64,000 nucleotides of DNA from assembly GCF_022394535.1 (NCBI RefSeq), contig NZ_CP089414.1, positions 806,001-870,000 of the forward strand. The letters are read 5' to 3'. The position numbers and the translations under genes are program-made. Below are positions 1 through 64,000 of this stretch, in pieces; positions within the stretch are counted from its first letter, which is position 1; every line of letters starts with the position of its first letter. The notes beneath the pieces were generated by a model that made no database searches, was not told where the DNA came from, and was given only the letters and a program-made list of their open reading frames with translations. The stretch is from Dyella terrae. Lineage in GTDB: Bacteria > Pseudomonadota > Gammaproteobacteria > Xanthomonadales > Rhodanobacteraceae.

Positions 1-170
1 ATCAGCATCGAAGCAGACACGTTGGGTTGAAACGCAAATCTTGCCCGGCTGGTTTTAAGCGCTATCCGGGTTCTTTCCAGCGATCGTGTGTGGTCAGCTC
101 GCCAGCACCGGTGCGCGAGTAAACTAATCGCCAAACCGTTCAGTTCGCCTTGCTTCCCTGGAGTATGGCC

Positions 171-1103
171 ATGAGTACGGAAAGCCTCGATGCTGGCGCA
201 TCTCCTCCGGTTACCTTGGTGGTTCCGGAACCGCGCAGGCTCGTCTATCGGCACCCGCTGCCGATCCGGATCATGCACTGGATCAATGTAGTTGCGCTGA
301 CGCTGATGTTCTTCAGCGGGTTGCAGATATTCAACGCGCATCCGCGTCTTTACTGGGGCAATCGATCCGACGAAGGCACGGCCATCTTTGCGTTGGGCGC
401 TCACCAGGATCCGGCAGGCAACCTGCAAGGCATCACGCGCATCGGAACGCGTGAGTTCAACACGACCGGCGTCCTTGGCGTATCGAACGGGAAGGATGGC
501 AGTCCCCAGGTACGCGGGTTCCCGTCATGGCTCACGGTGCCAGGCTCGCAGTGGCTGTCGATGGGACGTCGCTGGCATTTCTTCTTCGCGTGGGTGTTTG
601 TGCTCAACGGGCTGTGCTACGTCGGCTACGCACTGGTCACCCGGCACCTGCAACGGGACTTGTGGCCTACGCGTGCGGACTGGCGCGGCATCGGGCGATC
701 CGTCATCGATCATCTGCGCTTCAAGCACCCGCACGGTGAAGCGGCGCTGCGCTACAACATTCTGCAACGGTTGGCGTACTTGACTGTCATCTTCGTGTTC
801 GGTGTGGGCATCGTGCTTATGGGGCTGGCCATGTCACCACGCATGGACGCGGTGCTTTCGCCCATGGTCGAAGCTGTCGGCGGCCGGCAATCGGCGCGGA
901 CTATTCATTTCATCATCGCCTGGGGCTTCGTGGCCTTTGTGCTGATTCACCTGTTCGAAGTGTTGATCACCGGCGTGTTCAACCAGCTTCGGGGCATGAT
1001 CACCGGCTATTACGCGATCGACGCCACGCCAGTTAAGACACAGCCACAGGTCGAGGAAGCACCGAGTGATTCCGAGCCATCGGAGGACCGCTCTCATGAG
1101 TAA
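171..1103 (+). CDS. Cytochrome b561-type membrane subunit
   Basis: Predicted di-heme, multi-pass inner-membrane cytochrome b that would pass electrons between the quinone pool and the periplasmic molybdoenzyme encoded next. Hydrophobic segments lie near the N-terminus (MHWINVVALTLMFFSG), in the middle (WHFFFAWVFVLNG), and twice in the C-terminal half. Candidate heme-ligand histidines sit in MHWIN, RRWHF, TIHF and LIHLFE. A long loop after the first helix resembles thiosulfate-reductase cytochrome subunits. I chose the ATG at 171 because GGAG lies 7 nt upstream; a TTG at 150 and an ATG at 165 are possible. The end overlaps the next gene by 8 nt, indicating translational coupling. The substrate of the complex cannot be read from the sequence. 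Confidence 0.85.
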   Translation: MSTESLDAGASPPVTLVVPEPRRLVYRHPLPIRIMHWINVVALTLMFFSGLQIFNAHPRLYWGNRSDEGTAIFALGAHQDPAGNLQGITRIGTREFNTTGVLGVSNGKDGSPQVRGFPSWLTVPGSQWLSMGRRWHFFFAWVFVLNGLCYVGYALVTRHLQRDLWPTRADWRGIGRSVIDHLRFKHPHGEAALRYNILQRLAYLTVIFVFGVGIVLMGLAMSPRMDAVLSPMVEAVGGRQSARTIHFIIAWGFVAFVLIHLFEVLITGVFNQLRGMITGYYAIDATPVKTQPQVEEAPSDSEPSEDRSHE

Positions 1104-1851
1104 TCGCAGATCGTTCCTGCGCATAACGATGGTGGGGGCGGCGGGAGTGCTCGTCGCCGGTTGTGACCGCATCTCGCAGACGCTGTGGGGGCCCAATGTG
1201 TTGAGCAAAGCGGAGGGTTTGAATCGCCGCGTGCAGGCCTTGTTGTCGCCATCGAGCAGCATGGCGAAGGAGTATGCCGAAGCTGATATATCGCCGGTAT
1301 TCCATCCCAATGGCACCACCATGCCCACCACGCCTGCCTATCAGACCCTGATGGCTGACAACTTTCGTGGCTACAAACTGCAAGTGGATGGGTTGGTGAC
1401 CCGCCCGGCGATGCTCTCCATTGATGACCTGAAACACCTGGACCTGCGCACGCAGATTACTAGGCACGATTGTGTGGAGGGTTGGAGCGCCATTGGGAAA
1501 TGGCAGGGAACGTTACTGTCTGCCGTACTCGATTATGTCGGCGTCGATCCGAGGGCGCGGTTTGTCGTGTTCCACTGCTTTGACGACATGGAAGAAGACA
1601 CGCCTTACTACGAGAGCATTGATCTTGCGGAGGCCAGGCATCCGCAGACGCTCTTGGCTTTCGCCTTGAACGACCAGCCGCTTCCCGTGCCGAACGGTGC
1701 GCCCTTGCGCGTGCGGATTGGGCGTCAGCTCGGCTATAAGCAGGCGAAATACCTGGCACGCATCGAACTGGTCAGCTCGTTCGAGGATATCGGTGATGGC
1801 CAGGGCGGCTACTGGGAGGATCAAGGCTACGAATGGTACGCCGGCATCTAG
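1096..1851 (+). CDS. Tat-exported molybdopterin-dependent oxidoreductase (sulfite-oxidase fold)
   Basis: Predicted periplasmic molybdenum enzyme of the sulfite oxidase/MsrP-like superfamily, 251 residues. The N-terminus SNRRSFLR is a twin-arginine signal, followed by a hydrophobic stretch ending LVAGC, a lipobox, so the folded protein may be a lipoprotein. The molybdopterin-binding domain fills the rest: RHDCVEGWSAIGKWQG carries the cysteine expected to ligate molybdenum, and HCFDDM and GAPLRVR match family core motifs. The start at 1096 overlaps the preceding cytochrome gene by 8 nt, so the two most likely form an anchor/catalytic pair. The substrate (sulfoxide, sulfite or other) is unknown. 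Confidence 0.87.
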   Translation: MSNRRSFLRITMVGAAGVLVAGCDRISQTLWGPNVLSKAEGLNRRVQALLSPSSSMAKEYAEADISPVFHPNGTTMPTTPAYQTLMADNFRGYKLQVDGLVTRPAMLSIDDLKHLDLRTQITRHDCVEGWSAIGKWQGTLLSAVLDYVGVDPRARFVVFHCFDDMEEDTPYYESIDLAEARHPQTLLAFALNDQPLPVPNGAPLRVRIGRQLGYKQAKYLARIELVSSFEDIGDGQGGYWEDQGYEWYAGI

Positions 1852-2033
1852 TGTCAGGAGTCCGTCGCGCCGCCTGCAGTCGTGAGAATGGAGTCGATCG
1901 CCGCACGTAAGGCGCCCAGGATGATCAGGGAAGGCTATCGGGGGTAGGGCAGCGATCTATTCGCTAAGGTGTCTAATGTTCGCTCCGACCCTAAGCAGAC
2001 TCTCCTCCTTCAACGTGAACGCTCACGTCCAAC

Positions 2034-3005
2034 TCAGAATGAGTCGGCCATCGAATCCTCTTCGTAGAGCTCACGCCGCGCTTCGTGTGGGCCTTCAACA
2101 GTCTTGCGATACCTGCCTGGGGCTATTCCCATGCTGCGCTTGAAGGCATGACTGAAGGCGCTTTCCGATGTATAGCCAATCGCATCTGCCACCTCGGCTA
2201 CCGTCGCGCCAGCGAGTAGTTGCCGCTCGGCGACGTGCATGCGCCAGTTGGTGAGGTAAGTCAGCGGAGGCATTCCCATGACCTCACGGAATCGAACAGC
2301 AAAGGACGTGCGTGACATACCCGCCACCTGAGCAAGATCCTCCAAGCTCCAGGCGCGTTCAGGCGCTGCGTGCATTCGACTAAGCACGCACGCAAGTCGT
2401 TTGTCGCCAAGACCTTTCAGCCATCCTGTGTCATCTTCCGGCGCGTGCGCAAGATAGGCGCGAAGCGTGTTGACGAATAGGAGTTGTGAAAGCTCAGCAA
2501 GGATGACGGTTCGGCCAGGGCGCTCCGCCGGCTCCATCTCGCGCACAAGCTGCTTGAGCAGCCAGGCGATGATGGCCGCGTCGGGCATGCTGCCGTGTAC
2601 ATGGAGCATGGGTGGCAACCCATCCAGAAGCAGCGACTGGCGTCTGTCGTCGATGTGCACGAACCCAGCCAGCATCGCAAGGTCGCTCCCGGCTCCAAGG
2701 CGGTAGATGCCGTCTTGATCCGCGACAAGCGGGGTGTTTACGGCGGTTGCTATCAAGGCTGGATCGCTAGCCAGAATCAGAGACCGCGTGCCGTTCGTCA
2801 CCAGGACATCGCCCGCGTCAAAACGGACTGGTTCGGCCATCCCGTCCATGTAGCACCAGCAACCCCCTTCAATCGCCGCACAGAACTTGATGGCATCCAG
2901 ATTGGAGCAGCGTCGGCCCCAGGCGCCACCAGCGAGAAGGCGGCCGGACACGATGCAACGCGCCTGGACGAGTTCGAGTACGTCGGAGAGAGGGTCGGAA
3001 GCCAT
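2034..3005 (-). CDS. AraC-family regulator with N-terminal cupin domain
   Basis: DNA-binding transcription factor. Residues about 1-190 look like the AraC-associated cupin domain (start SDPLSDVLELVQAR, then GGCWCYMDG and DAGDVLVTNG). The last ~100 residues form the double helix-turn-helix: WSLEDLAQVAGMSRTSFAVRF and then AEVADAIGYTSESAFSHAF. Family members begin near MxxDPLSDVL, so I chose the ATG at 3005; the frame is open to 3044. It is divergent from the SDR gene, with under 100 bp between them, the usual arrangement of a local activator and its target. Confidence 0.88.
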   Translation of the reverse strand: MASDPLSDVLELVQARCIVSGRLLAGGAWGRRCSNLDAIKFCAAIEGGCWCYMDGMAEPVRFDAGDVLVTNGTRSLILASDPALIATAVNTPLVADQDGIYRLGAGSDLAMLAGFVHIDDRRQSLLLDGLPPMLHVHGSMPDAAIIAWLLKQLVREMEPAERPGRTVILAELSQLLFVNTLRAYLAHAPEDDTGWLKGLGDKRLACVLSRMHAAPERAWSLEDLAQVAGMSRTSFAVRFREVMGMPPLTYLTNWRMHVAERQLLAGATVAEVADAIGYTSESAFSHAFKRSMGIAPGRYRKTVEGPHEARRELYEEDSMADSF

Positions 3006-3099
3006 GTTTGAACTATCACGCATAAAAAGCGCATCAACAAGCATTCTTCATACGAGCTTCTGGGCCTACCTTGGCAAGTACCACTAGGGAGCCCCATTC

Positions 3100-4074
3100 A
3101 TGTCCACACCTCAGAACGCTATCGGCTCTGGCTTTGGAGCCGCCTCGACGGCTCAAGATGTCATTCATGGCATCAACCTGCGCGGCAAGAACGTCGTTGT
3201 CACTGGCGGATACTCCGGCATCGGCCTGGAAACCGTTCGCGTTTTGCGGTCGGCCGGCGCAAAGATTTTTGTTCCCGCACGAGACATAGCGAAGGCTGAG
3301 CAAGCCTTGCGCGACATGCCTGATGTCGTTGTTCACGGCATGGATCTGCTCGACCCTGCATCCATCGATCGCTTTGCCGAACGCGTACTCGACACAACGG
3401 ATGCACTCCATCTCCTTATCAACAACGCAGGCGTCATGGCGCCGCCACTCATGCGAGACGGCCGCGGCTACGAGTCGCAGTTTCGGCCAATCATCTCAGG
3501 CCATTTCCAACTGACCTGCCGCTTGTGGCCCGCGCTCGCTCGCAGCAGGGATGCGCGCGTCATCGCGCTCAGTTCCTACGGACATCGCCGAGGCGGCATC
3601 GATTTCTCCGATATCCATTTCGAGCGTCGCCCTTATGACCCTTGGCTGGCTTATGCGCAGTCAAAAACGGCGAATGCGTTGTTCGCCGTGGCGCTTGACT
3701 CCCTCGGCCAGCACCAGGGTGTCCGCTCATTCTCTGTGCACCCAGGCGCCATCATCACGGACCTTGTTCGCTACATGTCGCGAGAGCAGCTTGAGGCCGG
3801 CCAGATCATCGATAAGAACGGTAGTCCCATCATTGATCCGGAGAACAACAAGAAGACCATCCCGCAGGGTGCATCAACCACAGTGTGGTGCGCGACGAGT
3901 CCGCGGCTCCTGGGCATGGGCGGTGTCTATTGCGCCGATTGCGACATTGCAAACGCTCTCCCGAGCGATGACAGCACGGATCTGCACGGCGTGCGACCGC
4001 GCGCCATCGATCCCGTGGCGGCCGGACGGCTCTGGCAGCTCAGCGAGCAACTGACCGGCGCAAGTCTCGATTGA
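3100..4074 (+). CDS. Short-chain dehydrogenase/reductase (SDR)
   Basis: NAD(P)-dependent oxidoreductase, 324 residues, cytoplasmic. The cofactor-binding glycine motif TGGYSGIG lies near residue 36, NNAGVMAP follows near residue 105, and the catalytic YxxxK is YAQSK, preceded by the serine in ALSSYG. The length and C-terminal half resemble retinol-dehydrogenase/WW-oxidoreductase-like bacterial SDRs. TAGGGAG lies about 9 nt before the ATG. The divergent AraC-type gene at 2034-3005 is the likely regulator. The substrate is not predictable. Confidence 0.88.
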   Translation: MSTPQNAIGSGFGAASTAQDVIHGINLRGKNVVVTGGYSGIGLETVRVLRSAGAKIFVPARDIAKAEQALRDMPDVVVHGMDLLDPASIDRFAERVLDTTDALHLLINNAGVMAPPLMRDGRGYESQFRPIISGHFQLTCRLWPALARSRDARVIALSSYGHRRGGIDFSDIHFERRPYDPWLAYAQSKTANALFAVALDSLGQHQGVRSFSVHPGAIITDLVRYMSREQLEAGQIIDKNGSPIIDPENNKKTIPQGASTTVWCATSPRLLGMGGVYCADCDIANALPSDDSTDLHGVRPRAIDPVAAGRLWQLSEQLTGASLD

Positions 4075-4143
4075 TGTGAAATCGCGTGGGCCATGCCTCA
4101 GGCTCCGATGGCCTACCTGATATCGTTGCCCTAGCCCCGAGAC

Positions 4144-4165
4144 AGGCCCGCCCATGCGAGGGCCT
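4144..4165. terminator. Possible bidirectional terminator hairpin
   Basis: AGGCCC and GGGCCT form a 6-bp stem around a 10-nt loop, between the converging SDR and fucosidase genes. There is no clear T-tract on either side, so this is weak. Confidence 0.3.
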
Positions 4166-4182
4166 CACCTGATCGATGCGGA

Positions 4183-5982
4183 TCAACGCGTCGGTGAAAG
4201 CTCTACAGAATGTATGGATACCGGCAGACGGCTACCCTGCTCGAACGGCGATGGTGGTGTGATCTCCACCTGCATCGCATAGGGGGGCGCCACACTATCT
4301 CGGTGTACATGTATCGCCTGGCTGGTGATTTCCTTTGTGTCAGAGGCTGCGCCCGCCAGATCCAAGGAGTAACGCTGCCCATCGACCCATAGGTCAATCC
4401 GCGCTGTTTGTGGCCGCGGTGTGTAGTGGACGGTGCACGTGTAGTCGGATGCGTTGGCGTCGACCTTCCACGTCAGCTTGTAAAGCGTGGCGGGATCTTC
4501 ATAGCCTTCACCGTTGTAGTTGAGATAGTGCGCGGCCTGCACGGATGGCAGGTGAACGCTGCCGTCGCTCGCGGCGGCAATAGCTTTGGGGCGAACATGT
4601 AGCGTGCCTTTGAAAGGCAGTACAACGACCGGCATGAACGAATCCACGTTCGCGTCGCTGGAATCCGCGGCAGGCCAATGGGTGAAGCGATCCAGTGGGA
4701 TGGTCACACCGTCAGCATCGTGCCGTGCGTCGATCATGGTGCCGGGCGAGCCCAGTGGATAGGCGCGACCCAGTTCAGTGTCGATCAGGCCCGGGAGGTG
4801 AAGCTGGTGATCTGCCGGGGTTTTCGCCACGAACAGGTAAATCGCATGCGGCCCCACCGTTGCATAGCCGAAGTCCAGTGCTTCAAACGGCTGCTTGCGC
4901 GTGCCGTAGATAGCGTCGCCGTTGCGCTTCAGCCATGTGCCGATGCCATGCAATACCTGCGCTTCATAGGGCACGACGGAGCCATCGCCTTCGGGGCCGA
5001 TGTTGAGAATGTAGTTGCCGCCCTGGCTGACGACGCGAACCAGTCGCGTGATGTTCTCGCGAATCTTGGCGGGTAGATCGGCTCTTGCTTGCCAGGAGCG
5101 ATAGCCCCAGGTTTCTGGAAACATAGAGGCCGGCGCCTGCCAGGGCAGCTCCATCGCCACGTCGGGCTCGCTGTTGTCGCCCATAACGGCAAAGTTGCCG
5201 CGACTGTTCCAGACACGACCGGAGATCATGGTTTGCGGCTGTAGTGCATGCACGGTCTGCGCGAAGTGCGTGCTCTGCGCCGGCGTCGGCTTGCCCATGT
5301 CAAACCAGATTTCCGAGATGGGGCCGTAGTGGCTCATCAACTCCTGCAGCTGCGCAACATTGAATGCCTCTTGCGCCGGCGTGATCGGGTTGCTGTTGCC
5401 TTCGATATACGTATTGCCACCGGGATGATGCCAGTCGATCGTCGAGTAATAGACGCCGAACTTAAGGCCTGCCCGCGCGCATGCATCCGCAAGCTTCTTG
5501 ACGATGTCCTGGTGATAGGGCGTGCCATCCACCGCGTTGTACGGCGTTTGCGCCGTCTGGAACAGATTGAATCCATCGTGGTGCTTGGCCGTGACCACGA
5601 CGAACTTCATGCCCGCGGCCTTGGCGAGGGCGGCGATGGCATCGGCGTCGAAATTCACGGGATCGAAGCTCTGGGCCAGCGCTTCGTATTGGTCAGGCGG
5701 AATCGGCGCATTGGCGAGAATCTGCTCGCTGTAGCCGTTATCCACGCGATGGCCGTCCCACATGCCGCCCGCCAGCGAATACAGGCCAAAGTGAATGAAC
5801 ATGCCGAACTTGCGGTCCTGCCACGCATCGATCGTGGTGGCGCTGGGGCCGGGACCTGAAGGTGGTTGTGGTTCGTCCAGCGGGCGTTGTGCTGGTGCCG
5901 TGCGATCGGCCATCGGAGGGGACGCGGGTGCAGCCCCCATGCCTTGCGACAACACCAGCATGCCGGCCAACAGGCACCGCAT
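4183..5982 (-). CDS. Alpha-L-fucosidase, GH29
   Basis: Exported glycoside hydrolase that would release L-fucose from glycans. The N-terminus (MRCLLAGMLVLSQGMGAAPA) is a signal peptide; I chose the ATG at 5982 because AAGGGA lies just upstream, although the frame opens at 6012. GH29 hallmarks are present in order: KFGMFIHFGLYS, VVVTAKHHDGF, GVYYSTIDWH, and IWFDMG with the expected nucleophile aspartate. The C-terminal ~200 residues form a beta-rich accessory domain. About 599 residues is normal for the family. No fucose catabolic genes are adjacent. Confidence 0.93.
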   Translation of the reverse strand: MRCLLAGMLVLSQGMGAAPASPPMADRTAPAQRPLDEPQPPSGPGPSATTIDAWQDRKFGMFIHFGLYSLAGGMWDGHRVDNGYSEQILANAPIPPDQYEALAQSFDPVNFDADAIAALAKAAGMKFVVVTAKHHDGFNLFQTAQTPYNAVDGTPYHQDIVKKLADACARAGLKFGVYYSTIDWHHPGGNTYIEGNSNPITPAQEAFNVAQLQELMSHYGPISEIWFDMGKPTPAQSTHFAQTVHALQPQTMISGRVWNSRGNFAVMGDNSEPDVAMELPWQAPASMFPETWGYRSWQARADLPAKIRENITRLVRVVSQGGNYILNIGPEGDGSVVPYEAQVLHGIGTWLKRNGDAIYGTRKQPFEALDFGYATVGPHAIYLFVAKTPADHQLHLPGLIDTELGRAYPLGSPGTMIDARHDADGVTIPLDRFTHWPAADSSDANVDSFMPVVVLPFKGTLHVRPKAIAAASDGSVHLPSVQAAHYLNYNGEGYEDPATLYKLTWKVDANASDYTCTVHYTPRPQTARIDLWVDGQRYSLDLAGAASDTKEITSQAIHVHRDSVAPPYAMQVEITPPSPFEQGSRLPVSIHSVELSPTR

Positions 5983-6285
5983 GATTCCCTTCTTGTTAGA
6001 GCTGTTCACCATTTGCTTTGCACCCGTTGCCCCATCCCATGAACGTGTTCAGTGCCACGCGCACCCTGGTCGACGCCCTGCGAAGGGCATGCATTTAGAT
6101 CGATCTATACATGGTGCCAAAAAAAGGGCCATGTCGTGATGGCCCCGATGTCCGGACGCTTTGTGATCCGTGCCCCGGCTGGACTCTAACCCGTTTTTGC
6201 AGCACGACGCTTGTTGCATTGCAGAAGGGTGGGGGTTACTGACAAACCATTCGCGCTTCGCTCGATGCTTGCCTTGCACATGAAA
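5983..6285. other. Intergenic region, no gene seen
   Basis: About 300 bp between the fucosidase start and the terminator hairpin of the upstream gene. It should contain the fucosidase promoter on the minus strand. I see no convincing ORF, tRNA or repeat. Confidence 0.5.
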
Positions 6286-6316
6286 GGGAGCGGAGCGCCC
6301 GCTGCGCTCCGCTCCC
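6286..6316 (-). terminator. Strong hairpin terminator after the alpha/beta hydrolase
   Basis: A perfect 12-bp GC-rich stem (GGGAGCGGAGCG with CGCTCCGCTCCC, 7-nt loop) lies 10 bp after the hydrolase stop codon. On the minus strand it is followed by TTTCATG, a weak T-tract. Confidence 0.65.
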
Positions 6317-6325
6317 TCGCCACGA

Positions 6326-7105
6326 TTACTTCTTGCCGTAGGACGCCTGCTCGATGAGCTTGGCGACAACCTCCGGCTTGGAGACATAGATGGCATGGCT
6401 GCCGGCCACTTCGACCACCGTGGAGCCCGCGCGCTTGGCCATCATGTGCTGCGCTTGGGGTGGGATCATGTGGTCATCCTTGGTAACCAGATACCAGCTC
6501 GGCTTCGACTTCCAGGCAGGCACTGTCACCTGCCCACCCAAGGCCTGAACGCCCCACGGCACCTGCGAGTCCGCCATGAAATTGGCTTCAGCAGCGGGCA
6601 CGTCGCCGGCAAAGGCAGCCGCGAACTTCGCGCGATCCAGGAACAAAAAGCCATCCTGCGGCGGCAGGATCGGCGGCTGCGACGCGCCCGGGGGCGGGTT
6701 GGCGATCAGGCTCTGCACCGACTCGCCGGTGTCCGGTGCAAACGCGGCGATGTAGACCAGGCGCTGGACCTTGGGATCGGTGCCGGCTTCGGAAATAACC
6801 ACGCCGCCGTAAGAGTGGCCGACGAGCACTACGGGGCCATTCTGCTGCGCAATGGCGCGCTTGGTGAAGGCGACGTCATCGGCCAGTGTGGTCGTGGGGT
6901 TCTGGACGATGGTGACGTTGTAACCGTCCTTCTTGAGGATGTTGTACACCTTCTGCCAGCCGGAGCCATCTACGAAGCCGCCGTGCACGAGCACGATGTT
7001 CTTGATGGATTCCTGTGACTTGGGCGCCATGTCGGTGGCGGCATGGGCAGCAGATGCGAGGGTCATGGCGGCCAGGGCGGCGAGACCGAAAGCTTTGATC
7101 TTCAT
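6326..7105 (-). CDS. Exported alpha/beta hydrolase
   Basis: Serine hydrolase of the alpha/beta fold, 259 residues, with the signal peptide MKIKAFGLAALAAMTLASAAHA. The oxyanion region is VLVHGGFVDGSGW, the nucleophile elbow GHSYGG, the acid probably lies in TKDDHMIP, and the histidine in AGSHAIYV. The ATG at 7105 has TTTGGAGA just upstream, so the TTG at 7117 is unlikely to be used. It resembles bacterial salicylate-esterase/hydroxynitrile-lyase-like hydrolases of unknown substrate. It is divergent from the HD-domain gene. Confidence 0.88.
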   Translation of the reverse strand: MKIKAFGLAALAAMTLASAAHAATDMAPKSQESIKNIVLVHGGFVDGSGWQKVYNILKKDGYNVTIVQNPTTTLADDVAFTKRAIAQQNGPVVLVGHSYGGVVISEAGTDPKVQRLVYIAAFAPDTGESVQSLIANPPPGASQPPILPPQDGFLFLDRAKFAAAFAGDVPAAEANFMADSQVPWGVQALGGQVTVPAWKSKPSWYLVTKDDHMIPPQAQHMMAKRAGSTVVEVAGSHAIYVSKPEVVAKLIEQASYGKK

Positions 7106-7227
7106 CAGAATCTCCAAAGGTTATTTGACGGAACGAAGCAGGGACATACATCGCGGGGGAAGACAGGTCGTGCTGTCGACCTTGGAGCGCAGCTTGCGCG
7201 TCGGGGTTTGCGCAAACCATCGGATGA

Positions 7228-8757
7228 ATGACCGAGGCCGTGGCGAGAATGGTGGCGCTATGCTCCCTGCCCATGAACATGTCCCGATCTGACGCAGAGG
7301 TGTCCGCTGTTGCCTTGCTCGACGTGATCCGCTCGATCGCGTTTGTGGGCGACCTCGCCATGGGGCAGCCGACCGATCACTCCCCGCGGGCCGCCTGGAT
7401 TGCCGGGCAACTGGCCAAGGCCGCCGGCGCCGATGAGGTGGCCTGCACCGAGGCCGCTACCGTCGCATTGCTGCGCTGGTCCGGCTGTACCGCCAATGCG
7501 CCTGAGTTCGCGCGACTGGTCGGTGACGACATAAGTGCGCGCAAGGCGCTGCTTGCTCTCCAGTCGCCCGGCAGCGGCTTTCGCGCGGGCACCAAGGGCA
7601 ATGGCTCGGCATTCCACTCGTTGTCGCGCATCCATTGCGAAGTCTCCGGAGACATCGCCAAAGAACTGGGTTTGAGCGAGACGGCGCAGTTCGCGCTGCG
7701 CCATTTGTTTGAAAGCCACAACGGCGCTGGCGCCCCGGACGGCCTGCAAGGCGAACAGATCCCCGCTTCTGTTTACATGGCGTCGCTTGCCGGTGACCTC
7801 GACATCTTCCACCGCCTCTATGGTTTTGAGCAGGCGTGCCAACTGATTGGCCAACGCGCCGATGTGTTGTATCCCGTCGGCCTTGCGTCGCTGCTGATAG
7901 AAAACGCTTCGCGCTGGCTGGCCGAACTCGACAACGACCCGACCTTATGCGGTCGGTGTTCGCTCGGCGAGGTGTTCGCCGGTCGTACGACATCGCTAGA
8001 AATACTGGCCGACATCATCGACCTGAAATTACCCTGGATGACCGGGCATTCGCGGCGCGTGGCGCAGTTGGCGAAGAACACGGCCATCGCGCTAGAACTG
8101 GATGAAGCCCGCCAGCAGAAGGTGTATCGGGCGGCCCTTATCCATGGCATCGGTCGCGCCGCCGTACCGAACATGGTCTGGGATACGCCAGGCAAACTGA
8201 TGGAACCGGAGTGGGAGCGCGTACGCCTTGTTCCCTACTGGACCGGACGAGCGGCGCGACAACTCGGCAGCCTGGCCGGCGAGGCGGACATTGCGTCCTA
8301 CGCCTACGAAAGGCCGGATGGCTCCGGTTACTACCGGGAAGCCAGAACCGGAAACATTCCCCTCGAAGGACGCATCCTCTCCGCTGCATCGGCATTGGCT
8401 GCCTTGCGTGCGGCGCGCCCCTGGCGAGAAGCCATGGACGAAAGCGCCGCGCAGGCTTTGATGACCGCCGAGGCCGTCGCTGGACGCCACGACGCCGACG
8501 TTGTCCGCGCATTGCTGAAGGAGCCACGGACAAACAGGAACAAGCCAGCTGTCGCCGCATTGACCAGCTTGCTTACGCAGCGCGAGCGCGACGTGCTGCG
8601 CTGGATCAGCCTAGGCGCCAGCAACAAGGAGGCTGCCAAAAAACTGGGAATCAGCCCAAGCACCGTACGCACTCACGTCGAGAGTGCGTTTCGCAAACTC
8701 GAGTGCACCACCCGCGCCGCAGCCACCCTGAAAGCAACGCAACTAGGTTTGCTGTAG
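7228..8757 (+). CDS. Tandem degenerate HD-GYP domains with LuxR-type HTH
   Basis: A 509-residue cytoplasmic protein with three parts. Residues ~45-190 form a first HD-GYP-like domain (TDHSPRAAWIAG; ESHNGAGAPDGLQG). Residues ~255-420 form a second (TGHSRRVAQL; LIHGIGRAAVPN; ERPDGSGYYRE). The last ~65 residues are a LuxR/GerE helix-turn-helix (LTQRERDVLRW, SNKEAAKKLGISPSTVRTHV). Active HD-GYP phosphodiesterases have an HD dyad at the LIHGIG position and HHE before DGSGYP; here these are HG and YERP, so metal binding and cyclic-di-GMP hydrolysis are doubtful. The most plausible role is ligand-sensing transcriptional regulation. The start is uncertain; ATGs at 7273 or 7279 are alternatives. Confidence 0.8.
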   Translation: MTEAVARMVALCSLPMNMSRSDAEVSAVALLDVIRSIAFVGDLAMGQPTDHSPRAAWIAGQLAKAAGADEVACTEAATVALLRWSGCTANAPEFARLVGDDISARKALLALQSPGSGFRAGTKGNGSAFHSLSRIHCEVSGDIAKELGLSETAQFALRHLFESHNGAGAPDGLQGEQIPASVYMASLAGDLDIFHRLYGFEQACQLIGQRADVLYPVGLASLLIENASRWLAELDNDPTLCGRCSLGEVFAGRTTSLEILADIIDLKLPWMTGHSRRVAQLAKNTAIALELDEARQQKVYRAALIHGIGRAAVPNMVWDTPGKLMEPEWERVRLVPYWTGRAARQLGSLAGEADIASYAYERPDGSGYYREARTGNIPLEGRILSAASALAALRAARPWREAMDESAAQALMTAEAVAGRHDADVVRALLKEPRTNRNKPAVAALTSLLTQRERDVLRWISLGASNKEAAKKLGISPSTVRTHVESAFRKLECTTRAAATLKATQLGLL

Positions 8758-8914
8758 ACCGCCGACGCGTTCTTCCGGGCACTGGAAGACTCCGGCACGA
8801 AGTGGTGCATCGGTACACTGGCGAGGCTTGCTTTCGACCCGTGGCGGACATTCCCCTAGAGAGGGCTGCTGCCAAAAGAAACCCGTTGCCTTGCCATCCC
8901 CCGAGAGTCGCCAC

Positions 8915-9424
8915 ATGAACTATCCCCCGTCCACCCAACGACTGGAGTTTCGCTGCTGGACTTCAGACGACCTGAGTTTGGCGTTGCCGTTATGGGGCGA
9001 TCCGCAAGTAACTGCATTGATCGGCGGCCCGTTTACCGAGGAAGCGATAGCGCGACGCCTATCTACCGAGATGTCTTGCATGCAGGAACATCACGTGCAG
9101 TACTGGCCGATCTTCCTCTTGGAAAGCGGAGAGCACGCGGGATGCGCTGGATTGCGTCCCTATGACGTGGATCAGCAGGTCTACGAGTTGGGAGTACACC
9201 TGCGCCATAAGTTCTGGGGCCAGGGCCTGGCCATAGAGGCGGGCAGGGCGGTGATTAACTATGGCTTTGATTCACTGAACGCTTCGGCGCTTTTTGCAGG
9301 ACATCACCCTCGGAACGAGATGTCGCGAAAGTTTCTTCTGAAGCTTGGTTTCACCTACACGCACGATGAGCTCTATCCTCCGACCGGGTTGAATCATCCG
9401 TCGTACCGGCTATCGCCGCGCTAG
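8915..9424 (+). CDS. GNAT-family N-acetyltransferase
   Basis: Acetyl-CoA-dependent acetyltransferase of the RimJ/RimL-like type, 169 residues. The N-terminus TQRLEFRCWTSDDLSLALPLWGDPQV is typical. LGVHLRHKFWGQGLAIEAGRAVINYGF holds the acetyl-CoA-binding R/QxxGxG/A region, and HPRNEMSRKFLLKLGF is the conserved C-terminal motif. I chose the ATG at 8915 over the upstream frame opening at 8828 because the family starts here. The acceptor is unknown. Confidence 0.88.
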   Translation: MNYPPSTQRLEFRCWTSDDLSLALPLWGDPQVTALIGGPFTEEAIARRLSTEMSCMQEHHVQYWPIFLLESGEHAGCAGLRPYDVDQQVYELGVHLRHKFWGQGLAIEAGRAVINYGFDSLNASALFAGHHPRNEMSRKFLLKLGFTYTHDELYPPTGLNHPSYRLSPR

Positions 9425-9553
9425 CGCTCCTTCTGACCGAGGCGATGCTTGCTGCCTTGCGCTTCGATGGAAGCAAGGACATGACCTGCCGCGCGATTAG
9501 GTCAAGTTATCAAGGGTGGCGTGGCCGTCCGCTCCCAAGGCAGGCAGCTTGCT

Positions 9554-11635
9554 TCATGGTGTGGATTGAGTGCTTTGCGCTCCGGTTGCAGCCTTGGACG
9601 TCCATTCGTCCAGCCACTTGAAGACCTCGTCGTACCATTGAATGCTGTCCACCGCCCTGGCTTCGTAGTGGCCTTCGTCCGGAAACACGAGCAACCGGGA
9701 AGGAATGCTTCGCTCCTGCAGCGCCGTAAACGCTGCCACTGCCTGTCCGGTCGGGCTTCTGAAGTCCTTTTCGCCCGTGATCACAAGTTGAGGCGTTCGC
9801 CATTGGGCAACGGCATTGACAGGATTCCATCGCTCGTATTCGACGGGATCGACATAGTACGGTCTGTTTCCGAAATCCCAGTGATCCTGGGCGAGTTCGT
9901 CCGTCTCGTACGTCATGCCACGCTCGTCGAAGATGCCGTCATGCTGGACGATGCAATTGAATCGGCCAGGCCAATGGCCTTCGATCCAGTTCATCATGTA
10001 TCCGCCGTAAGAAGCACCGACCGCGCAGGCGTTGTCCCCGTCGAGAAATGTGAAGCGCTCGATCGCCGTCGCGAGACCAAGCTGGAGGTCTTCAAGCGGC
10101 TTGCCACCCCAGTTGCGATTGACCGAGTCGGTGAACGCTTGGCCGTATCCCGTGCTTCCATGGAAGTCGACCGACACCACGCCGTACCCATGTTCCGCGT
10201 AGAGCGCCGGATTCAGTGGCCATCGCGGGTACCAGATGTCGCCGAGGGAGGATTGCGGGCCACCGTGCACAATGAGGACGACAGGGGCTTTCTTGCCTGG
10301 TGCCAGTCCGGGTGGGCGCAGCACGATGCCACTGACCTCGTCGCCCCCGGCACCGGCGAACTTGAAACGCAGTACCTGCGGCCACTCGACGCCGGCCAGC
10401 TTGGCAGCGTTGGCGTTTGTGAGCCTCGTGAGTTTGCCTCTGGCGCTGCGGCGCCACAGATTCGGAGGCTCCACCAGTCCATCTTTCTTGAGGATTAGCG
10501 ACCCGTCGGGCTCGACCGCGATAAGCGCCAAGTGCCCAGCGGTCGTCAGTCGCCGAACGACCTCATCGGCAACGTCAATGCTGAAGACAGGATGGTCCAG
10601 CGTGTCGTTGGCCGTAGCGTAGAGCGTGGTTGAGTCCGGGGACCACAGAATCGCATCCGGCGATCGATCCCATGCTTGTGTGAGTGGGTGAGCCTTCCCG
10701 GTGGCGAGATCGCGAAGCCAAACCACGCGCCTGTCATCGGCATATCCCGGCCGCGAGGTGGCGAGCCAGGCCAGCCACCGCCCATCGGGCGATACCGCGG
10801 GCCATTGGTCCGCAGCCGCATTGGCTGCTGTCAGATCGATGGGTTCGTTCGCGCAGTCCGCTGACGCGGCGTAGATGTCGGTATTGGTGGAAAGCGGCTC
10901 GATGGGACCCGCGGCTCGCAACGAAAAGTAGATGGTCTTTCCATCCGCGCCCCAGGCTGTCTCCTCCTTTCCTCCGCTGGGTTGTGACGGTACGTCTCCG
11001 ACGAGCGTCGGCGCGACCGCGCACCCGGGTCCAGTTGCCTGTCCGTCATGCAGAGGCAGCAGGAATAATTGGGATCGATTGCCATCCTCCCATTGATTCC
11101 AATGTCTTATGGGGAGCTGATCGAAGACCCGGGCGCCGCCGTTGGCTTGGACGATCCCAGTCTTGTCATCCAGGAATCGCGTATGCGGTCGTCTACGCGC
11201 CCAGACAAGCACTGCATCGCCACGCGGAGAGATCCTAAATCCTGCGAGACCTTCGGATGCCAGCACCGCAGTCGGCTTGGTGTCATCCATCGACATACGG
11301 AAGATCGTCGGCATCGCCGACGGCCGTTCCGACAGGAAGTACAACATACCGTCAGCCGAGAACGCAGGGGCGGACGGTGCAGAGTCGTCGAGAAACGCCA
11401 TCTTCTCCGGTTCGCTGCCGCTGTTGGCGAGATCGAGTCGCCACAGCACGTGTTGCGTCCCTTTTATATGCGGATCATCCGTGGCCTGCTCCCATACCAG
11501 CCATTTGCCGTCGATCGAGGCGGTGGCGTCGCCGATCTGACTTAGATAGGCCAGATCGGATTGCGTGAAATGACGAGCGTAGGCCGGGGAAAAGGCCGTG
11601 ATCATGAGCCAGAAAGCGAGGGCGCAGTTCTTCAT
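9554..11635 (-). CDS. Prolyl oligopeptidase-family serine peptidase (S9), exported
   Basis: A 693-residue periplasmic peptidase of the dipeptidyl/acylaminoacyl-peptidase type. The signal peptide is MKNCALAFWLMITAFSPAYA. A seven-bladed beta-propeller spans roughly residues 30-400, with WD40-like PD40 repeats such as SPDGRWLAW and SPDSTTLYA. The catalytic domain is C-terminal: VLIVHGGPQSS, the nucleophile motif GASYGGYMMNW, the acid in GEKDFRSP and the histidine in FPDEGHYE. All triad residues are present and the length is normal. It probably degrades or trims short peptides. Confidence 0.92.
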   Translation of the reverse strand: MKNCALAFWLMITAFSPAYARHFTQSDLAYLSQIGDATASIDGKWLVWEQATDDPHIKGTQHVLWRLDLANSGSEPEKMAFLDDSAPSAPAFSADGMLYFLSERPSAMPTIFRMSMDDTKPTAVLASEGLAGFRISPRGDAVLVWARRRPHTRFLDDKTGIVQANGGARVFDQLPIRHWNQWEDGNRSQLFLLPLHDGQATGPGCAVAPTLVGDVPSQPSGGKEETAWGADGKTIYFSLRAAGPIEPLSTNTDIYAASADCANEPIDLTAANAAADQWPAVSPDGRWLAWLATSRPGYADDRRVVWLRDLATGKAHPLTQAWDRSPDAILWSPDSTTLYATANDTLDHPVFSIDVADEVVRRLTTAGHLALIAVEPDGSLILKKDGLVEPPNLWRRSARGKLTRLTNANAAKLAGVEWPQVLRFKFAGAGGDEVSGIVLRPPGLAPGKKAPVVLIVHGGPQSSLGDIWYPRWPLNPALYAEHGYGVVSVDFHGSTGYGQAFTDSVNRNWGGKPLEDLQLGLATAIERFTFLDGDNACAVGASYGGYMMNWIEGHWPGRFNCIVQHDGIFDERGMTYETDELAQDHWDFGNRPYYVDPVEYERWNPVNAVAQWRTPQLVITGEKDFRSPTGQAVAAFTALQERSIPSRLLVFPDEGHYEARAVDSIQWYDEVFKWLDEWTSKAATGAQSTQSTP

Positions 11636-12081
11636 CTCTTCCTCATTGAGGTGATCTTACCGACCAATGGATGACGATGTGATGCGTGCCCAACCCAAAA
11701 GGTTTCACCGAGGGGGCGCCAGGGTACCTCTAGTCCGACGGGGATCATGGGGGCGAAGCCGTCAAAAATTATGCGCTTGCCATGGAAGGGCAAGGGCAGG
11801 GCGATTAGCCCGTGTTATCGAGGGTAGAGACACTCGAGTATCTGCGTACACCTGGTCTCAGGGATGGCTGCCTACCTCTGGAATTCGCGCCAGGGAAGAT
11901 CACAGAAATCGACGCTCGGGCTTCAAGTAAACCAAGCGCTAGGTTATTTAGCGATCGCTAGAATTTAATCGGCATAGCTCGCTTGAGCCTCAGTGCGAAA
12001 TGCAGAGGCTACGCCATGTGCAGTAGGATAGAATTTCAACCCAGGGTAAAAATCCGACATCAACCCAGATATGGAGCGACA
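11636..12081. other. Gene-free interval before the accessory island
   Basis: About 445 bp with no convincing ORF or RNA gene. Base composition becomes more AT-rich toward 11930-11970, where the palindrome AGCGATCGCT occurs. It probably holds the promoter of the DUF2971-like gene. Confidence 0.4.
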
Positions 12082-12942
12082 ATGAGCAAGGATTGTGTCG
12101 ATCGCGTTTTGAATGCGCTCCTTAGTAGCAACCCGCTGCTTGGTGACGGCATGAAGGAGGACACCCCAATCTATCGTGTTCTGCCTCTCAAGTATCTCGT
12201 TCCGGATATTCTAGATAGTCGGCTTACGCTGTCGCGCGTGATCGGCTGGGAGGATACCCATGAGGCCGCTTATTTTAATCGCACGGTGCCTTTTGGCCCT
12301 AAGGGTGAAGACACTGGCCTTTTTGGGTTGGCACAAGACTGGTTCGGACAGTGTTGGTCGACGACCGAGGAATCTGATGCCCTTTGGCGGATTTACAACC
12401 CAGACGGGTGGTCAGTTCGCATCCAGAGCACGCCACGAGCGCTGATCGAGGGCATCCTTCGACCACTGGACCGTGAGAAGCCAGTGCTGCTTAACTTCGC
12501 TAACATCCTTCTTTACCTTGGCCAGGTTAGCTATCCCGATCCAAGCAGTTACCAATCCACGATGGGCGCGCCTTTGGAAGACGTCATGACCTCCGACGGA
12601 TGTGGCGTAGCTCGAAAATTGTTGGTTAAGCGGCAAGCATTTGCCCATGAGGCGGAAGTACGCCTACTGTTTCAAAGTGGGGTAACGCCGTCGGAGGCCG
12701 GAAGGTCCATGGTGGCCGATTACTTCGATGCAAACAGCGTCGGTCGCGTTAATCATGGCGGCATAGCCTATCTGCCCATGCGGCTGCGACTACCTTTTGA
12801 CTGGAGTGCAGTCACTGACGTTATGACCGGGCCACGGGCTGATCACGGAACCCATGTCGTGATTCAAGAGGCCCTGCAAAGCGTAAATCCTGCAATTAGA
12901 TTGACGAAGTCGGAACTATACGGAAAACCCCACTTTTCCTGA
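12082..12942 (+). CDS. DUF2971-like protein
   Basis: A 286-residue cytoplasmic protein of unknown function. Features shared with DUF2971 proteins are an early YRVLPLKYLVPDILDSRL, then CWSTTEESDALWRIYNPDGW, then LLVKRQAFAHEAEVRLLF and DVMTGPRA near the end. Such proteins recur in variable islands and beside defence genes; this is general knowledge and not shown here. The ATG at 12082 has GGAG 5 nt upstream. Base composition is more AT-rich than the flanks, consistent with acquisition. The next gene is a PIN-domain protein in the same orientation. Confidence 0.65.
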   Translation: MSKDCVDRVLNALLSSNPLLGDGMKEDTPIYRVLPLKYLVPDILDSRLTLSRVIGWEDTHEAAYFNRTVPFGPKGEDTGLFGLAQDWFGQCWSTTEESDALWRIYNPDGWSVRIQSTPRALIEGILRPLDREKPVLLNFANILLYLGQVSYPDPSSYQSTMGAPLEDVMTSDGCGVARKLLVKRQAFAHEAEVRLLFQSGVTPSEAGRSMVADYFDANSVGRVNHGGIAYLPMRLRLPFDWSAVTDVMTGPRADHGTHVVIQEALQSVNPAIRLTKSELYGKPHFS

Positions 12943-13224
12943 GATACGGCTGCCTACATGGAGACCATGATTTCGAGGAAAACGAGGGTAAAAGAAGAGC
13001 CACGCGTGTTGTGACGTCCAGCTGACATCCTTTGCGTGTATTCAAACTTTGACGTTTGCGCTTATCCGTGGACAGCCGTTATTGCCCAGCATAAAGATGA
13101 GGCACGTTGTGAAGCAATGCTACCTGAGACTGCTCTACTCGAGATCGATGTCGGCGGCGGAGAATATCGCTCGCGTAGAGAATGTAGCCGTGCAAAACAA
13201 TGATGAGTAGAGAGACCAACGGAA

Positions 13225-14355
13225 ATGGCTAAAACTGATCAAGGAAAGCTTCGCGAACTGATCCTGTCTGAACTGACGGTTGCTGTCTGCATCGACACGA
13301 ACATTTACGAGCAACAACAATTTGCGTTTCACCGAGGCTTGCTAGCTGAAGTACCAGCGCTCACACGATCCGGCATTCGGCTTGTGATGCCGGACGTTGT
13401 CGCGTTTGAGGTGGTTAATCACCTGAGAGACAAGCTTCCCGAAGGGCTGAATGATTTGCGGAAAGCAGCGCGTTTAGCCTGCAACTATGGGTTGACCACC
13501 GAAGCTATCGAACAGCAAATACCGTCCGGTGACGTAGATTACCGACAACTGGCCTCAGACAGGCTGACTAGCTACGTTCATAGAACGAACGCACTAGAAA
13601 TCCAAGTCGCAAAGTTTGCCAGCCTCTCAACGGTTATCGATAGATACTTCAATCTGGAAGCCCCGTTCGAGTCCAAGAAGAAGGCGGAATTTCCCGATGC
13701 GTTCGCTCTGAGCGCACTGGAGTCTTGGGCCGAAGCAGAAGGCAGCTTTGTTGTCGTCGTTTCAGATGATGCCGGCTGGAACAGGTTCGCTGAATCTAGT
13801 AAGCGGTTGCTTACGGGCGTGTCGCTCAAGGAGCTGTTGGTAGCCACCCAAGATCCAGACGTTGTGCTGCTGCGGGCAGTAGCTGCGCTTATAAGAGGAG
13901 ACGGCTATGAATCCATCAAGCAACGCCTTGAAGATAATATTTCGGGTATGGATATACGCGCTGATGCGCACAGCTATCACTATGCTGAAGCAGAAGTGGT
14001 TGAGGTCATCGTTAAATCTATTGATGTGAGTGATCTAAAAGCAGAGGATCTTTCCATCATACGAAACGAAGAAGGTCGGCTGATTGTCAGTTGGGAAGTC
14101 CAGGTCGATATAAGTGTCGAAGCGAGCGTATCTCTAAGCGTCTACGACTCGGTTGATAAAGACTATGTTGTTCTTGGATCTGAGAGCGTGCTCAGAGATC
14201 TGACGCAATGGTTCGACACATTGATGACCTTAGAAGTCTCAGTTGAGAGTGGCGAGCCTTCTCTTAAGTTCGATGACATCGAGCTGACTGCAAGCCATAT
14301 CGATGTAGATCTTGGTGAGGTCGAACTTGACTACAGCGATGACTCTGACGTCTAG
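13225..14355 (+). CDS. PIN-domain protein (DUF4935-like), possible nuclease
   Basis: A 376-residue protein. The N-terminal ~190 residues have the spaced acidic residues of a PIN ribonuclease: VCIDTNIYE, then VVAFEVVNH, then EFPDAFALSALESW, then VVVVSDDAGW. All four acidic positions are kept, so activity is plausible. The C-terminal half is acidic and beta-rich, with no family I recognise, and ends in an Asp-rich tail (LDYSDDSDV). Long PIN proteins of this kind occur as stand-alone RNases in mobile islands. No small antitoxin partner is seen. The start fits GAGACC upstream. Confidence 0.7.
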   Translation: MAKTDQGKLRELILSELTVAVCIDTNIYEQQQFAFHRGLLAEVPALTRSGIRLVMPDVVAFEVVNHLRDKLPEGLNDLRKAARLACNYGLTTEAIEQQIPSGDVDYRQLASDRLTSYVHRTNALEIQVAKFASLSTVIDRYFNLEAPFESKKKAEFPDAFALSALESWAEAEGSFVVVVSDDAGWNRFAESSKRLLTGVSLKELLVATQDPDVVLLRAVAALIRGDGYESIKQRLEDNISGMDIRADAHSYHYAEAEVVEVIVKSIDVSDLKAEDLSIIRNEEGRLIVSWEVQVDISVEASVSLSVYDSVDKDYVVLGSESVLRDLTQWFDTLMTLEVSVESGEPSLKFDDIELTASHIDVDLGEVELDYSDDSDV

Positions 14356-14446
14356 TTTTGTCTTTGCGAATAAGGCTTGACCCGAACGACCTAAGCCTCA
14401 TTCACCGGCTTGACTGAAGGGCACATCAGCGCCAAATAGTTAATCA

Positions 14447-14632
14447 ATGTGGAAAGAGAATTGGGCTGGATGCGCACACGACCAGGCCTTTGGCACCACG
14501 CGCCAGGGCGACATAGAGGTTCTGAGCGTTCATGGCCTCTGGGTTAAGCACTACAGCGATTCAGATGATCGCTACCGACTCATGGCTAAGGCCATGATTG
14601 CCTCTGCCCCACGGCTTAAGGAGTATTTGTGA
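14447..14632 (+). CDS. Small phage-type protein
   Basis: A 61-residue ORF. The ending RLMAKAMIASAPRLKEYL resembles the 'ANAxLIAAAPELL' tail common in small phage-encoded proteins. The stop codon overlaps the GTG start of the following small gene (GTGA), as in compact phage operons. Function unknown. Confidence 0.5.
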   Translation: MWKENWAGCAHDQAFGTTRQGDIEVLSVHGLWVKHYSDSDDRYRLMAKAMIASAPRLKEYL

Positions 14633-14892
14633 GCACTCTAACCAACACGCAACTCGAAGCTGGACTGCGTGCTGTAGCGGCCGTAGTTGGACCGGCTTGC
14701 ACTTACAGTATGAATAGGGCATTTGAAATTGTTAGGAGTGAAGTCCATACAGAAGTCCATGCAATCGACGCAGCCAAGGTGCGCGAGGTGATTGCTGAGC
14801 TTCGTGCGTATAACCCGAAGGCTGACGAATACGACGGCAAGCAGATTCATAAGTATTGGGCCGACAAGCTCACCGCCGCACTGCAGGAGTAG
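14629..14892 (+). CDS. Small hypothetical protein, phage-like context
   Basis: An 87-residue, mostly helical protein starting with GTG inside the stop of the preceding ORF, so the two are translationally coupled. It contains EVHTEVHAIDAAKVREVIAELRAY and ends YWADKLTAALQE. I do not recognise a family. The pair is probably a remnant of a phage early region. Confidence 0.5.
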   Translation: MSTLTNTQLEAGLRAVAAVVGPACTYSMNRAFEIVRSEVHTEVHAIDAAKVREVIAELRAYNPKADEYDGKQIHKYWADKLTAALQE

Positions 14893-15254
14893 AAGCCATG
14901 ACGCCGCTCTGACGCCATGAGCTCAACCAACCTCGACCTACCAATGACGTCTAACATTTCGTTCAAGGCTGACGGCTACGCCGCCGCTTAACTACAGCGT
15001 TCAACTTCTGCTTATGGCCGATTCTGGCCGGTGGCCTCGCACTGGTCAGGATGCCAATGGGCTGATCATCGCCGATTGGTTCTACTGATCAACAACACCG
15101 GTCTGCGCAGCCGAAATGGAGCTATACACTCGCGCAGCCTGGATTGCGGTGACTGGGGTGCCGCCGAATACTGAGCGTGACTCGTGATTGCCTCCCGGGC
15201 TGCTCCGCGATCCATGTTTGATGGCTGTAGTCAAAAAATTTAGGAGTAGGGGCA
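14893..15254. other. Remnant-rich interval, no supported gene
   Basis: About 360 bp after the coupled small phage genes. Short frames are all interrupted. The text looks like decayed phage or island DNA. Confidence 0.35.
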
Positions 15255-15701
15255 TTGAATCTTATACGTACGAGTCAAAGTCCCCCTCTTTGCATTGCCA
15301 CGATTGCTATTGGCCACAAAGGAAGCGCCATTGGAGTGACCTTTGCGCCCGGCAAGAAACAAGCGGTGTCCATGACGGGCATCTGGCAGCTTCTCGATAC
15401 TAAAGCAGCCGCCGACGCCGAAAGTGCCATGCAAATGGTTCGAGCGGTCAGGCCGGGCGCCATCGAAACATCAGGTCATGGCGCCCGGGAGCCACACGGG
15501 CCACGGAATGATCGCCTCGCTTGGCGCGGAAGCACGTCACTCTATGTCAGGGCCATTTGCTTCGGGTTTCTGCCGTGGAGGCAGCGGTTTCTCAGCGAAG
15601 AACAAGCCTCAAGGCAGCAAGCAGTGGCGCTGCATTGTTGGCAGTCCAACGGTGTTGGTCCAATCTTGCTGGCCATTACACGCGACGCCCCAAGTTTTTA
15701 G
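15255..15701 (+). CDS. Doubtful hypothetical ORF
   Basis: A 148-codon frame opened by TTG, with GGAG about 8 nt upstream. The first ~75 residues (IATIAIGHKGSAIGVTFAPGKK, GIWQLLDTKAAADAE) look protein-like and the rest does not. It may be the 5' part of a broken gene. No family recognised. Confidence 0.25.
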   Translation: MNLIRTSQSPPLCIATIAIGHKGSAIGVTFAPGKKQAVSMTGIWQLLDTKAAADAESAMQMVRAVRPGAIETSGHGAREPHGPRNDRLAWRGSTSLYVRAICFGFLPWRQRFLSEEQASRQQAVALHCWQSNGVGPILLAITRDAPSF

Positions 15702-15802
15702 GCACACATGGCGCAAGTTGTCGGTCGTTGTGGTTCAACTTTCATGGCTGCAATCAAATAGCACGGTGTCAAAAGATGACCGAATAAGCGGACATGACAC
15801 GA

Positions 15803-15922
15803 TTAACGGACAAACGACAGAATTAAGAGGACTGCGACAGACAGAATTAAGAGGACTGCGACAGCCATGCCAGCCATCAAGAATTTCGCATAATGTATAT
15901 CTTTGGTCTGCCGCTCAGCCAT
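15803..15922 (-). CDS. Left-junction ORF carrying the displaced start of the mini-element Xer-factor gene
   Basis: A 39-codon frame. Its first nine codons (MAERQTKDI) belong to the mini-element; it then runs through the dif core (HYAK) into flanking DNA, giving FLMAGMAVAVLLILS and a second VAVLLILS. The repeat is encoded by the 24-bp tandem duplication. It is most simply a by-product of integration: on an excised circle the same ATG would read into the 16661-17416 gene instead. Whether the hydrophobic junction peptide is made is unknown. Confidence 0.3.
   Translation of the reverse strand: MAERQTKDIHYAKFLMAGMAVAVLLILSVAVLLILSFVR
15817..15864. repeat. 24-bp direct tandem repeat, two copies
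   Basis: Two exact adjacent copies of a 24-bp unit beginning ACAGAATTAAGAGG, immediately left of the first dif-like site. In the minus-strand junction ORF they encode an eight-residue repeat. Confidence 0.9.
15883..15910 (+). other. dif-like site A (attL of the mini-element)
   Basis: XerC arm ATTTCGCATAA, central TGTATA, then TCTTTGGTCTG in place of a XerD arm. The XerC arm and centre match the bacterial dif consensus (CGCATAA-TGTATA-TTATGT), while the right arm is degenerate. This is the pattern of a junction between host dif and an element that supplied a poor XerD arm. Confidence 0.85.
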
Positions 15923-15984
15923 TTTCCGCCCCCGACGTGATGTCATTATGGGAGCGGTTATCTAGGGCGGCAAACTGTTCATTA

Positions 15985-16218
15985 TCAGACCCGATTTTGA
16001 AGGGGGGTCTGCTCGGCATTCCAGCGACCGATTATCTCGGCGTAGTCGCCCCGCGTTATGTCATCTCCGGCGAGCTTGCGGGAGATCTCCAACATCCAGG
16101 CGCCGACCATGGCGGCCCCATCCAAGGGGCGAGCCGCACGGGCGTTGTAGTAAGCCCCGAGGGCCATCCGGATAGCGTGATCGGCGGTAAAGCTGGCGTG
16201 CTTCCTCATCTTGCGCAT
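15985..16218 (-). CDS. Hypothetical 77-residue protein of the mini-element
   Basis: Small helical protein (HAIRMALGAYYNARAARPLDGAAMVGAWMLEISRKLAGDD). AAGGA lies 8 nt before the ATG, supporting translation. It is last in the three-gene minus-strand set of the mini-element. No family recognised. Confidence 0.5.
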   Translation of the reverse strand: MRKMRKHASFTADHAIRMALGAYYNARAARPLDGAAMVGAWMLEISRKLAGDDITRGDYAEIIGRWNAEQTPLQNRV

Positions 16219-16316
16219 GCGATCATTCCTTGGGGCTCAAGCCCCGGTTGCTGTTGCAATCGCGGCACCCGGTCAGGCCTTCGAAACGTGGCCGGGTGTC
16301 GCACCTCAATCAGGCG

Positions 16317-16661
16317 TCAGAGTTTCCCGTGACACCGCTTGTATTTCTCACCGCTGCCGCACGGGCACGGCTGATTGGCCCCGACCCGGGGCACGGACAA
16401 CACAGAGCGCTGCTGCGCCTTCTCCATCTCCCTACGAACTTCCTCCGCCCGCGCATTTTGCGCCGGCTCAGCCAGGGCATCGGGCGGCGAAGCCGCTTCC
16501 CGTTGCCCTGGCCGTACCGGCGCAATCCCACGCCTCGCGTCCAGGTAGTCACGCAGGGCGATGAGGCAGAGCGCATTGAGGGACACACCAACCCGAGATG
16601 CGTAGTCGTCGGCATCGGCCTTGAGGGCCTCAGGGAGGCGGAGAGTCGTAGAAGCAGCCAT
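16317..16661 (-). CDS. Ribbon-helix-helix-like protein with C-terminal SEC-C zinc motif
   Basis: A 114-residue protein. Residues ~3-45 ([36 protein letters not shown]) resemble an Arc/HicB-like ribbon-helix-helix DNA-binding fold. The last ~22 residues ([17 protein letters not shown]) are a textbook SEC-C zinc motif with all Cys/His ligands. The linker is encoded by the large hairpin shared with the phage. The start overlaps the upstream stop as TGATG. A role in regulating the element is likely; the SEC-C part may bind a partner protein. Confidence 0.72.
16471..16512. other. Imperfect 42-nt hairpin with an apex shared with the prophage
   Basis: GCCAGGGCA pairs with TGCCCTGGC (9 bp). After a T-T mismatch come CGGG/CCCG and an apex CGGC-GAA-GCCG. 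The 15 nt GGCGGCGAAGCCGCT at 16483-16497 is identical to the apex of the larger hairpin in zot (18433-18447), in the same orientation. Candidate packaging or strand-initiation signal. Confidence 0.7.
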
Positions 16662-17416
16662 CAGCTTTCTCCAGGAAAGGTCTTTTGGCCCCTGTTAGCG
16701 TCTGGGCCTAAGGCATGGCTTATCCCCGATCCAGCCGGGGAAAAGTCACCAATCTGATGGTAATGTGATAGCAGATTGCTATCAATAGTAGAGGGCTGGC
16801 CTTGCACCAACGCCGGAAACTGCGCGGCCAGGATAGCGGGATCAGCGAGAAAAACACCAGCATTGGCCAGTGCCGGCAATGCCAAAGCTGCCGCCGCGAC
16901 CACCGAGGGATCGATGGACGCAGCGGCAACCGGCAGGAGGAAAAGAGCGGTGGCCGGAGGAGGGGTCTCGGCCACAGGATCGGCCGTAGCGAGTGCGGTG
17001 CAGGATAGGCTTTCGCCGGTAGGATGCTGCACGGCTGCACCTGGGGACGCTCCTTGCAGTCGCTCGACGGCGGACCGCCGCCGGAAGTCGTCCCGCCAGA
17101 AACGGGCCTGCTCACAAAGGATCGGCCACACCTCAAGCTTGCCCGGCTGGAAGCTGTAACCGTTGGGGCTGACCAGCTCCGCAGTCCGCTCGTTGAGCAC
17201 CCAGCCCGCCCAGGCGTCGTGTAGCGCACCGATGTCACCACGGCGACGCAGCCGGAGCAGCCGAACCACGGACCACGGGACCCGATTGCGACCCGCATCC
17301 CAATGACGGACCGTCCGGACGCTCACGCCAAGCAACTTGGCGCAGGCCTCACGACTCAGAAAGCAGCTGTGGCGAAGGGCCCGGAAACCCTCGGCAGAGA
17401 CGTACCAGGGGCGCAC
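16661..17416 (-). CDS. Predicted Xer recombination activation factor (XafT/VC1465-like), start displaced by integration
   Basis: The N-terminal part has a helix-turn-helix ([29 protein letters not shown]), then [10 protein letters not shown] and [28 protein letters not shown]. This is the layout I associate with the VC1465-type Xer activation factors of TLC-phage-like elements and the phage DUF3653 family. The C-terminal ~120 residues are Ala/Pro-rich. In the integrated state the only usual start is the GTG at 17416. On the circle the frame extends upstream through the attachment site (IHYAKSEKPRKRRP) to the ATG at 15922, adding 22 residues. It probably acts with XerC/XerD at dif. The family call rests on remembered motifs. 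Confidence 0.65.
16682..16708. other. Candidate nick-site hairpin of the mini-element
   Basis: CTTTTGGCCCCTGTTAG (16682-16698) is identical to 22955-22971 in the phage Rep gene. GGCCC (16687-16691) pairs with GGGCC (16704-16708), leaving CTGTTAG at the start of the loop in both. Both copies encode NRGQK in their host genes. This is typical of a rolling-circle double-strand origin, although function is inferred. Confidence 0.65.
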
Positions 17417-17442
17417 CGGGCGACGCTTACGAGGCTTCTCCG

Positions 17443-17470
17443 ACTTCGCATAATGTATATTATGTAAAAT
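17443..17470 (+). other. dif site B (complete XerC and XerD arms)
   Basis: ACTTCGCATAA - TGTATA - TTATGTAAAAT: a full 28-bp dif with two good arms, very close to the canonical gammaproteobacterial dif. It is both the right end of the mini-element and the left end of the prophage. Alone it would be a working chromosome-dimer resolution site. Confidence 0.9.
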
Positions 17471-17542
17471 TCTTGATGCGCCTACGCCGCCTTGGCAAGC
17501 GCCTTGCTTCTCGCATGATCCCGGTCATGCAAGAAGCAGCGA

Positions 17543-18028
17543 ATGCGGTTTAACTGGACGTTCGACGCGCACAAGCAGGCACTTTCTGCCCCCAGCGGCT
17601 GGACAGTGACCGTCCGCGAAATCGCCACGTGGCTACAAGACCGCGTGTATTGCCGACACGATCTAACCGGGCCATGGGCTGGCTGGCGAATACGCGGTAA
17701 ATGGCTCACCGGTCCGAAGGGCCAGCGCTGGACACCTTCCGCGCTTCTGATGGCGTCGCCAAATGAATGTCACAGCGAGCAAACTCACCCGGACGAGCAC
17801 CGCCCATTTGAGCGTCCGGAAAACCCGTCGCGTGAACCCACAGGACGCCATCCTTGCAATACGTCCACCAGCACGCACTATGAGCAGCCTGACACGCACG
17901 ATACTCCGCATAAGCCCGTTGACCGGCCTGTTGCTCAGCCTGCTGCGCACGCACCCGAGCCAAGACAGGAGCCAAGGGCCCGAGCGAAGGTGGTACAGCT
18001 GGCCGACTATCGGCGGCAGGCTCCCTAA
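17543..18028 (+). CDS. DUF3653-type phage regulator, possible Xer activation factor
   Basis: A 161-residue protein. The first ~75 residues (SGWTVTVREIATWLQDRVYCRHDLTGPWAGWRIRGKWLTGPKGQRWTP) match the phage DUF3653 pattern, related to the Xer-factor-like gene of the mini-element. The middle is Pro/His-rich, and the end RAKVVQLADYRRQ is conserved in the scar copy (RAQVIDLGDYRQQ), which supports the full plus-strand reading. It starts 73 bp after dif B. On the excised circle the repressor gene would end 11 nt inside it, making one operon across attP. The 3' half overlaps a minus-strand ORF. Confidence 0.65.
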   Translation: MRFNWTFDAHKQALSAPSGWTVTVREIATWLQDRVYCRHDLTGPWAGWRIRGKWLTGPKGQRWTPSALLMASPNECHSEQTHPDEHRPFERPENPSREPTGRHPCNTSTSTHYEQPDTHDTPHKPVDRPVAQPAAHAPEPRQEPRARAKVVQLADYRRQAP

Positions 18029-18122
18029 TATCCCGATCCGGATACCAAGCCCGGTAAGCAGCGAAACCCATTCCCACGGCCACGAGCGTGAGCACGCTCA
18101 ACACAACGTCCACTTGTCGCAT
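17706..18122 (-). CDS. Small membrane-anchored phage protein, antisense to the DUF3653 gene
   Basis: A 138-residue ORF with one N-terminal transmembrane segment (VVLSVLTLVAVGMGFAAYRAW), a charged Gln/Ala-rich helix and a C-terminal domain with cysteines (CWWTYCKDGVLWVHA, CDIHLATPSEARKVSSA). AGGGG lies before the ATG. It follows zot on the same strand. A homologue in the scar (24122-24472) keeps MRxxDV, GVLxxHA and the IHLATPxEARxVSSAxPSD end. About 323 nt are read on both strands. Function unknown; an envelope or assembly role is possible. Confidence 0.6.
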   Translation of the reverse strand: MRQVDVVLSVLTLVAVGMGFAAYRAWYPDRDIREPAADSRPAVPPSLGPLAPVLARVRAQQAEQQAGQRAYAEYRACQAAHSACWWTYCKDGVLWVHATGFPDAQMGGARPGEFARCDIHLATPSEARKVSSAGPSDR

Positions 18123-18135
18123 GGCTATCCCCTGT

Positions 18136-18177
18136 CCTGTAAGAACAGGGTAGCAAAAGCGGGTTTGGCGGGAGGGT
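18136..18177. other. Hairpin plus conserved block shared with the scar
   Basis: CCTGT-AAGA-ACAGG forms a tight hairpin (18136-18149). From CAGGG at 18146 onward, 32 nt (18146-18177) are identical to 24496-24527. The block lies between the membrane ORF and zot and is non-coding. A regulatory, terminator or replication role is possible. Confidence 0.6.
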
Positions 18178-18272
18178 GATCGAACCTCGATCGAGAAACC
18201 GTTAAACCTGCCCGATTTGTCCGATGAATTCCTCGAGCAAGGCGTCACCGGACGTGCGTCCAGCAGAAGCGG

Positions 18273-19460
18273 TTAACGACCCGCTTTGTTGGCACCGCCA
18301 AACGGATCAGAGTTCCAAGCGTGATACTCGGGAGGCGTGTACGAAGTAGCCGTCTGACGCTCGGCGTGCGGTAGCTGCGAGGACGCCACGTCCCCCGCCA
18401 TCATCCCGCCAGGGAGCGGGGCTCGCCCGTCAGGCGGCGAAGCCGCTGTCTGACGGGGCGAGCCCCTGGACTGACTGTCCGACGGCGAATAGGACTGATC
18501 GGCGCCCACAGCCGCCACAAACGGGTTGTAGATGCCCTCGCGCGCGACAGTGCGGCACATATTGGCCTCGACCTCGTAATGCGTACCCTGCTCCGTCAGG
18601 CACGTGCAGCGGCCGTCATCGACCGCAATGCAGAACAAGCGCGGCTCGGACTTCACAGTCTGCGTATCGAAAGCCGGCGCGGTCCAAGGCACCCCGGCAA
18701 CACGCGGCTTCATCCACTTCACGTAATCCGACTGCCTCAGCGCGACGTCCTGGGCAGCGACAGCATCGGCCGAAGAGCCTCCCGCAACAACAGGCTTCAC
18801 GGGCTCGGTGTGCTTGTGGATGCGGTACGGAATAATGATCGCGAGCGCGACGGCAGTTAGAACCAACGCACCTCCGATATACACGATGCGAGGCGTTTTC
18901 ACCTTCATCGTATGGAGCGAACTCGACTTGTAAAGCTCAAAGACCTCTTTGGGCAGCGGCGCGAACGACATTTCGGCCACTTTCTTCTCGCGACGAGAGT
19001 CCGGATCGTCAATGCAACGCATCCAGGAGAACGTCTGCCGAACGCCCTTGGCACGCATCACCGAATGCACGTGGCTATCCACCAAGCGACGCACGTAGGC
19101 ACTCATATTGGCCGGGTGCTGTGTAGTCAACAGGAAGTCCATACCGTAGTGGCGGACCTTGGTAATGCGCTGCACCCACTCAGATGGACGTCCATTGTCT
19201 TTCGGCATCAGACAGATGGTGCCGGGGTGCGAACCGTCCTCCTGGCACTCGTCCAGGCAGATGATGGAGCCTGCCGGAAGCTCCCACCACTTGTGCAACA
19301 TTTCCTCAGTAAGAGTAATCGCAAGGCCTTCCTTCAGCCCGTTGATGCCGTACTGGAAAATAGGCCGCCCGGGCTCTTTTTCGAGCAGCTCGGTAATGCG
19401 CTTCACCAGCGACGCGGTCTTGCCTGAGCCAGGAAGACCCGTAAACAATGAAACCGGCAT
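18273..19460 (-). CDS. zot: Zot-domain phage assembly ATPase (pI-like)
   Basis: Inner-membrane assembly motor that extrudes filamentous virions, 395 residues. The N-terminus VSLFTGLPGSGKTASLVKR has the Walker A motif at ~8-15, and IICLDECQEDG is the Walker B region. QHPANMSAYVRRLVDSHVHSVM is typical of Zot. One transmembrane helix (VYIGGALVLTAVALAIII, ~195-215) separates the cytoplasmic ATPase from a periplasmic tail with several cysteines (FCIAVDDGRCTC). The low-complexity C-terminus encodes the large hairpin at 18418-18466. It starts 10 bp after the DUF2523 gene ends. Confidence 0.93.
   Translation of the reverse strand: MPVSLFTGLPGSGKTASLVKRITELLEKEPGRPIFQYGINGLKEGLAITLTEEMLHKWWELPAGSIICLDECQEDGSHPGTICLMPKDNGRPSEWVQRITKVRHYGMDFLLTTQHPANMSAYVRRLVDSHVHSVMRAKGVRQTFSWMRCIDDPDSRREKKVAEMSFAPLPKEVFELYKSSSLHTMKVKTPRIVYIGGALVLTAVALAIIIPYRIHKHTEPVKPVVAGGSSADAVAAQDVALRQSDYVKWMKPRVAGVPWTAPAFDTQTVKSEPRLFCIAVDDGRCTCLTEQGTHYEVEANMCRTVAREGIYNPFVAAVGADQSYSPSDSQSRGSPRQTAASPPDGRAPLPGGMMAGDVASSQLPHAERQTATSYTPPEYHAWNSDPFGGANKAGR
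18418..18466. other. Very long near-perfect hairpin inside zot
   Basis: GGGGCTCGCCCGTCAG (18418-18433) pairs with 18450-18466 with one bulged G. Inside it GCGGC-GAA-GCCGC forms the apex. That gives about 21 bp of stem in 49 nt with only TGT unpaired. The apex GGCGGCGAAGCCGCT recurs in the mini-element. On single-stranded phage DNA this would fold strongly. Candidate packaging signal or strand-synthesis start. Confidence 0.75.
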
Positions 19461-19470
19461 ACCCTATCCC

Positions 19471-19764
19471 CTACTTCGTCTTGCCAGTATTGGCGGTCAA
19501 CCGGACCTTTGCCGCATCCGTGATCTTGCGACCAGCCCAGGCGCTCAAAACAATGGTGATGCACTGATCGATACGAAGAATCGCCACCCAGCCCAACAAC
19601 GGACCAGCGGCACCCATCATCGAACGAATGCTTGAGCTATCGATGATCGCCGATACGCCCGCGTTAGCCGCAAATCCTATGCCCACAGAGACCAACGCCG
19701 TGATCGCGAGTTGACCGACCACCGACAACAACATTTCACCAATCCATGCGACGAGTGCAGGCAT
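19471..19764 (-). CDS. DUF2523 minor coat protein (pVI-like)
   Basis: A 97-residue hydrophobic protein with several membrane segments (MLLSVVGQLAITALVSVGIGFAANAG; LLGWVAILRIDQCITIVLSAWAGRK). It lies between the pIII-like gene and zot, the fixed place of DUF2523/pVI analogues at the virion end. Its ATG overlaps the upstream stop (TAATG), so it is translationally coupled. Confidence 0.85.
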   Translation of the reverse strand: MPALVAWIGEMLLSVVGQLAITALVSVGIGFAANAGVSAIIDSSSIRSMMGAAGPLLGWVAILRIDQCITIVLSAWAGRKITDAAKVRLTANTGKTK

Positions 19765-21167
19765 TACTGATTACTCCCCGCCGTGATGCACGCCGCAGCG
19801 AACAGCGCGAACGCCACCAAGCCATAGCCGAAGTACGTGAGAACGTCGCAACCGATGGAAAATTTCACAAGAAACGGAACGGATGACAGCGACATGTCCT
19901 GTAACGGGCAAGTACGCGCGTAGCCAAAACCACTCTGATCGTACGTGCCAGAATTCGCTTGGCCGCCCACCGTGCCGTTCTGCGACGTGTCTGGCTGCAC
20001 CCAGACGGCGCTCTGCCCGTACTTCGTGCTATCACTCGCAAACGTGGGAGGGCCATTGCCATCGCCCGCAACGGCTTTGTACAGCGCATCCGAACTCGTC
20101 TTGGCGGAACACATCGAATACCACTGCTGACGAACAATGCCGCAGTTCACCGCGTCACCAGAGCACGCCGGCGGCGTGTTGCAATCCTGACCGCCGTTGA
20201 CGCTTCCGCCGTTACCGCCCGCGCTACTCGAGGGAGCCGGCCCAATGTCACCGGTCTTCTGACCACTAGAAACCGTGCCACCCGCACCGGCATACACGTT
20301 CACCGTCTGATTGGCGTTAGCACCGGTAGTTGGGTCGGCCATCGTATAGTTGTCACTGCCCTTAATAGCGGTGGCAGGATCAGCCACCACGTTAGGCGGG
20401 GGCGACGGCGCGGGATTGCCCATACACAAGGAACCGTCGCCCATCACAGCGCAATTACCGCCCTGCTGCCCGGGCGACGTAGGACCCTTAATACAGACCT
20501 GAGCACCGTTCACGAGAGCACACGCATCACCCGTGTTCGGGTTATAGCAACTGACACCGCCGCAAATCTGTGGCGCCGCTGAAGACGCCACTGACGAAGC
20601 AGACGCAGGAAGCGGCGGAGGCGGCGGAACAACCGGGTTGCCATTGGCATCCGCTACCTGACCCGCTGTCAACGGCTGACCGTCCGCGCTGGCACCGACA
20701 GGGGCAAGGTTAATAAAAGTGAACCACTCACCGCTGCTATTAGCCATAGGCGGAGTCGTCGGACTCAACGCCATACGACACATCACCGTCTTGCCGCTCG
20801 AAGGATCAACGACAGCCTGATCCGTCTGGTACGAGTTGAGAATCTTCCCTGGCCTCCATTGGTTCGCGTGCGGTGCGTTAGCTTGGCAGACGTTCGGTGT
20901 TGGTGGCCCAGCACAGTACGAAAAAGTTGCACCAACGTTGGTCACGTTCGGAACAAAATATTCCAAAACAGCGCCGGTTCCATTCGTCTGAGGGCCTGGG
21001 TCGTAGCAGCCCAGCGAGGGAGAACCAACAATATCGGCCTGACAAGCGGACATCGCCGCACCCCGCGTCATGCACGAGTCAGCGAGACATGGCATAGCGA
21101 CCGACGCAAGCGCGAGCGAGAACACGCAAAAAATCAGTCGTCGGACGACGGCGCGAAAAGTATCCAC
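19764..21167 (-). CDS. pIII-like adsorption/minor coat protein
   Basis: Predicted receptor-binding tip protein, 467 residues from the GTG at 21167. The signal peptide is RLIFCVFSLALASVAMPCLA. The body is rich in Cys, Pro, Gly and Asn, with low-complexity linkers (VVPPPPPLPASAS; SSSAGGNGGSVNGG), as in pIII linkers. The C-terminal membrane helix (VLTYFGYGLVAFALFAAACI) anchors it to the particle and inner membrane. Position between coat and DUF2523 genes fits. The sequence itself is too variable to name a receptor. Confidence 0.8.
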   Translation of the reverse strand: MDTFRAVVRRLIFCVFSLALASVAMPCLADSCMTRGAAMSACQADIVGSPSLGCYDPGPQTNGTGAVLEYFVPNVTNVGATFSYCAGPPTPNVCQANAPHANQWRPGKILNSYQTDQAVVDPSSGKTVMCRMALSPTTPPMANSSGEWFTFINLAPVGASADGQPLTAGQVADANGNPVVPPPPPLPASASSVASSAAPQICGGVSCYNPNTGDACALVNGAQVCIKGPTSPGQQGGNCAVMGDGSLCMGNPAPSPPPNVVADPATAIKGSDNYTMADPTTGANANQTVNVYAGAGGTVSSGQKTGDIGPAPSSSAGGNGGSVNGGQDCNTPPACSGDAVNCGIVRQQWYSMCSAKTSSDALYKAVAGDGNGPPTFASDSTKYGQSAVWVQPDTSQNGTVGGQANSGTYDQSGFGYARTCPLQDMSLSSVPFLVKFSIGCDVLTYFGYGLVAFALFAAACITAGSNQ

Positions 21168-21214
21168 CCAGCCCCCAGTAGCGCAACAATCACGTAGTAA
21201 CCAGAAATGTCCAC
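21134..21214 (-). CDS. 26-residue membrane protein, possible pVII/pIX-like minor coat protein
   Basis: Tiny GTG-started ORF reading MDISGYYVIVALLGAGWIL then FAPSSDD. An ideal GGAGG lies 4 nt upstream. It sits between the major coat and pIII-like genes and overlaps the start of the latter by 34 nt in another frame. Length and a single hydrophobic helix match the tiny end-cap coat proteins of filamentous phages. No homology claim is made. Confidence 0.6.
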   Translation of the reverse strand: MDISGYYVIVALLGAGWILFAPSSDD

Positions 21215-21266
21215 GACGCCTCCGAAAAGGCATGCGGGGCATTGCACCCCGCACACCGAAACCGCG

Positions 21267-21488
21267 TTAGACGCGGAGGTACGACACCAGCTTCTTGCCG
21301 TACACGATGGTCAGCACGGCCACCGCGATAAGGCCCACGTCAGTGGCGTACGTCGCCAGCGTGCCGGTAATCGTCGTGGTCGGATCAGCAGAAGCATCCG
21401 CCATCGCAAAGCCAGACATCAGCAGGCCACCGGCCGCCACAGCCACCTTCTCCGCGCCAAAGCGGACATTCTTCACGAACTTCAACAT
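21267..21488 (-). CDS. Major coat protein (pVIII-like)
   Basis: A 73-residue precursor. The N-terminus MLKFVKNVRFGAEKVAVAAG, continuing to FAMADA, is a leader peptide. The mature part would be ~43 residues: a short acidic/polar start, one membrane helix (VGLIAVAVLTIVYGKK) and a basic C-terminus. This is the classical organisation of inovirus major coat proteins. The ATG at 21488 has GGAGG 8 nt upstream, and the longer frame to 21503 is not needed. Confidence 0.88.
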   Translation of the reverse strand: MLKFVKNVRFGAEKVAVAAGGLLMSGFAMADASADPTTTITGTLATYATDVGLIAVAVLTIVYGKKLVSYLRV

Positions 21489-21489
21489 G

Positions 21490-21690
21490 TCAATTTCCTC
21501 CACCCTGCCGGAGAGCTCTGGACATATAGGCCGCGCACCAGCAGGTCAGAATTGCGAAGCCTATAGGAGCCCCATCACCGAGGCTCAAACTTGGGAGGAA
21601 CGACGGCGCTTCTACCCACTGCGTTTGCGTGCACGTCACGCCATCAGTGTCGAATTGCACGCAAGACAGATAAACGCTCTGCACCGTCAT
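21490..21690 (-). CDS. Small phage membrane protein between pV and the major coat gene
   Basis: A 66-residue protein with one hydrophobic helix (IGFAILTCWCAAYMSRAL) and an N-terminal part with spaced cysteines (YLSCVQF, VTCTQTQW). AAGGGGGG abuts the ATG. Similar ORFs occupy this position in Xanthomonas-type filamentous phages. Probably a minor coat or assembly protein. Confidence 0.65.
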   Translation of the reverse strand: MTVQSVYLSCVQFDTDGVTCTQTQWVEAPSFLPSLSLGDGAPIGFAILTCWCAAYMSRALRQGGGN

Positions 21691-21701
21691 CCCCCCTTAA
21701 A

Positions 21702-21989
21702 TCACGCCGCTTTCGGAGCGACCGCGCCGGTCGGCTTCACCATCACCAACTTCAGATAACGGGACAGCTCCAAATCCCCGAAACGACCGAGGGAGAACGA
21801 CTCCGGAGAGACGTCGTAAGCGCCCACCGAATAGACGGGGCCAGAACCGAGGCCGACACGGAACGGAAGTTCATAGCCGTCGCCGAGATCGAGCGCAGCG
21901 CGCTGTTCGCGAATGATCTGCGGCTTGCCATCTTTGCCATTGAAGGTGCGCTCATGGACGTTCGTGTCCTTCACATTGATACGGGGCAT
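21702..21989 (-). CDS. Single-stranded DNA-binding protein (pV-like)
   Basis: A 95-residue protein (MPRINVKDTNVHERTFNGKDGKPQIIREQRAALDLGDGYELPFRV) with the length and beta-rich character of DUF1293-type inovirus ssDNA-binding proteins. These coat newly made viral strands before assembly. It directly follows Rep and its start lies 19 nt inside the Rep 3' end. The ATG at 21989 is chosen over the longer open frame. Confidence 0.8.
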   Translation of the reverse strand: MPRINVKDTNVHERTFNGKDGKPQIIREQRAALDLGDGYELPFRVGLGSGPVYSVGAYDVSPESFSLGRFGDLELSRYLKLVMVKPTGAVAPKAA

Positions 21990-23050
21990 AGTTGTTGCCT
22001 CACGAGTTGATTGAGTTGATCGGCGGCACCAATAGACTTCCAACGCGAAGGCCGCCCTTCCCGCGTCACGTTTTTATCGACGTACTCCCAGGCGTCCTCT
22101 CCCAGCGCGTCACGAATAACGCGAAGAGACGGACCAACCTGAGTGCGCAACCACTTCACCATCGCGTTAGCGGTGGCCTCGACTTTGGCCTTCACCACGA
22201 GCAACTTGTTCGTCGCATCAGTCAGGCCGATACGCTCGCAAAGGTCAGCGAGGTATTCATACGCGCCGCGAAAAAACCGCAACGGATGCAGCAGGATGTC
22301 CAGGGGAACACCGCGACTTGGAAGTTCACCGAACTCGTTTTCTTTCCCGAAGTGCTTCGCGTAGAACCGCACCTCAAAGCGCACCCATGGCGAGGTTTCA
22401 TCCTTCAGCTGCTTGCCTTTCTCATAGCCGCAAAATTGCTTGTGATTGCGACTACCGACATAGACAGAGCAGCCGGTGCCATGGCCGTGATCATCCTCGA
22501 AACGTGTCTTGGGCGGCCTTCCCTGCCCGGCGAATGCGCCGGAGCGCGCGGCGTCATTCAACTGGTGAATACCCACAGCGACGCCAGCGAAATCATCAAC
22601 CGCAACGTCGCAATGCGTGATACGCGCGCAAAGAATTTCAAGCTGAAAATGCACATGCGACCAGTTCTGCACCCAATGGCAACCCGTGCCCGTGAGCTCG
22701 ACCTGCATCGTGTCGTTATTGCCGCCGAAACAAATTCGGCCAGCCAGTTCGCCTTCACGATCAAGGATCACGCAGTAGTTGTCGTAGAACTGGAACTTAC
22801 GGCCGGTAGGCCGCATGACCTTCAACATCGCAGAGCCACCGAAAATGAAATCGGCAACCTGCGTGAGGTCAGTAACAGAGCATTCTTCGAGACGGGCCAG
22901 GGGAAAGGTGGCCGTGAGCCAGTCGATTCCGACAGCGAAGCCGGTCACCCTACCCTTTTGGCCCCTGTTAGTTCCCGGGCCCTTTTCACTCGCTACACTT
23001 TCGCGCGCCCGGACCGAGGGAAAGTCGAAAGCTTCTTCAGGGCGGCGCAT
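21971..23050 (-). CDS. Rolling-circle replication initiator (Rep, pII-like)
   Basis: A 359-residue initiator of the phage/plasmid replication-initiation-factor (Rep_trans) type that would nick the plus strand and start rolling-circle replication. Motifs: VTGFAVGIDWLTATFP, CARITHCDVAVDDFAGV, GCSVYVGSRNHKQFCGYEKGKQL and PWVRFEVRFY. The ATG at 23050 overlaps the previous tiny ORF stop (TGATG), so a longer start is unlikely. The candidate nick hairpin (22955-22981) lies in its 5' part. The protein ends 19 nt inside the pV-like gene. Confidence 0.88.
   Translation of the reverse strand: MRRPEEAFDFPSVRARESVASEKGPGTNRGQKGRVTGFAVGIDWLTATFPLARLEECSVTDLTQVADFIFGGSAMLKVMRPTGRKFQFYDNYCVILDREGELAGRICFGGNNDTMQVELTGTGCHWVQNWSHVHFQLEILCARITHCDVAVDDFAGVAVGIHQLNDAARSGAFAGQGRPPKTRFEDDHGHGTGCSVYVGSRNHKQFCGYEKGKQLKDETSPWVRFEVRFYAKHFGKENEFGELPSRGVPLDILLHPLRFFRGAYEYLADLCERIGLTDATNKLLVVKAKVEATANAMVKWLRTQVGPSLRVIRDALGEDAWEYVDKNVTREGRPSRWKSIGAADQLNQLVRQQLCPVSM
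22955..22981. other. Candidate plus-strand origin hairpin inside rep
   Basis: CTTTTGGCCCCTGTTAG followed by TTCCCGGGCC: GGCCC (22960-22964) pairs with GGGCC (22977-22981) around a loop starting CTGTTAG. The 17-nt left part is identical to 16682-16698 in the mini-element. Its place inside the initiator gene is plausible for a rolling-circle origin; this is inference. Confidence 0.65.
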
Positions 23051-23160
23051 CAGCCGACCCACCTTGCAGCGACGCAAGCGATCACCACGCCCACGAAGAA
23101 CCAGAAATACTGGCGCGACACGACACGCCAGAAGAAATCCGAGACACCAGCGCGCGTCAC
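23050..23160 (-). CDS. Tiny membrane protein (36 aa) coupled to rep
   Basis: GTG-started ORF (TRAGVSDFFWRVVSRQY, then FWFFVGVVIACVAARWVG) with one membrane helix. Its GTG overlaps the previous stop as GTGA, and its stop overlaps the Rep ATG as TGATG. Missed by length cut-offs. Function unknown. Confidence 0.55.
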   Translation of the reverse strand: MTRAGVSDFFWRVVSRQYFWFFVGVVIACVAARWVG

Positions 23161-23267
23161 AGGGACACCCCCAGCGCGTGAAAGCCCCAACGCACAGCGG
23201 CGCGCATCAACATCGCGACCGCGATCCAGAAGAACAGCACGCAAACGTGCGACGTCAGCCGGCTCAC
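23157..23267 (-). CDS. Tiny membrane protein (36 aa)
   Basis: GTG-started ORF (SRLTSHVCVLFFWIAVAMLM, then RAAVRWGFHALGVSL) with one hydrophobic helix. Coupled by GTGA overlaps at both ends. Function unknown. Confidence 0.55.
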   Translation of the reverse strand: MSRLTSHVCVLFFWIAVAMLMRAAVRWGFHALGVSL

Positions 23268-23434
23268 AGCTGCACGCCCTGCTTGGCGCACTGATCACGC
23301 AGCGCGACGAAGCCGATGCACATCTTTTCGGTCCACAAGAATTCCTGCTTGGACTGCTCACAGAGCTTGAGCAAGCCTTCAGCCTGCTCGGCACTGAGGG
23401 TGAGGACCACGTCGGCTTGCAGGATGCGGTTCAC
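23264..23434 (-). CDS. Small soluble phage protein (56 aa)
   Basis: GTG-started ORF (NRILQADVVLTLSAEQAEGL; CEQSKQEFLWTEKMCIGFVA; LRDQCAKQGVQL), helical, with three cysteines. Linked by GTGA overlaps at both ends to its neighbours. Could be a regulatory or adaptor protein of the early region. Confidence 0.6.
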   Translation of the reverse strand: MNRILQADVVLTLSAEQAEGLLKLCEQSKQEFLWTEKMCIGFVALRDQCAKQGVQL

Positions 23435-23550
23435 GCCGTCACCCCGCTCAGAGTGGCCGCCTGACGGGCGGCGAGATCGCGAAGGGATCGAACGAGGTAG
23501 CCGACCCAGAAGGCCGCTACAGCAACACAGGCGTAGCCCAGAACGTCCAT
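23431..23550 (-). CDS. First tiny ORF of the phage early operon (39 aa, membrane)
   Basis: ATG-started ORF (MDVLGYACVAVAAFWVGYLV, then RSLRDLAARQAATLSGVTA) with one N-terminal helix. AAGGGG lies 5 nt upstream. It is the first gene after the operator region, so translation of the whole early operon can enter here. Its stop overlaps the next GTG. Confidence 0.6.
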   Translation of the reverse strand: MDVLGYACVAVAAFWVGYLVRSLRDLAARQAATLSGVTA

Positions 23551-23569
23551 TTGTGCCCCTTCAACGAAT

Positions 23570-23634
23570 ATAGAGACTCTCTACAATGAGGCGTAGTAGA
23601 GTCCCTCTACAGGGTGAATGTAAAGGGCCTCTAC
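23570..23634. promoter_or_regulatory. Three phased repressor operators between early operon and repressor
   Basis: Three copies of the inverted repeat GTAGAG-N3-CTCTAC: 23570-23584 (first base A), 23596-23610 (perfect) and 23620-23634 (one mismatch, GTAAAG). Centres are 26 and 24 bp apart, near two and a half turns of the helix. The third ends one base before the repressor ATG and the first lies 20 bp before the early-operon ATG. The layout indicates control of both divergent transcripts by the repressor. Confidence 0.8.
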
Positions 23635-23635
23635 A

Positions 23636-24352
23636 ATGAATAGTTCCAATCAGTTGCTCGGTATCTATCGACAACGCCTATCGCTAAAAACGAATCAGGC
23701 CATCGCTGACAAGCTGGGCGTGAAACAGCCCACGGTAAGCATGTGGTTGAACGAGAAGTCGCACCCCAACGCCGAAGCCATTGCAGACATGTGCAAGGCG
23801 ACGGGCGAGTCATTAGCGAAATGGTTGCCGCTGATCGAATCGGAGCGATGCCGCACCGACGCAGACAAAAAGGTCTGGCTTCGACTTGCTCAAATGGCTG
23901 CGGCGATCACGCTGACAGTGGGCGTCTTTGGCCCCCACTCCACCGCTCGCGCAGAGGCCGGCAATTTCGCGAAATCAGCCGACTCTGTATATTATGTAAA
24001 ATCGCGTATGGACCTGCTTTGCGCCCCGAGCGTCTGGGCCGTCACCGTTCGCGAAATCGCACCCACCATAGATACGACCTCACCGGCCCTTGGGCCGGAT
24101 GGCGTGTACGTGGCAAATGGCTCACTGATCCGAAGGGCTGGCGCTGGACACCCGGCGAGCTTCTTCGGGTGTCGCGAGATGAATCTCGCATCGCCCAGCG
24201 TCCGGAAAATGATTCATCGCCTCAACTGGCTTTACCCCTACGTCCGCATGCCAATAAAGAACGCCATTGCGGCACTCAACCTGTTGAACCAGTGCAGGAT
24301 GCGGACCGTGCCTCAGAGGCGGAGTACACGCCACGGCGACGGGCACAGGTAA
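23636..24352 (+). CDS. Phage repressor (Cro/CI-type HTH), 3' end altered by integration
   Basis: The N-terminal ~65 residues are a helix-turn-helix (TNQAIADKLGVKQPTVSMWLNEKSHPNAEAIADMCKATGE). A hydrophobic segment (LRLAQMAAAITLTVGVFG) follows. The phage-encoded part ends at the dif core (SVYYVK, to 24002). In the prophage the frame runs on ~115 codons into scar DNA, ending at 24352. On the circle it would instead continue from 17471 as FLMRLRRLGKRLASRMIP to a TAA at 17551-17553, giving exactly 150 codons. It probably binds the three operators just upstream and holds the early operon silent. Confidence 0.78.
   Translation: MNSSNQLLGIYRQRLSLKTNQAIADKLGVKQPTVSMWLNEKSHPNAEAIADMCKATGESLAKWLPLIESERCRTDADKKVWLRLAQMAAAITLTVGVFGPHSTARAEAGNFAKSADSVYYVKSRMDLLCAPSVWAVTVREIAPTIDTTSPALGPDGVYVANGSLIRRAGAGHPASFFGCREMNLASPSVRKMIHRLNWLYPYVRMPIKNAIAALNLLNQCRMRTVPQRRSTRHGDGHR
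23975..24002 (+). other. dif-like site C (attR of the prophage)
   Basis: TCAGCCGACTC - TGTATA - TTATGTAAAAT. The XerD arm and centre are identical to site B; the XerC arm is unrecognisable. So the phage attP had a poor XerC arm and a good XerD arm, the type described for TLC-phage-like, XerD-first integration. Confidence 0.85.
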
Positions 24353-24399
24353 TCGATCTGGGCGACTATCGTCAGCAACGCTGCGCTGCTCAAGGATGA
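24008..24399 (+). pseudogene. Broken DUF3653-type gene in the scar
   Basis: The first segment (CAPSVWAVTVREIA) is in one frame. The continuation (HRYDLTGPWAGWRVRGKWLTDPKGWRWTPGELL ... RAQVIDLGDYRQQ) is in another. The residues equivalent to TWLQDRVYC of the intact copy at 17543 are lost, so a short deletion near 24055-24070 caused the frameshift. The C-terminal motif is still recognisable. Confidence 0.7.
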
Positions 24400-24472
24400 A
24401 CTGATACACCGGCACGCTCGCGGCCACCAAGACGGCAGCCAGCGTGTAATTCAGCACGTCAATCCTGCGCAT
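24122..24472 (-). CDS. Scar copy of the small membrane-anchored phage protein
   Basis: A 116-residue homologue of the ORF at 17706-18122. It keeps the N-terminal helix (VLNYTLAAVLVAASVPVYQF), CRNGVLYWHADV and CEIHLATPEEARRVSSASPSD. The frame is open although the phage around it is gone. It overlaps the pseudogene on the other strand. Expression is doubtful. Confidence 0.5.
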   Translation of the reverse strand: MRRIDVLNYTLAAVLVAASVPVYQFILEQRSVADDSRPDRLPVPVAVACTPPLRHGPHPALVQQVECRNGVLYWHADVGVKPVEAMNHFPDAGRCEIHLATPEEARRVSSASPSDQ

Positions 24473-24719
24473 GACATTTCCCTGTCCTTTCCGGCCAGGG
24501 TAGCAAAAGCGGGTTTGGCGGGAGGGTTGAGAAGCCCGAACCAGTGGGCTGGACGCCAATCCGAACGAACCGGGCCATGCGGCAACTAGGGGCGGCGTGT
24601 AGTCGTTAGCAACCGCACTGCCCTTCCACTGTGTATCCGAATCACGCGCTGCGTTGGCTGGCAATCGGTAGTTGGTTGAGACACTCAAACAGCTTGGTGC
24701 CAACGCATCGTATTTGCCG

Positions 24720-25901
24720 CTACTTCAACGTATAAGTCAGCGTGCCATATCCAAGTTGGTCGAATCCGCCGCTGTTGGGGCCGTAGTCGCCGCCACCACC
24801 TTCGGGGCGCACTTTCTCGGCGGCCATGCGGAGATAAGGAGCGTCCAGTCCTTTGAGCACCACGTAGTGGTTGTAGAACAGCTCCCACACCGGGCGGATA
24901 TCGCCGCGCCCGCCACTTGAGATGATTGGCTGCGTTACATCGCTGTTGCTATAGGTCGTGTAAGGAACGTCTTGCCCGAGGTTGTATTTGGCGATGTATT
25001 CCACGCCCTTGAGTGCGCGATTGTCGTCATAGCCGAAAAGGTCGTCGTGCTGATTCCAGGCCATCTGGCAGAACGCACCCAATAGCGCCACGTCGAGGGT
25101 ACTGTGCCCCTGGTCGCGCCCGCTTTCCTGAGTCTGCCCAAGGCCATCAGGGTAGATCTTCCACACGAAGTGTTCGATGGCCCCATTGCCTGCGCCGTGC
25201 TTGAAATACTCGACGGCCTCGTCGTAGATATCGTGGCGATCCGTCAGAATGCCGATGGCCAACATGGACGACATGTTGGCGAGATCCCAGTTGGCCCAGT
25301 AGTGATCGATCTTCTGGCCGTTGTGATGCACCAGAAACTGATGGTTCATCGGGTAGAAGACGTTGAGCATCATGGTCTTGAAGCGAGCGACATCCTGCTC
25401 CGGCCAGCGCTTGTAACTGCGCATGATCTCCGCCGCGTTGGCGAGCTGGTAGCCGTAAATGCCTGATGCCAGAAACTTGTCGGATGTGCCGTCGATCCCG
25501 GTCAAGGTCTTAGACCACGCGTCCAGAATGGCGATGGCCTTGTCGGCATAGGCGTCGTCACCACTCACCTTCCAGCGTAGGGCAAGCGCATACGCAGCCG
25601 CGGCGTCGTTGAATAGCGCTGCATAGTTCTCCCGATGAGTGCCGTCATAGCCACGATAGACAATGGCTTGGGGGTTCGCGGTCCACTTCAGTGACGCATG
25701 GGAATTCTTGATCAGCACATCCCAGCCATCCGTCCAAGGCTGCGCGCTTTGCGCCACCTGAGCCTTCATGCGGTCGAGATCGGCCTGGGTATGCAAGGCA
25801 CCCGGATGAACGAACGAACTCGCCATCACCGCCGGCGCGATCAATGCCAGTGCGACCGACATGCCGATGGAATAGCCCAGGCTTTTGAATAGAACGTTCA
25901 A
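24720..25901 (-). CDS. Alginate-lyase-family polysaccharide lyase, exported
   Basis: A 393-residue periplasmic enzyme with a signal peptide (GYSIGMSVALALIAPAVMAS). The alginate-lyase (alpha/alpha-toroid) fold is suggested by NHQFLVHHNGQKIDHYWANWDLANM and QESGRDQGHSTLDVALL, where Asn/His/Trp/Arg residues line the active site in such lyases. It would cleave uronic-acid polysaccharides by beta-elimination; alginate is the default guess, but other glycuronans are possible. No alginate biosynthesis genes are nearby, so it acts alone in degradation or remodelling. Confidence 0.8.
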   Translation of the reverse strand: MNVLFKSLGYSIGMSVALALIAPAVMASSFVHPGALHTQADLDRMKAQVAQSAQPWTDGWDVLIKNSHASLKWTANPQAIVYRGYDGTHRENYAALFNDAAAAYALALRWKVSGDDAYADKAIAILDAWSKTLTGIDGTSDKFLASGIYGYQLANAAEIMRSYKRWPEQDVARFKTMMLNVFYPMNHQFLVHHNGQKIDHYWANWDLANMSSMLAIGILTDRHDIYDEAVEYFKHGAGNGAIEHFVWKIYPDGLGQTQESGRDQGHSTLDVALLGAFCQMAWNQHDDLFGYDDNRALKGVEYIAKYNLGQDVPYTTYSNSDVTQPIISSGGRGDIRPVWELFYNHYVVLKGLDAPYLRMAAEKVRPEGGGGDYGPNSGGFDQLGYGTLTYTLK

Positions 25902-26339
25902 CGTGTCTAACTCCGAGTGAAAAGGCTCGCCTCTACAGAAAGTACGCCATCAAGGTTGAGCAGGCCTTTCACTGCAGCGATCGCGGCAAGCATAAATTGG
26001 AGCGCATGTCCGCCCGAAGTCAAAGCGATGACTGAGCGCAACTCCTCCATGAATCTACCCCCTGCCCTTGGCGACGCCTACGCGAAGCTTGCAGAAGACT
26101 CTTCGTGTCGCACGGTGACGGGGTACTCCATGCCGCCCCTGCCTCGCGCAATACATTTCCGTTACAAGACGTCCGTATAGACGTCCAAACTTCGGACGGC
26201 AATTCACGCCACCGTCACCACCTGGACACACTATCGGATAAGAATCCTCACCGACAATTTGGATCGATTTAACTCGATGACATTTTGCGATTCGCGCGAA
26301 CTGTCCGTCACCCCATGATCGTGCCGGCGAGAGGTTGCC
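25902..26339. other. Divergent promoter region with repeated CGTCC motif
   Basis: About 440 bp between two divergent exported-enzyme genes. GACGTCC occurs at 26168-26174 and 26180-26186, and CGTCC (26182-26186) pairs with GGACG (26194-26198). These could be operator half-sites. Short ORFs here are unconvincing. Confidence 0.35.
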
Positions 26340-27521
26340 ATGCTCAAAATTCAGCATTTTTTTCCGACGCATCGACAACACCACGGCGCACCACCGCGCT
26401 CCGCGACGATGCGCGGATCACGACGCCTTTTTCTGCTGATGCTTGCAGCATCGGCGTCCTGTGCGGCGATGACGGATCAACACGACCTTCGCCTGAATCA
26501 ACTGCAGTACATCGGTAGCCACAACAGTTACCACGCTGGATTGGCTGCCGGCGAAGCTGCCATATGGAAGCGCGTGGCGCCCGACATGTTCGCCATTCTC
26601 GACTACACGCACCCGGCGCTGACCCAGCAGCTCGATGACGGCGTGCGACAGATCGAACTCGATATCTGGGGTGATGCGAAGGGCGGCCGATACGCCCGTC
26701 CGGCGGTCGTCAACGAAGTAGCCAAGGCGGGTTTACCTGCGGATACCCCGTTCGCCGATCCGAAGATCATGCAGAAACCCGGGTTCAAGGTCATGCATAT
26801 TCAGGACATGGATCAGCGCAGCAATTGCGAGCCGCTGGTCGCGTGTTTGCGTGAAGTACGCGCCTGGTCAAAGGCGCACCCCGGCCATCTGCCCGTGTTC
26901 ATCTTGCTGGAGACTGAAGAGTCGCCACTGAAGATGCCCTTCCCTACCGTGCAGCCGGAGCCGTTCAATACCGCGGCGCTCGACGCGCTGGATGCCGAGA
27001 TCCGCTCGGTATTCGATCGCCACGAGTATCTAAGCCCCGATGATGTTCGCGGCGATGCAACCACGCTTAATAGCGCCATTCTCGCGCACGGCTGGCCGCA
27101 CCTCTCAGAGGCGCGCGGCAAGGTGATCTTCCTGCTCGATCAACGTTCGGTAGGCCCGGCGTACCTGACGGGGCACCCCTCGCTTCGCAACCGAGTGCTG
27201 TTCACCAATGCCGCGCCAGGCGATGACGATGCTGCCTTTACTGAGCTCAACGACGGAAGCGCCGAGGAGATCACCAAGCTGGTGAAGGCGGGCTATCTGG
27301 TGCGAACCCGCACCGACGCCAACCTCAAGGAGCCGGCGCGTAACGACACGACACGTCGGGATGCCATGTTCTCCAGTGGCGCACAGCTGCTAAGCACGGA
27401 CTATCCCGATCATGAGCCGGCCGCCTCCGGCTATATGGTGAGCTTTCCTGGTCATGCACGCGCTCGCTGCAATCCGCAGATCAACGAGGCGCACTGCATT
27501 GGGGTCGACCTATCGCAATAG
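26340..27521 (+). CDS. Phosphatidylinositol-specific phospholipase C1-like protein, exported
   Basis: Calcium-type PI-PLC-like phosphodiesterase, 393 residues from the ATG at 26340 (GAGAGG upstream). A start at 26409 would put the signal peptide RRLFLLMLAASASC at the N-terminus and is a serious alternative. Catalytic motifs: IGSHNSYH (first histidine), RQIELDIWGD (acidic metal ligands) and VMHIQDMDQRSNC (second histidine). It would cleave phosphatidylinositol or glycosyl-phosphoinositides to diacylglycerol and inositol phosphate. The TonB receptor and histidine acid phosphatase that follow on the same strand suggest joint use of the product. Confidence 0.83.
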   Translation: MLKIQHFFPTHRQHHGAPPRSATMRGSRRLFLLMLAASASCAAMTDQHDLRLNQLQYIGSHNSYHAGLAAGEAAIWKRVAPDMFAILDYTHPALTQQLDDGVRQIELDIWGDAKGGRYARPAVVNEVAKAGLPADTPFADPKIMQKPGFKVMHIQDMDQRSNCEPLVACLREVRAWSKAHPGHLPVFILLETEESPLKMPFPTVQPEPFNTAALDALDAEIRSVFDRHEYLSPDDVRGDATTLNSAILAHGWPHLSEARGKVIFLLDQRSVGPAYLTGHPSLRNRVLFTNAAPGDDDAAFTELNDGSAEEITKLVKAGYLVRTRTDANLKEPARNDTTRRDAMFSSGAQLLSTDYPDHEPAASGYMVSFPGHARARCNPQINEAHCIGVDLSQ

Positions 27522-27741
27522 GCGACAGCTGGTGATGCCAATCACCCACTTCCTTGGTTGAAGCCCGGACTGAACGGGTTATCCCAGGGGAAGGTGGGTC
27601 GCGCTCAAAGTACCCGTACGCACTACGGAAGAAGCCACACCGCCACATTCGTTGGCGGAAGGCACCCTGCTGCCCGGCGCAGCACAAGCACTACAGATTT
27701 TCAGAAAGAAGCTCTGCCCTTCCCCCAGGACCCTCCCCGCC

Positions 27742-30462
27742 ATGAATCAGCCGTACAAGCTCAACTTACTTGCTGTCTCTGTATGCCTCGGCCTTTGCCT
27801 GAGCTCCATTGCCTACGCGGACGATGATGCCGACAAGAAAACCAAAACCTTGTCCGAGGTGAGCGTGACCGCCGACGGCACGCCCTCTACCGGCACAATT
27901 GATGAACAGAGGCTCGGGGTCAGTGTCAGTACCGTTATGACCAAGCAGGAGATGAATGCGGTTCCTTCGGCCAACATCGCGGACGTGGTGTCCCATATGC
28001 CAGGGCTGTCGGCCTATAGCGACATGCATCTCGGGCAGGCCGCCACCGGCGAGAACGAGTACGTGACCATCCGCGGCCTGGACTCGAGCTACAACGCCTA
28101 TACGGTCAATGGGTTTGCGCTGCCGGAAACCGACTCTTCCACCCGCGCGATCTCACTGAACATGCTGGCGCCATTTGGCATCCAGTCGGTCAAGGTATCC
28201 AAGGCGCCCACGCCCGATATGCCGGGTGACTCTATCGGCGGCACCATCGACATGCGCACGCCGACGGCCTTTGATTTCGAGAAAGACACCTATGCCAAGA
28301 CCACGGTGCAGGGTCAGATGAATTCCCTGGCTTCCGATTTGGGCGTCTCCAACAAGGGCGGTACGGTACAGCAGGAGTTCGCCCGTCGGTTCGGCGAGAA
28401 CAAGGCGTTTGGCATCTATGCCGCCGCGTACTATGGAAAGAACAACAACGCGGCGGAGGCGGTTGCGCCCAACTCTTCTTACACGCCAGTGAACTCAGCG
28501 GAGGCGAACGCGACTGATCTTCGATATGCCGGTCCGCTGCAAAGCTCGCAATACAAGTACAGCATCTACACCAACCAGATCAAACGTTACGGCGCCAATG
28601 TTTCGCTGGATTGGCATGGCGATACGACATCGCTGTATGCACGTGCCATTTATGGCTCCTACAGTGTCAAGGGCGAGCAGAATCAGGCCTCGGCGCGAAA
28701 TCAGAATGCGACGGAGATTCTCCGCGGCGGCTACTTCAACACCCGCGATATCGACGAGAAGATGGCGTCGCTGCAGCTGGGCGGCGATAGTCGACTCGAT
28801 CGCCTTAGTCTTGAGTACGGCACATCGTTCGGTTACGGCAACCGCAATCGTCCCGATTATGTGGAAGCCAGCCTTTACGGCACACCGGTGCCGGGGCAGT
28901 TCTCGTTCGGCCTTGGCAATCCGACCTATCCGAGCATTGCCGGCAACCCAGCGTCGCTTCAGAACAATTTCTACAGCCTGGGCACCGATTCGTTCTGGAA
29001 GGTGCAGGGTCACAATGCCGGCAGCAAGGACACGCGCATCAACGCGCATGCCAACGGCACCTATCAACTGGACGATGGCGCGCTACAGAACATCAAGTTT
29101 GGCCTTTCCGCCGATACGTCCAAGCGCAATGCGTACGATCACCCCTTCTTCCACGACGACAACAACTTCGTCTACGGCGGCACTTACTTCGGCGGCCCCA
29201 GCTACCCCTACTACGCGCCGGGCGGCCCCACGCTTGCTGCCCTGCCAGGTCAGGTTATCAATGGCGCTTTCGGCGGAAAGTATGCCGGTCCGTTCAAGCT
29301 CATCGACCGCAACTGGGTGCTTGCGCAGGCACTGCCGTATCAGTACGTGAATGATCCCAACGGTGCGGGCAACTACACCGCCAACGACTACAACGCCAAC
29401 ACCACGTCCAGCCGCGAGAACATCTATGCCGCCTATTTCATGGCGACGGTGAACTATGACGCGCTGACGATACTGCCTGGTGTGCGCTATGAGCTGACCC
29501 ACTACTCGGCCAGTTCCTGGCAGTCGAATGGCGATGACGCCACGGGTCAGTTCGTCAACAATGGCCGCACGTATGGCGAAGTGTTGCCGGGTATCAGCCT
29601 GAACTACCGGCCGGACGACCTGACGGTGTATCGCGCGTCGTTGCGTCGCAGCTTCAGCCGGCCGGCCTTCGGCCTCATCTCCGGCGAAACCGTGTATTCG
29701 ATCGACGATACGACGGGCAAAGTGCTCGGCATCTCCAAGCCCAATCCGGATCTCAAGCCTACGACGGCAGACAACCTTGACCTTTCCGCCGAGTTCTATG
29801 ACGCCAATGGCGGCTTACTCACCGCATCGGCGTACTACAAGCGCATCAAGGGCTTCGTCTATACCTCGCAGGCGAACACCACCAACGACAGCACGCTGGG
29901 CGGCAATGTGCCGACGGGCACCATCCTCGAGAACGGCGTGCCCGTTACCACGCCCGAAAATGGTGGCACGACCACGCTGTTCGGCACGGAGCTGGCCGCT
30001 AGCAAACAGTTCGTGAGCCTGCCGGGTTTCTGGAGCCACTTCGGCGCCAGTGGCAATGTCACACTGCAACACAGCTCGGCCGAAAGCGGCCGTATTGATC
30101 ACCCAGGTAGCACCTGGCTACCGCGCGCACCGGAGAAGATCTACAACGCGGATCTGTTCTATGACGACTCGAAGCTTCGCGCCGATCTGACCTACAACTA
30201 CACCGGCCTGCAGTTGATCGGGCTGACCAGCGACCGGCTCGACTACTACCTGCAGCCGGTCAAGACGCTCAACTTCAACGCCACCTATCACCTGCCCCAT
30301 GGTGTCGATGTTGGCGTTTCGGTGAGGAACCTGCTTAACGAAGCGACCTTCTATGAGACGGAAGGCAAATCGAAGCACTACCTGGCCTACGACCCGGGTG
30401 CGGATGGTGCGTACGTGGATACGGGCCGCGTCTACATGGTCAACCTGAGCTATACGTTCTGA
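27742..30462 (+). CDS. TonB-dependent outer-membrane receptor
   Basis: A 906-residue outer-membrane transporter. The signal peptide is MNQPYKLNLLAVSVCLGLCL, continuing SSIAYA. The TonB-box-like TLSEVSVTAD comes next, then the plug (NIADVVSHMPGLSAY, VTIRGLDSSYNAYTVNG, VKVSKAPTPDMPGDSIGGTIDMRT), and a 22-strand barrel ending MVNLSYTF with the terminal aromatic. The plug motif 'DMPGDSIGGTIDMRT' is typical of the large Xanthomonas/Caulobacter-type receptors for sugars and plant compounds. No FecA-type signalling domain is present. Lying between a PI-PLC and an acid phosphatase, it may import phosphorylated inositols. Confidence 0.92.
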   Translation: MNQPYKLNLLAVSVCLGLCLSSIAYADDDADKKTKTLSEVSVTADGTPSTGTIDEQRLGVSVSTVMTKQEMNAVPSANIADVVSHMPGLSAYSDMHLGQAATGENEYVTIRGLDSSYNAYTVNGFALPETDSSTRAISLNMLAPFGIQSVKVSKAPTPDMPGDSIGGTIDMRTPTAFDFEKDTYAKTTVQGQMNSLASDLGVSNKGGTVQQEFARRFGENKAFGIYAAAYYGKNNNAAEAVAPNSSYTPVNSAEANATDLRYAGPLQSSQYKYSIYTNQIKRYGANVSLDWHGDTTSLYARAIYGSYSVKGEQNQASARNQNATEILRGGYFNTRDIDEKMASLQLGGDSRLDRLSLEYGTSFGYGNRNRPDYVEASLYGTPVPGQFSFGLGNPTYPSIAGNPASLQNNFYSLGTDSFWKVQGHNAGSKDTRINAHANGTYQLDDGALQNIKFGLSADTSKRNAYDHPFFHDDNNFVYGGTYFGGPSYPYYAPGGPTLAALPGQVINGAFGGKYAGPFKLIDRNWVLAQALPYQYVNDPNGAGNYTANDYNANTTSSRENIYAAYFMATVNYDALTILPGVRYELTHYSASSWQSNGDDATGQFVNNGRTYGEVLPGISLNYRPDDLTVYRASLRRSFSRPAFGLISGETVYSIDDTTGKVLGISKPNPDLKPTTADNLDLSAEFYDANGGLLTASAYYKRIKGFVYTSQANTTNDSTLGGNVPTGTILENGVPVTTPENGGTTTLFGTELAASKQFVSLPGFWSHFGASGNVTLQHSSAESGRIDHPGSTWLPRAPEKIYNADLFYDDSKLRADLTYNYTGLQLIGLTSDRLDYYLQPVKTLNFNATYHLPHGVDVGVSVRNLLNEATFYETEGKSKHYLAYDPGADGAYVDTGRVYMVNLSYTF

Positions 30463-30481
30463 CGCTCGGACACTCCGATGA

Positions 30482-30518
30482 TGCACCGATCATGCAGCGC
30501 ACCCGCATGATCGGTGCA
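30482..30518 (+). terminator. Perfect 14-bp hairpin after the TonB receptor
   Basis: TGCACCGATCATGC pairs perfectly with GCATGATCGGTGCA around a 9-nt loop, 19 bp after the receptor stop. TTTT appears 9 nt beyond. Probable terminator or mRNA-stabilising hairpin ahead of the phosphatase gene. Confidence 0.6.
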
Positions 30519-30564
30519 CGAGCTTAGTTTTCTCAGCGGCAAACGAAACCGCATGGACTTGCCT

Positions 30565-31809
30565 ATGAAAAACCCTCGCTACCGTCGCCGTGCCATCACT
30601 GTGTTGATCATGTCGACCTGGATGGCGTTCGCATCCGTCACTGCGATGGCCAGCGACGATATGCAACTGGAGCGCGTCATCCTTCTTTACCGGCATGGTG
30701 TGCGCACGCCACTTCCGGGTGAGATCCAGGCCAACGAGGTCAACGGAAAGCCTTGGCCAACCTGGAAACAAGCCCCCAGTGAATTGACTCCGCATGGCGC
30801 CAAGGGAGCCGAGCGCATGGGCGTGTACGACCGCGAACGCCTCGCTAGCGCGGGCCTGTTCCCTGCGAGAGGATGCCCTGCGCCGTCCAGCATCTGGTTC
30901 TGGGCCAATACGGACCAACGCACTATCGCAAGCGCCAAGGCGCTCGCGCAGGGTTTCGCCCCGGGTTGCCCTATCGCTATTGGGCATCTTCCCCAGGGCG
31001 ATGACGACCCTCTATTTCACCCCATCGAGGTGAAGGCGGTCGACTGGAGTGCGGGGGATGCGGTGGCATCCATTCAAGCGCAGACCGGCGGCCCGGATGC
31101 ACTGACTGCGCCCCATGGAGAGGCGTTGGCCACCATGGCATCGGTGCTGGGTTGCAAACCCGGCAGTACGCAACCCCTGTGCGACTCCAGCACGTGGCAC
31201 GGCGGTCTTGCGACCTCGCCAGACCAAAGCCACATGGTGCTGACCGGCCCTATTGCAACGACCTCCGGTACCGCGGAAGTAATGCTCATGGCCTATGCGG
31301 AGGGACGCGCGCTAAGCGATGTGGGCTGGGGGCGAACAGACGCTGCCAAGCTTGAGGAGCTTTCACGTCTGCATTCATTGCTGTTCGATATTTACGCGCG
31401 CCCAAGCTACATGGCGGAACGAGTCGCGTCGCTAATGAGCAAGCGGATCGTCTCGACGCTGCAAGATGCCGATGCCCCTCGCCTGAGTGTCATGGTGGGA
31501 AGCGACAACAATATCGTCGCGCTCGCAAGCGTGCTGGGTATTCACTTCAAGATGCCGGGTTACGGCCAGGACGACCCGCCGATTGGTGGTGCTCTCGGCA
31601 TTGAACTATGGCGTCGTCCAGCCACGGGCCAGCGCTATGTTCGCGTCTTTTATCAGGCGCAGACCTTGCCGCAGTTGCGCTCGCTCAGTGCGGATAAGCC
31701 CGCCACTTTGCTTTTGAATCCGGCAGGCTGCCCGACGAGCAAGGAGGGTTTCTGTCGCCTGGAAGCGGTGATTCCGTCACTCGAACGGGCCGCGGCACAC
31801 GTCAAGTAA
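30565..31809 (+). CDS. Histidine acid phosphatase (glucose-1-phosphatase/phytase family)
   Basis: Periplasmic phosphomonoesterase, 414 residues, with a signal peptide (RRAITVLIMSTWMAFASVTAMA). The catalytic RHGVRTP is present (LLYRHGVRTPLPG), as are WFWANTDQRT and several cysteine pairs. The distal HD(T)N proton-donor motif reads GSDNN: the aspartate is kept, the histidine is serine. It probably removes phosphate from sugar or inositol phosphates. An ATG at 30553 is an alternative start. Confidence 0.85.
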   Translation: MKNPRYRRRAITVLIMSTWMAFASVTAMASDDMQLERVILLYRHGVRTPLPGEIQANEVNGKPWPTWKQAPSELTPHGAKGAERMGVYDRERLASAGLFPARGCPAPSSIWFWANTDQRTIASAKALAQGFAPGCPIAIGHLPQGDDDPLFHPIEVKAVDWSAGDAVASIQAQTGGPDALTAPHGEALATMASVLGCKPGSTQPLCDSSTWHGGLATSPDQSHMVLTGPIATTSGTAEVMLMAYAEGRALSDVGWGRTDAAKLEELSRLHSLLFDIYARPSYMAERVASLMSKRIVSTLQDADAPRLSVMVGSDNNIVALASVLGIHFKMPGYGQDDPPIGGALGIELWRRPATGQRYVRVFYQAQTLPQLRSLSADKPATLLLNPAGCPTSKEGFCRLEAVIPSLERAAAHVK

Positions 31810-31995
31810 ATCGCTCGTTCGTGCTCTCCTTCGGCCGTCGAAGCAGCGCTTGCTGCATCTCGTAGTTTCCGCGGTAGCGGTTTGCCACTCTTCTGGCTCG
31901 CAATGGCGAATCCGCTCCACCAACGACACGAAATGACGGGTGCCACCGGCGGGCGGTGCTTACCATCAGGTTCTCGCTCAACGAGTCTCGACGCC

Positions 31996-33048
31996 ATGCC
32001 GATCTACGATCTGGAACCCCTCCTGGCTCCGATCTCAGACGACGCTCCCTCGGGCGAGAACCTGGAATACGACGCTGACTTCCTCGCTCTTGAGCGGGCC
32101 GCGACGGTCAAAGCCGAACGCGTGGTCGGCGACAGCGTCAAGCAGGCGGAAGAGCCGGATTGGGAGCGGGTGGCAGAACGCTCGCAGGCTCTGCTTGCGC
32201 GCTCCAAAGATCTGCGCCTTGCGACGCACCTCACTACAGCATGGACACGCACCGCCGGCCTGCCCGGCTGGACCGCCGGCCTGGCTCTGATCCGCGGCCT
32301 GCTCGAGCAACACTGGGATACCGTCCATCCCCAGCTGGACGCGGAAGACCATGACGATCCGACTACCCGGGTCAGCTCCGTGGCGCCGATCGCCGATCCA
32401 CTGAGCCTGCTTAGTCATGTCCGCACCACGCCATTCGTGCAATCGCCGCGCTTGGGTCCTTTCAGTCTGCGCGATCTGCGCATCGCCAACGGCAGCCTGA
32501 AGATCTCCGCGACGGACGGCGATGACCAAGCCGGACTGCCCACTCAGACGGAGATCGAGGCCTGCTGCCTGGATTGCCCCTATGAGCAGCTCGCCGCGAC
32601 AGCGAGCGCGGTGACGGAAGCGCTGGAGCATGCCAAGGCCATCGACGCCATTTTCAATGAACGCGTCGGCACGGCGGGCCCAGAACTCAAGCCATTGCTA
32701 AGCGACGCGTATGAACTGAAGAGTTTCCTGGAAGCGCAGCGCAATTTGCGCAGCCCTCAGACGTCGACGGATGGCGCGACCGAGGAGGCGGAGCAGGTGT
32801 CCGCTGGCACGACCGCCGTTACCACCGTGGTCGCAAAGGTCGGCATTCAGGACACACGGGACGTGCTGCGTTGCCTGGATGACCTTTGCGAGTACTACGC
32901 ACGCGAGGAGCCCTCCAGTCCGGTGCCGCTGTTGCTGCGCCGTGCCCAGCGTCTGGTAGGCAAAAACTTCCTCGACCTGCTGAAGGATCTCGCGCCTGGC
33001 GGGCTCGACGAGTTACAGCGAGTGTCCGGCCACGGTGATGATGAGTGA
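31996..33048 (+). CDS. tssA: T6SS component TssA
   Basis: Cytoplasmic cap/priming protein of the type VI sheath, 350 residues. The N-terminal ImpA domain is clear: LEPLLAPISDDAPSGENLEYDADFLALERAA, then EEPDWERVAERSQALLARSKDLRLA and GLLEQHWDTVHPQLD. The C-terminal domain (DVLRCLDDLCEYYAREEPSSPVPLLLRRAQRLVGKNFLDLLKDLAP) is the conserved VasJ-like end. The ATG at 31996 is chosen because the domain begins there. It is the only T6SS gene on the plus strand and faces the end of the long minus-strand operon. Confidence 0.93.
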   Translation: MPIYDLEPLLAPISDDAPSGENLEYDADFLALERAATVKAERVVGDSVKQAEEPDWERVAERSQALLARSKDLRLATHLTTAWTRTAGLPGWTAGLALIRGLLEQHWDTVHPQLDAEDHDDPTTRVSSVAPIADPLSLLSHVRTTPFVQSPRLGPFSLRDLRIANGSLKISATDGDDQAGLPTQTEIEACCLDCPYEQLAATASAVTEALEHAKAIDAIFNERVGTAGPELKPLLSDAYELKSFLEAQRNLRSPQTSTDGATEEAEQVSAGTTAVTTVVAKVGIQDTRDVLRCLDDLCEYYAREEPSSPVPLLLRRAQRLVGKNFLDLLKDLAPGGLDELQRVSGHGDDE

Positions 33049-33078
33049 CGCTGGTGAGTGGATGCCCTTGGCGTCCGC

Positions 33079-34185
33079 TCAATAAAAGCCGTCGCATGCG
33101 TTTGCGGCGCTGCGCAGCACCAGTTGCCGCACCGCAGGATTCCATTGCAGCGACAAGCCGCCCGGCAAGCCGGCGGTGATGGTGGTGTCGGCGGGCTGAG
33201 AGATCGGCCCGATCTGCTGATGACTGCCATCTGCGTAGGTCACCTGCGCGGACAGCGCGAAACCATTCGGTGTCGCACAAGCGTCAGGCTCCACCTGAGC
33301 CACTTGCGTCGCACCAAAGGCGGTCAGCACGGGCAGGCTTCCGCTCCGTACCGACGCCCCGCCCTGCCCTGATGAGCAACGGGCATCCAGCGTGTAGGTC
33401 ACGGCAAAATGCGGCGGCGAAGCCATCTGCACTACACCCACTGCTTCAGGCTGCGCGACACAGCCCACCAGAAAGGCTTTGCGCTGGGCTTTGACATGCA
33501 GCACATAGCTTCCAGGCGCGATGCCGTCACCACCCGGAAGCACCAGTTCAATACGCGTCGGCTGAGCACTCACCAACGTGGGTTGCAGTGCCAAAGGTTT
33601 GTCGTCGGCATCTGTCGCGATCACCTTCGGGTCGGCGCACTGGGCGTCTGCCAGGTTCTTGCCAACCAGTACAAGGTGCCGCTCTGCCTCTCCGCCATGT
33701 ATGGCAAAGATCGCTCGTCGGTCCGGCGTCTCCACGGCCTCGATCACCGGTGGCGCGGCGGACGGCGCATCACGCGCCTCAGCCAGCCGCTCGACCGTCA
33801 ATGCCAGCGCCTGCGCCATGGTGGCCGCATCACCATCCAGGCAGCGCGTGCAACTCTCAAGATAGGCCTGCGTGCGCAAGACAGCTGCGTGGGCGCGCAT
33901 GGCTTGGGCGCGCCGCGCGTCGCCCATCAGCTCCACGGGCTGGGCGGCATCGTTACCCAGGTTTTTCTCCAGCGCGTCCTGCCATTGGCTCAGGCGTTGC
34001 GCGGTCGCTTTCAGCGACTTATCGGGATGTGCCTGTTCGCGCACCTCCAGTTTCGAGCGCACGTCTTGCAGTTCGGCGATGACGGCGCCCCCGCTTAAGC
34101 GCGGTCCATTCTGCGCGCAAGCGCCCGCCGTGACGGCCAGCGCAAGCAACACCATGCTGAGGCGCAGGCGGCACATGGCCATCAT
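33079..34185 (-). CDS. Cysteine-rich exported protein coupled to tpsA
   Basis: A 368-residue protein with a signal sequence (LRLSMVLLALAVTAGAC), possibly a lipoprotein although the lipobox is weak. A helical region (~30-145) contains ESCTRC. A beta-rich C-terminal half has at least six further cysteines (DAQCAD, LVGCVA, DARCSS, PDACAT, SAANACDGFY). No family recognised. Its ATG overlaps the stop of the giant TpsA exoprotein (ATGATG/TGA), so the two are made together. A periplasmic or outer-membrane accessory of the two-partner system is the natural guess. Confidence 0.7.
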   Translation of the reverse strand: MMAMCRLRLSMVLLALAVTAGACAQNGPRLSGGAVIAELQDVRSKLEVREQAHPDKSLKATAQRLSQWQDALEKNLGNDAAQPVELMGDARRAQAMRAHAAVLRTQAYLESCTRCLDGDAATMAQALALTVERLAEARDAPSAAPPVIEAVETPDRRAIFAIHGGEAERHLVLVGKNLADAQCADPKVIATDADDKPLALQPTLVSAQPTRIELVLPGGDGIAPGSYVLHVKAQRKAFLVGCVAQPEAVGVVQMASPPHFAVTYTLDARCSSGQGGASVRSGSLPVLTAFGATQVAQVEPDACATPNGFALSAQVTYADGSHQQIGPISQPADTTITAGLPGGLSLQWNPAVRQLVLRSAANACDGFY

Positions 34186-37100
34186 TCGCCCTGGCAGTCC
34201 GCCGTCTCCGGATCGCAGGCCTCCTGGTCGGGCGGTAGGCGGATACCCGAGGGGACGATGCCGTACGCGCGGTAGCTGGCCGTGATGATGCTGGCGTCGA
34301 TGTAAGAGTCCAGGCGGTTGTTGCCGTTCTGCGCGTGACTGGTCGACATGGTGGTGGGAAGGTTGATCGACAGCAGGCCAGCCTCCGGCAGCGGATTGCC
34401 CTGTCGGTCCAGCGCATAGAAGTACGCGGGCGGAAGGCCAATGGCTTCGACCACATACGGCAGCGTGCCAAACGCGTAGATAGGCGCCGTGATCAGGCCG
34501 ATATGCTCGCTGGCCGCATATATGCCCTGCCCGTTGTACAGCGGCGTCGTCCCGGTCTGCAGCAGGCTGCCATTGAGCACCGCGAGGTAAAGCGCGGACG
34601 TGCCCGCATCCACCGTGTAGCTACTTCCGTCCACCGACGCCAGCGTCAGCGTTTGCCCGTTGGTGAGGCTGAAGCCAGCCGGCGACTGGAAGCCGCCCAG
34701 CGTACTGATGTGATTGGCGATGGGCTGGCTCTGCGTCCCCAGTGAGGTTGCACCACCTGCCCGGCCGCTCAGCGTTGTGGCAACAATATTGCCCGTCGCG
34801 CTTTCGTTGATCGCGCCTGCAGCGTTGAGCACGACACGGCTGCCGCTCAACGTACCCGTCACATCCAGATCGCCGCCTTGGGTCATAAGCGTTACGCCAC
34901 CGGTACTCAGTAAGGGCCCGGCGATCGTCAGCCCATTCGCATTGGTCAGGCTGAAACCGTTGGCGCTGAAGTTGCCAACGTTAGCCACGCTGTTGACCTG
35001 CATCAGGCTGGTGGCGCCGGACGAGCTGCCGGTCAGCGTGCGCGCATTCAACGCGCCTGCACTCTGATTGATAGCCCCGCCACTCACGAGGCTGAGGTTG
35101 TTGGCCGCCGTAACGACATTACCCAGGTTGATGCCGCCACTACCCGTCAACGCCACGTTCGCGCCGCTCAGGTCCGCTGTCGTGCTCAGCAAGCCACCGC
35201 CGGACGTCAGTACCAGATTCGAACTGCCTGTGTTTATGGCCGTGCTGGGCAAGAACAACGAACCGCCGAGGGAAATCAGGCTGACAGCACCATTGGTGCC
35301 ATTGGTCAGCGAAGCAATCTGCAGATCGCCAGCATTGGTAATGGCAATGCCGGTGCCAATGGCAGTCACTGGACCAGCCAACTGATTGCTTGCATTCGTC
35401 AGCTGGATGCTGCCGTTACCGGCATTGAAATAGCTGCTGCCCGTGACATTGAGCGCACCCACCTGCCCAATGGCCGGATCGTTGCTGGTGACGCTCAGGT
35501 TACCGTTGATCTGGCTCGCGCCAAACACCAGCGGACTAGTGTTGGCAATCTGCGTGTTTCCGCCCGTGAGGCTGACTGCGCCACGCAGATTGTTGGCACT
35601 GTTGGTCAAGGTGATGGCGTTGGTTCCGGCATTCAGCGCCGTTGCTCCTTGCACCTGCAGGGAGCCGCTCTGGACGATGGATGTGCCATTGGTGAGGCTG
35701 AAATCACCGCCACTGGTGTAGTTACCCAGACTGCCGATCTGGTTGGTTTGGGTAAGCAGCGTGGCTCCCGAGGACTGGCCCGTCAGCGCGCCTGTCGTCA
35801 GCGTACCGCCGGTCTGACTGATCGTTCCGGCACTCGCATTCAGCGCCACTCTCCTGCCATTTACGGCATTGGCCAGCGTGATGTTCCCACCACTGGCGAG
35901 CGCAATGTTACCTACGCTACTCAATACGCCAGACACGATCAGCGAATTCGCGTCAGCCAGGCTGAAGTCGCCACCACTGTGGTAATTACCGAGGCTATAG
36001 ATCGTGTTGCCTTGCATAAGCGACGTAGAGCTCTTCGAAAAGCCACTAAGCATTCCCGCGCTAATCGCGCCGCCAGACTGAATCACTGCGCCGTTGTTTG
36101 CCGTAAGCGATACATCCGTACCACTCACCGTTCCCTGCAACGTCAGGTCGCCATTGGTCGTGGTCAGTGCCGTACTGCCGTTACCGTTCAAAGAACCCGT
36201 AACGGTCAGTGCGCCCGCATTCGTAAGGCTAAATCCGTTGGCAGTAAAGCTGCCAAGTTGCGTGATCTGGTTTGCCTGATTCAGCGTTGTAACACCCTGC
36301 GAGCTGCCGGTAAGTAGCGGCGCACTGAGCACGCCACCTGTCTGGGTAATCGCGCCACCGCTGCTCGTGAGATTCAACACGCCGGCTGCGGAGACATTGT
36401 TTGCGAGCGAGATGCCCTGACTGCCGGAGAGGGAGATGTGGGTGCCCTTCAGGCTTCCGGCTGTCATCAGCGAGCCACCAAGGGCGGAAAGCGTCAGGTT
36501 CGCCGAACCGGTATCGATAGCTGTGCTCGGCAAATACAGCGCGCCGCCTGCGATCAGACTGACGGCGCCGTTCGCACCATCGATCAAATTCGCCACGCGT
36601 AGGTCACCGCCACTACGGATGGTGATGCCGGTGCCGGTGGCGCTGACGGTTGATCCAAAGGCATTGCTCGCATCGGCCAAGTTGACAGAGCCGCTGCCTG
36701 AGGCTGTGTCCACCGTGAACGCGCTTGTGCCTGTCACCGTCAACGCACCGAATTGGCTGATCGCGGCGCCGCTGCTACCCGTAGTCGCAGTCAGATTGCC
36801 GAATATATTGCTCTTGCCAAGATTCAGTGCACGGGCGTTGGTGACCAGCGTGTTGCCGCCAGTAAGGCTCACCGCCCCATACAGCTGATTGTTGCTACCC
36901 AGCGTGATGGTGTTGGTACCCGCATTGAGCGTGGTATTCCCCAGTACGGTGAGCAAACCGGATTGCGTAATGGCCCCGTTGTTGGTCAGGCTGAAATCGC
37001 CGTCACTGGTGTAAGTGCCAAGCGAGAGGATGCTGTTGCCTGCCTGATTCAGTGAGGTATTGCCGCCCGATCTTCCGCTGAGCGTCACTGTGGCGATGCT

Positions 37101-40100
37101 TGCGCCCGCACCTTCGCTGATGGCGCCCTGTACATTCAGCGAAACAGCACTGCCAGTCGTCGTGCCATTCAATACCAGGTCGCCACCATTTGTGGTGGTT
37201 AACGCAACAGCAGCGCCACCATTCAGTGCACCTGTGGTGGTGAGTGTCTGCGCGTTGGTCAGGCTGAAGTTGTTGGCACTGAACCCGCCAAGTGTCCTGA
37301 TGTGGTTGGCCTGGTTCAGAGTGGTACTGCCGATGGACGAGCCAGTGAGACTGTTCATCGTTCCAGTAGTGGTGATACTTCCACCGGCACCTTCTGTGAT
37401 GGCACCCGCTGACATCAGCGAGACGTCCACTCCGCTTATCCCGCCATTAATCGCCAAGTCGCCGACAGTGGTCGCCAATGCCACACTGGTGCCACCGTTT
37501 ATCGTACCCGTGGTGGTCAGCGTCTGCGCATTGGACAAGCTGAAACCGTTCGCGGTGAAGTTGCCAAGCTGTCCAATCATGTTGAGCTGGCCCAATGACG
37601 TGACGCCCTGGGAGCTGCCTGTCAGCACGGCAGCGGTGAGCGCACCGCCACTTTGCGTAATCCCGCTGTTGCTGCTGGTCAGACTCAGCGTGTTTGTCGC
37701 CGTCACGTTATAAGGCAGTGTGAGTGCGCCGTATGACTGCAGCGAAACATTGCGCCCAACCAGATCGCCCGACGGCGTGAACGAGCTACCGCCCGCCACC
37801 AGGGTGATATCACTGGTACCGGTGTTTAGTGACCCGCCAGGGAGGTTCAAGCCGCCGTTGAGCGAGGTCAGACTCAAAGATCCATTGGTGCCATCACTCA
37901 GCACACCCACACTCAGGTTGCCTTGATTGACGACAGTGATACCGGTACCGGTGAGATTGACGGTGCCATTCAGCTGATTGCTGTTGCCCATCGATATGGC
38001 GTTGGTGCCGGCATTCAACGTCGTATTGCCCACTACGGAGAGCGTATCCGTTCCCGACTGCGCGATGCCGCTCGTGTTGAGCAGGCTGAAATCGCCGCCG
38101 CTGGAGTAAGTACCCACGTAGGTTATGGCGTTGTTGGCCTGGGTAAGTAAGGTGCTTCCCGTCGACGAGCCGGTCAGCGTGCCCGCCGTAATACTTCCAC
38201 CAATACCCTCGGTGATCGCGCCAACCACATTCAACGTAGTCGTGCCGGCGCCACTGTTCAACGCCCCATTGATGGCCAGTGCGTTGCTGTTCTTGAGGTT
38301 GAAATCGCTGGCGCTGAAATTGCCAAGCGCCGTGATGCTATTGGCTTGGCCCAGCGTGGTGCTTCCGGTCGACGAGCCGGCCAGAGTACCGGCCGTGATG
38401 CTTCCTCCCGTGCCCTCGGTAATGGCGCCGGTCACGGCCAGCGTTGTCGTGCCGGCGCCGCTGTTCAATGCCCCGTTGATGGCCAGTGCGTTGCCGTTCT
38501 TGAGGCTGAAGCCGTTGGCGCTGAAGTTTCCAAGCGTCGTGATGTTGTTGGTTTGGTATAGCGCAGCAAGGCCAGTGGACGAGCCAGTGAGAGTGCCAGC
38601 CGTAATGCTTCCACCCGCGTTCTCGGTAATGGCGCCGGCCACGTTCAACGTGGTCGTGCCAGTGCCGCTGTTCAACGCCCCGTTGATGGCCAGCGCGCCA
38701 CTGTTGTTGAGGCTGAATTCGCTGGCGCTGAAACCGCCAAGCGCCGTGATGTTGTTAGCCAGACTCAGTAGCGTGGTGCTGCCTGTCGACGAGCCGGCAA
38801 GGGTGCCGGCCGTGATGCTTCCGCCTGCACCCTCGGTAATGGCGCCGGTCACGTTCAACGTGGTCGTGCCGGCACCGCTGTTCAACGCCCCGTTGATGGC
38901 CAGTGCGCCGCTGTTGTTGAGGCTGAAACCGTTTGCGCTGAAGCTGCCGAGCGCGGTGATGTTGTTGATCTGGGCCAGCGTGGTACTGCCGCTCGACGTA
39001 CCGCTCAAAGCCGCCACGGTAAGCGCACCACCCGATTGAGTGATGGAGCCTCCGCTGTTCAGGGAGAGCGATTGCGCGTTAACGTTGCCGTTGAGGGTCA
39101 GGTCCGATCCCGCAGCCGTGCCCAGCGCCACCGAGCCGCCGCTGACCGTCAGCCCGCCCACCTGCAACGATGCGCCCGCGCCGTTGGTCAGGCTGAAGCT
39201 GCTGCCCGAGCTGAAGCTGCTGACGTTCTGGATCTGGTTCGCTTGCGTCAGCGTGGTGCTGTTGACGGAGCTGCCAGACAAGGTGCCGGCCGTAATGACG
39301 CTTGCGGGTGATGATCCCGAATTCGCCGTCTGAGTGATCGCTTGCTGCGAGCTCAGGACTACCTGGCCACTGCCGGCGTTGACCGCACCGTTCAGGCCAA
39401 TGGAACCATCGCTGGTGATTGCGATATTGCCGCCAGTCGCGCTGATCGTTCCGCTGGTATCGACATCGCCACCCGTGCCAAGCAACTGCACCGTGCCGCC
39501 GGTACCGCTGATGCTGTTGGCCTGAACCACGCCAGTGTTGTTCACCATCTGCGTGAACAAGCCTGGCGTGGCAGACGCCTGCAGCACAATCGTGCCGCCA
39601 TCCGCGGTCAGCGTGCCGTTATTGGTCACTGCAGCGCCGGTACCGGGGCCCGTCCCAAGCGCACCCGTCAGTACGACGTTGACCAGGTTGTTGCCGTCGA
39701 AATCGACGGTCACCCGGTCGGCGCCATCCAGAAAAATATGCCCGGCGCTGGCCATGATCTGGCCGCTGTTGACGACATTGCCACCTACCAGGATCACGCC
39801 GCCGCCACTGGCGGCACTGATCGTTCCCTGGTTGATGATCGATGCTGAGCCGCCGCTATTGAGCAGGTCGTAGTAAGTGTGCCCGTTGGATGCCGTGGTT
39901 CCGTTGACATCCAGCGTGCTGGCCACCAAGCCGCCGACAGAAACCTGGGCGCCATTGCCAAACACGATGCCCGCCGGATTGATCAGGAACACCTGGCCGG
40001 GCGCCGTGAGAGCGCCGTAAATCTGGCTCGGTACAGGCGAGGAAGAACCGATACCGATGCGATTGAGCGCTACCGAACTCGCACCCTGGGCCTGGTTGAA

Positions 40101-40397
40101 CATCACCGTTGCACCCGATCCGATATCAAAACTCGTCCAGTTCATCGATACCTGGGCGCTCGTTTGATTGATCGTCATGGTGTTTGCGTTGGACGACACC
40201 GTGGCAACGCCTGTGATGACCGTGCCGCCGGTAGGCAACGCATTGGCAGCCGGTCCGCCGGCCAGCGCGCTGCCAACGGGAAAACAGGAGCCCGCCGCCA
40301 TGCCAAGCAGGGACAGGCTCAGCGGCAAGGCCTTACGCTTCAGGCGCAGCAATAGAGGGGACGCGGCGCGATGCGTGCGGTCATGGATCCGGTTCAT
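34182..40397 (-). CDS. Giant filamentous-haemagglutinin-like exoprotein (TpsA)
   Basis: A 2071-residue secreted protein of two-partner secretion. The signal peptide is long and basic (LLLRLKRKALPLSLSLLGMA). The TPS/haemagglutination domain follows (TMTINQTSAQVSMNWTSFDIG, VALNRIGIG, GQVFLINPAGIVFGNGAQVSVGGLVAST). The body is a predicted beta-helix with repeats, including four near-identical 69-residue units. The C-terminus ends CDPETADCQGE: these two cysteines are the only ones I see in the mature protein. AAGGGG precedes the ATG at 40397. It lies 13 bp after tpsB and overlaps the next gene by ATGA. Likely an adhesin or matrix protein; no toxin domain is seen. Confidence 0.92.
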   Translation of the reverse strand: MNRIHDRTHRAASPLLLRLKRKALPLSLSLLGMAAGSCFPVGSALAGGPAANALPTGGTVITGVATVSSNANTMTINQTSAQVSMNWTSFDIGSGATVMFNQAQGASSVALNRIGIGSSSPVPSQIYGALTAPGQVFLINPAGIVFGNGAQVSVGGLVASTLDVNGTTASNGHTYYDLLNSGGSASIINQGTISAASGGGVILVGGNVVNSGQIMASAGHIFLDGADRVTVDFDGNNLVNVVLTGALGTGPGTGAAVTNNGTLTADGGTIVLQASATPGLFTQMVNNTGVVQANSISGTGGTVQLLGTGGDVDTSGTISATGGNIAITSDGSIGLNGAVNAGSGQVVLSSQQAITQTANSGSSPASVITAGTLSGSSVNSTTLTQANQIQNVSSFSSGSSFSLTNGAGASLQVGGLTVSGGSVALGTAAGSDLTLNGNVNAQSLSLNSGGSITQSGGALTVAALSGTSSGSTTLAQINNITALGSFSANGFSLNNSGALAINGALNSGAGTTTLNVTGAITEGAGGSITAGTLAGSSTGSTTLLSLANNITALGGFSASEFSLNNSGALAINGALNSGTGTTTLNVAGAITENAGGSITAGTLTGSSTGLAALYQTNNITTLGNFSANGFSLKNGNALAINGALNSGAGTTTLAVTGAITEGTGGSITAGTLAGSSTGSTTLGQANSITALGNFSASDFNLKNSNALAINGALNSGAGTTTLNVVGAITEGIGGSITAGTLTGSSTGSTLLTQANNAITYVGTYSSGGDFSLLNTSGIAQSGTDTLSVVGNTTLNAGTNAISMGNSNQLNGTVNLTGTGITVVNQGNLSVGVLSDGTNGSLSLTSLNGGLNLPGGSLNTGTSDITLVAGGSSFTPSGDLVGRNVSLQSYGALTLPYNVTATNTLSLTSSNSGITQSGGALTAAVLTGSSQGVTSLGQLNMIGQLGNFTANGFSLSNAQTLTTTGTINGGTSVALATTVGDLAINGGISGVDVSLMSAGAITEGAGGSITTTGTMNSLTGSSIGSTTLNQANHIRTLGGFSANNFSLTNAQTLTTTGALNGGAAVALTTTNGGDLVLNGTTTGSAVSLNVQGAISEGAGASIATVTLSGRSGGNTSLNQAGNSILSLGTYTSDGDFSLTNNGAITQSGLLTVLGNTTLNAGTNTITLGSNNQLYGAVSLTGGNTLVTNARALNLGKSNIFGNLTATTGSSGAAISQFGALTVTGTSAFTVDTASGSGSVNLADASNAFGSTVSATGTGITIRSGGDLRVANLIDGANGAVSLIAGGALYLPSTAIDTGSANLTLSALGGSLMTAGSLKGTHISLSGSQGISLANNVSAAGVLNLTSSGGAITQTGGVLSAPLLTGSSQGVTTLNQANQITQLGSFTANGFSLTNAGALTVTGSLNGNGSTALTTTNGDLTLQGTVSGTDVSLTANNGAVIQSGGAISAGMLSGFSKSSTSLMQGNTIYSLGNYHSGGDFSLADANSLIVSGVLSSVGNIALASGGNITLANAVNGRRVALNASAGTISQTGGTLTTGALTGQSSGATLLTQTNQIGSLGNYTSGGDFSLTNGTSIVQSGSLQVQGATALNAGTNAITLTNSANNLRGAVSLTGGNTQIANTSPLVFGASQINGNLSVTSNDPAIGQVGALNVTGSSYFNAGNGSIQLTNASNQLAGPVTAIGTGIAITNAGDLQIASLTNGTNGAVSLISLGGSLFLPSTAINTGSSNLVLTSGGGLLSTTADLSGANVALTGSGGINLGNVVTAANNLSLVSGGAINQSAGALNARTLTGSSSGATSLMQVNSVANVGNFSANGFSLTNANGLTIAGPLLSTGGVTLMTQGGDLDVTGTLSGSRVVLNAAGAINESATGNIVATTLSGRAGGATSLGTQSQPIANHISTLGGFQSPAGFSLTNGQTLTLASVDGSSYTVDAGTSALYLAVLNGSLLQTGTTPLYNGQGIYAASEHIGLITAPIYAFGTLPYVVEAIGLPPAYFYALDRQGNPLPEAGLLSINLPTTMSTSHAQNGNNRLDSYIDASIITASYRAYGIVPSGIRLPPDQEACDPETADCQGE
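38165..38990 (-). repeat. Four ~207-bp in-frame repeats in tpsA
   Basis: Four tandem units of about 69 residues built on ITALGxFSAxxFSLxN, ALAINGALNSGAGTTTL, then GAITEGxGGSITAGTL and GSSTGST. Units are nearly identical at DNA level, so copy number may vary between strains and assemblies may collapse here. Confidence 0.8.
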
Positions 40398-40410
40398 GGT
40401 CGTCACCCCT

Positions 40411-42234
40411 TTAGAACGTAAAACCAAATCGCGCGTACACGTGATAGCCCTTGCCATCGGAGGCGTCGAGCGAACTCAATGCCTTTGCGGCGTCAACGTG
40501 CAGTTCAAAACGATGGAAGCGCGGCAGGCGGAACACAAAGCCCGCACCGATATCGCTAACTTCCTGCATCTTTCCGCCATTGAGCCGGTTGCCACCCACC
40601 GGCCACCCTTTGGCGTAGTCGACAAAGGTTTCCAGCTCCAGTAGCTCGCGCCATGGGCGCGCATAGAACGGCGACACCTTGTCGGCAAAACCGGGCGCAT
40701 CGACGTGATACTCGACCGAGGAGTAATACCCACGGTCGGCGAGCACGTCGGCAATCGGATAGGCGCGCACGGTGTCCGGGCCACCGATGGCAAACTGCTC
40801 CATGGGCGTCAGCGCATCGTTGGTGTATTGGCCGGTGAACTTGAAATACAGGCGTTGCGTGCGGGTGAGGAATTGCAGACGCGTATAGGCGACCTTGCCC
40901 ACCGTGAAGCTGCTGTCGTGCCCGGGGCTCACCAGATCCACTTGCGATGGCGAACGGTCGCTGATCGACTGGCGCACGGCGACCTGCAGCAGGTCGATGC
41001 CATGAAAGCGCGTGTCGGTGTGGTTCATCGAAAAACCGAACTCGGCCACGTCGAAGCGCTCGTCCGACATCAGCAGGATGCTGCTGTTGAGTTTGGACTC
41101 CTCGCGAATCAGACGGAACGTACCCATCGCCTGCAAGTTCGGCGTGTTGATGAACTTCCAGTCGGCGCCGCCGTACCAGGTCGACGTGGGGCCGTGCACG
41201 TGCAGCGAAGCGAAGATGCCGCTATCCACTTCCAGTTGGCTGCGCGTCGCACCAAATACGGCTGTAAGGCCAGAAACCGGCGCGATAGGGGCGCGATAAC
41301 TCAAAGCGCCAAACAGGCTCTGGGCGGGCGCGAACGCGTAATCAAGATTGGCGTTGAAGACATCGCCATAGCCCAGGGGACTGTTCCAGGCTAAACCGAC
41401 CTGCGCGCGATAGCGGCCAGTCACATCTGTGCCGTAGTCGTTGCCACCCACCGTGATCACATAGGGTCGCTTCTCTTCCTGAGCCACCATGATCAAGTCG
41501 GTTTCGCCCGTTTGCTCGCCGGGCTGAAAGGTCGAGGTGATCGCTACGCCTGGCAGGTCACGCGCGTACAGCAATGCGGTATCCACATCGCCTTTCTGCA
41601 GCGACTGGCCTTTGAGGTGTTCGGCCGGGGCCGCGATGATGTCTGCGCTATAGCGTTTAGCGCCCTTCACCACCACCTTGCCAATCGTGCCCTCCAGCAC
41701 CCGTATCTCGACGATCTGGTCGGCGCCAACGGTTTGGGCCGGCACCACGGCCTGCGCCACGATGAAGCCACTGGTGCGGTAGCGCTGGGTGATGGCCGCG
41801 GCCACCTTCTCCATCTGCGCAATGCTCAGTCGCGGATGCTCGGCCGTACCGGCCATCTGCTTGTACTGTTCGTCGGCCAACGCCTGGATGCTGGCGGGCG
41901 TGATGTGCGCGGACGCGTGCTCTCCGACACCCGTCACACGAAAACCTTGCACGGCCATCTTGGCGGCCGCGACGGGCTCGCGATCCTTGACGGGCGGCAC
42001 GATGTCTTCGCTATTGCCAGGCGTCGGCGATGCCGTCGCGGCGTCCATGTCGTTCGCATAAAGTCGCTCACTGCCCATGGCTAACGCCAGGGCAGCGGCA
42101 AGGCATGCCATTCGCACTGTAGATTTCCCCTGTAGAAATCGCCCCGTCCCTGTGGTCCCTGCCAGGGTGGCCGGGGTACCCGGCCACAGGAGTGGCCGGC
42201 AACGTACCAAGGCGGTCTGGCTCGGCCGAGTCAT
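40411..42234 (-). CDS. Two-partner secretion transporter (TpsB, ShlB/FhaC family)
   Basis: Outer-membrane Omp85-type barrel that exports the TpsA protein, about 607 residues. The POTRA-containing periplasmic part is seen in FRVTGVGEHASAHITPASIQAL, AITQRYRTSGFIVAQAVVPAQ and IVEIRVLEGTIGKVVVKG. The barrel contains the family motif MEQFAIGGPDTVRAYP and ends HVYARFGFTF with a terminal Phe. I take the ATG at 42234 because it overlaps the previous stop as ATGA; the signal peptide MACLAAALALAMGSERLYA begins at 42111, so an internal start is possible. Confidence 0.9.
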   Translation of the reverse strand: MTRPSQTALVRCRPLLWPGTPATLAGTTGTGRFLQGKSTVRMACLAAALALAMGSERLYANDMDAATASPTPGNSEDIVPPVKDREPVAAAKMAVQGFRVTGVGEHASAHITPASIQALADEQYKQMAGTAEHPRLSIAQMEKVAAAITQRYRTSGFIVAQAVVPAQTVGADQIVEIRVLEGTIGKVVVKGAKRYSADIIAAPAEHLKGQSLQKGDVDTALLYARDLPGVAITSTFQPGEQTGETDLIMVAQEEKRPYVITVGGNDYGTDVTGRYRAQVGLAWNSPLGYGDVFNANLDYAFAPAQSLFGALSYRAPIAPVSGLTAVFGATRSQLEVDSGIFASLHVHGPTSTWYGGADWKFINTPNLQAMGTFRLIREESKLNSSILLMSDERFDVAEFGFSMNHTDTRFHGIDLLQVAVRQSISDRSPSQVDLVSPGHDSSFTVGKVAYTRLQFLTRTQRLYFKFTGQYTNDALTPMEQFAIGGPDTVRAYPIADVLADRGYYSSVEYHVDAPGFADKVSPFYARPWRELLELETFVDYAKGWPVGGNRLNGGKMQEVSDIGAGFVFRLPRFHRFELHVDAAKALSSLDASDGKGYHVYARFGFTF

Positions 42235-42560
42235 GCGGCGAGCAGCCAGTATGCCAGCAGTGCACACAAAAGAACGCCCGTCGCCCAAACCCACAGACGC
42301 CCACTCAACAACCAGGGTCGCGATGGAAACATCGACGGCAAGACGTCCGCTTGCGCGGAACCATCGTAGGCAGATGGCGGGTCTTGCTGGGACGGCGTAC
42401 TCGTCGCGGTGCGGCGAGTGATGGCGCTATCGCCGCCCTGCAGCGTGCCCAGCAACCTGCGGCGGCGCGCTCGATATTCGTCGCGGGTCAGGCGTCCCAT
42501 GCGATGCGCATCGTCCAGCGCGCGCAGCCCTTCGTTGACCCCCCACTCGCGCTCGCTCAT
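42231..42560 (-). CDS. Small tail-anchored protein between PpkA and TpsB
   Basis: A 109-residue protein. The N-terminal ~40 residues (ALDDAHRMGRLTRDEYRARRRRLLGTL) resemble a SHOCT-like short helical motif. A Ser/Thr/Pro/Gln-rich linker, a possible kinase target, follows. A C-terminal membrane helix (WVWATGVLLCALLAYWLLAA) would anchor it. Both ends overlap neighbours by ATGA, tying the T6SS kinase gene to the two-partner genes. No known function. Confidence 0.75.
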   Translation of the reverse strand: MSEREWGVNEGLRALDDAHRMGRLTRDEYRARRRRLLGTLQGGDSAITRRTATSTPSQQDPPSAYDGSAQADVLPSMFPSRPWLLSGRLWVWATGVLLCALLAYWLLAA

Positions 42561-45500
42561 TTCAGCTCCCGAAGTACACGGAAGCCCACGTCCTTCTGCG
42601 GGGTACCACTGTCCGTGCGGCGAGCCTCCACCGTGCAGTCGGACCAATAGCTGTTGAAGCTGCCACCGCGCACTAGTGTGGCGCCATCATTGGTCACCCA
42701 TTCCCATACGTTTCCCGACATGTTGACCAGCCCCCATGGATTGGGTTCGCGCCCCCGCGCAGCCACTGGTGCACCGGCAACGTCTGCGCCTTGACTGGTC
42801 GGTGGGATGCAGTTGCTGTCTTCGGACTGCTTCCAACTCTGGCCGGCCTGTGCGGCATGCAGCCATTCGGCATCGCTCGGCAAGCGATAGGTAAATCCCG
42901 TGCTGCTGGTGAGCCAGGCTGCGTACGCCTTGGCCTGCACAAGGCTGATATTGCTCACGGGCAGACTGCCAAGCTCGGGGTCATCGACGGTAATGGCATG
43001 GCACTGCCCGCTAGCTGTGCAGAAGCGGTTGAAATCGTTGACGGTGATTTCCGCGCGCGACATGGCATACGCAGCGCCGCTGCCTACCCCAGGCACCACG
43101 ACCAACGACGGGCCGCGCTTGCCATCAAGCACATCGGAGCAGACCTTGCCCGCGCCAACCAGCGCTGATCCGCCACAGGGATCCGGACCCGTGGCGACAC
43201 CGGCTTTCGTTGCTGTCGTTTGCGTGGCAGTCACTGCAGCGGCCGTGGATTTGGCCGTCTGCGCCGCAGGGGTGTTCGCTGTTGGCGCTATCGCTGGAGC
43301 GGCCGAGCTTGCCGTTGCCGGCGTAACTATCAGTGCCGCAGCGGGCTTGCGTGCTTCCAGTCGCGCGGCGAACGAGCCTTGCGGCAGCTGGCCACGCTGC
43401 TTCATGTCTGTCTCAAGGCTTTCCAGTGTCGCGCTGTCCGTCTTGCGCAGATCGCCAAGCTGCTTTTTCAGGCGGTCATAGTCCGCATCGGTCAGCGCAC
43501 TGGTGCCTCCCTGCATCAGGTCGGATACGAAAGCGTAGCGCTCACGCGCGCTGCGCAGGTCCGCGCGACTGCCCAAGGCGCGAGTGCCCTGCCCCGCAAT
43601 GTCCGCCGCGCCCTGATAGCGCCCGCGCTGGAAAGCATCCTTGGCCTGCCCGAGATAGGCCGTCGCCAGCAGCTGTGGCCCCTCGTTGGCCAGGAAGGGA
43701 GCATTGGGCTGCAGCGTGCGCACACGATCCAGCGACTCCTGCGCCTTGGCCACGTCATTGGCCGCCGCCGCACGACGCATCGACTCAATGCGTGAGTCGA
43801 TCTCCGCCGCCACGCTGTCCTTGGCAAGCTGGGCTTCCAGCTGTTGCTGCAGTCCATCCAGCCGACCGCGCTGCTCAAGCAATCGCGACGAGCGCGGCAC
43901 ATATTGCAGGCCGAAATTCACCCATGCCAACGTGCGTTGCGCCTGCATTGGGTCGGTGACCTTGGCCGCTTCGTCGGCCACGGTGTTGCCCAGGGCGTCG
44001 AACAGGCGTTGTGTTTCGGGCGCGTTGTCGTTCTTCAACGGAGTGGCGACGCGCGTGATCGCAGCCTCCCAATCCACAGTGCTGGCGGGCTTGGCCAGAA
44101 GGTCGGCCAGTTCACGACGTGCGTCCGTCAGACTCTGCGTGCTCGGCGCTGCTTGCGCTGCCGTAGCGATCTGCTGCAACGAGGCGGTCTGTTCGTCCGC
44201 TGCCAGTTGTACGCCGCGCTGCTGCAGCCGGGCGGAGCCGGGGAACAACGTGGTGGCCAGCGCCAACCGTTGCTTTGCCTCGTCGAGCCGGTCGGCGGCC
44301 AGTGACTGGCCGATGGCGGCGTCGTACTTCAGCTCAAGCTCGGCGTTCTTCAGTAGCGCGCTGCCGGGGTCCACCGCACGGATGCGCGCCAGTGTGGTCA
44401 CGACATTGTCGGGCTGGTCTTCGAAGATGGCGCCCGCATCGATCTGCCGGGTCAACTGCGTGTCCAGCGTGTTGAGCAGTTCATTGCGCTGCTGCTCCAG
44501 CTCGCCACGCTTCATGTCCAGCGCGGGTGAATATAAGCGCAGTTGGTCGCGCAGGGCCAGCACGCGCTGCGCACCCGCGTAATCAAACCGTTGCTGCGAC
44601 GGCTGCCAGTAGGTGTCAATGCGGCTGAGCAGGTAACTCTGGATGGCCTCTCCCTGGTCGATGATGACGCGCTTGCGGTCGTCCTCGTCCAGCGTCGCCA
44701 ATGCCTGCATGGCCTGCACTTCGTTCGCGTAGCGCTGCTTGCCCGTGGCGGAGAAGCTTGCGATCACCTTGGCGAGGTGATGACTATGCATGTAACGGCT
44801 CACGCCCCAGCCCCCGCCCACCAGCAGGATCAGTGCGAGCGAACCACCCAGCACATACGGGCCCATCCGTTCTTTAAGGCCTACCTCGCGCAGCCCTTCG
44901 ATCAGCGCTTCGGCATTCTTCAGGCGCTGATCGCTGGTCAATGCCACGCTGTCGCACAGCGTCTTGTGCTGGCGACGGGTCAGCCCCGGCACGGCGGGCG
45001 GCTTGCGCCCTTCCTTCTGCACTACCTCGGCGCTGACCTTGTCGAACGGGTGCTTACCGGTCAGCAGCTCGAAGCACACACACCCCAGCGCATAGATGTC
45101 ATCGTTGGGCGACGGCTCGCTGCCGCGGATCATCTCCAGACTCGCGTAGGCCGGCGTCAGCGCGCCCAGCGTGCCTGCGTCAAACAGCGTCTGTTCGCCC
45201 GATGCGTCCCCGGCGAACTTGCCGGCGCGGGCGATACCGAAGTCGAACACCTTAGGCAGGCCGTCGCGCGTCACCATCACGTTGCCTGGCTTGAAGTCCG
45301 AATGCACGATGCCTGCGGCGTGCGCACGCCCCAAGGCCCGCGCCATGCCCTCGATCAGCGGACGGGCCTTGGCCAGCGGCATGCCGTTGTAGGCGCGCTC
45401 CCGGATCAAACTCTTCAGGTCCGAGCCGTCGATGTACTCCATCGTCATGAAGACGATGGTGCGATCCTTATCGAAGTCAAACACGCGCACGATGTTGTCG

Positions 45501-46219
45501 TGCGCCAGCAGTTGCGAACGGCGCGACTCACGTTGCAGGGCAATCAGCGAGTCGGGATGGCGGCGAAACTCGTCATTCAGCACCTTCACCGCGACATAGG
45601 GATCGCGGTCGCGGGCCTCCACCTTGCGTTCGTCCTTCGCCAGATAGACCACGCCCATGCCGCCACGGCCCAGCTCTCGCTCCAAATGGAAACGCCCCTT
45701 CAACAGCGAGCCCACGGTGACGTAGTCGCCCCCCTCTTTCGCCGCAATGCTCTCCCAGCTACCGAGGCTGGACAGGCTACTGGTGGTGCCGTGCGTCGAT
45801 GTGTCTCCGGGACTATGGGCAGCTTGCGTCGGTCCGTGTGCCTGCGGCTTGACCACAGTCATCTCGTCGACCAATGCAGGAGACGATGGCACCTGCACGA
45901 TGGTCAGTTCTGGGTCCGGTGTTTGCAGCGGCTTGGCCGCGGCGGGCATCATCACGGTGAGATCGGCGTCCACCGGTGCGCGCGCAGCGATAATCCGCAT
46001 GGCGCCCAAGCGGGCGATCAGTGCAAGTACCACGTCGGCATCCAGTTCGCCGGCTTCACCCATCTGTTCCAACTGCGCCACCTCAGCGCGATAGTCGGCC
46101 TCGTCCAGCACGCCACGTGCTTTGACCGCGTCGAGCAACGCAGGCAAGGCGATGCGTCCGGCACGGAGTTCATCCACTAGCTCAATCAGGGGCAGTGCGC
46201 GCGGTACGGCCATGGTCAT
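42557..46219 (-). CDS. ppkA: T6SS-associated Ser/Thr kinase with FGE-like C-terminal domain (PpkA-like)
   Basis: A 1220-residue transmembrane kinase of the threonine-phosphorylation pathway that activates T6SS. Order: N-terminal helical region (~1-80); kinase domain (~177-440) with GRGGMG, VAVK, HSDFKPGN (HRD reads HSD) and FDFGIA; membrane helix ~470 (VLGGSLALILLVGGGWGV); a long periplasmic coiled region; and a sulfatase-modifying-factor-like domain from ~1060 (SRAEITVNDFNRFC, YRLPSDAEWLHAAQ, NMSGNVWEWVTNDG, RGGSFNSYWSDC). PpkA proteins often carry other periplasmic sensors; an FGE-like domain is a known variant. Coupled to pppA and the next small gene by ATGA. Confidence 0.88.
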   Translation of the reverse strand: MTMAVPRALPLIELVDELRAGRIALPALLDAVKARGVLDEADYRAEVAQLEQMGEAGELDADVVLALIARLGAMRIIAARAPVDADLTVMMPAAAKPLQTPDPELTIVQVPSSPALVDEMTVVKPQAHGPTQAAHSPGDTSTHGTTSSLSSLGSWESIAAKEGGDYVTVGSLLKGRFHLERELGRGGMGVVYLAKDERKVEARDRDPYVAVKVLNDEFRRHPDSLIALQRESRRSQLLAHDNIVRVFDFDKDRTIVFMTMEYIDGSDLKSLIRERAYNGMPLAKARPLIEGMARALGRAHAAGIVHSDFKPGNVMVTRDGLPKVFDFGIARAGKFAGDASGEQTLFDAGTLGALTPAYASLEMIRGSEPSPNDDIYALGCVCFELLTGKHPFDKVSAEVVQKEGRKPPAVPGLTRRQHKTLCDSVALTSDQRLKNAEALIEGLREVGLKERMGPYVLGGSLALILLVGGGWGVSRYMHSHHLAKVIASFSATGKQRYANEVQAMQALATLDEDDRKRVIIDQGEAIQSYLLSRIDTYWQPSQQRFDYAGAQRVLALRDQLRLYSPALDMKRGELEQQRNELLNTLDTQLTRQIDAGAIFEDQPDNVVTTLARIRAVDPGSALLKNAELELKYDAAIGQSLAADRLDEAKQRLALATTLFPGSARLQQRGVQLAADEQTASLQQIATAAQAAPSTQSLTDARRELADLLAKPASTVDWEAAITRVATPLKNDNAPETQRLFDALGNTVADEAAKVTDPMQAQRTLAWVNFGLQYVPRSSRLLEQRGRLDGLQQQLEAQLAKDSVAAEIDSRIESMRRAAAANDVAKAQESLDRVRTLQPNAPFLANEGPQLLATAYLGQAKDAFQRGRYQGAADIAGQGTRALGSRADLRSARERYAFVSDLMQGGTSALTDADYDRLKKQLGDLRKTDSATLESLETDMKQRGQLPQGSFAARLEARKPAAALIVTPATASSAAPAIAPTANTPAAQTAKSTAAAVTATQTTATKAGVATGPDPCGGSALVGAGKVCSDVLDGKRGPSLVVVPGVGSGAAYAMSRAEITVNDFNRFCTASGQCHAITVDDPELGSLPVSNISLVQAKAYAAWLTSSTGFTYRLPSDAEWLHAAQAGQSWKQSEDSNCIPPTSQGADVAGAPVAARGREPNPWGLVNMSGNVWEWVTNDGATLVRGGSFNSYWSDCTVEARRTDSGTPQKDVGFRVLRELK

Positions 46220-46929
46220 TCCTCCAGGCGCACGATGACGGCCGAGACGTTGTCGCGCGCGGCCCGACTCATCGCCAGGTCCAACAAGCTGGCCACCAGG
46301 GCCTGCGGTTCCTGCGCGCGACGACAGGCGTCGTCCAGCTCGGCATCTGACATTTCTTTGTTGATTCCATCGGTACAGAGCACGAACTGCGTACCGGAGC
46401 GCGAAGCGGCCACCACCCAGTCGACGAACAACTGCGGCTCAGCACCAACCGCGCGGGTAAGCGCACCCGGTGAAGGCGTTGGCGTGGCATGGTGGATCTG
46501 CGTCACGTCGTCTTTCACTCCGTGCACGTGGTCACGGGTGATCTGACGCAACTGGCCGTCCTCGTAGCAATAGGCCCGACTGTCGCCGACCCAGCCGCAC
46601 AACATGTATTCCTCGTCGTACACCAGCACCACGACGGTGGAGCCAATCAGGTCGACGCCTCGCGCAGCCGCGGACTGCAGCAAGTCACCGTTGACGCGCT
46701 GCAGCTCATCTTCGATCGCCTCGACGAAATCGATGACATTGCCCTGGCGTGGCACGGAGGCCAGCCGCTCAACGATCATCGAGCTGGCATAGTCGCCGGC
46801 CGCATGCCCACCGAGACCATCCGCCACGACCCACAGCCCCGCCTCGTCGCGCAGCAGGATGGCGTCCTCGTTGTGTGCCCGGACCTTGCCGGTCACCGTA
46901 CGCCCGGCGGACTGATAGCGCGTCATCAT
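46216..46929 (-). CDS. pppA: PP2C-type protein phosphatase PppA
   Basis: A 237-residue metal-dependent Ser/Thr phosphatase that would reverse PpkA phosphorylation. Motifs: AHNEDAILLRDEAGLWVVADGLGGHAAGDYAS (metal-binding aspartates), CGWVGDSRAYCY, LCTDGINKEMSD and ARDNVSAVIVRL. All core PP2C aspartates are present. It overlaps both tagF and ppkA by ATGA. Confidence 0.93.
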   Translation of the reverse strand: MMTRYQSAGRTVTGKVRAHNEDAILLRDEAGLWVVADGLGGHAAGDYASSMIVERLASVPRQGNVIDFVEAIEDELQRVNGDLLQSAAARGVDLIGSTVVVLVYDEEYMLCGWVGDSRAYCYEDGQLRQITRDHVHGVKDDVTQIHHATPTPSPGALTRAVGAEPQLFVDWVVAASRSGTQFVLCTDGINKEMSDAELDDACRRAQEPQALVASLLDLAMSRAARDNVSAVIVRLEE

Positions 46930-47675
46930 GGGTGTGCCTCCGAAGGCATCAAGGCATCCGGCGAGCGCCAGGCTCGGCCAGCGTGCGTAGCGTCGATGAA
47001 ACCCGCAAAAGCCTCAGGCGCCGGCAGCCCTCGCGTGGCAAGCACGCTGGCCGGCACGCGCGCACCACCGCCTGACCACCACAGGCACCAGGGCTGCGAC
47101 AGCTCGCTGAGTCGCGACCACCAGCCCAGCAATGTGGGGGTCGCGTCGGCGTGGCGTGGCAGCGGGAAGCGCCAGTGATCGGCAGCACTCCAGTCCACAT
47201 CGATAGGCGGATGGCGGCCCGGTATGGCGGTTTCGTCAGAGAGATCGGTCAGCGCGCGCACCTGCATGTCGAACAACTCCACACCCCATGCGGGATCGGT
47301 TGATGCGTCGACACCCATGCGTTCGGCCTGTGCATACCAACCCTGGTCTTCGTGCCATGCGCCGGCCCCCGGTGCATGCGGGATACGCGTGGCGATCACC
47401 AGGGGAAAGCAGCGCCCTACCCGATCGCTCGACGGCAGCATCACCCCGGCCATGGCGTGACCACCGCACACGCCCGGCGGCAACATGAAGCGCCATGGCG
47501 GGCTTGCCTGAAAGCTGTGTTTCCATACGCCGCCGAGCGCATCAGGAAGCGCAGCCATGGCGTATTCGAAATGCCGATCCCAGGCATCCACAAAGGCGAC
47601 TGGCAGGCGGCGCTGCACGAAGTCTCCCGCGCTGGGCAACTTGCCAAAGAATCCCGCGGCGTCGGCATTGGTCAT
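46926..47675 (-). CDS. tagF: T6SS post-translational regulator TagF
   Basis: A 249-residue cytoplasmic protein (DUF2094) that represses T6SS in other species. The start is typical: GFFGKLPSAGDFVQRRLPVAFVDAWDRHFEYAM, then WRFMLPPGVCGGHAMAGVMLPSSDRVGRCFPL. The ATG at 47675 is chosen by this motif; the longer frame is a shadow of tssM. It lies 4 bp after tssM and overlaps pppA by ATGA. Confidence 0.92.
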   Translation of the reverse strand: MTNADAAGFFGKLPSAGDFVQRRLPVAFVDAWDRHFEYAMAALPDALGGVWKHSFQASPPWRFMLPPGVCGGHAMAGVMLPSSDRVGRCFPLVIATRIPHAPGAGAWHEDQGWYAQAERMGVDASTDPAWGVELFDMQVRALTDLSDETAIPGRHPPIDVDWSAADHWRFPLPRHADATPTLLGWWSRLSELSQPWCLWWSGGGARVPASVLATRGLPAPEAFAGFIDATHAGRAWRSPDALMPSEAHP

Positions 47676-47679
47676 TGGC

Positions 47680-50600
47680 CTAGCCACCACAGCGGAAGCG
47701 CTGTACGTCGTCGTTGAGGAACGGGTTGCGCAAGTTGCTCGCCTGGATGCCCAGCTTGGCGCCGCGTCCACCGAAGTCGAACGTAGCCAGGAAACGAAGG
47801 TCCGACTGCTTCTGCAACTGCGCCGCCTGCAGTGCACGAAAGAAGGCCCAGTCGCCCTGATAGTCGAAGCTGCTCAGCAGGCCGCCGCTGGCGTCATAGG
47901 CGGCGACGGTGACGTGCCCCGGCGTCGGGCCTGGCCATTTCATCGCCATGCTGGACGCACCGCCGGGTTGGTAATCGTACTTCTGTCCGTCGATGTCGAC
48001 CACGAGTCGCGCAATGCCCGCATCGAGCACGGGCGTGAGCACCGTGAAATCCACTTCGGGGAGATTCCCGCCACGGAAGTACATCTGCTTGATGCGGTCG
48101 GCCGCCTGCAGTTGGGCCAGCATGGCCGGCGAGCCAGGAACGACGCCTGGACTGTCCTTCCAGCGCCATGTCTTGCCGGTGGCGTCGATCAGTTTGTCCA
48201 GGCTCTGCTTGTACAGCGTGTCGAAGCGACCGCCAGAGCCGAACATCTCGCCGAAGTTCTGCACAGGAATATCGCTGCGACTGTCCGGTGAGAACGGATA
48301 GCGTCCACGGATGAAGTCTCCACAATCCTTGGCTACGGCTTGCTGGAACTGATCATCCAGCGCGCCCTTCGCGCCCGAGGCCACCAACGCCTCGCTTTTG
48401 CCGGCAAGCGAACCCACCCAGTCCGATACCGGCGGCGGCAATTGCGACGCCTGCTGTCGCGCAAGCAGCAGTTGCGGATTGGGCTGGCCGGCTGCATTGC
48501 TGAAGTCCGTCATGGTCAGCATGGTCTTGCTCAGCTGATCCAGCGCGGCGAGTGTCTGATCGATCGGTGCGGTGCCAGGTGCACCTTCACTGAGTTTGTT
48601 GAGCGTTTCGAAATGGTCGCTGATCGCCTGCCCAGGCTTGTCCGTCGTCGCCTCCGGCTTGCCGCCCGCCGCCTTGGCCAGGGTCGCCGCCAAGGCATTG
48701 CTGGCGGCCTTCTTCTGCGCGGCACTGGCTGCAGCCGCCACGGCGTTGTCGGTTGCATCGGGCGGTGGCTGGCGCATCAGGTCGCTGGTGTTGTCGCGCA
48801 CCAGCTTCAACAACAGCTTCAGTGGCGAACTGGGTCCGGCCAGCTTCGCCGCCAGGGCGCTGGCAGATGGCATGTCGCTCACCTGCTGCAACTGCAGATC
48901 GGCTAGCAAGGCATCCCATGCCTTGATGTAATCCTGTTGGTAGAGCGCAAGCACCTGCTGCGACAAGCGTGCACGCTGCAACGCGTCGATGGGCTGGGCA
49001 CCGAATACCCAGTCGTCCTTGGCGAAGCGTTCCACCGCCTTCTCGATACCCTGACCAGCTTCCTCCGCGAACATCGGCTGGGTGTAGAGCGCAGGCAGAG
49101 GTTGCGACAACGGCGTGCCGCTACGGCGGCGGAACACCGTGCCGAGCAGGCCCAGCTCCTTGTCGAGCTGCACGGGCGCATGGTCCGTACCTTCGGTGGT
49201 GAGCTGCAAGTTGCCGTAGATCAGGCTGGCCAGATCGGCCGAGCGCAGCGTATTGCGCGCCTGTTCCACCAGGCCGTTGTCCAAGGTGATAGCGCGCAGT
49301 TTGCCCGGATCGTCCAGCAGCACCTGAAAATGCCGCTCCAGTGTCTTCTGCAGCACCGGATCGTCCGGAAACACTCGCCGCCATTCCAATTGCGTCAACG
49401 CGGCCAGCTCGTCCACCTTGCCGCGTTTGGGCTGGCCCAGCATCAGGTAAGCCTTGAGGTAGTAGTACAAGGCCTGGGGTTCGGACGCATGGGCAGCCAG
49501 CCCGGCTCGGAATTGTGCCGCCACGCCCGGCAACAGCAGCCCGTTCAGTTCGCGCACGTAGGCGTCTTGCAGCTCGCTGCCCACCGCGCGCCCCTGGTAC
49601 AGCCCAAACCGCATCGACAGTGGCACCTGCCCGCGATACTGCTGTGCGATGTCCACCACGCTGGACAGACTCTCCAGCCGCTGCAGAGCGAGGGCGAAAT
49701 ACGTCTTCTGGTCATGCGCACCGGACATGTCCGCCTGATCCGGAAGGTCTTTCAGCGCTGCCTGCACCTGTGACAGATAGCTGCTGTTGCGCGCATAGCT
49801 CCCCGCGAAACCCAGCAGGAACAGCAACGTGGCGGCGATGACAGCGAGGTACGAGGCCGCGTGCAGCAGCAGCTTGCGGCGCTCCAGCGTCGGATTGGTT
49901 CCGGCAAAGCCGGACTCCTTGAACAGCACACCCTTGAGCAGGCGCTCAACGAAGAAGGTGCGACTCTGCGCACCCGGCGTGTGCACGCGCGACGCTTCCA
50001 GCCCGAACGTCCGCGCTACCGCGCCCATCATGCGGTCGATGGGTGTGCCTTCCTGCGTGCCCGAGGTGAAATACGCGCCACGCAACAACAACGGTGCTCC
50101 ATAGGCATGGCCGTTGAACACGCCCTCCACGAACTGCCGCGCCACATCACCCAGTGAACTGAATTGTTGCGGAAAGGTCAGGATGGCCGCGCGACGGTTT
50201 CGATCGCGCTCGCTATGCAGGCGATCCAACAGGCGCGTGTTGAGACGGTCCAGCAAGAGCCGGAACTCGTCGGCGAACATGCGCGCCGCGCCCCCGTCCA
50301 TCGTCTTGCCAACAGGAAAGGACACACCCCACACCTGGCTGCGCTGCTCCGGGTTGAGATCATCGAAGTATTCAGTGAAACCAGCCACCAGATCGCACTT
50401 GGTAAACACCAGGTACACTGGCACGCTGATACGAAGATGCTCCACCAGCTCGTCAAGGCGCCGGCGAATCAGATGTACGTGTTCGTCCCGGCTGGCCTCG
50501 TCCATGGTCAGCAGGTCGGAAAGGCTCGCAGTGACGATGACGCCGTTGACTGGGCGCCGGCGCCGATAACGACGAAGCAGCTTGAGGAACTCGCTCCACG

Positions 50601-51198
50601 CCGACGCGTCAGCGCCGCGATCGGAGTCTTGCGTGGTGTAACGACCCGCGGTATCCAGAAATACCGCTTCGTCCGTGAACCACCAATCGCAGTTGCGGGT
50701 GCCGCCGATACCCCGCACTGCTTGCTTGCCGAAGCGATCGGACAACGGAAACTGCAGGCCCGAATGCTGCAGCAGCGTGCTCTTGCCCGATCCCGGCGGA
50801 CCAATCACCACGTACCACGGCAACGTGTAGAGATTGGCGCCACCGCGACGCGTTTTGCGGAGCGTGTCCACGGCCTCCTGGAATCGCGCCTGCAGTTGCA
50901 CCCGCTCGGCAGCACTGCGATCGCCACTGTCCTGCGCGCTGCGCGCATTGTGCCCCGAGATTTCCTGGGACAGTTGTTGCTGCCGATGGCGCGCACGGAG
51001 TTGCTGGATCTGTAACCACGCTGCCCATGCAACGACCAGCAGCACAATCAGCACCAGGCGCGCCTGGACGCTGGCCAATGGCTGCACAGCACCGAAGCCG
51101 AGGTAAGGGCCTGCCAGCCATATCAGTAGGGCCAGCAGCACCACGCCCACGAGGGTGATGAACCAGCCTGCCTTGAGCAGTGAGAGGATGTTCTTCAC
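47680..51198 (-). CDS. tssM: T6SS membrane-complex protein TssM (IcmF)
   Basis: A 1172-residue inner-membrane protein. Two N-terminal membrane helices (WFITLVGVVLLALLIWLAGPYL; ARLVLIVLLVVAWAAWL) precede a cytoplasmic NTPase-like domain with Walker A GPPGSGKS (residues 133-140) and DTAGRY. A third helix (AASYLAVIAATLLFLLGFAGSY, ~445) leads to the long periplasmic part, with the IcmF-related and C-terminal domains (WPGPTPGHVTVAAYD, DWAFFRALQAAQ). Length is standard. It lies 3 bp after tssL. Confidence 0.95.
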   Translation of the reverse strand: MKNILSLLKAGWFITLVGVVLLALLIWLAGPYLGFGAVQPLASVQARLVLIVLLVVAWAAWLQIQQLRARHRQQQLSQEISGHNARSAQDSGDRSAAERVQLQARFQEAVDTLRKTRRGGANLYTLPWYVVIGPPGSGKSTLLQHSGLQFPLSDRFGKQAVRGIGGTRNCDWWFTDEAVFLDTAGRYTTQDSDRGADASAWSEFLKLLRRYRRRRPVNGVIVTASLSDLLTMDEASRDEHVHLIRRRLDELVEHLRISVPVYLVFTKCDLVAGFTEYFDDLNPEQRSQVWGVSFPVGKTMDGGAARMFADEFRLLLDRLNTRLLDRLHSERDRNRRAAILTFPQQFSSLGDVARQFVEGVFNGHAYGAPLLLRGAYFTSGTQEGTPIDRMMGAVARTFGLEASRVHTPGAQSRTFFVERLLKGVLFKESGFAGTNPTLERRKLLLHAASYLAVIAATLLFLLGFAGSYARNSSYLSQVQAALKDLPDQADMSGAHDQKTYFALALQRLESLSSVVDIAQQYRGQVPLSMRFGLYQGRAVGSELQDAYVRELNGLLLPGVAAQFRAGLAAHASEPQALYYYLKAYLMLGQPKRGKVDELAALTQLEWRRVFPDDPVLQKTLERHFQVLLDDPGKLRAITLDNGLVEQARNTLRSADLASLIYGNLQLTTEGTDHAPVQLDKELGLLGTVFRRRSGTPLSQPLPALYTQPMFAEEAGQGIEKAVERFAKDDWVFGAQPIDALQRARLSQQVLALYQQDYIKAWDALLADLQLQQVSDMPSASALAAKLAGPSSPLKLLLKLVRDNTSDLMRQPPPDATDNAVAAAASAAQKKAASNALAATLAKAAGGKPEATTDKPGQAISDHFETLNKLSEGAPGTAPIDQTLAALDQLSKTMLTMTDFSNAAGQPNPQLLLARQQASQLPPPVSDWVGSLAGKSEALVASGAKGALDDQFQQAVAKDCGDFIRGRYPFSPDSRSDIPVQNFGEMFGSGGRFDTLYKQSLDKLIDATGKTWRWKDSPGVVPGSPAMLAQLQAADRIKQMYFRGGNLPEVDFTVLTPVLDAGIARLVVDIDGQKYDYQPGGASSMAMKWPGPTPGHVTVAAYDASGGLLSSFDYQGDWAFFRALQAAQLQKQSDLRFLATFDFGGRGAKLGIQASNLRNPFLNDDVQRFRCGG

Positions 51199-51201
51199 GG
51201 C

Positions 51202-52521
51202 TCAACTCCCAGGAAGGTACAGAATCTCGACGCGACGATTGCGCGTGCGGTTGGCGGGCAGCTCCGGCGGGCGCGCGATCGGCTGCGAATCGCCGGCACC
51301 GCTGGATTCCAGCCGCGCCGGGTTGTCCAGCGATTGAGCGAGGATGGTGCTGACAGCCTTCGCACGCGCCGCTGATAGCTCGTAGTTGTCTTTGAACTTC
51401 AGTGAGCGCACCGGCTGGTCGTCGGTATGACCCACCACGATGGCGCGACCGGGCACCTGATTGAGCGCTTCGGCGATCTTCCGCAGTAACGGCAACTGCG
51501 ACGAATCGACGTCGACACCGCCCGAGGAAAACATGGTCGCCGCGTTCAGGCGCAACAGCTCTTTTCCATCCGATTGCTCATCAACGCCAAGCTGCCCTGC
51601 CTGGATTTCAGCGGCCAACAGTTCTTTAAGGGTCTTGTGCGCCGCCACCGGCCGCGCGGTGTCTGCGGGCGGTACGGCCGACGACAGGCCGATGCGTGCT
51701 GCCTGCGCGCTCAACGGTGCGGATACCGCATTCAGGCGGACATGGAAGTACACGAAGGCACCCACCAGTACGGCGGCAGCCGCAACCCTTACGACCCATA
51801 GCGGCACGTAGCGCATCAGCGGGTTGCGCCGATCCTCGATGCCTCGCCAATGCGGCGCAAGCTCGTCGGCCGGCGGCGGACGCTTTGCCTTGATCTGGCG
51901 GTAGAGCGACTCCTGCAAATCGGCGAGCTTGGCGCGGCCCCCGGCTTCAACCTGGTAGCGCCCCGCAAAACCTAGCGCAAGACAGGCGTACATCAGCTCG
52001 ATCAAGTCGATATGCGTGGTGAAGTCGTTACATAGCCGCTCGAGGATCTGGAAGAACTTCTCGCCGCCGTAACTCTCGCCATGGAACGTCACCAGCAGGG
52101 TCTTCTGCGACCAGCCACTCTGGTCGCCCCACGGCGCGCTGAGTACGGCCTCGTCGAGCATGGTGCACAACACGTAGCGGGCCGCGGTCATGGTTTGCGC
52201 GGAAATGCCCGCTTCTTTCGCGCGGTGCTCGAACTTGTGTACCTGCACCACCGCCTGCTCGCGCAGATGCGTCGCATTGGGTGGCGCCGCACTGTGCCTC
52301 AGTTGCACGCCAAGCAGAAGCAAGGGACTGGCAGCCTGCACCAGTGGATTCATGCCGCCACCGAGGAACTCGCTGATGTCTGTACGCTCGGGTTCCATTG
52401 CGGGCGGCCTGGGCGCTGGCGCTGGTGCCGGCGTCGACGCTGCCGGCGCACCATGCTGGCGCGGGCGCACTATCGTGGCGTCACGCATCGGATCATCGTC
52501 GTAAGGCCGCTCGATGTTCAT
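51202..52521 (-). CDS. tssL: T6SS TssL (DotU) with C-terminal OmpA domain
   Basis: A 439-residue membrane-complex protein. A Pro/Ala-rich N-terminus is followed by the DotU domain (NPLVQAASPLLLLGVQLRH, YVLCTMLDEAVLSAPWG, GGEKFFQILERL, LALGFAGRYQV). A single membrane helix (VRVAAAAVLVGAFVYFHVRL) leads to a periplasmic OmpA-like peptidoglycan-binding domain (IVVGHTDDQPV, NYELSAARAKAV, NRRVEILYLP). The 'evolved' TssL form anchors the complex to the cell wall itself. Confidence 0.95.
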   Translation of the reverse strand: MNIERPYDDDPMRDATIVRPRQHGAPAASTPAPAPAPRPPAMEPERTDISEFLGGGMNPLVQAASPLLLLGVQLRHSAAPPNATHLREQAVVQVHKFEHRAKEAGISAQTMTAARYVLCTMLDEAVLSAPWGDQSGWSQKTLLVTFHGESYGGEKFFQILERLCNDFTTHIDLIELMYACLALGFAGRYQVEAGGRAKLADLQESLYRQIKAKRPPPADELAPHWRGIEDRRNPLMRYVPLWVVRVAAAAVLVGAFVYFHVRLNAVSAPLSAQAARIGLSSAVPPADTARPVAAHKTLKELLAAEIQAGQLGVDEQSDGKELLRLNAATMFSSGGVDVDSSQLPLLRKIAEALNQVPGRAIVVGHTDDQPVRSLKFKDNYELSAARAKAVSTILAQSLDNPARLESSGAGDSQPIARPPELPANRTRNRRVEILYLPGS

Positions 52522-52525
52522 CTGC

Positions 52526-53863
52526 TCATCCCCTGATGGCCCACAGCTGCAGATCTAGACCGGAGAACTCGCTACCGAAATGGAAGGCGATGCCCCCCGA
52601 CGTTTTCAGCTCGCGCCACATGGGTGAGTTCTTGTCGAACTCGAAATACACGTAGCCCGAGTGATAGGGAATTTGTCGTGGCGCCACGGCAAGCGGATTC
52701 GCCACGATGCCTGGCAACTGGAGATTCACCAGATCACGGATCTTCTCCACCGGGCCGATCTTTGCCTGCGCGGGCAATTGTCGGCGTAGGTCTTCCGATT
52801 TGAGATCCGCTTTAGCAGCCAGCACGAAAGCCGCAGTGTCCAGCAGGCTAAGGTCAGACGCGATCGCCACCCACACACCGTATTTCCGCTGCTGCAACGG
52901 GATGGGAATTGCCGTCTGCTCCATCACCGCACTGAGGCTCTGGCGCAATGCCATCAACACTGGCTCGAAACTTTCCTGCAGCGCGTCCTGCCGATAGGCC
53001 GGAAAAGTGGGGGAACGCTTGCCCGTGGAAGTAAACGTGGCCAGCTCGCCCGCCATTTCCACCAGCATGCGGTAGAGGTCCTCGGGATGCGCCACCGGCG
53101 CCGCAGACCAATGTGCGACCAACGGTTGATAACGGTTCACCACTTGCAGCAGGAGGAAGTCGGCGATCTCAGCCGCACCGCCACGGTCGGTCTGCGTCAC
53201 GCGACCGGCAAGCGCCTCGCCACGCTGATGCAATAAGCCAAGCAATTCGACCAGAAACATACTCAGGCGAGAGGCCGCCAGGCAACTCATCACGCTGGGT
53301 ATGAAACTTTCGTCCAGCACCACTCGCTGGTCGGATCGGCACTCCACAATGCGCGCCAGTGGAATGCGCGAAAGCCCTTCCAGCGGATGCGAATGAGGCA
53401 GCAGACGACTACTGAGCCCTCCCACCTCCACCAGCGCGGTACCTTCCACGCTACCCGAGGCATCGCCCACTTCGGTTTCACGCACGCGATAGCGGAACAG
53501 TTTGTCGTCTGGTGCATCGGGCCAACCGCTTTCCGGCTGCGACGGCGAACGCAGCGGCAAGGTGAGATAAACGGTCTGGTCGCGCCAGTTAGGATCGATA
53601 TCCAGCGCAGGCGGCAGCGGGTCGTCGCCTGGCATGGCGAATGGCGTGCCATCCGGAAACACGCCGCGCGCGCGACGGATGCCAAACTTGCCCATGGCGA
53701 GCAAGTTGGTTTCCAACTCCAGCTCGGTGAAGCCCCATGCGTAGGGTCGCAAGGCTTCGCTGCGCAGCGCTACGAAACGCTCCAGATAACGTTCCTGCTG
53801 CTGCATGTGCTGCGGACGAAGGAACAGACCCTCGCTCCAAACAACTTTGTTGTTCTGAGTCAT
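52526..53863 (-). CDS. tssK: T6SS baseplate adaptor TssK
   Basis: A 445-residue cytoplasmic baseplate protein linking to TssL/TssM. The start is characteristic: NKVVWSEGLFLRPQHMQQQERYLERFV. Later come LLPHSHPLEGLSRIPLARIVEC, LEVxxLGLLHQR-like sequence and the C-terminal LPGIVANPLAVAPRQIPYHSGYVYFEFD. The ATG at 53863 is fixed by the family start. It is followed 4 bp later by tssL. Confidence 0.95.
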   Translation of the reverse strand: MTQNNKVVWSEGLFLRPQHMQQQERYLERFVALRSEALRPYAWGFTELELETNLLAMGKFGIRRARGVFPDGTPFAMPGDDPLPPALDIDPNWRDQTVYLTLPLRSPSQPESGWPDAPDDKLFRYRVRETEVGDASGSVEGTALVEVGGLSSRLLPHSHPLEGLSRIPLARIVECRSDQRVVLDESFIPSVMSCLAASRLSMFLVELLGLLHQRGEALAGRVTQTDRGGAAEIADFLLLQVVNRYQPLVAHWSAAPVAHPEDLYRMLVEMAGELATFTSTGKRSPTFPAYRQDALQESFEPVLMALRQSLSAVMEQTAIPIPLQQRKYGVWVAIASDLSLLDTAAFVLAAKADLKSEDLRRQLPAQAKIGPVEKIRDLVNLQLPGIVANPLAVAPRQIPYHSGYVYFEFDKNSPMWRELKTSGGIAFHFGSEFSGLDLQLWAIRG

Positions 53864-53983
53864 CAGTCGCGCCCGTCCATTGCGATAGTCACCGGGTCGT
53901 CGCGCGCAGCACCCGGCCACTCCGGCAGGCGCCGCGAATGGACACGTGGCGCGAACGAACGATCGACTGTCGGCAAGTGTGGT

Positions 53984-54571
53984 TCATGGTTTGGAGCCGC
54001 ACCCGGCATTCCGTCTCATGCGGTCGGATGCGAAGGTGATGCCTTCCGACGCCAGCGTGGTGTCGTACAACTCGTCTCCGTCACCCTCGCCCTGTTTGAT
54101 ACACGCTGCTTGCGCCTGCAGGCACGTGCCACGGCAACGCTTGCGCCATTGCGCCGGCGAGATGCCGTAGGTCGCGTGGAACGCTCGCTGAAACTGGCGC
54201 TCAGAGGCGAACCCGAGTTCGTACAAGAGCCAGGTGATGCTGCATCGTGGCTCATCCATCAAATGCTTGTACGCATAACCAAGACGGCGCTGGCGAATGT
54301 ATCGACTGACACCACCCTCGTCCCCAAACAGGCGACATAAGGTGGATCGGGACACGCCGAACGCGCGAATAAGCGAGGCGATACCCAGCGCTTCGTCGCC
54401 AAGGTTTGCATCGATATAGGCGCGAATGCGCCGATGCAGATCGACTCCAAAATCCGGATACACCACGGCACCGACCAGCGCCATGTCACTGGCCATAGTC
54501 GTTGAGGCGTGCACCATTTCATCCGCAAACGCCGTCACACACGGCGTGCGCCATGCTCTTTCCACACTCAT
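53984..54571 (-). CDS. AraC-family regulator inside the T6SS locus
   Basis: A 195-residue protein with the AraC-type double HTH in its centre (IASLIRAFGVSRSTLCRLFGD; ITWLLYELGFASERQFQRAFHATYGISPAQWRKR). The N-terminus is too short for a usual sensor domain (~55 residues). The C-terminal ~45-residue tail with three cysteines is unusual. AGGGGG lies 6 nt before the ATG at 54571. It precedes tssK by 120 bp and probably regulates the T6SS promoters nearby. Confidence 0.82.
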   Translation of the reverse strand: MSVERAWRTPCVTAFADEMVHASTTMASDMALVGAVVYPDFGVDLHRRIRAYIDANLGDEALGIASLIRAFGVSRSTLCRLFGDEGGVSRYIRQRRLGYAYKHLMDEPRCSITWLLYELGFASERQFQRAFHATYGISPAQWRKRCRGTCLQAQAACIKQGEGDGDELYDTTLASEGITFASDRMRRNAGCGSKP

Positions 54572-54920
54572 GTTTAGCCCCCTGTCGCTAGACGGAACCG
54601 CACCACCTATCCCAAGGCAGTGCGTACGAGGCGAAATCATCTGTGGGCGGATCAGAGAGATGACTAGCCTCAAAACAAGCAGCGCGTCAGTCGCATCGCT
54701 TCTTGTTCGTCTGAGAGCATAGAATTGTGGTGGCCTTTCCGCATCGGACCAAAGTCCTGAGATCGATACGGATATTCGGCAAAAAGTCCTACGCAAACCC
54801 TGATAACGACACTCTTGCGGACACACGCTTCCGTCTTTCAATCACGCGACTGAAAGCGATTCGGAAGAACCATTTCACACGTCAACTACACCTTCTCTTG
54901 CTTCACACGCCGTTTGATCA
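54572..54920. other. Regulatory interval between two regulator genes
   Basis: About 350 bp between the AraC gene start and the response-regulator stop. It is more AT-rich than its neighbours and must hold the promoter of the AraC gene. No supported ORF. Confidence 0.4.
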
Positions 54921-55562
54921 CTACATCAAGTTGCGCAGAAGACCGCCGCGCCTGGCCACAATCGTCGCCTGGGTGCGATTGGGAACATCGAGCACGGCGA
55001 GTACCGCCGACATATGGGCCTTTACCGTCTTCTCGGCCATGCCGAGCCTGCTTGAAATCTCGCCATTTCGCAGGCCTTCGCACGCCAAACGCAGCACCTC
55101 GGTTTGTCGCGGCGTAAGCCTGCCGAGCAGCACGGCGTCATCCGCGCGCATGGCCTGGGCGCCCGCCTGGGCGAAAGCCGCTGGCACATAGTCGTGCCCG
55201 GACAGCACGCAGGCCATGGCATCCAACAACCCATGACTATCCGAGCTCTTGTGGATATACCCGTGCGCACCGGCCGATAGCGCACGATGGACATCCACCG
55301 GATCCCTTGATGCCGACACCACCAGAATCCGCAGCCTTCGCCGTAACTGGCGCAGATAGCGAAGCAATACGTTCCCCGCGATGTCAGACAAATAGATGTC
55401 CATCATCACTAGGTCGATCTCTTTGTTCGCACTCAGTACAGCCATCGCCTCCTTGCCGGTGGATACGGCATGGATGGGCGTATTTCGGAACTCCTGCGCG
55501 ATAGTTAGCGCGATGCCTTCACGGAACATGGCATGGTCGTCGATCAATAGGATGGCAGACAC
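54921..55562 (-). CDS. NarL/LuxR-type response regulator, orphan
   Basis: A 213-residue two-component regulator. The receiver domain has the acidic pair LIDDH, the phosphorylation aspartate in VMMDIYLSD, VSAS and the lysine in YIHKSS. The C-terminal HTH is LTPRQTEVLRLACEGLRNGEISSRLGMAEKTVKAHMSAVL. No histidine kinase is encoded nearby, so its partner is elsewhere. Its place between the FHA gene and the AraC gene suggests control of the secretion cluster. Confidence 0.92.
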   Translation of the reverse strand: MSAILLIDDHAMFREGIALTIAQEFRNTPIHAVSTGKEAMAVLSANKEIDLVMMDIYLSDIAGNVLLRYLRQLRRRLRILVVSASRDPVDVHRALSAGAHGYIHKSSDSHGLLDAMACVLSGHDYVPAAFAQAGAQAMRADDAVLLGRLTPRQTEVLRLACEGLRNGEISSRLGMAEKTVKAHMSAVLAVLDVPNRTQATIVARRGGLLRNLM

Positions 55563-55594
55563 GTTCTTCGTCCCCTGTCTTGATGGTCGCCCGA

Positions 55595-56893
55595 TCAGCG
55601 TCGCGTTGGCGCCATAGCCGCCCGCCGCGCTGACTTGAGTCGCGCTAGCTGGGCTTCATAGGCACGTGCGAACTCATCACCAAACAGGCGGCGGAAGCAT
55701 CCATCGGGATCTTTCGACAACTCATCGAAGTTCTCCCGATAACGGTCCCAATAGCGGCCCTTGCCTGAGAATGCCGATCGACGCGCGGCGCTGTCGGTCT
55801 CGCGCTCGAAGCGGTCGGGATTAAAGTGGAACAGCAAGGAATCGAACGCGGCGCGCATGCCGGCCAGCATGGCCATCTGATGGCAGCGAATGTCGTCGAA
55901 GGCATCGTCGAACGCGGCGCTGCCGGCCAGGAAGGCTGCGCTGGGTGGCGCCATGATTTTCTGCATAGCCTCCTCGGACGTCGCCGCAAACTTCAGCGGG
56001 TTGTTTTCCGAGCGCTGGATAATGGTGACCGGAAGACGAAACGTGTTCTTGATCTCTGCGCGGGCACGCAGCACATCCATCACGCCATCCACTACGATGC
56101 GGAAGATCTGCTCGAGTTCCGCCGACATCGGTGCAGCGGCCACGGGCGGTGGCGTTGACTGGGTTGGCGTCGGACTCGCTACCGCCGGTGGCGATGCAAA
56201 GTCACCCATGGTCAGGTCCCAGTTCTCTGGCAGCGCCGGTCGTTGCCCGACGGCGCCGGGTGGACGAAAGTGATCCTCCACACCGGGCGTATGGTTCCAG
56301 CTCGGCGATGCCTGAGCCGTGCTGGCTTGCGGTGAAGGCGCGGGCGGTGCGTCCAGAAAACTCAGCGGATCCAGGCTGCCGCCAGGCATCGCGGGACTCG
56401 GGCCGTCGATCAGACTGTCCATGGCGGAGAGCCGACCAGGACTTACTCCGAGGTCGAGCATGTCCAGATCGAAAGGCTCGCGCGCGGGCGGTGGCGATGG
56501 CGCAAGCGCCGGTGTCGGCGCGACATGGGTCCGATCGGATTCGGCGGCAGTACCATCCTGCAATGCCACCTCTACTTCGAAGGTGTCGATCTGCAGACGG
56601 TCGCCGTGATTCAGTGCGGATGGCTCGCCTTTGGCCAGCGCTGCGCCGTTGAGCAGCATGCCATTGGTGCTGCGATCCTCCACGAAATACAGGCCATTGA
56701 GAAAACGGATCATGGCGTGCGTGCGCGACACACCGGATGCATTAAGCACCCAGGCACTGTCCTCCGAGCGGCCGATACTGCCGCCCTGCTCTTCGAACGC
56801 CTTTTGGCCGCGGCTGCCGAATTGCGCAGCCTGCTGCCCAACGACAGCGAGGATCAAGGTCTTAGACACACTCAGTTCCCTTCTTTCAGTCAA
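55595..56893 (-). CDS. tagH: T6SS FHA-domain protein TagH
   Basis: A 432-residue phosphothreonine-binding scaffold of the T6SS phosphorylation pathway. The N-terminal FHA domain (~30-105) shows IGRSEDSAWVLN, VSRTHAMIRF and DRSTNGMLLNG. A long Pro/Ala-rich linker follows. The C-terminal T6SS-FHA domain is FDDAFDDIRCHQMAMLAGMRAAFDSLLFHFNPDRFE with RYWDRYRENFDELSKDP. It is the expected substrate of PpkA and PppA encoded downstream. A GTG at SKTLILAVV is an alternative start. Confidence 0.9.
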   Translation of the reverse strand: MTERRELSVSKTLILAVVGQQAAQFGSRGQKAFEEQGGSIGRSEDSAWVLNASGVSRTHAMIRFLNGLYFVEDRSTNGMLLNGAALAKGEPSALNHGDRLQIDTFEVEVALQDGTAAESDRTHVAPTPALAPSPPPAREPFDLDMLDLGVSPGRLSAMDSLIDGPSPAMPGGSLDPLSFLDAPPAPSPQASTAQASPSWNHTPGVEDHFRPPGAVGQRPALPENWDLTMGDFASPPAVASPTPTQSTPPPVAAAPMSAELEQIFRIVVDGVMDVLRARAEIKNTFRLPVTIIQRSENNPLKFAATSEEAMQKIMAPPSAAFLAGSAAFDDAFDDIRCHQMAMLAGMRAAFDSLLFHFNPDRFERETDSAARRSAFSGKGRYWDRYRENFDELSKDPDGCFRRLFGDEFARAYEAQLARLKSARRAAMAPTRR

Positions 56894-56907
56894 TGGCAGG
56901 CGTAGGC

Positions 56908-57453
56908 CTATGCGCCCACACGCTCTACGTCGAGCAAGCCCATGGCATGCCCGATGAAAGCGATGCGCCGCACCTCAAATGCGTCCGACACCAGCGCGGC
57001 CAACAGGTTGATGGCGGCTACCGCGGCGCGTGCCGTCAAATGGTCCGCCGGTGGCACGGGCGTGGCCTGCGCCGCCGGTGCAAGGCTCCCGCCCGCCCAA
57101 CCCGCCGAAGCGGCAATCCAAGCGCCAAGCGAGCCGTATCCACCCGCCGTCGCGAAATCGAAAGCAGCGCGTCGGTTGTTTTCACTCGGATCGCGCACCC
57201 ACTTTTCTGCCAGTGAAGCGCCTGCCATTCCCTCACCGTCGAGGCGCTGTTCGCGTGCGCATTGGCACAGCCAAGCCACGACATAGCGCTTAGGCAGCAG
57301 CCTCGCCAGCAACTTCAGGGCATCCGTGGTCAAGCCGGCATCCAGCAGATCGCGCACGGCAGACTGCGGCGTCATTTCCGACCGCAGTCGCGCGATGGCG
57401 TCAGGCGATAGCTCCATCTGGCGGGCGGCTTGCAACAAGACGGACATGGGCAT
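56908..57453 (-). CDS. DUF6931-type T6SS-associated protein
   Basis: A 181-residue cytoplasmic helical protein, rich in alanine. LDAGLTTDALKLLARLLPKRYVVAWLCQCAREQ and NRRAAFDFATAGGYGSLGAWIAASAGWAGGSLAP are characteristic of proteins found beside vgrG and FHA genes in T6SS loci. It ends 14 bp before tagH and begins 4 bp after vgrG, so is co-transcribed. Biochemical role unknown. Confidence 0.78.
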   Translation of the reverse strand: MPMSVLLQAARQMELSPDAIARLRSEMTPQSAVRDLLDAGLTTDALKLLARLLPKRYVVAWLCQCAREQRLDGEGMAGASLAEKWVRDPSENNRRAAFDFATAGGYGSLGAWIAASAGWAGGSLAPAAQATPVPPADHLTARAAVAAINLLAALVSDAFEVRRIAFIGHAMGLLDVERVGA

Positions 57454-57457
57454 CTCC

Positions 57458-59464
57458 TCAGCCGATCATGGTGATGCCACCACCCAGCTTGGCCATGCCC
57501 TCGCCATTCAAGGTGAGCATGGCGCCCTTCACCGTGGTCATGGCAGCGCCATTGACCTCCAGCATGCCGTCCGAATGCACTTTGAGGCTCGCACCCGCGC
57601 CGATGTCCATGGTGGCTCCGGCTTTCACGCCCACGTCGACCTGACCTTCAACCTTCACACTCACGTCACCACTGATCTTGATGTTGACGCCCTTGATCTC
57701 GATCTCGCCGGAGCTCTTCATCACGATGCTAGACGCGCCGGTCACCAGTTGGATCTCGGTGCCCGCGGTGAGCTTGAAGGTTTGACCGACGCTGGTGGTG
57801 GCGTTCTGGGTCACGTCCAGCTTGTCGTCGTTGCCCACGCTGAGCTTGCGATCGTGCTGCACGGTTTCGGTCTGGTCGTTCTTCACCGTGACCGTTTGGT
57901 CGTGCGAAATCTCGACGACGTGGTCATTTTCCACCTCCTCGCGCATGTCCTTTTGTGCGTGAAGAAACAGTTCCTCGCTGCCTTTCTTGTCCTCGAAGCG
58001 GATTTCGTTGTAGTCCTCGGTGCCGCCCTGCAAGCTGCGGCTCTTGATGCCGCTCTGCGTCTTGTTGTCGGGCAGGCTGTAGGGCGGCGGATTGTCTGCG
58101 TTGTAGACGCTGCCGATGATCAGCGGCCGATCCGGATCGCCCTCCAGAAAGCTCACCACCACCTCCTGCCCCACACGCGGAATGCTCACCGCGCCCCAGC
58201 TTTTGCCCGCCCACGGCGAAGCCACGCGCACCGGACAGGACTGCCGGCCGTTAGGCTTATCCAGCTTGTTCCAGTGGAAGATGACCTGGACGCGGCCGTG
58301 CTTGTCCACCGCAATGTCTTCGGCGGTATCGCCGGCAACCACGGCAGTTTGCAGACCCACGATGGCGGGCTTGATGGCCAGTGGCAGGCTGCGGAACGGC
58401 AGCTTGCTTTCGATCGCTTCCAGTTCGCAGGTGAAAGGCTCGGCGCCGTTGTCGCCAGAGGCGTAGCCACTCTCCGTCAGTTGGATGCGCGTGGCCGTCA
58501 CCAGATACTCCTGGTTCCAGGCACTAAGCGGAAAATCCTTCAACTCGAACAACGCCCCGATCATCATGCCGCAGGCGTTGGTACGTCCTTCGTAGCGCGA
58601 GCGGCGAACATTGTTCGCTTCGGCGCGTACCAGGGCGTAATGCCCGCCCGTGGTCGAAACAACATGCGAACCCGGGTAATCGAACACGTCCAGGCCCGAG
58701 ATCTCGTGACAGTCGTCGGCATGCCCGATCTCCTCGGTAGCCAACAACGAGGTCTTCGGATTGAGCGGGTCGTAGTCCGTGAGCTGCACCTTGGTAGCGT
58801 GCACGCCGCGCACCTGTTGCCATGCCTCGATGGACGCCGCATCGCGCTTGCCTTGCTGCACAGGCGGCGCATACGGGATCTTCTCGAATGACGGCGTACG
58901 CGCGTGCGCACCAAGTGCATCGGCCAGCACCATGGTGTGTGTGCTGGCGGAGTGCGTGAAGAAATAGTAGATGCCCTCCTGCTCCAGCAGGCGGCTGATG
59001 AAATTGAAATAGTCCTCGCGGTACTGCACGCAGTATTCACGCGTGTCGTAATTGCCGCTCAGGCTCAGCTTGAGATCGCCGTAGCCGATTTCTCCCAGCA
59101 CGGCGCGCACGATGTCCGGCACGCTCTGGTCGACATAGATGCGGCAATCCACCTTGCGCGTCAGCAGCCAAGGCTTGGGCACCAAGGCCACCTGGTAAAT
59201 CGCATAGCTCAGCTTATCGACCGTGCGGAACCCGGTTTGGGCCGCCTCCACAACGACGCCGTTGAAGTACCGCGTGTAGCCATCCGTCGTGACCAGCTTC
59301 ACCGTCATCGACGTGCCCAACAGCCCGCGCAGGTCTACCTTGTCGTCCTGGCTCAATACCTCGATGTCATAACGGAACAAACGGCCCAGCTGCTCATCGG
59401 CACGCATGCTGGCAAACAGCAGCTTGTCGCCGAGGTCGCTGGACAGAGTGATCGCGTGGGCCAT
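57458..59464 (-). CDS. vgrG: T6SS spike protein VgrG
   Basis: A 668-residue trimeric spike. The gp27-like domain starts AHAITLSSDLGDKLLFASMRADEQLGRLFRYDIEVLS and includes REYCVQYREDYFNFISRLLEQEGIYYFF. The gp5-like OB fold has RVQVIFHWNK, GKSWGAVSIPRVGQEVVVSFLEGDPDRPLIIGSVYNA. A C-terminal beta-prism (KLTAGTEIQLVTGASSIVMKSSGEIEIKG) forms the needle. No extra toxin domain follows. The ATG at 59464 is fixed by the family start. Confidence 0.96.
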   Translation of the reverse strand: MAHAITLSSDLGDKLLFASMRADEQLGRLFRYDIEVLSQDDKVDLRGLLGTSMTVKLVTTDGYTRYFNGVVVEAAQTGFRTVDKLSYAIYQVALVPKPWLLTRKVDCRIYVDQSVPDIVRAVLGEIGYGDLKLSLSGNYDTREYCVQYREDYFNFISRLLEQEGIYYFFTHSASTHTMVLADALGAHARTPSFEKIPYAPPVQQGKRDAASIEAWQQVRGVHATKVQLTDYDPLNPKTSLLATEEIGHADDCHEISGLDVFDYPGSHVVSTTGGHYALVRAEANNVRRSRYEGRTNACGMMIGALFELKDFPLSAWNQEYLVTATRIQLTESGYASGDNGAEPFTCELEAIESKLPFRSLPLAIKPAIVGLQTAVVAGDTAEDIAVDKHGRVQVIFHWNKLDKPNGRQSCPVRVASPWAGKSWGAVSIPRVGQEVVVSFLEGDPDRPLIIGSVYNADNPPPYSLPDNKTQSGIKSRSLQGGTEDYNEIRFEDKKGSEELFLHAQKDMREEVENDHVVEISHDQTVTVKNDQTETVQHDRKLSVGNDDKLDVTQNATTSVGQTFKLTAGTEIQLVTGASSIVMKSSGEIEIKGVNIKISGDVSVKVEGQVDVGVKAGATMDIGAGASLKVHSDGMLEVNGAAMTTVKGAMLTLNGEGMAKLGGGITMIG

Positions 59465-59777
59465 CGTTCGGTTTCCAGGGTGCGCCGTCCTATCGCCATG
59501 GCGCGGCCGGCAAACCACATAGATAGCGAAAGGCGAGTCGAACTGCCCGTCACTTCGTCTCACGCGGTGGGTGCGGCAGGCTGCGGCCGCATCCTGGCGA
59601 GACTGAGCTATACGCGCAGGCCATGGTTACCCCCGAAAATGGGGGTGTCCGGCTCGAGGACGTTGCGCCCTCGCAGCCCGACACAGCGCCGGGCATCCAC
59701 GTCCGCAAGTTGGCACATCACCCATCGCTGGACGCTTATGTGAAGGCCGCTTCACGCATGATCCACGCAGGCCGATC
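59465..59777. other. Non-coding gap between PAAR and vgrG with a perfect small hairpin
   Basis: 313 bp without a supported ORF. ACCCCC (59629-59634) and GGGGGT (59641-59646) form a perfect 6-bp stem around GAAAAT. It probably carries the vgrG promoter or separates expression of the two spike genes. Confidence 0.45.
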
Positions 59778-60065
59778 TCACCCGATCAGCACGGTAAAAC
59801 ATCCCAGTACGATGACCCCGCCGTGCGCCGTACTGTCTCCCAGGCGTGCCGCGGGCTGGCCACCGATCAGCACGGTCGGCGAGCCCACGATGATTGAATC
59901 CGGCGGCCCTACGCACACTGCCATATCACCCAGGCGGGCGGCTGGCAGACCACCGATCAATACCATCGGAGCACCCGGGGCGGACACGGGGCCACCAACG
60001 TGGGGGACCACACCCGTCACCATGGGACAGGTGTGCAGATCGGTGAGGCGAGCAGCGGGTTGCAC
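59778..60065 (-). CDS. PAAR-repeat spike-tip protein
   Basis: A 95-residue PAAR protein that sharpens the VgrG tip. It has PAARLTDLHTCP, GLPAARLGDMAVCVGP and GQPAARLGDSTAHGG with the zinc-binding His/Cys residues. It is single-domain, so cargo must bind as a separate protein. It lies between vgrG and the putative effector pair. Confidence 0.95.
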   Translation of the reverse strand: MQPAARLTDLHTCPMVTGVVPHVGGPVSAPGAPMVLIGGLPAARLGDMAVCVGPPDSIIVGSPTVLIGGQPAARLGDSTAHGGVIVLGCFTVLIG

Positions 60066-60205
60066 GGGTCCTCCAGTGTGTAGTGCGGATTCAAGCAGCG
60101 AATCCCATGACCCCTTTCAAGCCAGTCCGGGCTGCTTGATGGCAATACGGCATAGCGCAGCTATTTACCTGCTTCAGATCCGGCGGTGCGCGCCCCTATC
60201 TTCCA

Positions 60206-61327
60206 TCAAGCGCGAAGCAACCACATGCGCTGATCCTCGTCCGACTTCATTTTCTTGGGGAGATTCAGTGATTTGTAACATGACGAAATACCGAAGCCAT
60301 TGGCGTCAATTCTTCCGCATATAAAAATCTCATCGGCCAAGTGATATCCACACACGAACGCTTTGCCGCTTGAGCAAGTCACCGCCACCGTGGCCATCAC
60401 CTTGCTGAGGGACAACGCATACTTTCTATAGATATCGGCGCCCCTTCCGATAAGCATGCTCTGAAGTTGCGCACTATTTTTTATGGTTTCCGTCTTAAGG
60501 AACGACTCAAGCTTGCCTCGATCAATGTCACCCGACTTAGTGAAGAAACTCTGTAGCGCATTCCTGTCGCCAGGGTCCGTGATGCACGGCAACACCTGGT
60601 CATAGCGCAAGCTCAAGTCAAATTTCTTCCACCACCAAGCTGCCTCACTGGGAAAAACAGCTTCCGCCGGCATCTTGTTCGAATAAGCGCAAACATGTTT
60701 CAAGAAATGCCCATCGATGTTCTCTTGAACAGTGTTGTAGTTCGCCGCCCCCCATTGCGTGAAACTATGAAATCCCGATTTCGGCGTGCGCCCGGCATCA
60801 AACAAGGCAACGAGACTTTTCATCGAGTCTCCTGACAGCCATTTCGGATCGCCGCCATTGCGCAAGGCGTACAGCAACACAACCAGCGATCTTGACGCAT
60901 AAGCCGCAGCATCCCCCACCAGACCAACCGGAAATATCAAACCAAGGAGATCAGAGATCTTTCGCGTGCCACAAAAGGAACGAAGCAGATTCCTGTCATC
61001 AAGCACCAGGGGCTCGACACGGCCACACAGAAGAGCCCAGTTGTCCAGATTAAGGTGAGCAATGGTCGCGAGATCGAGCTTATCGGTCAGGTGCGTGGCA
61101 GTCACCCTCAAGCACTCGCACCTCTTACGCAACTCGCCTCCCTTGCCAATGAATCGAGCCAGCAAATTGAATTTTTTGATTTCCTGATTCACCGACTTTA
61201 TGAAGAGGCCGGCATGCTGGTTCAACCAATCGCTAGATGCGCCATCCATGTACGTATCGAGCTGAACATAGAACTTATCGTCGATACCGATAATATTGAA
61301 TTTCACCGCTATTGATTTTGTATCCAT
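60206..61327 (-). CDS. Unknown protein beside the metallopeptidase effector (possible immunity or chaperone)
   Basis: A 373-residue protein starting MDTKSIAVKFNIIGIDDKFYVQ; GGAAGA lies upstream of the ATG at 61327. It is Lys- and aromatic-rich, with lower GC than the structural T6SS genes. It has no signal peptide and no motif I recognise. It starts 107 bp after the HEFAH peptidase stop, the usual place for a cognate immunity protein or adaptor, although it is long for an immunity protein. The longer open frame to 61849 overlaps the peptidase and is rejected. Confidence 0.65.
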   Translation of the reverse strand: MDTKSIAVKFNIIGIDDKFYVQLDTYMDGASSDWLNQHAGLFIKSVNQEIKKFNLLARFIGKGGELRKRCECLRVTATHLTDKLDLATIAHLNLDNWALLCGRVEPLVLDDRNLLRSFCGTRKISDLLGLIFPVGLVGDAAAYASRSLVVLLYALRNGGDPKWLSGDSMKSLVALFDAGRTPKSGFHSFTQWGAANYNTVQENIDGHFLKHVCAYSNKMPAEAVFPSEAAWWWKKFDLSLRYDQVLPCITDPGDRNALQSFFTKSGDIDRGKLESFLKTETIKNSAQLQSMLIGRGADIYRKYALSLSKVMATVAVTCSSGKAFVCGYHLADEIFICGRIDANGFGISSCYKSLNLPKKMKSDEDQRMWLLRA

Positions 61328-61434
61328 AGAATTTTCTTCCGCAAAGAGATGGATGACCCCGGAACTGAGCCATGGGACGTCCTTTCTACGTGGGTGAAGC
61401 CAGTCGTGGTCCGCGAAGGTCCTTTCTCCAATCC

Positions 61435-62580
61435 TTAGCCGCCGTAATGCCGGAGCATGCCTGAAGCAAACTGGCCGTAGCTGTCGGCGTTCACGATCGC
61501 GTAGTCGGGCTTGTGCTGACCGAGCAACTTGACGGTGGGTGCGGTACTCGCCTGGACCGAATTGTCCGTCGACGCACCGAAATTTGGATCGGTCGGGATA
61601 TCCGATTCGCGCGCGTGCAACCAGGTACCTGACGCATCGACAGGAGGCACATCGACTGCATTGATAGCGCCATGAGCAAATTCGTGAACGAGCGTTCCGA
61701 CCGTTGCATCGGTCGAGTCCCCGTAGTTCATCGTGCCCGAGACGAAGAAGGCTCGACCCAGGAAAACCGTAAGCGCAGACAAGACGCTGACCTGACCGGT
61801 ACCACCATCCGTTTGGCCCAACGTTCCACGAAAGCAGGCCGCATAGCATCTCAATCCATAGTCAGTATCGCGCATATCGACGATGCGCGGCCCTCGGTCA
61901 ATCGCGAGCTTCAGAACCGTGAAGTTGCGCATAACCCTGGCAATGCGTTTGGCATCGTAACTCCCGAACGAACTGATATAGAGCGCTTCTTCCGTGGTTG
62001 CCGGGGATGAAAAGCTCGTCACCTTGCTAATCCGGATCATTGCCCGATGGGCAAAGCCAAGCGCCATCTTGGCTCGGCGCAGCGCCTCGGTGACGCGAGA
62101 CGTCTGTGAAAGCGAGAGTGCGCCATGGAAGCCGGAGGTAATCGCAGATGTCCAAGAGAACTCGACGGGGTCGAATGGTGCATAAGACCAGCCCTCCATT
62201 CGCGTGTTCTCTGCACCCACTCGGTAGTTTGTCCCGGAAGGAAATGCACCCACCGGCCCTTGCTGGACCTGCCGAAGGTTGCCGTGAACCGAAACCAATG
62301 TGCTGGCTGTCACAAGAGGCGCCGGCTTTAGCGCTTCTTCAACCTGCGTCCCGAGCAACGTGACGCCACTCTTTCCCTCCCTTCCGCTCAGGGTGTAGTC
62401 CCCATGCTTTAGATTCTTCACCTGCTTAAAGGCATCGATCGCTTGTTTGAGCGTATTCAACTTATCTTTCGTGGCCGGCGGTGTGTGATACGTCTTGAGC
62501 GCGGTATCAATGTCTCCTATCGCACCGTTGCGGAGACTGAAGTTCTTTGCAGTGAGTTTCTTGAACGCGGCAAAAGTCAT
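61435..62580 (-). CDS. Putative T6SS effector: M35-like zinc metallopeptidase
   Basis: A 381-residue protein without a signal peptide. The C-terminal ~200 residues contain TVGTLVHEFAHGAINAVD, an HExxH zinc motif with a trailing aspartate, and DYAIVNADSYGQFASGML. The latter matches the NADSYxxFA signature of deuterolysin/Lys-specific (aspzincin, M35) peptidases. The N-terminal ~150 residues are unknown and may be for loading. Located between clpV and PAAR/vgrG, it is probably delivered by this T6SS and cuts target-cell proteins. Lower GC than the flanks suggests a swapped-in cassette. A start at 62610 is possible. Confidence 0.75.
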   Translation of the reverse strand: MTFAAFKKLTAKNFSLRNGAIGDIDTALKTYHTPPATKDKLNTLKQAIDAFKQVKNLKHGDYTLSGREGKSGVTLLGTQVEEALKPAPLVTASTLVSVHGNLRQVQQGPVGAFPSGTNYRVGAENTRMEGWSYAPFDPVEFSWTSAITSGFHGALSLSQTSRVTEALRRAKMALGFAHRAMIRISKVTSFSSPATTEEALYISSFGSYDAKRIARVMRNFTVLKLAIDRGPRIVDMRDTDYGLRCYAACFRGTLGQTDGGTGQVSVLSALTVFLGRAFFVSGTMNYGDSTDATVGTLVHEFAHGAINAVDVPPVDASGTWLHARESDIPTDPNFGASTDNSVQASTAPTVKLLGQHKPDYAIVNADSYGQFASGMLRHYGG

Positions 62581-62698
62581 GATGGTCACGGCTGAAATCC
62601 CATGCTGCAATGTTGACGACCTGTCGCACAGGGCGATTGAAGAACAGCCTCGGAAGCAAGTCCGCTCATGTAGCCAGACTTACGTGTGATCTTCCCCT

Positions 62699-64000
62699 TC
62701 AAGCAAAACCATACGAGAACCCCGCATCATCTATACCGACCTTCACTCCTGCCACCGGCACGCCTTCGATCATGCGACTGAGGAATTCGCGGGATACGTC
62801 TGGCAACATCGAGTTGGTGAGAATCGCGTCGATCATCCGTCCGCCGGACTCGCTCTCCGTGCAACGACTTACCACCAGCCTCACCACGGCATCGTCGTAG
62901 TCGAAAGGAATGCGATAGCGCGCCTCGACGCGCTTCTTGATGCGATTGAGCTGCAGCTTGACGATCTCGCCAAGCATCTCCGCGCTCAGTGGGTAATACG
63001 GAATCGTCACCAGACGCCCCAGCAGCGCAGGCGGAAAGATCTTGAGCAACGGATCGCGCAGGGCTTTGGCCATCCCTTCTGGATCGGGCACGAGCTCCGG
63101 ATCTTTGCACAGGCTGGCGATCAGGTCGGTGCCGGCATTGGTGGTAAGCAGGATCAAGGTATTCTTGAAGTCGATCTGGCGACCTTCGCCATCCTCCATC
63201 ACACCCTTATCGAACACCTGGAAGAAGATCTCGTGCACGTCCGGGTGCGCCTTCTCCACCTCGTCCAGCAGCACGACGGAGTACGGCTTGCGGCGCACGG
63301 CTTCGGTAAGCACACCGCCCTCGCCATAACCGACGTAGCCTGGAGGCGCGCCCTTGAGCGTGGAGACGGTGTGCGCCTCTTGGAACTCGCTCATGTTGAT
63401 GGTGATCAGGTTCTGTTCGCCGCCGTACAGAGCCTCGGCAAGCGCGAGCGCGGTTTCGGTTTTGCCGACACCGGATGTACCGGCGAGCATGAACACACCG
63501 ATGGGCTTGTTCGGGTTATCCAGACCAGCGCGTGAGGTTTGGATACGCTTGGCGATCATCTCCATCGCGTGGTTCTGTCCGATCACGCGTTGGGCCATGA
63601 GGCTGGCGAGGTTCATCACGGTTTCGAGCTCGCTCTTGACCATGCGCCCGACCGGAATACCGGTCCAGTCGGCAACCACGGCGCCTACGGCGGTGTAGTC
63701 GACGGTGGGCAGGATCAGCGGCGCATCGCCCTGCAGTTCAGCCAGTTCGGTCTGCAATGCTTTGAGTTCGCCCAGTGTCTTGGCGCGCGCCACTTCGTCG
63801 AGCACGGGTTCGTGAACCGCGACATCCGTCTCCGCATCGGCGGCCTTCTCCAACGCACTCCCTGTGCCTTCGACCACCGAGGCGTCAGCGCGCAGGCGTG
63901 CGCGCAACGCCAGGATGCGCTCGACCAGTGATTTCTCTGCCTGCCAGTTGGCTTCCAGCGTTTCCAGTCGCGCCTTGGCAAAGGCAAGTTTCTCGCAGGC
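62699..64000 (-). CDS. clpV: T6SS sheath-recycling ATPase ClpV (TssH), 3' part
   Basis: The C-terminal ~433 residues of an AAA+ unfoldase; the 5' part lies beyond the window end. Visible parts are the coiled-coil middle (EKLAFAKARLETLEANWQAE), VADWTGIPVGRM, the second ATPase domain Walker A (AGTSGVGKTETALALAEALYGG), the pore loop PPGYVGYGEGGVLTEAVRRKPYSVVLLDEVEKAHPDV and the ClpB-D2 C-terminal domain. The SESGGRMIDAILTNSMLPDVSR end is typical for ClpV. It recycles contracted TssB/TssC sheaths. Confidence 0.95.
   Translation of the reverse strand, partial: ACEKLAFAKARLETLEANWQAEKSLVERILALRARLRADASVVEGTGSALEKAADAETDVAVHEPVLDEVARAKTLGELKALQTELAELQGDAPLILPTVDYTAVGAVVADWTGIPVGRMVKSELETVMNLASLMAQRVIGQNHAMEMIAKRIQTSRAGLDNPNKPIGVFMLAGTSGVGKTETALALAEALYGGEQNLITINMSEFQEAHTVSTLKGAPPGYVGYGEGGVLTEAVRRKPYSVVLLDEVEKAHPDVHEIFFQVFDKGVMEDGEGRQIDFKNTLILLTTNAGTDLIASLCKDPELVPDPEGMAKALRDPLLKIFPPALLGRLVTIPYYPLSAEMLGEIVKLQLNRIKKRVEARYRIPFDYDDAVVRLVVSRCTESESGGRMIDAILTNSMLPDVSREFLSRMIEGVPVAGVKVGIDDAGFSYGFA

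Follow-up and report, generated by a model that had tools for sequence, protein, structure and literature searches.

A putative Rep-less inovirus satellite inserted at dif in Dyella terrae

A 1.56-kb element shares a dif border with an inovirus prophage

The window analyzed here, a stretch of 64,000 nucleotides from Dyella terrae, carries two units between dif sites: an element of 1,560 bp, measured from TGTATA to TGTATA (positions 15900..17459), and an adjoining inovirus prophage of 6.5 kb (17460..23991), which is a candidate helper but not the best match. The border common to both is a full dif (17445..17470, plus strand). In the left half-dif (15885..15900, plus strand), the XerC arm and TGTATA have been kept and the XerD arm exchanged for unrelated sequence, while the right half-dif of the inovirus (23986..24002, plus strand) consists of the XerD arm. 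The sign of the GC skew switches near 17 kb of the window, which fits what is expected of a terminus. One full dif each was found in 17 of 20 genomes of the genus, that of the window included, and none in the other three. One genome of the genus, G057, has an empty dif whose left flank is similar to that of the window (81% over 147 bp). With its insertion exactly at dif and its dif-like attP, the element has the features of an IMEX, a mobile element exploiting Xer.

The genes of the inovirus include rep (21971..22948, minus strand; PF02486) of the Rep_trans type, to which RstA of CTXphi also belongs, a gene for a helix-destabilising protein, and zot/pI (18273..19460, minus strand; PF05707). 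An earlier note on this DNA had described the neighboring element as having no Rep, coat, or Zot gene, and family scans that covered three of its ORFs, all on the minus strand, gave no match to any of these families (its other ORFs are mostly antisense).

One of the three ORFs (16661..17416, minus strand) encodes a 251-aa HTH/DUF3653 protein (PF12375), which matches NF040522, the NCBIfam model for the VC1465 family of Xer recombination activation factors, with 77.2 bits against a cut-off of 70. VC1465 is XafT, and the protein is called XafT-like here; it is predicted to be an Xer activation factor of the family present in the satellite phage TLCphi. PHROGs assigns the label “tail assembly protein” to relatives of this protein (phrog_1668, 7.6e-12), which we take as a mislabel, since Pfam and NCBIfam give HTH/DUF3653 and Xer activation protein. 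A second gene (16317..16661, minus strand) encodes a 114-aa protein with an RHH/Arc-like N-terminus and a SEC-C motif at the C-terminus, for which 111 matching proteins were found, itself included. It probably binds DNA and regulates the element or its helper. Neither of these two gene products had been named in the earlier note. The third, a 77-aa ORF (15985..16218, minus strand) without a family match, has a short resemblance to third ORFs of related elements, too weak for us to accept kinship between them. Among homologues of the 114-aa protein, dN/dS was 0.25–0.35 in four pairwise comparisons; values of 0.19–0.42 in 12 usable comparisons, with dS above 1 in several, indicate that the element genes appear to have been kept.

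Two strings are shared between the element and the neighboring inovirus

Two identities reported earlier between the element and the inovirus were both recovered: the 17-nt string CTTTTGGCCCCTGTTAG at 16682-16698 and 22955-22971, and the 15-nt string GGCGGCGAAGCCGCT at 16483-16497 and 18433-18447. A search of the entire genome (5,355,565 bp) that tolerated up to 2 mismatches located the 17-mer at these two places and no others; a reversed-pattern control gave one match. When a 16-mer of the motif was allowed 3 mismatches, at least two matches were seen in 2 of 100 shuffles of the 64-kb sequence. For the 15-mer, with 2 mismatches allowed, 3 matches were found, where shuffled sequence had a mean of 0.62 and a maximum of 2, and taken alone it is the weaker evidence; it gains weight because window folding places it at the apex of the most stable hairpin in both the element and the phage. 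Matches to the motif with 1 mismatch in G114 and G171 were discarded as chance, with no rep or XafT-like gene in the 20-kb stretches inspected there.

The nick-type hairpin is found at the 5′ end of phage rep genes

The 17-mer comprises one arm and the loop of a hairpin. In the element, this hairpin (16687..16708, minus strand) reads GGCCC-N6-TAACA-N-GGGCC, a form seen at the 5′ end of phage rep, where the neighboring inovirus has its own copy (22960..22981, minus strand). Upstream of it in the element, a second small hairpin, CTTTTCCCCG...CGGGGATAAG (16719..16745, minus strand), occupies the position of the TTTTCCCCGG..GAAAAG box of the phages. The nick region of the element folds as these two hairpins with a z of −1.5 (20 of 200 shuffles were as good), and that of the window's phage folds poorly (z 0.68).

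The position of the hairpin at rep is a consistent one. The phages of the window, G046, and G070 have Rep proteins that are 62–68% identical (the G070 frame contains one stop), and a 16-mer of the motif is unchanged at the 5′ rep end of all three. All 13 family rep loci examined carry the hairpin there (the loci number 14 with the three G109 copies counted once, the second G046 locus being outside the 13), as do Cf2, SMA6, and SMA9, the three that were opened of 33 rep matches in phage records. The common form is a stem, a 12-base loop with TAACA or TAATA, and the other half of the stem. A pattern scan added 9 further phage loci, which carry the hairpin by construction, so that the finding is their position, at rep in every case. 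This brings the total to 25 phage loci (16 found via rep genes and 9 via the pattern) and 9 element loci; in every phage locus, the gene that begins with the hairpin is homologous to the window's rep. When GGCCC-N4-AGTAAYAC-GGGCC was searched in 398 genomes of the order, it occurred at 14 places in 13 genomes, and its reversed control at none; 12 of these places were at a phage rep, and two, G453 and G498, were at XafT-like genes without the remainder of rep.

The 25 phage and 9 element loci yielded 26 distinct 26-mers, which are kin rather than independent observations and each represent the best stem within a short stretch. Among these, stem pairs 3, 4, 5, and 7 are Watson–Crick in all 26 and pair 6 in 25, while the outer pairs 1 and 2 are so in 15 and 17, respectively. 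Changes on both sides of the stem occur at pair 3 (GC, CG, AT) and pair 4 (GC, CG, TA), and the bases flanking TAAYA are paired in 26/26 (CG, GC, or TA).

The hairpin lies within coding sequence, and phage Rep and the element protein read it in the same frame (P..N.G). This suggests that it may have been captured from the 5′ end of rep through in-frame recombination, although a protein motif would fit as well. In the latter case, the 17-nt string would be a conserved peptide or an mRNA hairpin rather than an origin, and its location directly upstream of the next gene agrees with a regulatory role. We consider this very improbable, given that two stem pairs, and also the pair flanking the loop, have changed on both sides, and given a precedent in CTXphi, whose RstA nicks within a hairpin loop of ori(+) according to PMC4439123. 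This base-pair covariation also answers the objection, raised with the original proposal, that the identities could be coding conservation only, even though phage Rep and element protein have the frame in common. The reading of the hairpin as a rolling-circle nick site is thus strongly supported by its position at the rep end, the compensatory stem changes, and the 9 element loci with group-matched sequence.

Related elements lack rep and carry attP sites of the TLCphi class

A search for other elements with phage-type signals and dif half-sites, which the earlier note had proposed as a check, was productive. Nine Rep-less loci with the nick-type hairpin were found, namely that of the window, G169, G202, G145, G152, L251/L252 (identical, and counted once), L253, G453, and G498. 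A half-dif was present at both ends in five of these (the window, G169, G202, G145, and L252) and at one end in G152 and L253, while an exact pattern detected none at G453 and G498. Where both ends are known, the elements measure 1,466–1,743 bp. In 9/9 elements examined for attP (G152 at one end only), the XerC arm and TGTATA are intact and the other arm is replaced, which places these sites in the TLCphi class as defined in PMC4246890. Pairing of the hairpin is intact in 8 of the 9 element loci, one stem pair being broken in L253. No RHH gene could be found next to the G498 hairpin. G169 holds the element twice in tandem, and over 1,485 bp the only difference between the copies is one N. A tandem pair is also present in G134, a SEC-C relative in which no hairpin is clear; its 1,848-bp copies differ at fewer than 4 of 1,865 positions. 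A good hairpin of the nick type was not found in the SEC-C elements G136, G134, G050, and G041. A third string, CCCGCCAAACCCGCTTT, is common to G136 and several phages.

A group of larger relatives (G084, G098, G150, and G180; 2.3–2.5 kb) resembles the element in having a half-dif on both sides, an XafT-like gene in first place, and no capsid gene that we could see. They differ from it in size and in encoding an HUH-type Rep, identified by a REP_ORF2-G2P Pfam match in G084 only and judged by eye in the other three.

Alignment of the RHH region identified 4 loci in viral contigs, 3 of them with dif, and 6 in genome contigs: 3 Rhodanobacter elements already counted, 2 from Burkholderiales MAGs, and 1 from a Dadabacteria MAG. 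With the patterns used, neither dif nor a TAACA hairpin was found at the Burkholderiales and Dadabacteria MAG loci; the two from Burkholderiales contain a GGGCTTGTC..AACAAC stretch, as in G136-type elements. A scan of viral contigs with the 14-mer TTGGCCCCTGTTAG gave 68 stretches. Metagenomic homologues of the 114-aa protein lie on contigs with a median of 1.6 kb, versus 3.5 kb for one chromosomal control protein. Considering contigs of at least 1.3 kb, the longest contig was at most 2.1 kb for 42 of 74 homologues and for 17 of 99 with the control, whose figures come from the best 120 of 3,294 matches. Such short contigs fit free circles of 1.5 kb, although assemblies broken at repeats would produce them as well.

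Hairpin types of the elements match groups of inoviruses

For each element, we determined the longest exact strings shared at the nick hairpin with 23 phage stretches on both strands. These were 21 nt for the window and G070, 20 nt for G145 and G071, 19 nt for G169 and the window's phage, and 16 nt for both G202 with G106 and G152 with G155. The Xanthomonas-type element L252, so classed from its adjoining prophage, which is 99% identical to XacF1, has 39 nt in common with G320 and 38 nt with G492; a blastn search of its hairpin stretch against phage records retrieved SMA6, SMA9, and Cf2 (93% over 29 bases, E 0.1). Triplet-shuffled elements (20 shuffles for each of 4 elements) reached longest strings of 13–20 nt, so the 16-nt values by themselves are within chance, and it is the position inside the hairpin that counts. 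The 114-aa protein of the window element is nearer to that of G152 (60% identity) than to that of G169 (50%), while its hairpin is of the G169 type, so that hairpin type does not track protein similarity. Outside both signals, the G152 element has 26 nt in common with G155 and 21 nt with G153.

These comparisons do not show the element to be a satellite of the adjacent inovirus. Of the 23 phages compared, G070, which comes from another genus, matches both signals best (22 and 21 nt, versus 15 and 17 nt for the neighbor), although its rep frame contains a stop. As helper, a phage from the origin group of the window, G046, and G070 is likeliest, and it need not be the one next to the element.

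The co-occurrence of elements and inoviruses bears on a different reading, in which the unit is a domesticated or stranded dif cassette: a former satellite whose integrated remnant persists because its two genes serve the host, with the hairpins left over. Genomes with matches to the XafT-like protein (E up to 1e-3) were not enriched in Zot (4/50 versus 26/233 overall), and of the five hairpin elements within the family set of 233 genomes, only that of the window has a rep of the matching type in its genome. This lack of co-residence agrees with such a cassette, as do the interrupted frames of several XafT-like loci and the broken stem pair in L253. The intact pairing at the remaining eight loci, the matching to phage groups, the near-identical tandem copies, and dN/dS values well below 1 speak against it, and we regard this reading as unlikely.

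Retention of an origin together with a packaging-like hairpin could also be explained if the element were a natural miniphage, derived from an inovirus by deletion. Some traces point in this direction: a weak DUF3653-like stretch in the window's own phage (PF12375, 0.0034), partial DUF3653-like matches in an XacF1-like phage, and 77 bases of the L252 element that are 73–76% identical to phiSHP2 and SMA7. However, the window element shares no exact string longer than 15 nt with the 23 phages besides the two signals, and when the complete XafT-like protein was run by tblastn on 50,697 phage records, nothing matched at 1e-5, and weak HTH matches appeared at E up to 10. Such a derivation is hardly credible. 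A comparison of the XafT-like protein with plasmids gave one weak match.

The strongest hairpin of the element resembles one in the zot gene of the neighboring phage

The second shared string marks another structure. The 15-mer is the apex of the element's strongest hairpin (16458..16525, minus strand; −35.2 kcal/mol as DNA, z −7.6), an apex common to phages, and of the packaging-like hairpin in the 3′ part of the phage's zot (18418..18466, minus strand; z −6.8). Both hairpins have an asymmetric 3-base bulge; a simple stem search overlooked these bulged structures, and window folding was used instead. It is plausible that the strongest hairpin is a packaging signal, judging by its form and by analogy with Ff phages.

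Exact strings at this hairpin reach 22 nt between the window element and G070 and 23 nt between G152 and G155. We compared 7 elements with 14 phage hairpins, using shuffles that do not keep palindromes and a stretch of the window's phage that was shorter than the others. On this basis, three elements scored well above the 95% level of the shuffles (the window 30 versus 18, G202 33 versus 20, and G152 29 versus 21), two were marginal (L252 19.5 versus 18.5 and L253 21 versus 19), and in G145 and G169 a match was absent. The packaging hairpin of G202 fits G070 best rather than its own nick group. The claim that a packaging hairpin is shared with phages therefore holds clearly for three of the seven elements and not for all of them. 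Likewise, the two signals had been said to lie in the same order and orientation relative to dif, which is true of the element and phage of the window but is not a general rule: the strongest hairpin precedes the nick site in G152, G202, G145, and G169 and follows it in the window, L252, and L253.

The element has the two cis signals of the phage and encodes a putative regulator that would bind DNA, and it might also act as an anti-inovirus decoy: by titrating phage Rep and packaging proteins it would block the phage, and its own spread would be vertical or by Xer only. PADLOC matches of the 114-aa protein (best 6.2e-06) are confined to its SEC-C end. The mobility features of the TLCphi class argue against a decoy of this kind, and interference would be compatible with spread as a satellite. 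We judge the decoy reading improbable.

A probable satellite that would borrow both replication and packaging

The element resembles TLCphi of Vibrio cholerae, with its XafT, in the absence of morphogenesis genes, in dif/XerCD integration, and in an Xer activation factor of the VC1465 family. TLCphi is larger than 1.56 kb, and the element further differs from it in its helper-type origin and in the absence of any Rep match. According to PMC4246890, TLCphi is similar in its attP, with an intact XerC arm and centre and a degenerate XerD arm, and has an autonomous replication module. By its attP, its Xer activation factor, and its absence of structural genes, the element would be placed with TLCphi; a replication initiator of its own, which such a placement would also call for, was not found in the three scanned ORFs.

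RS1 is a satellite of CTXphi and shares dif arrays with this helper. In PMC4439123, it is described as having essentially the same sequence as the replication region RS2 and as encoding an anti-repressor. The element is unlike RS1 in that the Rep_trans family has no match in its three scanned ORFs, and it does not belong with it. Ff miniphages and phagemids, with an origin and a packaging signal, are replicated and packaged in trans. The element differs from these in having genes and an integration system of its own, rather than being an internal deletion of its helper. Schmid 2024 is said to concern an autonomous plasmid as the satellite of an inovirus; going by its title, autonomous replication sets that plasmid apart from the element. 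Begomovirus DNA satellites belong to eukaryotic plant viruses and offer an analogy only.

Taken together, the element is probably an inovirus satellite on the plan of TLCphi, without Rep or capsid, which depends on its helper for copying by Rep and for packaging in trans. What the sequence shows is a dif-flanked unit with an attP of the TLCphi class, a gene of the Xer activation factor family, a phage-type nick hairpin, a packaging-like hairpin, and no match to a Rep or structural family in the scanned ORFs. Counting against this reading are the absence of Zot enrichment, the single matching rep among the genomes of the five hairpin elements in the family set, the marginal or missing packaging match in four of seven elements, the four SEC-C elements without a good hairpin, the lack of an RHH gene at G498, the broken pair in L253, the additional strings that G152 shares with phages, and the coding frame common to both sides. 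The minimal satellite proposed earlier is thus upheld as a dif-flanked unit with phage cis signals, but not in its tie to the adjacent inovirus. In the proposed mechanism, the XafT-like protein would activate XerD, upon which the host XerCD would integrate and excise a circle of 1.56 kb at dif, with TTCGCATAA-TGTATA-TCTTTGG as the junction of the excised form. When an inovirus whose origin matches becomes active, its Rep would nick the element hairpin and start rolling-circle replication. The resulting single strand, marked by the other hairpin, may then be coated and exported by the phage assembly proteins, an encapsidation in trans that we infer only. The features of the locus suggest that the element copies itself and spreads by borrowing phage machinery.

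Beyond this locus, we think it reasonably likely that Rep-less inovirus satellites of about 1.5–1.75 kb form a widespread class, in Rhodanobacteraceae, a Xanthomonas-type host, and relatives, which is moved by its own Xer activation factor and has repeatedly swapped its captured origin hairpin to fit the Rep of the local inovirus. Searches of open-licence literature by title and abstract brought up no description of such elements, nor any paper on Rep/origin pairing or the packaging hairpin of Xanthomonas-type inoviruses. To our knowledge, few inovirus satellites are known. RS1 and TLCphi carry their own replication module, from which a Rep-less satellite would differ; with two or three genes, it would, if real, come close to the minimum for a mobile element. 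Such satellites would also allow Rep proteins to be paired directly with the origins that they cut, and the hairpin that marks DNA for packaging to be identified, in Xanthomonas-type inoviruses. More generally, small unannotated dif cassettes may be active phage parasites.

Repeats at and beside the window inovirus

Directly past the right half-dif of the window inovirus (23986..24002) lies a second, diverged copy of one end of that prophage (17460..23991), which pairs window positions 17655-17777 with 24071-24193 and 18118-18177 with 24468-24527 (77-85%). This copy looks like the remnant of an older, second prophage. The string CCCGCCAAACCCGCTTT is present at 18156 and 24506 of the window, on the minus strand in both cases; it also occurs at L083, L289, L206, and other loci of the compared genomes, being common to several inovirus loci and the element of genome G136. 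At the other side, a perfect 24-bp tandem duplication (15816-15863) stands immediately left of the half-dif (15885..15900) that bounds the Rep-less element.

Tandem inovirus copies were also found in compared genomes: at L245 (G109), they lie approximately 7.1 kb apart and have identical origin hairpins. At L284 (G492), 2 tandem copies are separated by 6.9 kb, and their origin hairpin is that of the Xanthomonas-type element.

Related elements in other genomes

The SEC-C elements at L112, L114, L115, L116, L258, and L259 carry GGGCTTGTC plus an AACAA motif in place of the nick-type TAACA hairpin. In L112, L114, L115, and L116 (genomes G136, G134, G050, and G041, respectively), a strong hairpin precedes the AACAA motif. 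The G152 element (L109) contains, at about 9664 and 9711, 2 long strings shared with phages, both outside the nick-type and packaging-like hairpins; one matches G153 over 21 nt, the other G155 over 26 nt.

The dif elements at L156, L157, L159, and L163 span 2.3-2.5 kb and encode an XafT-like protein and an HUH Rep; no capsid gene was seen in these 4 elements. They are possibly Rep-bearing satellites.
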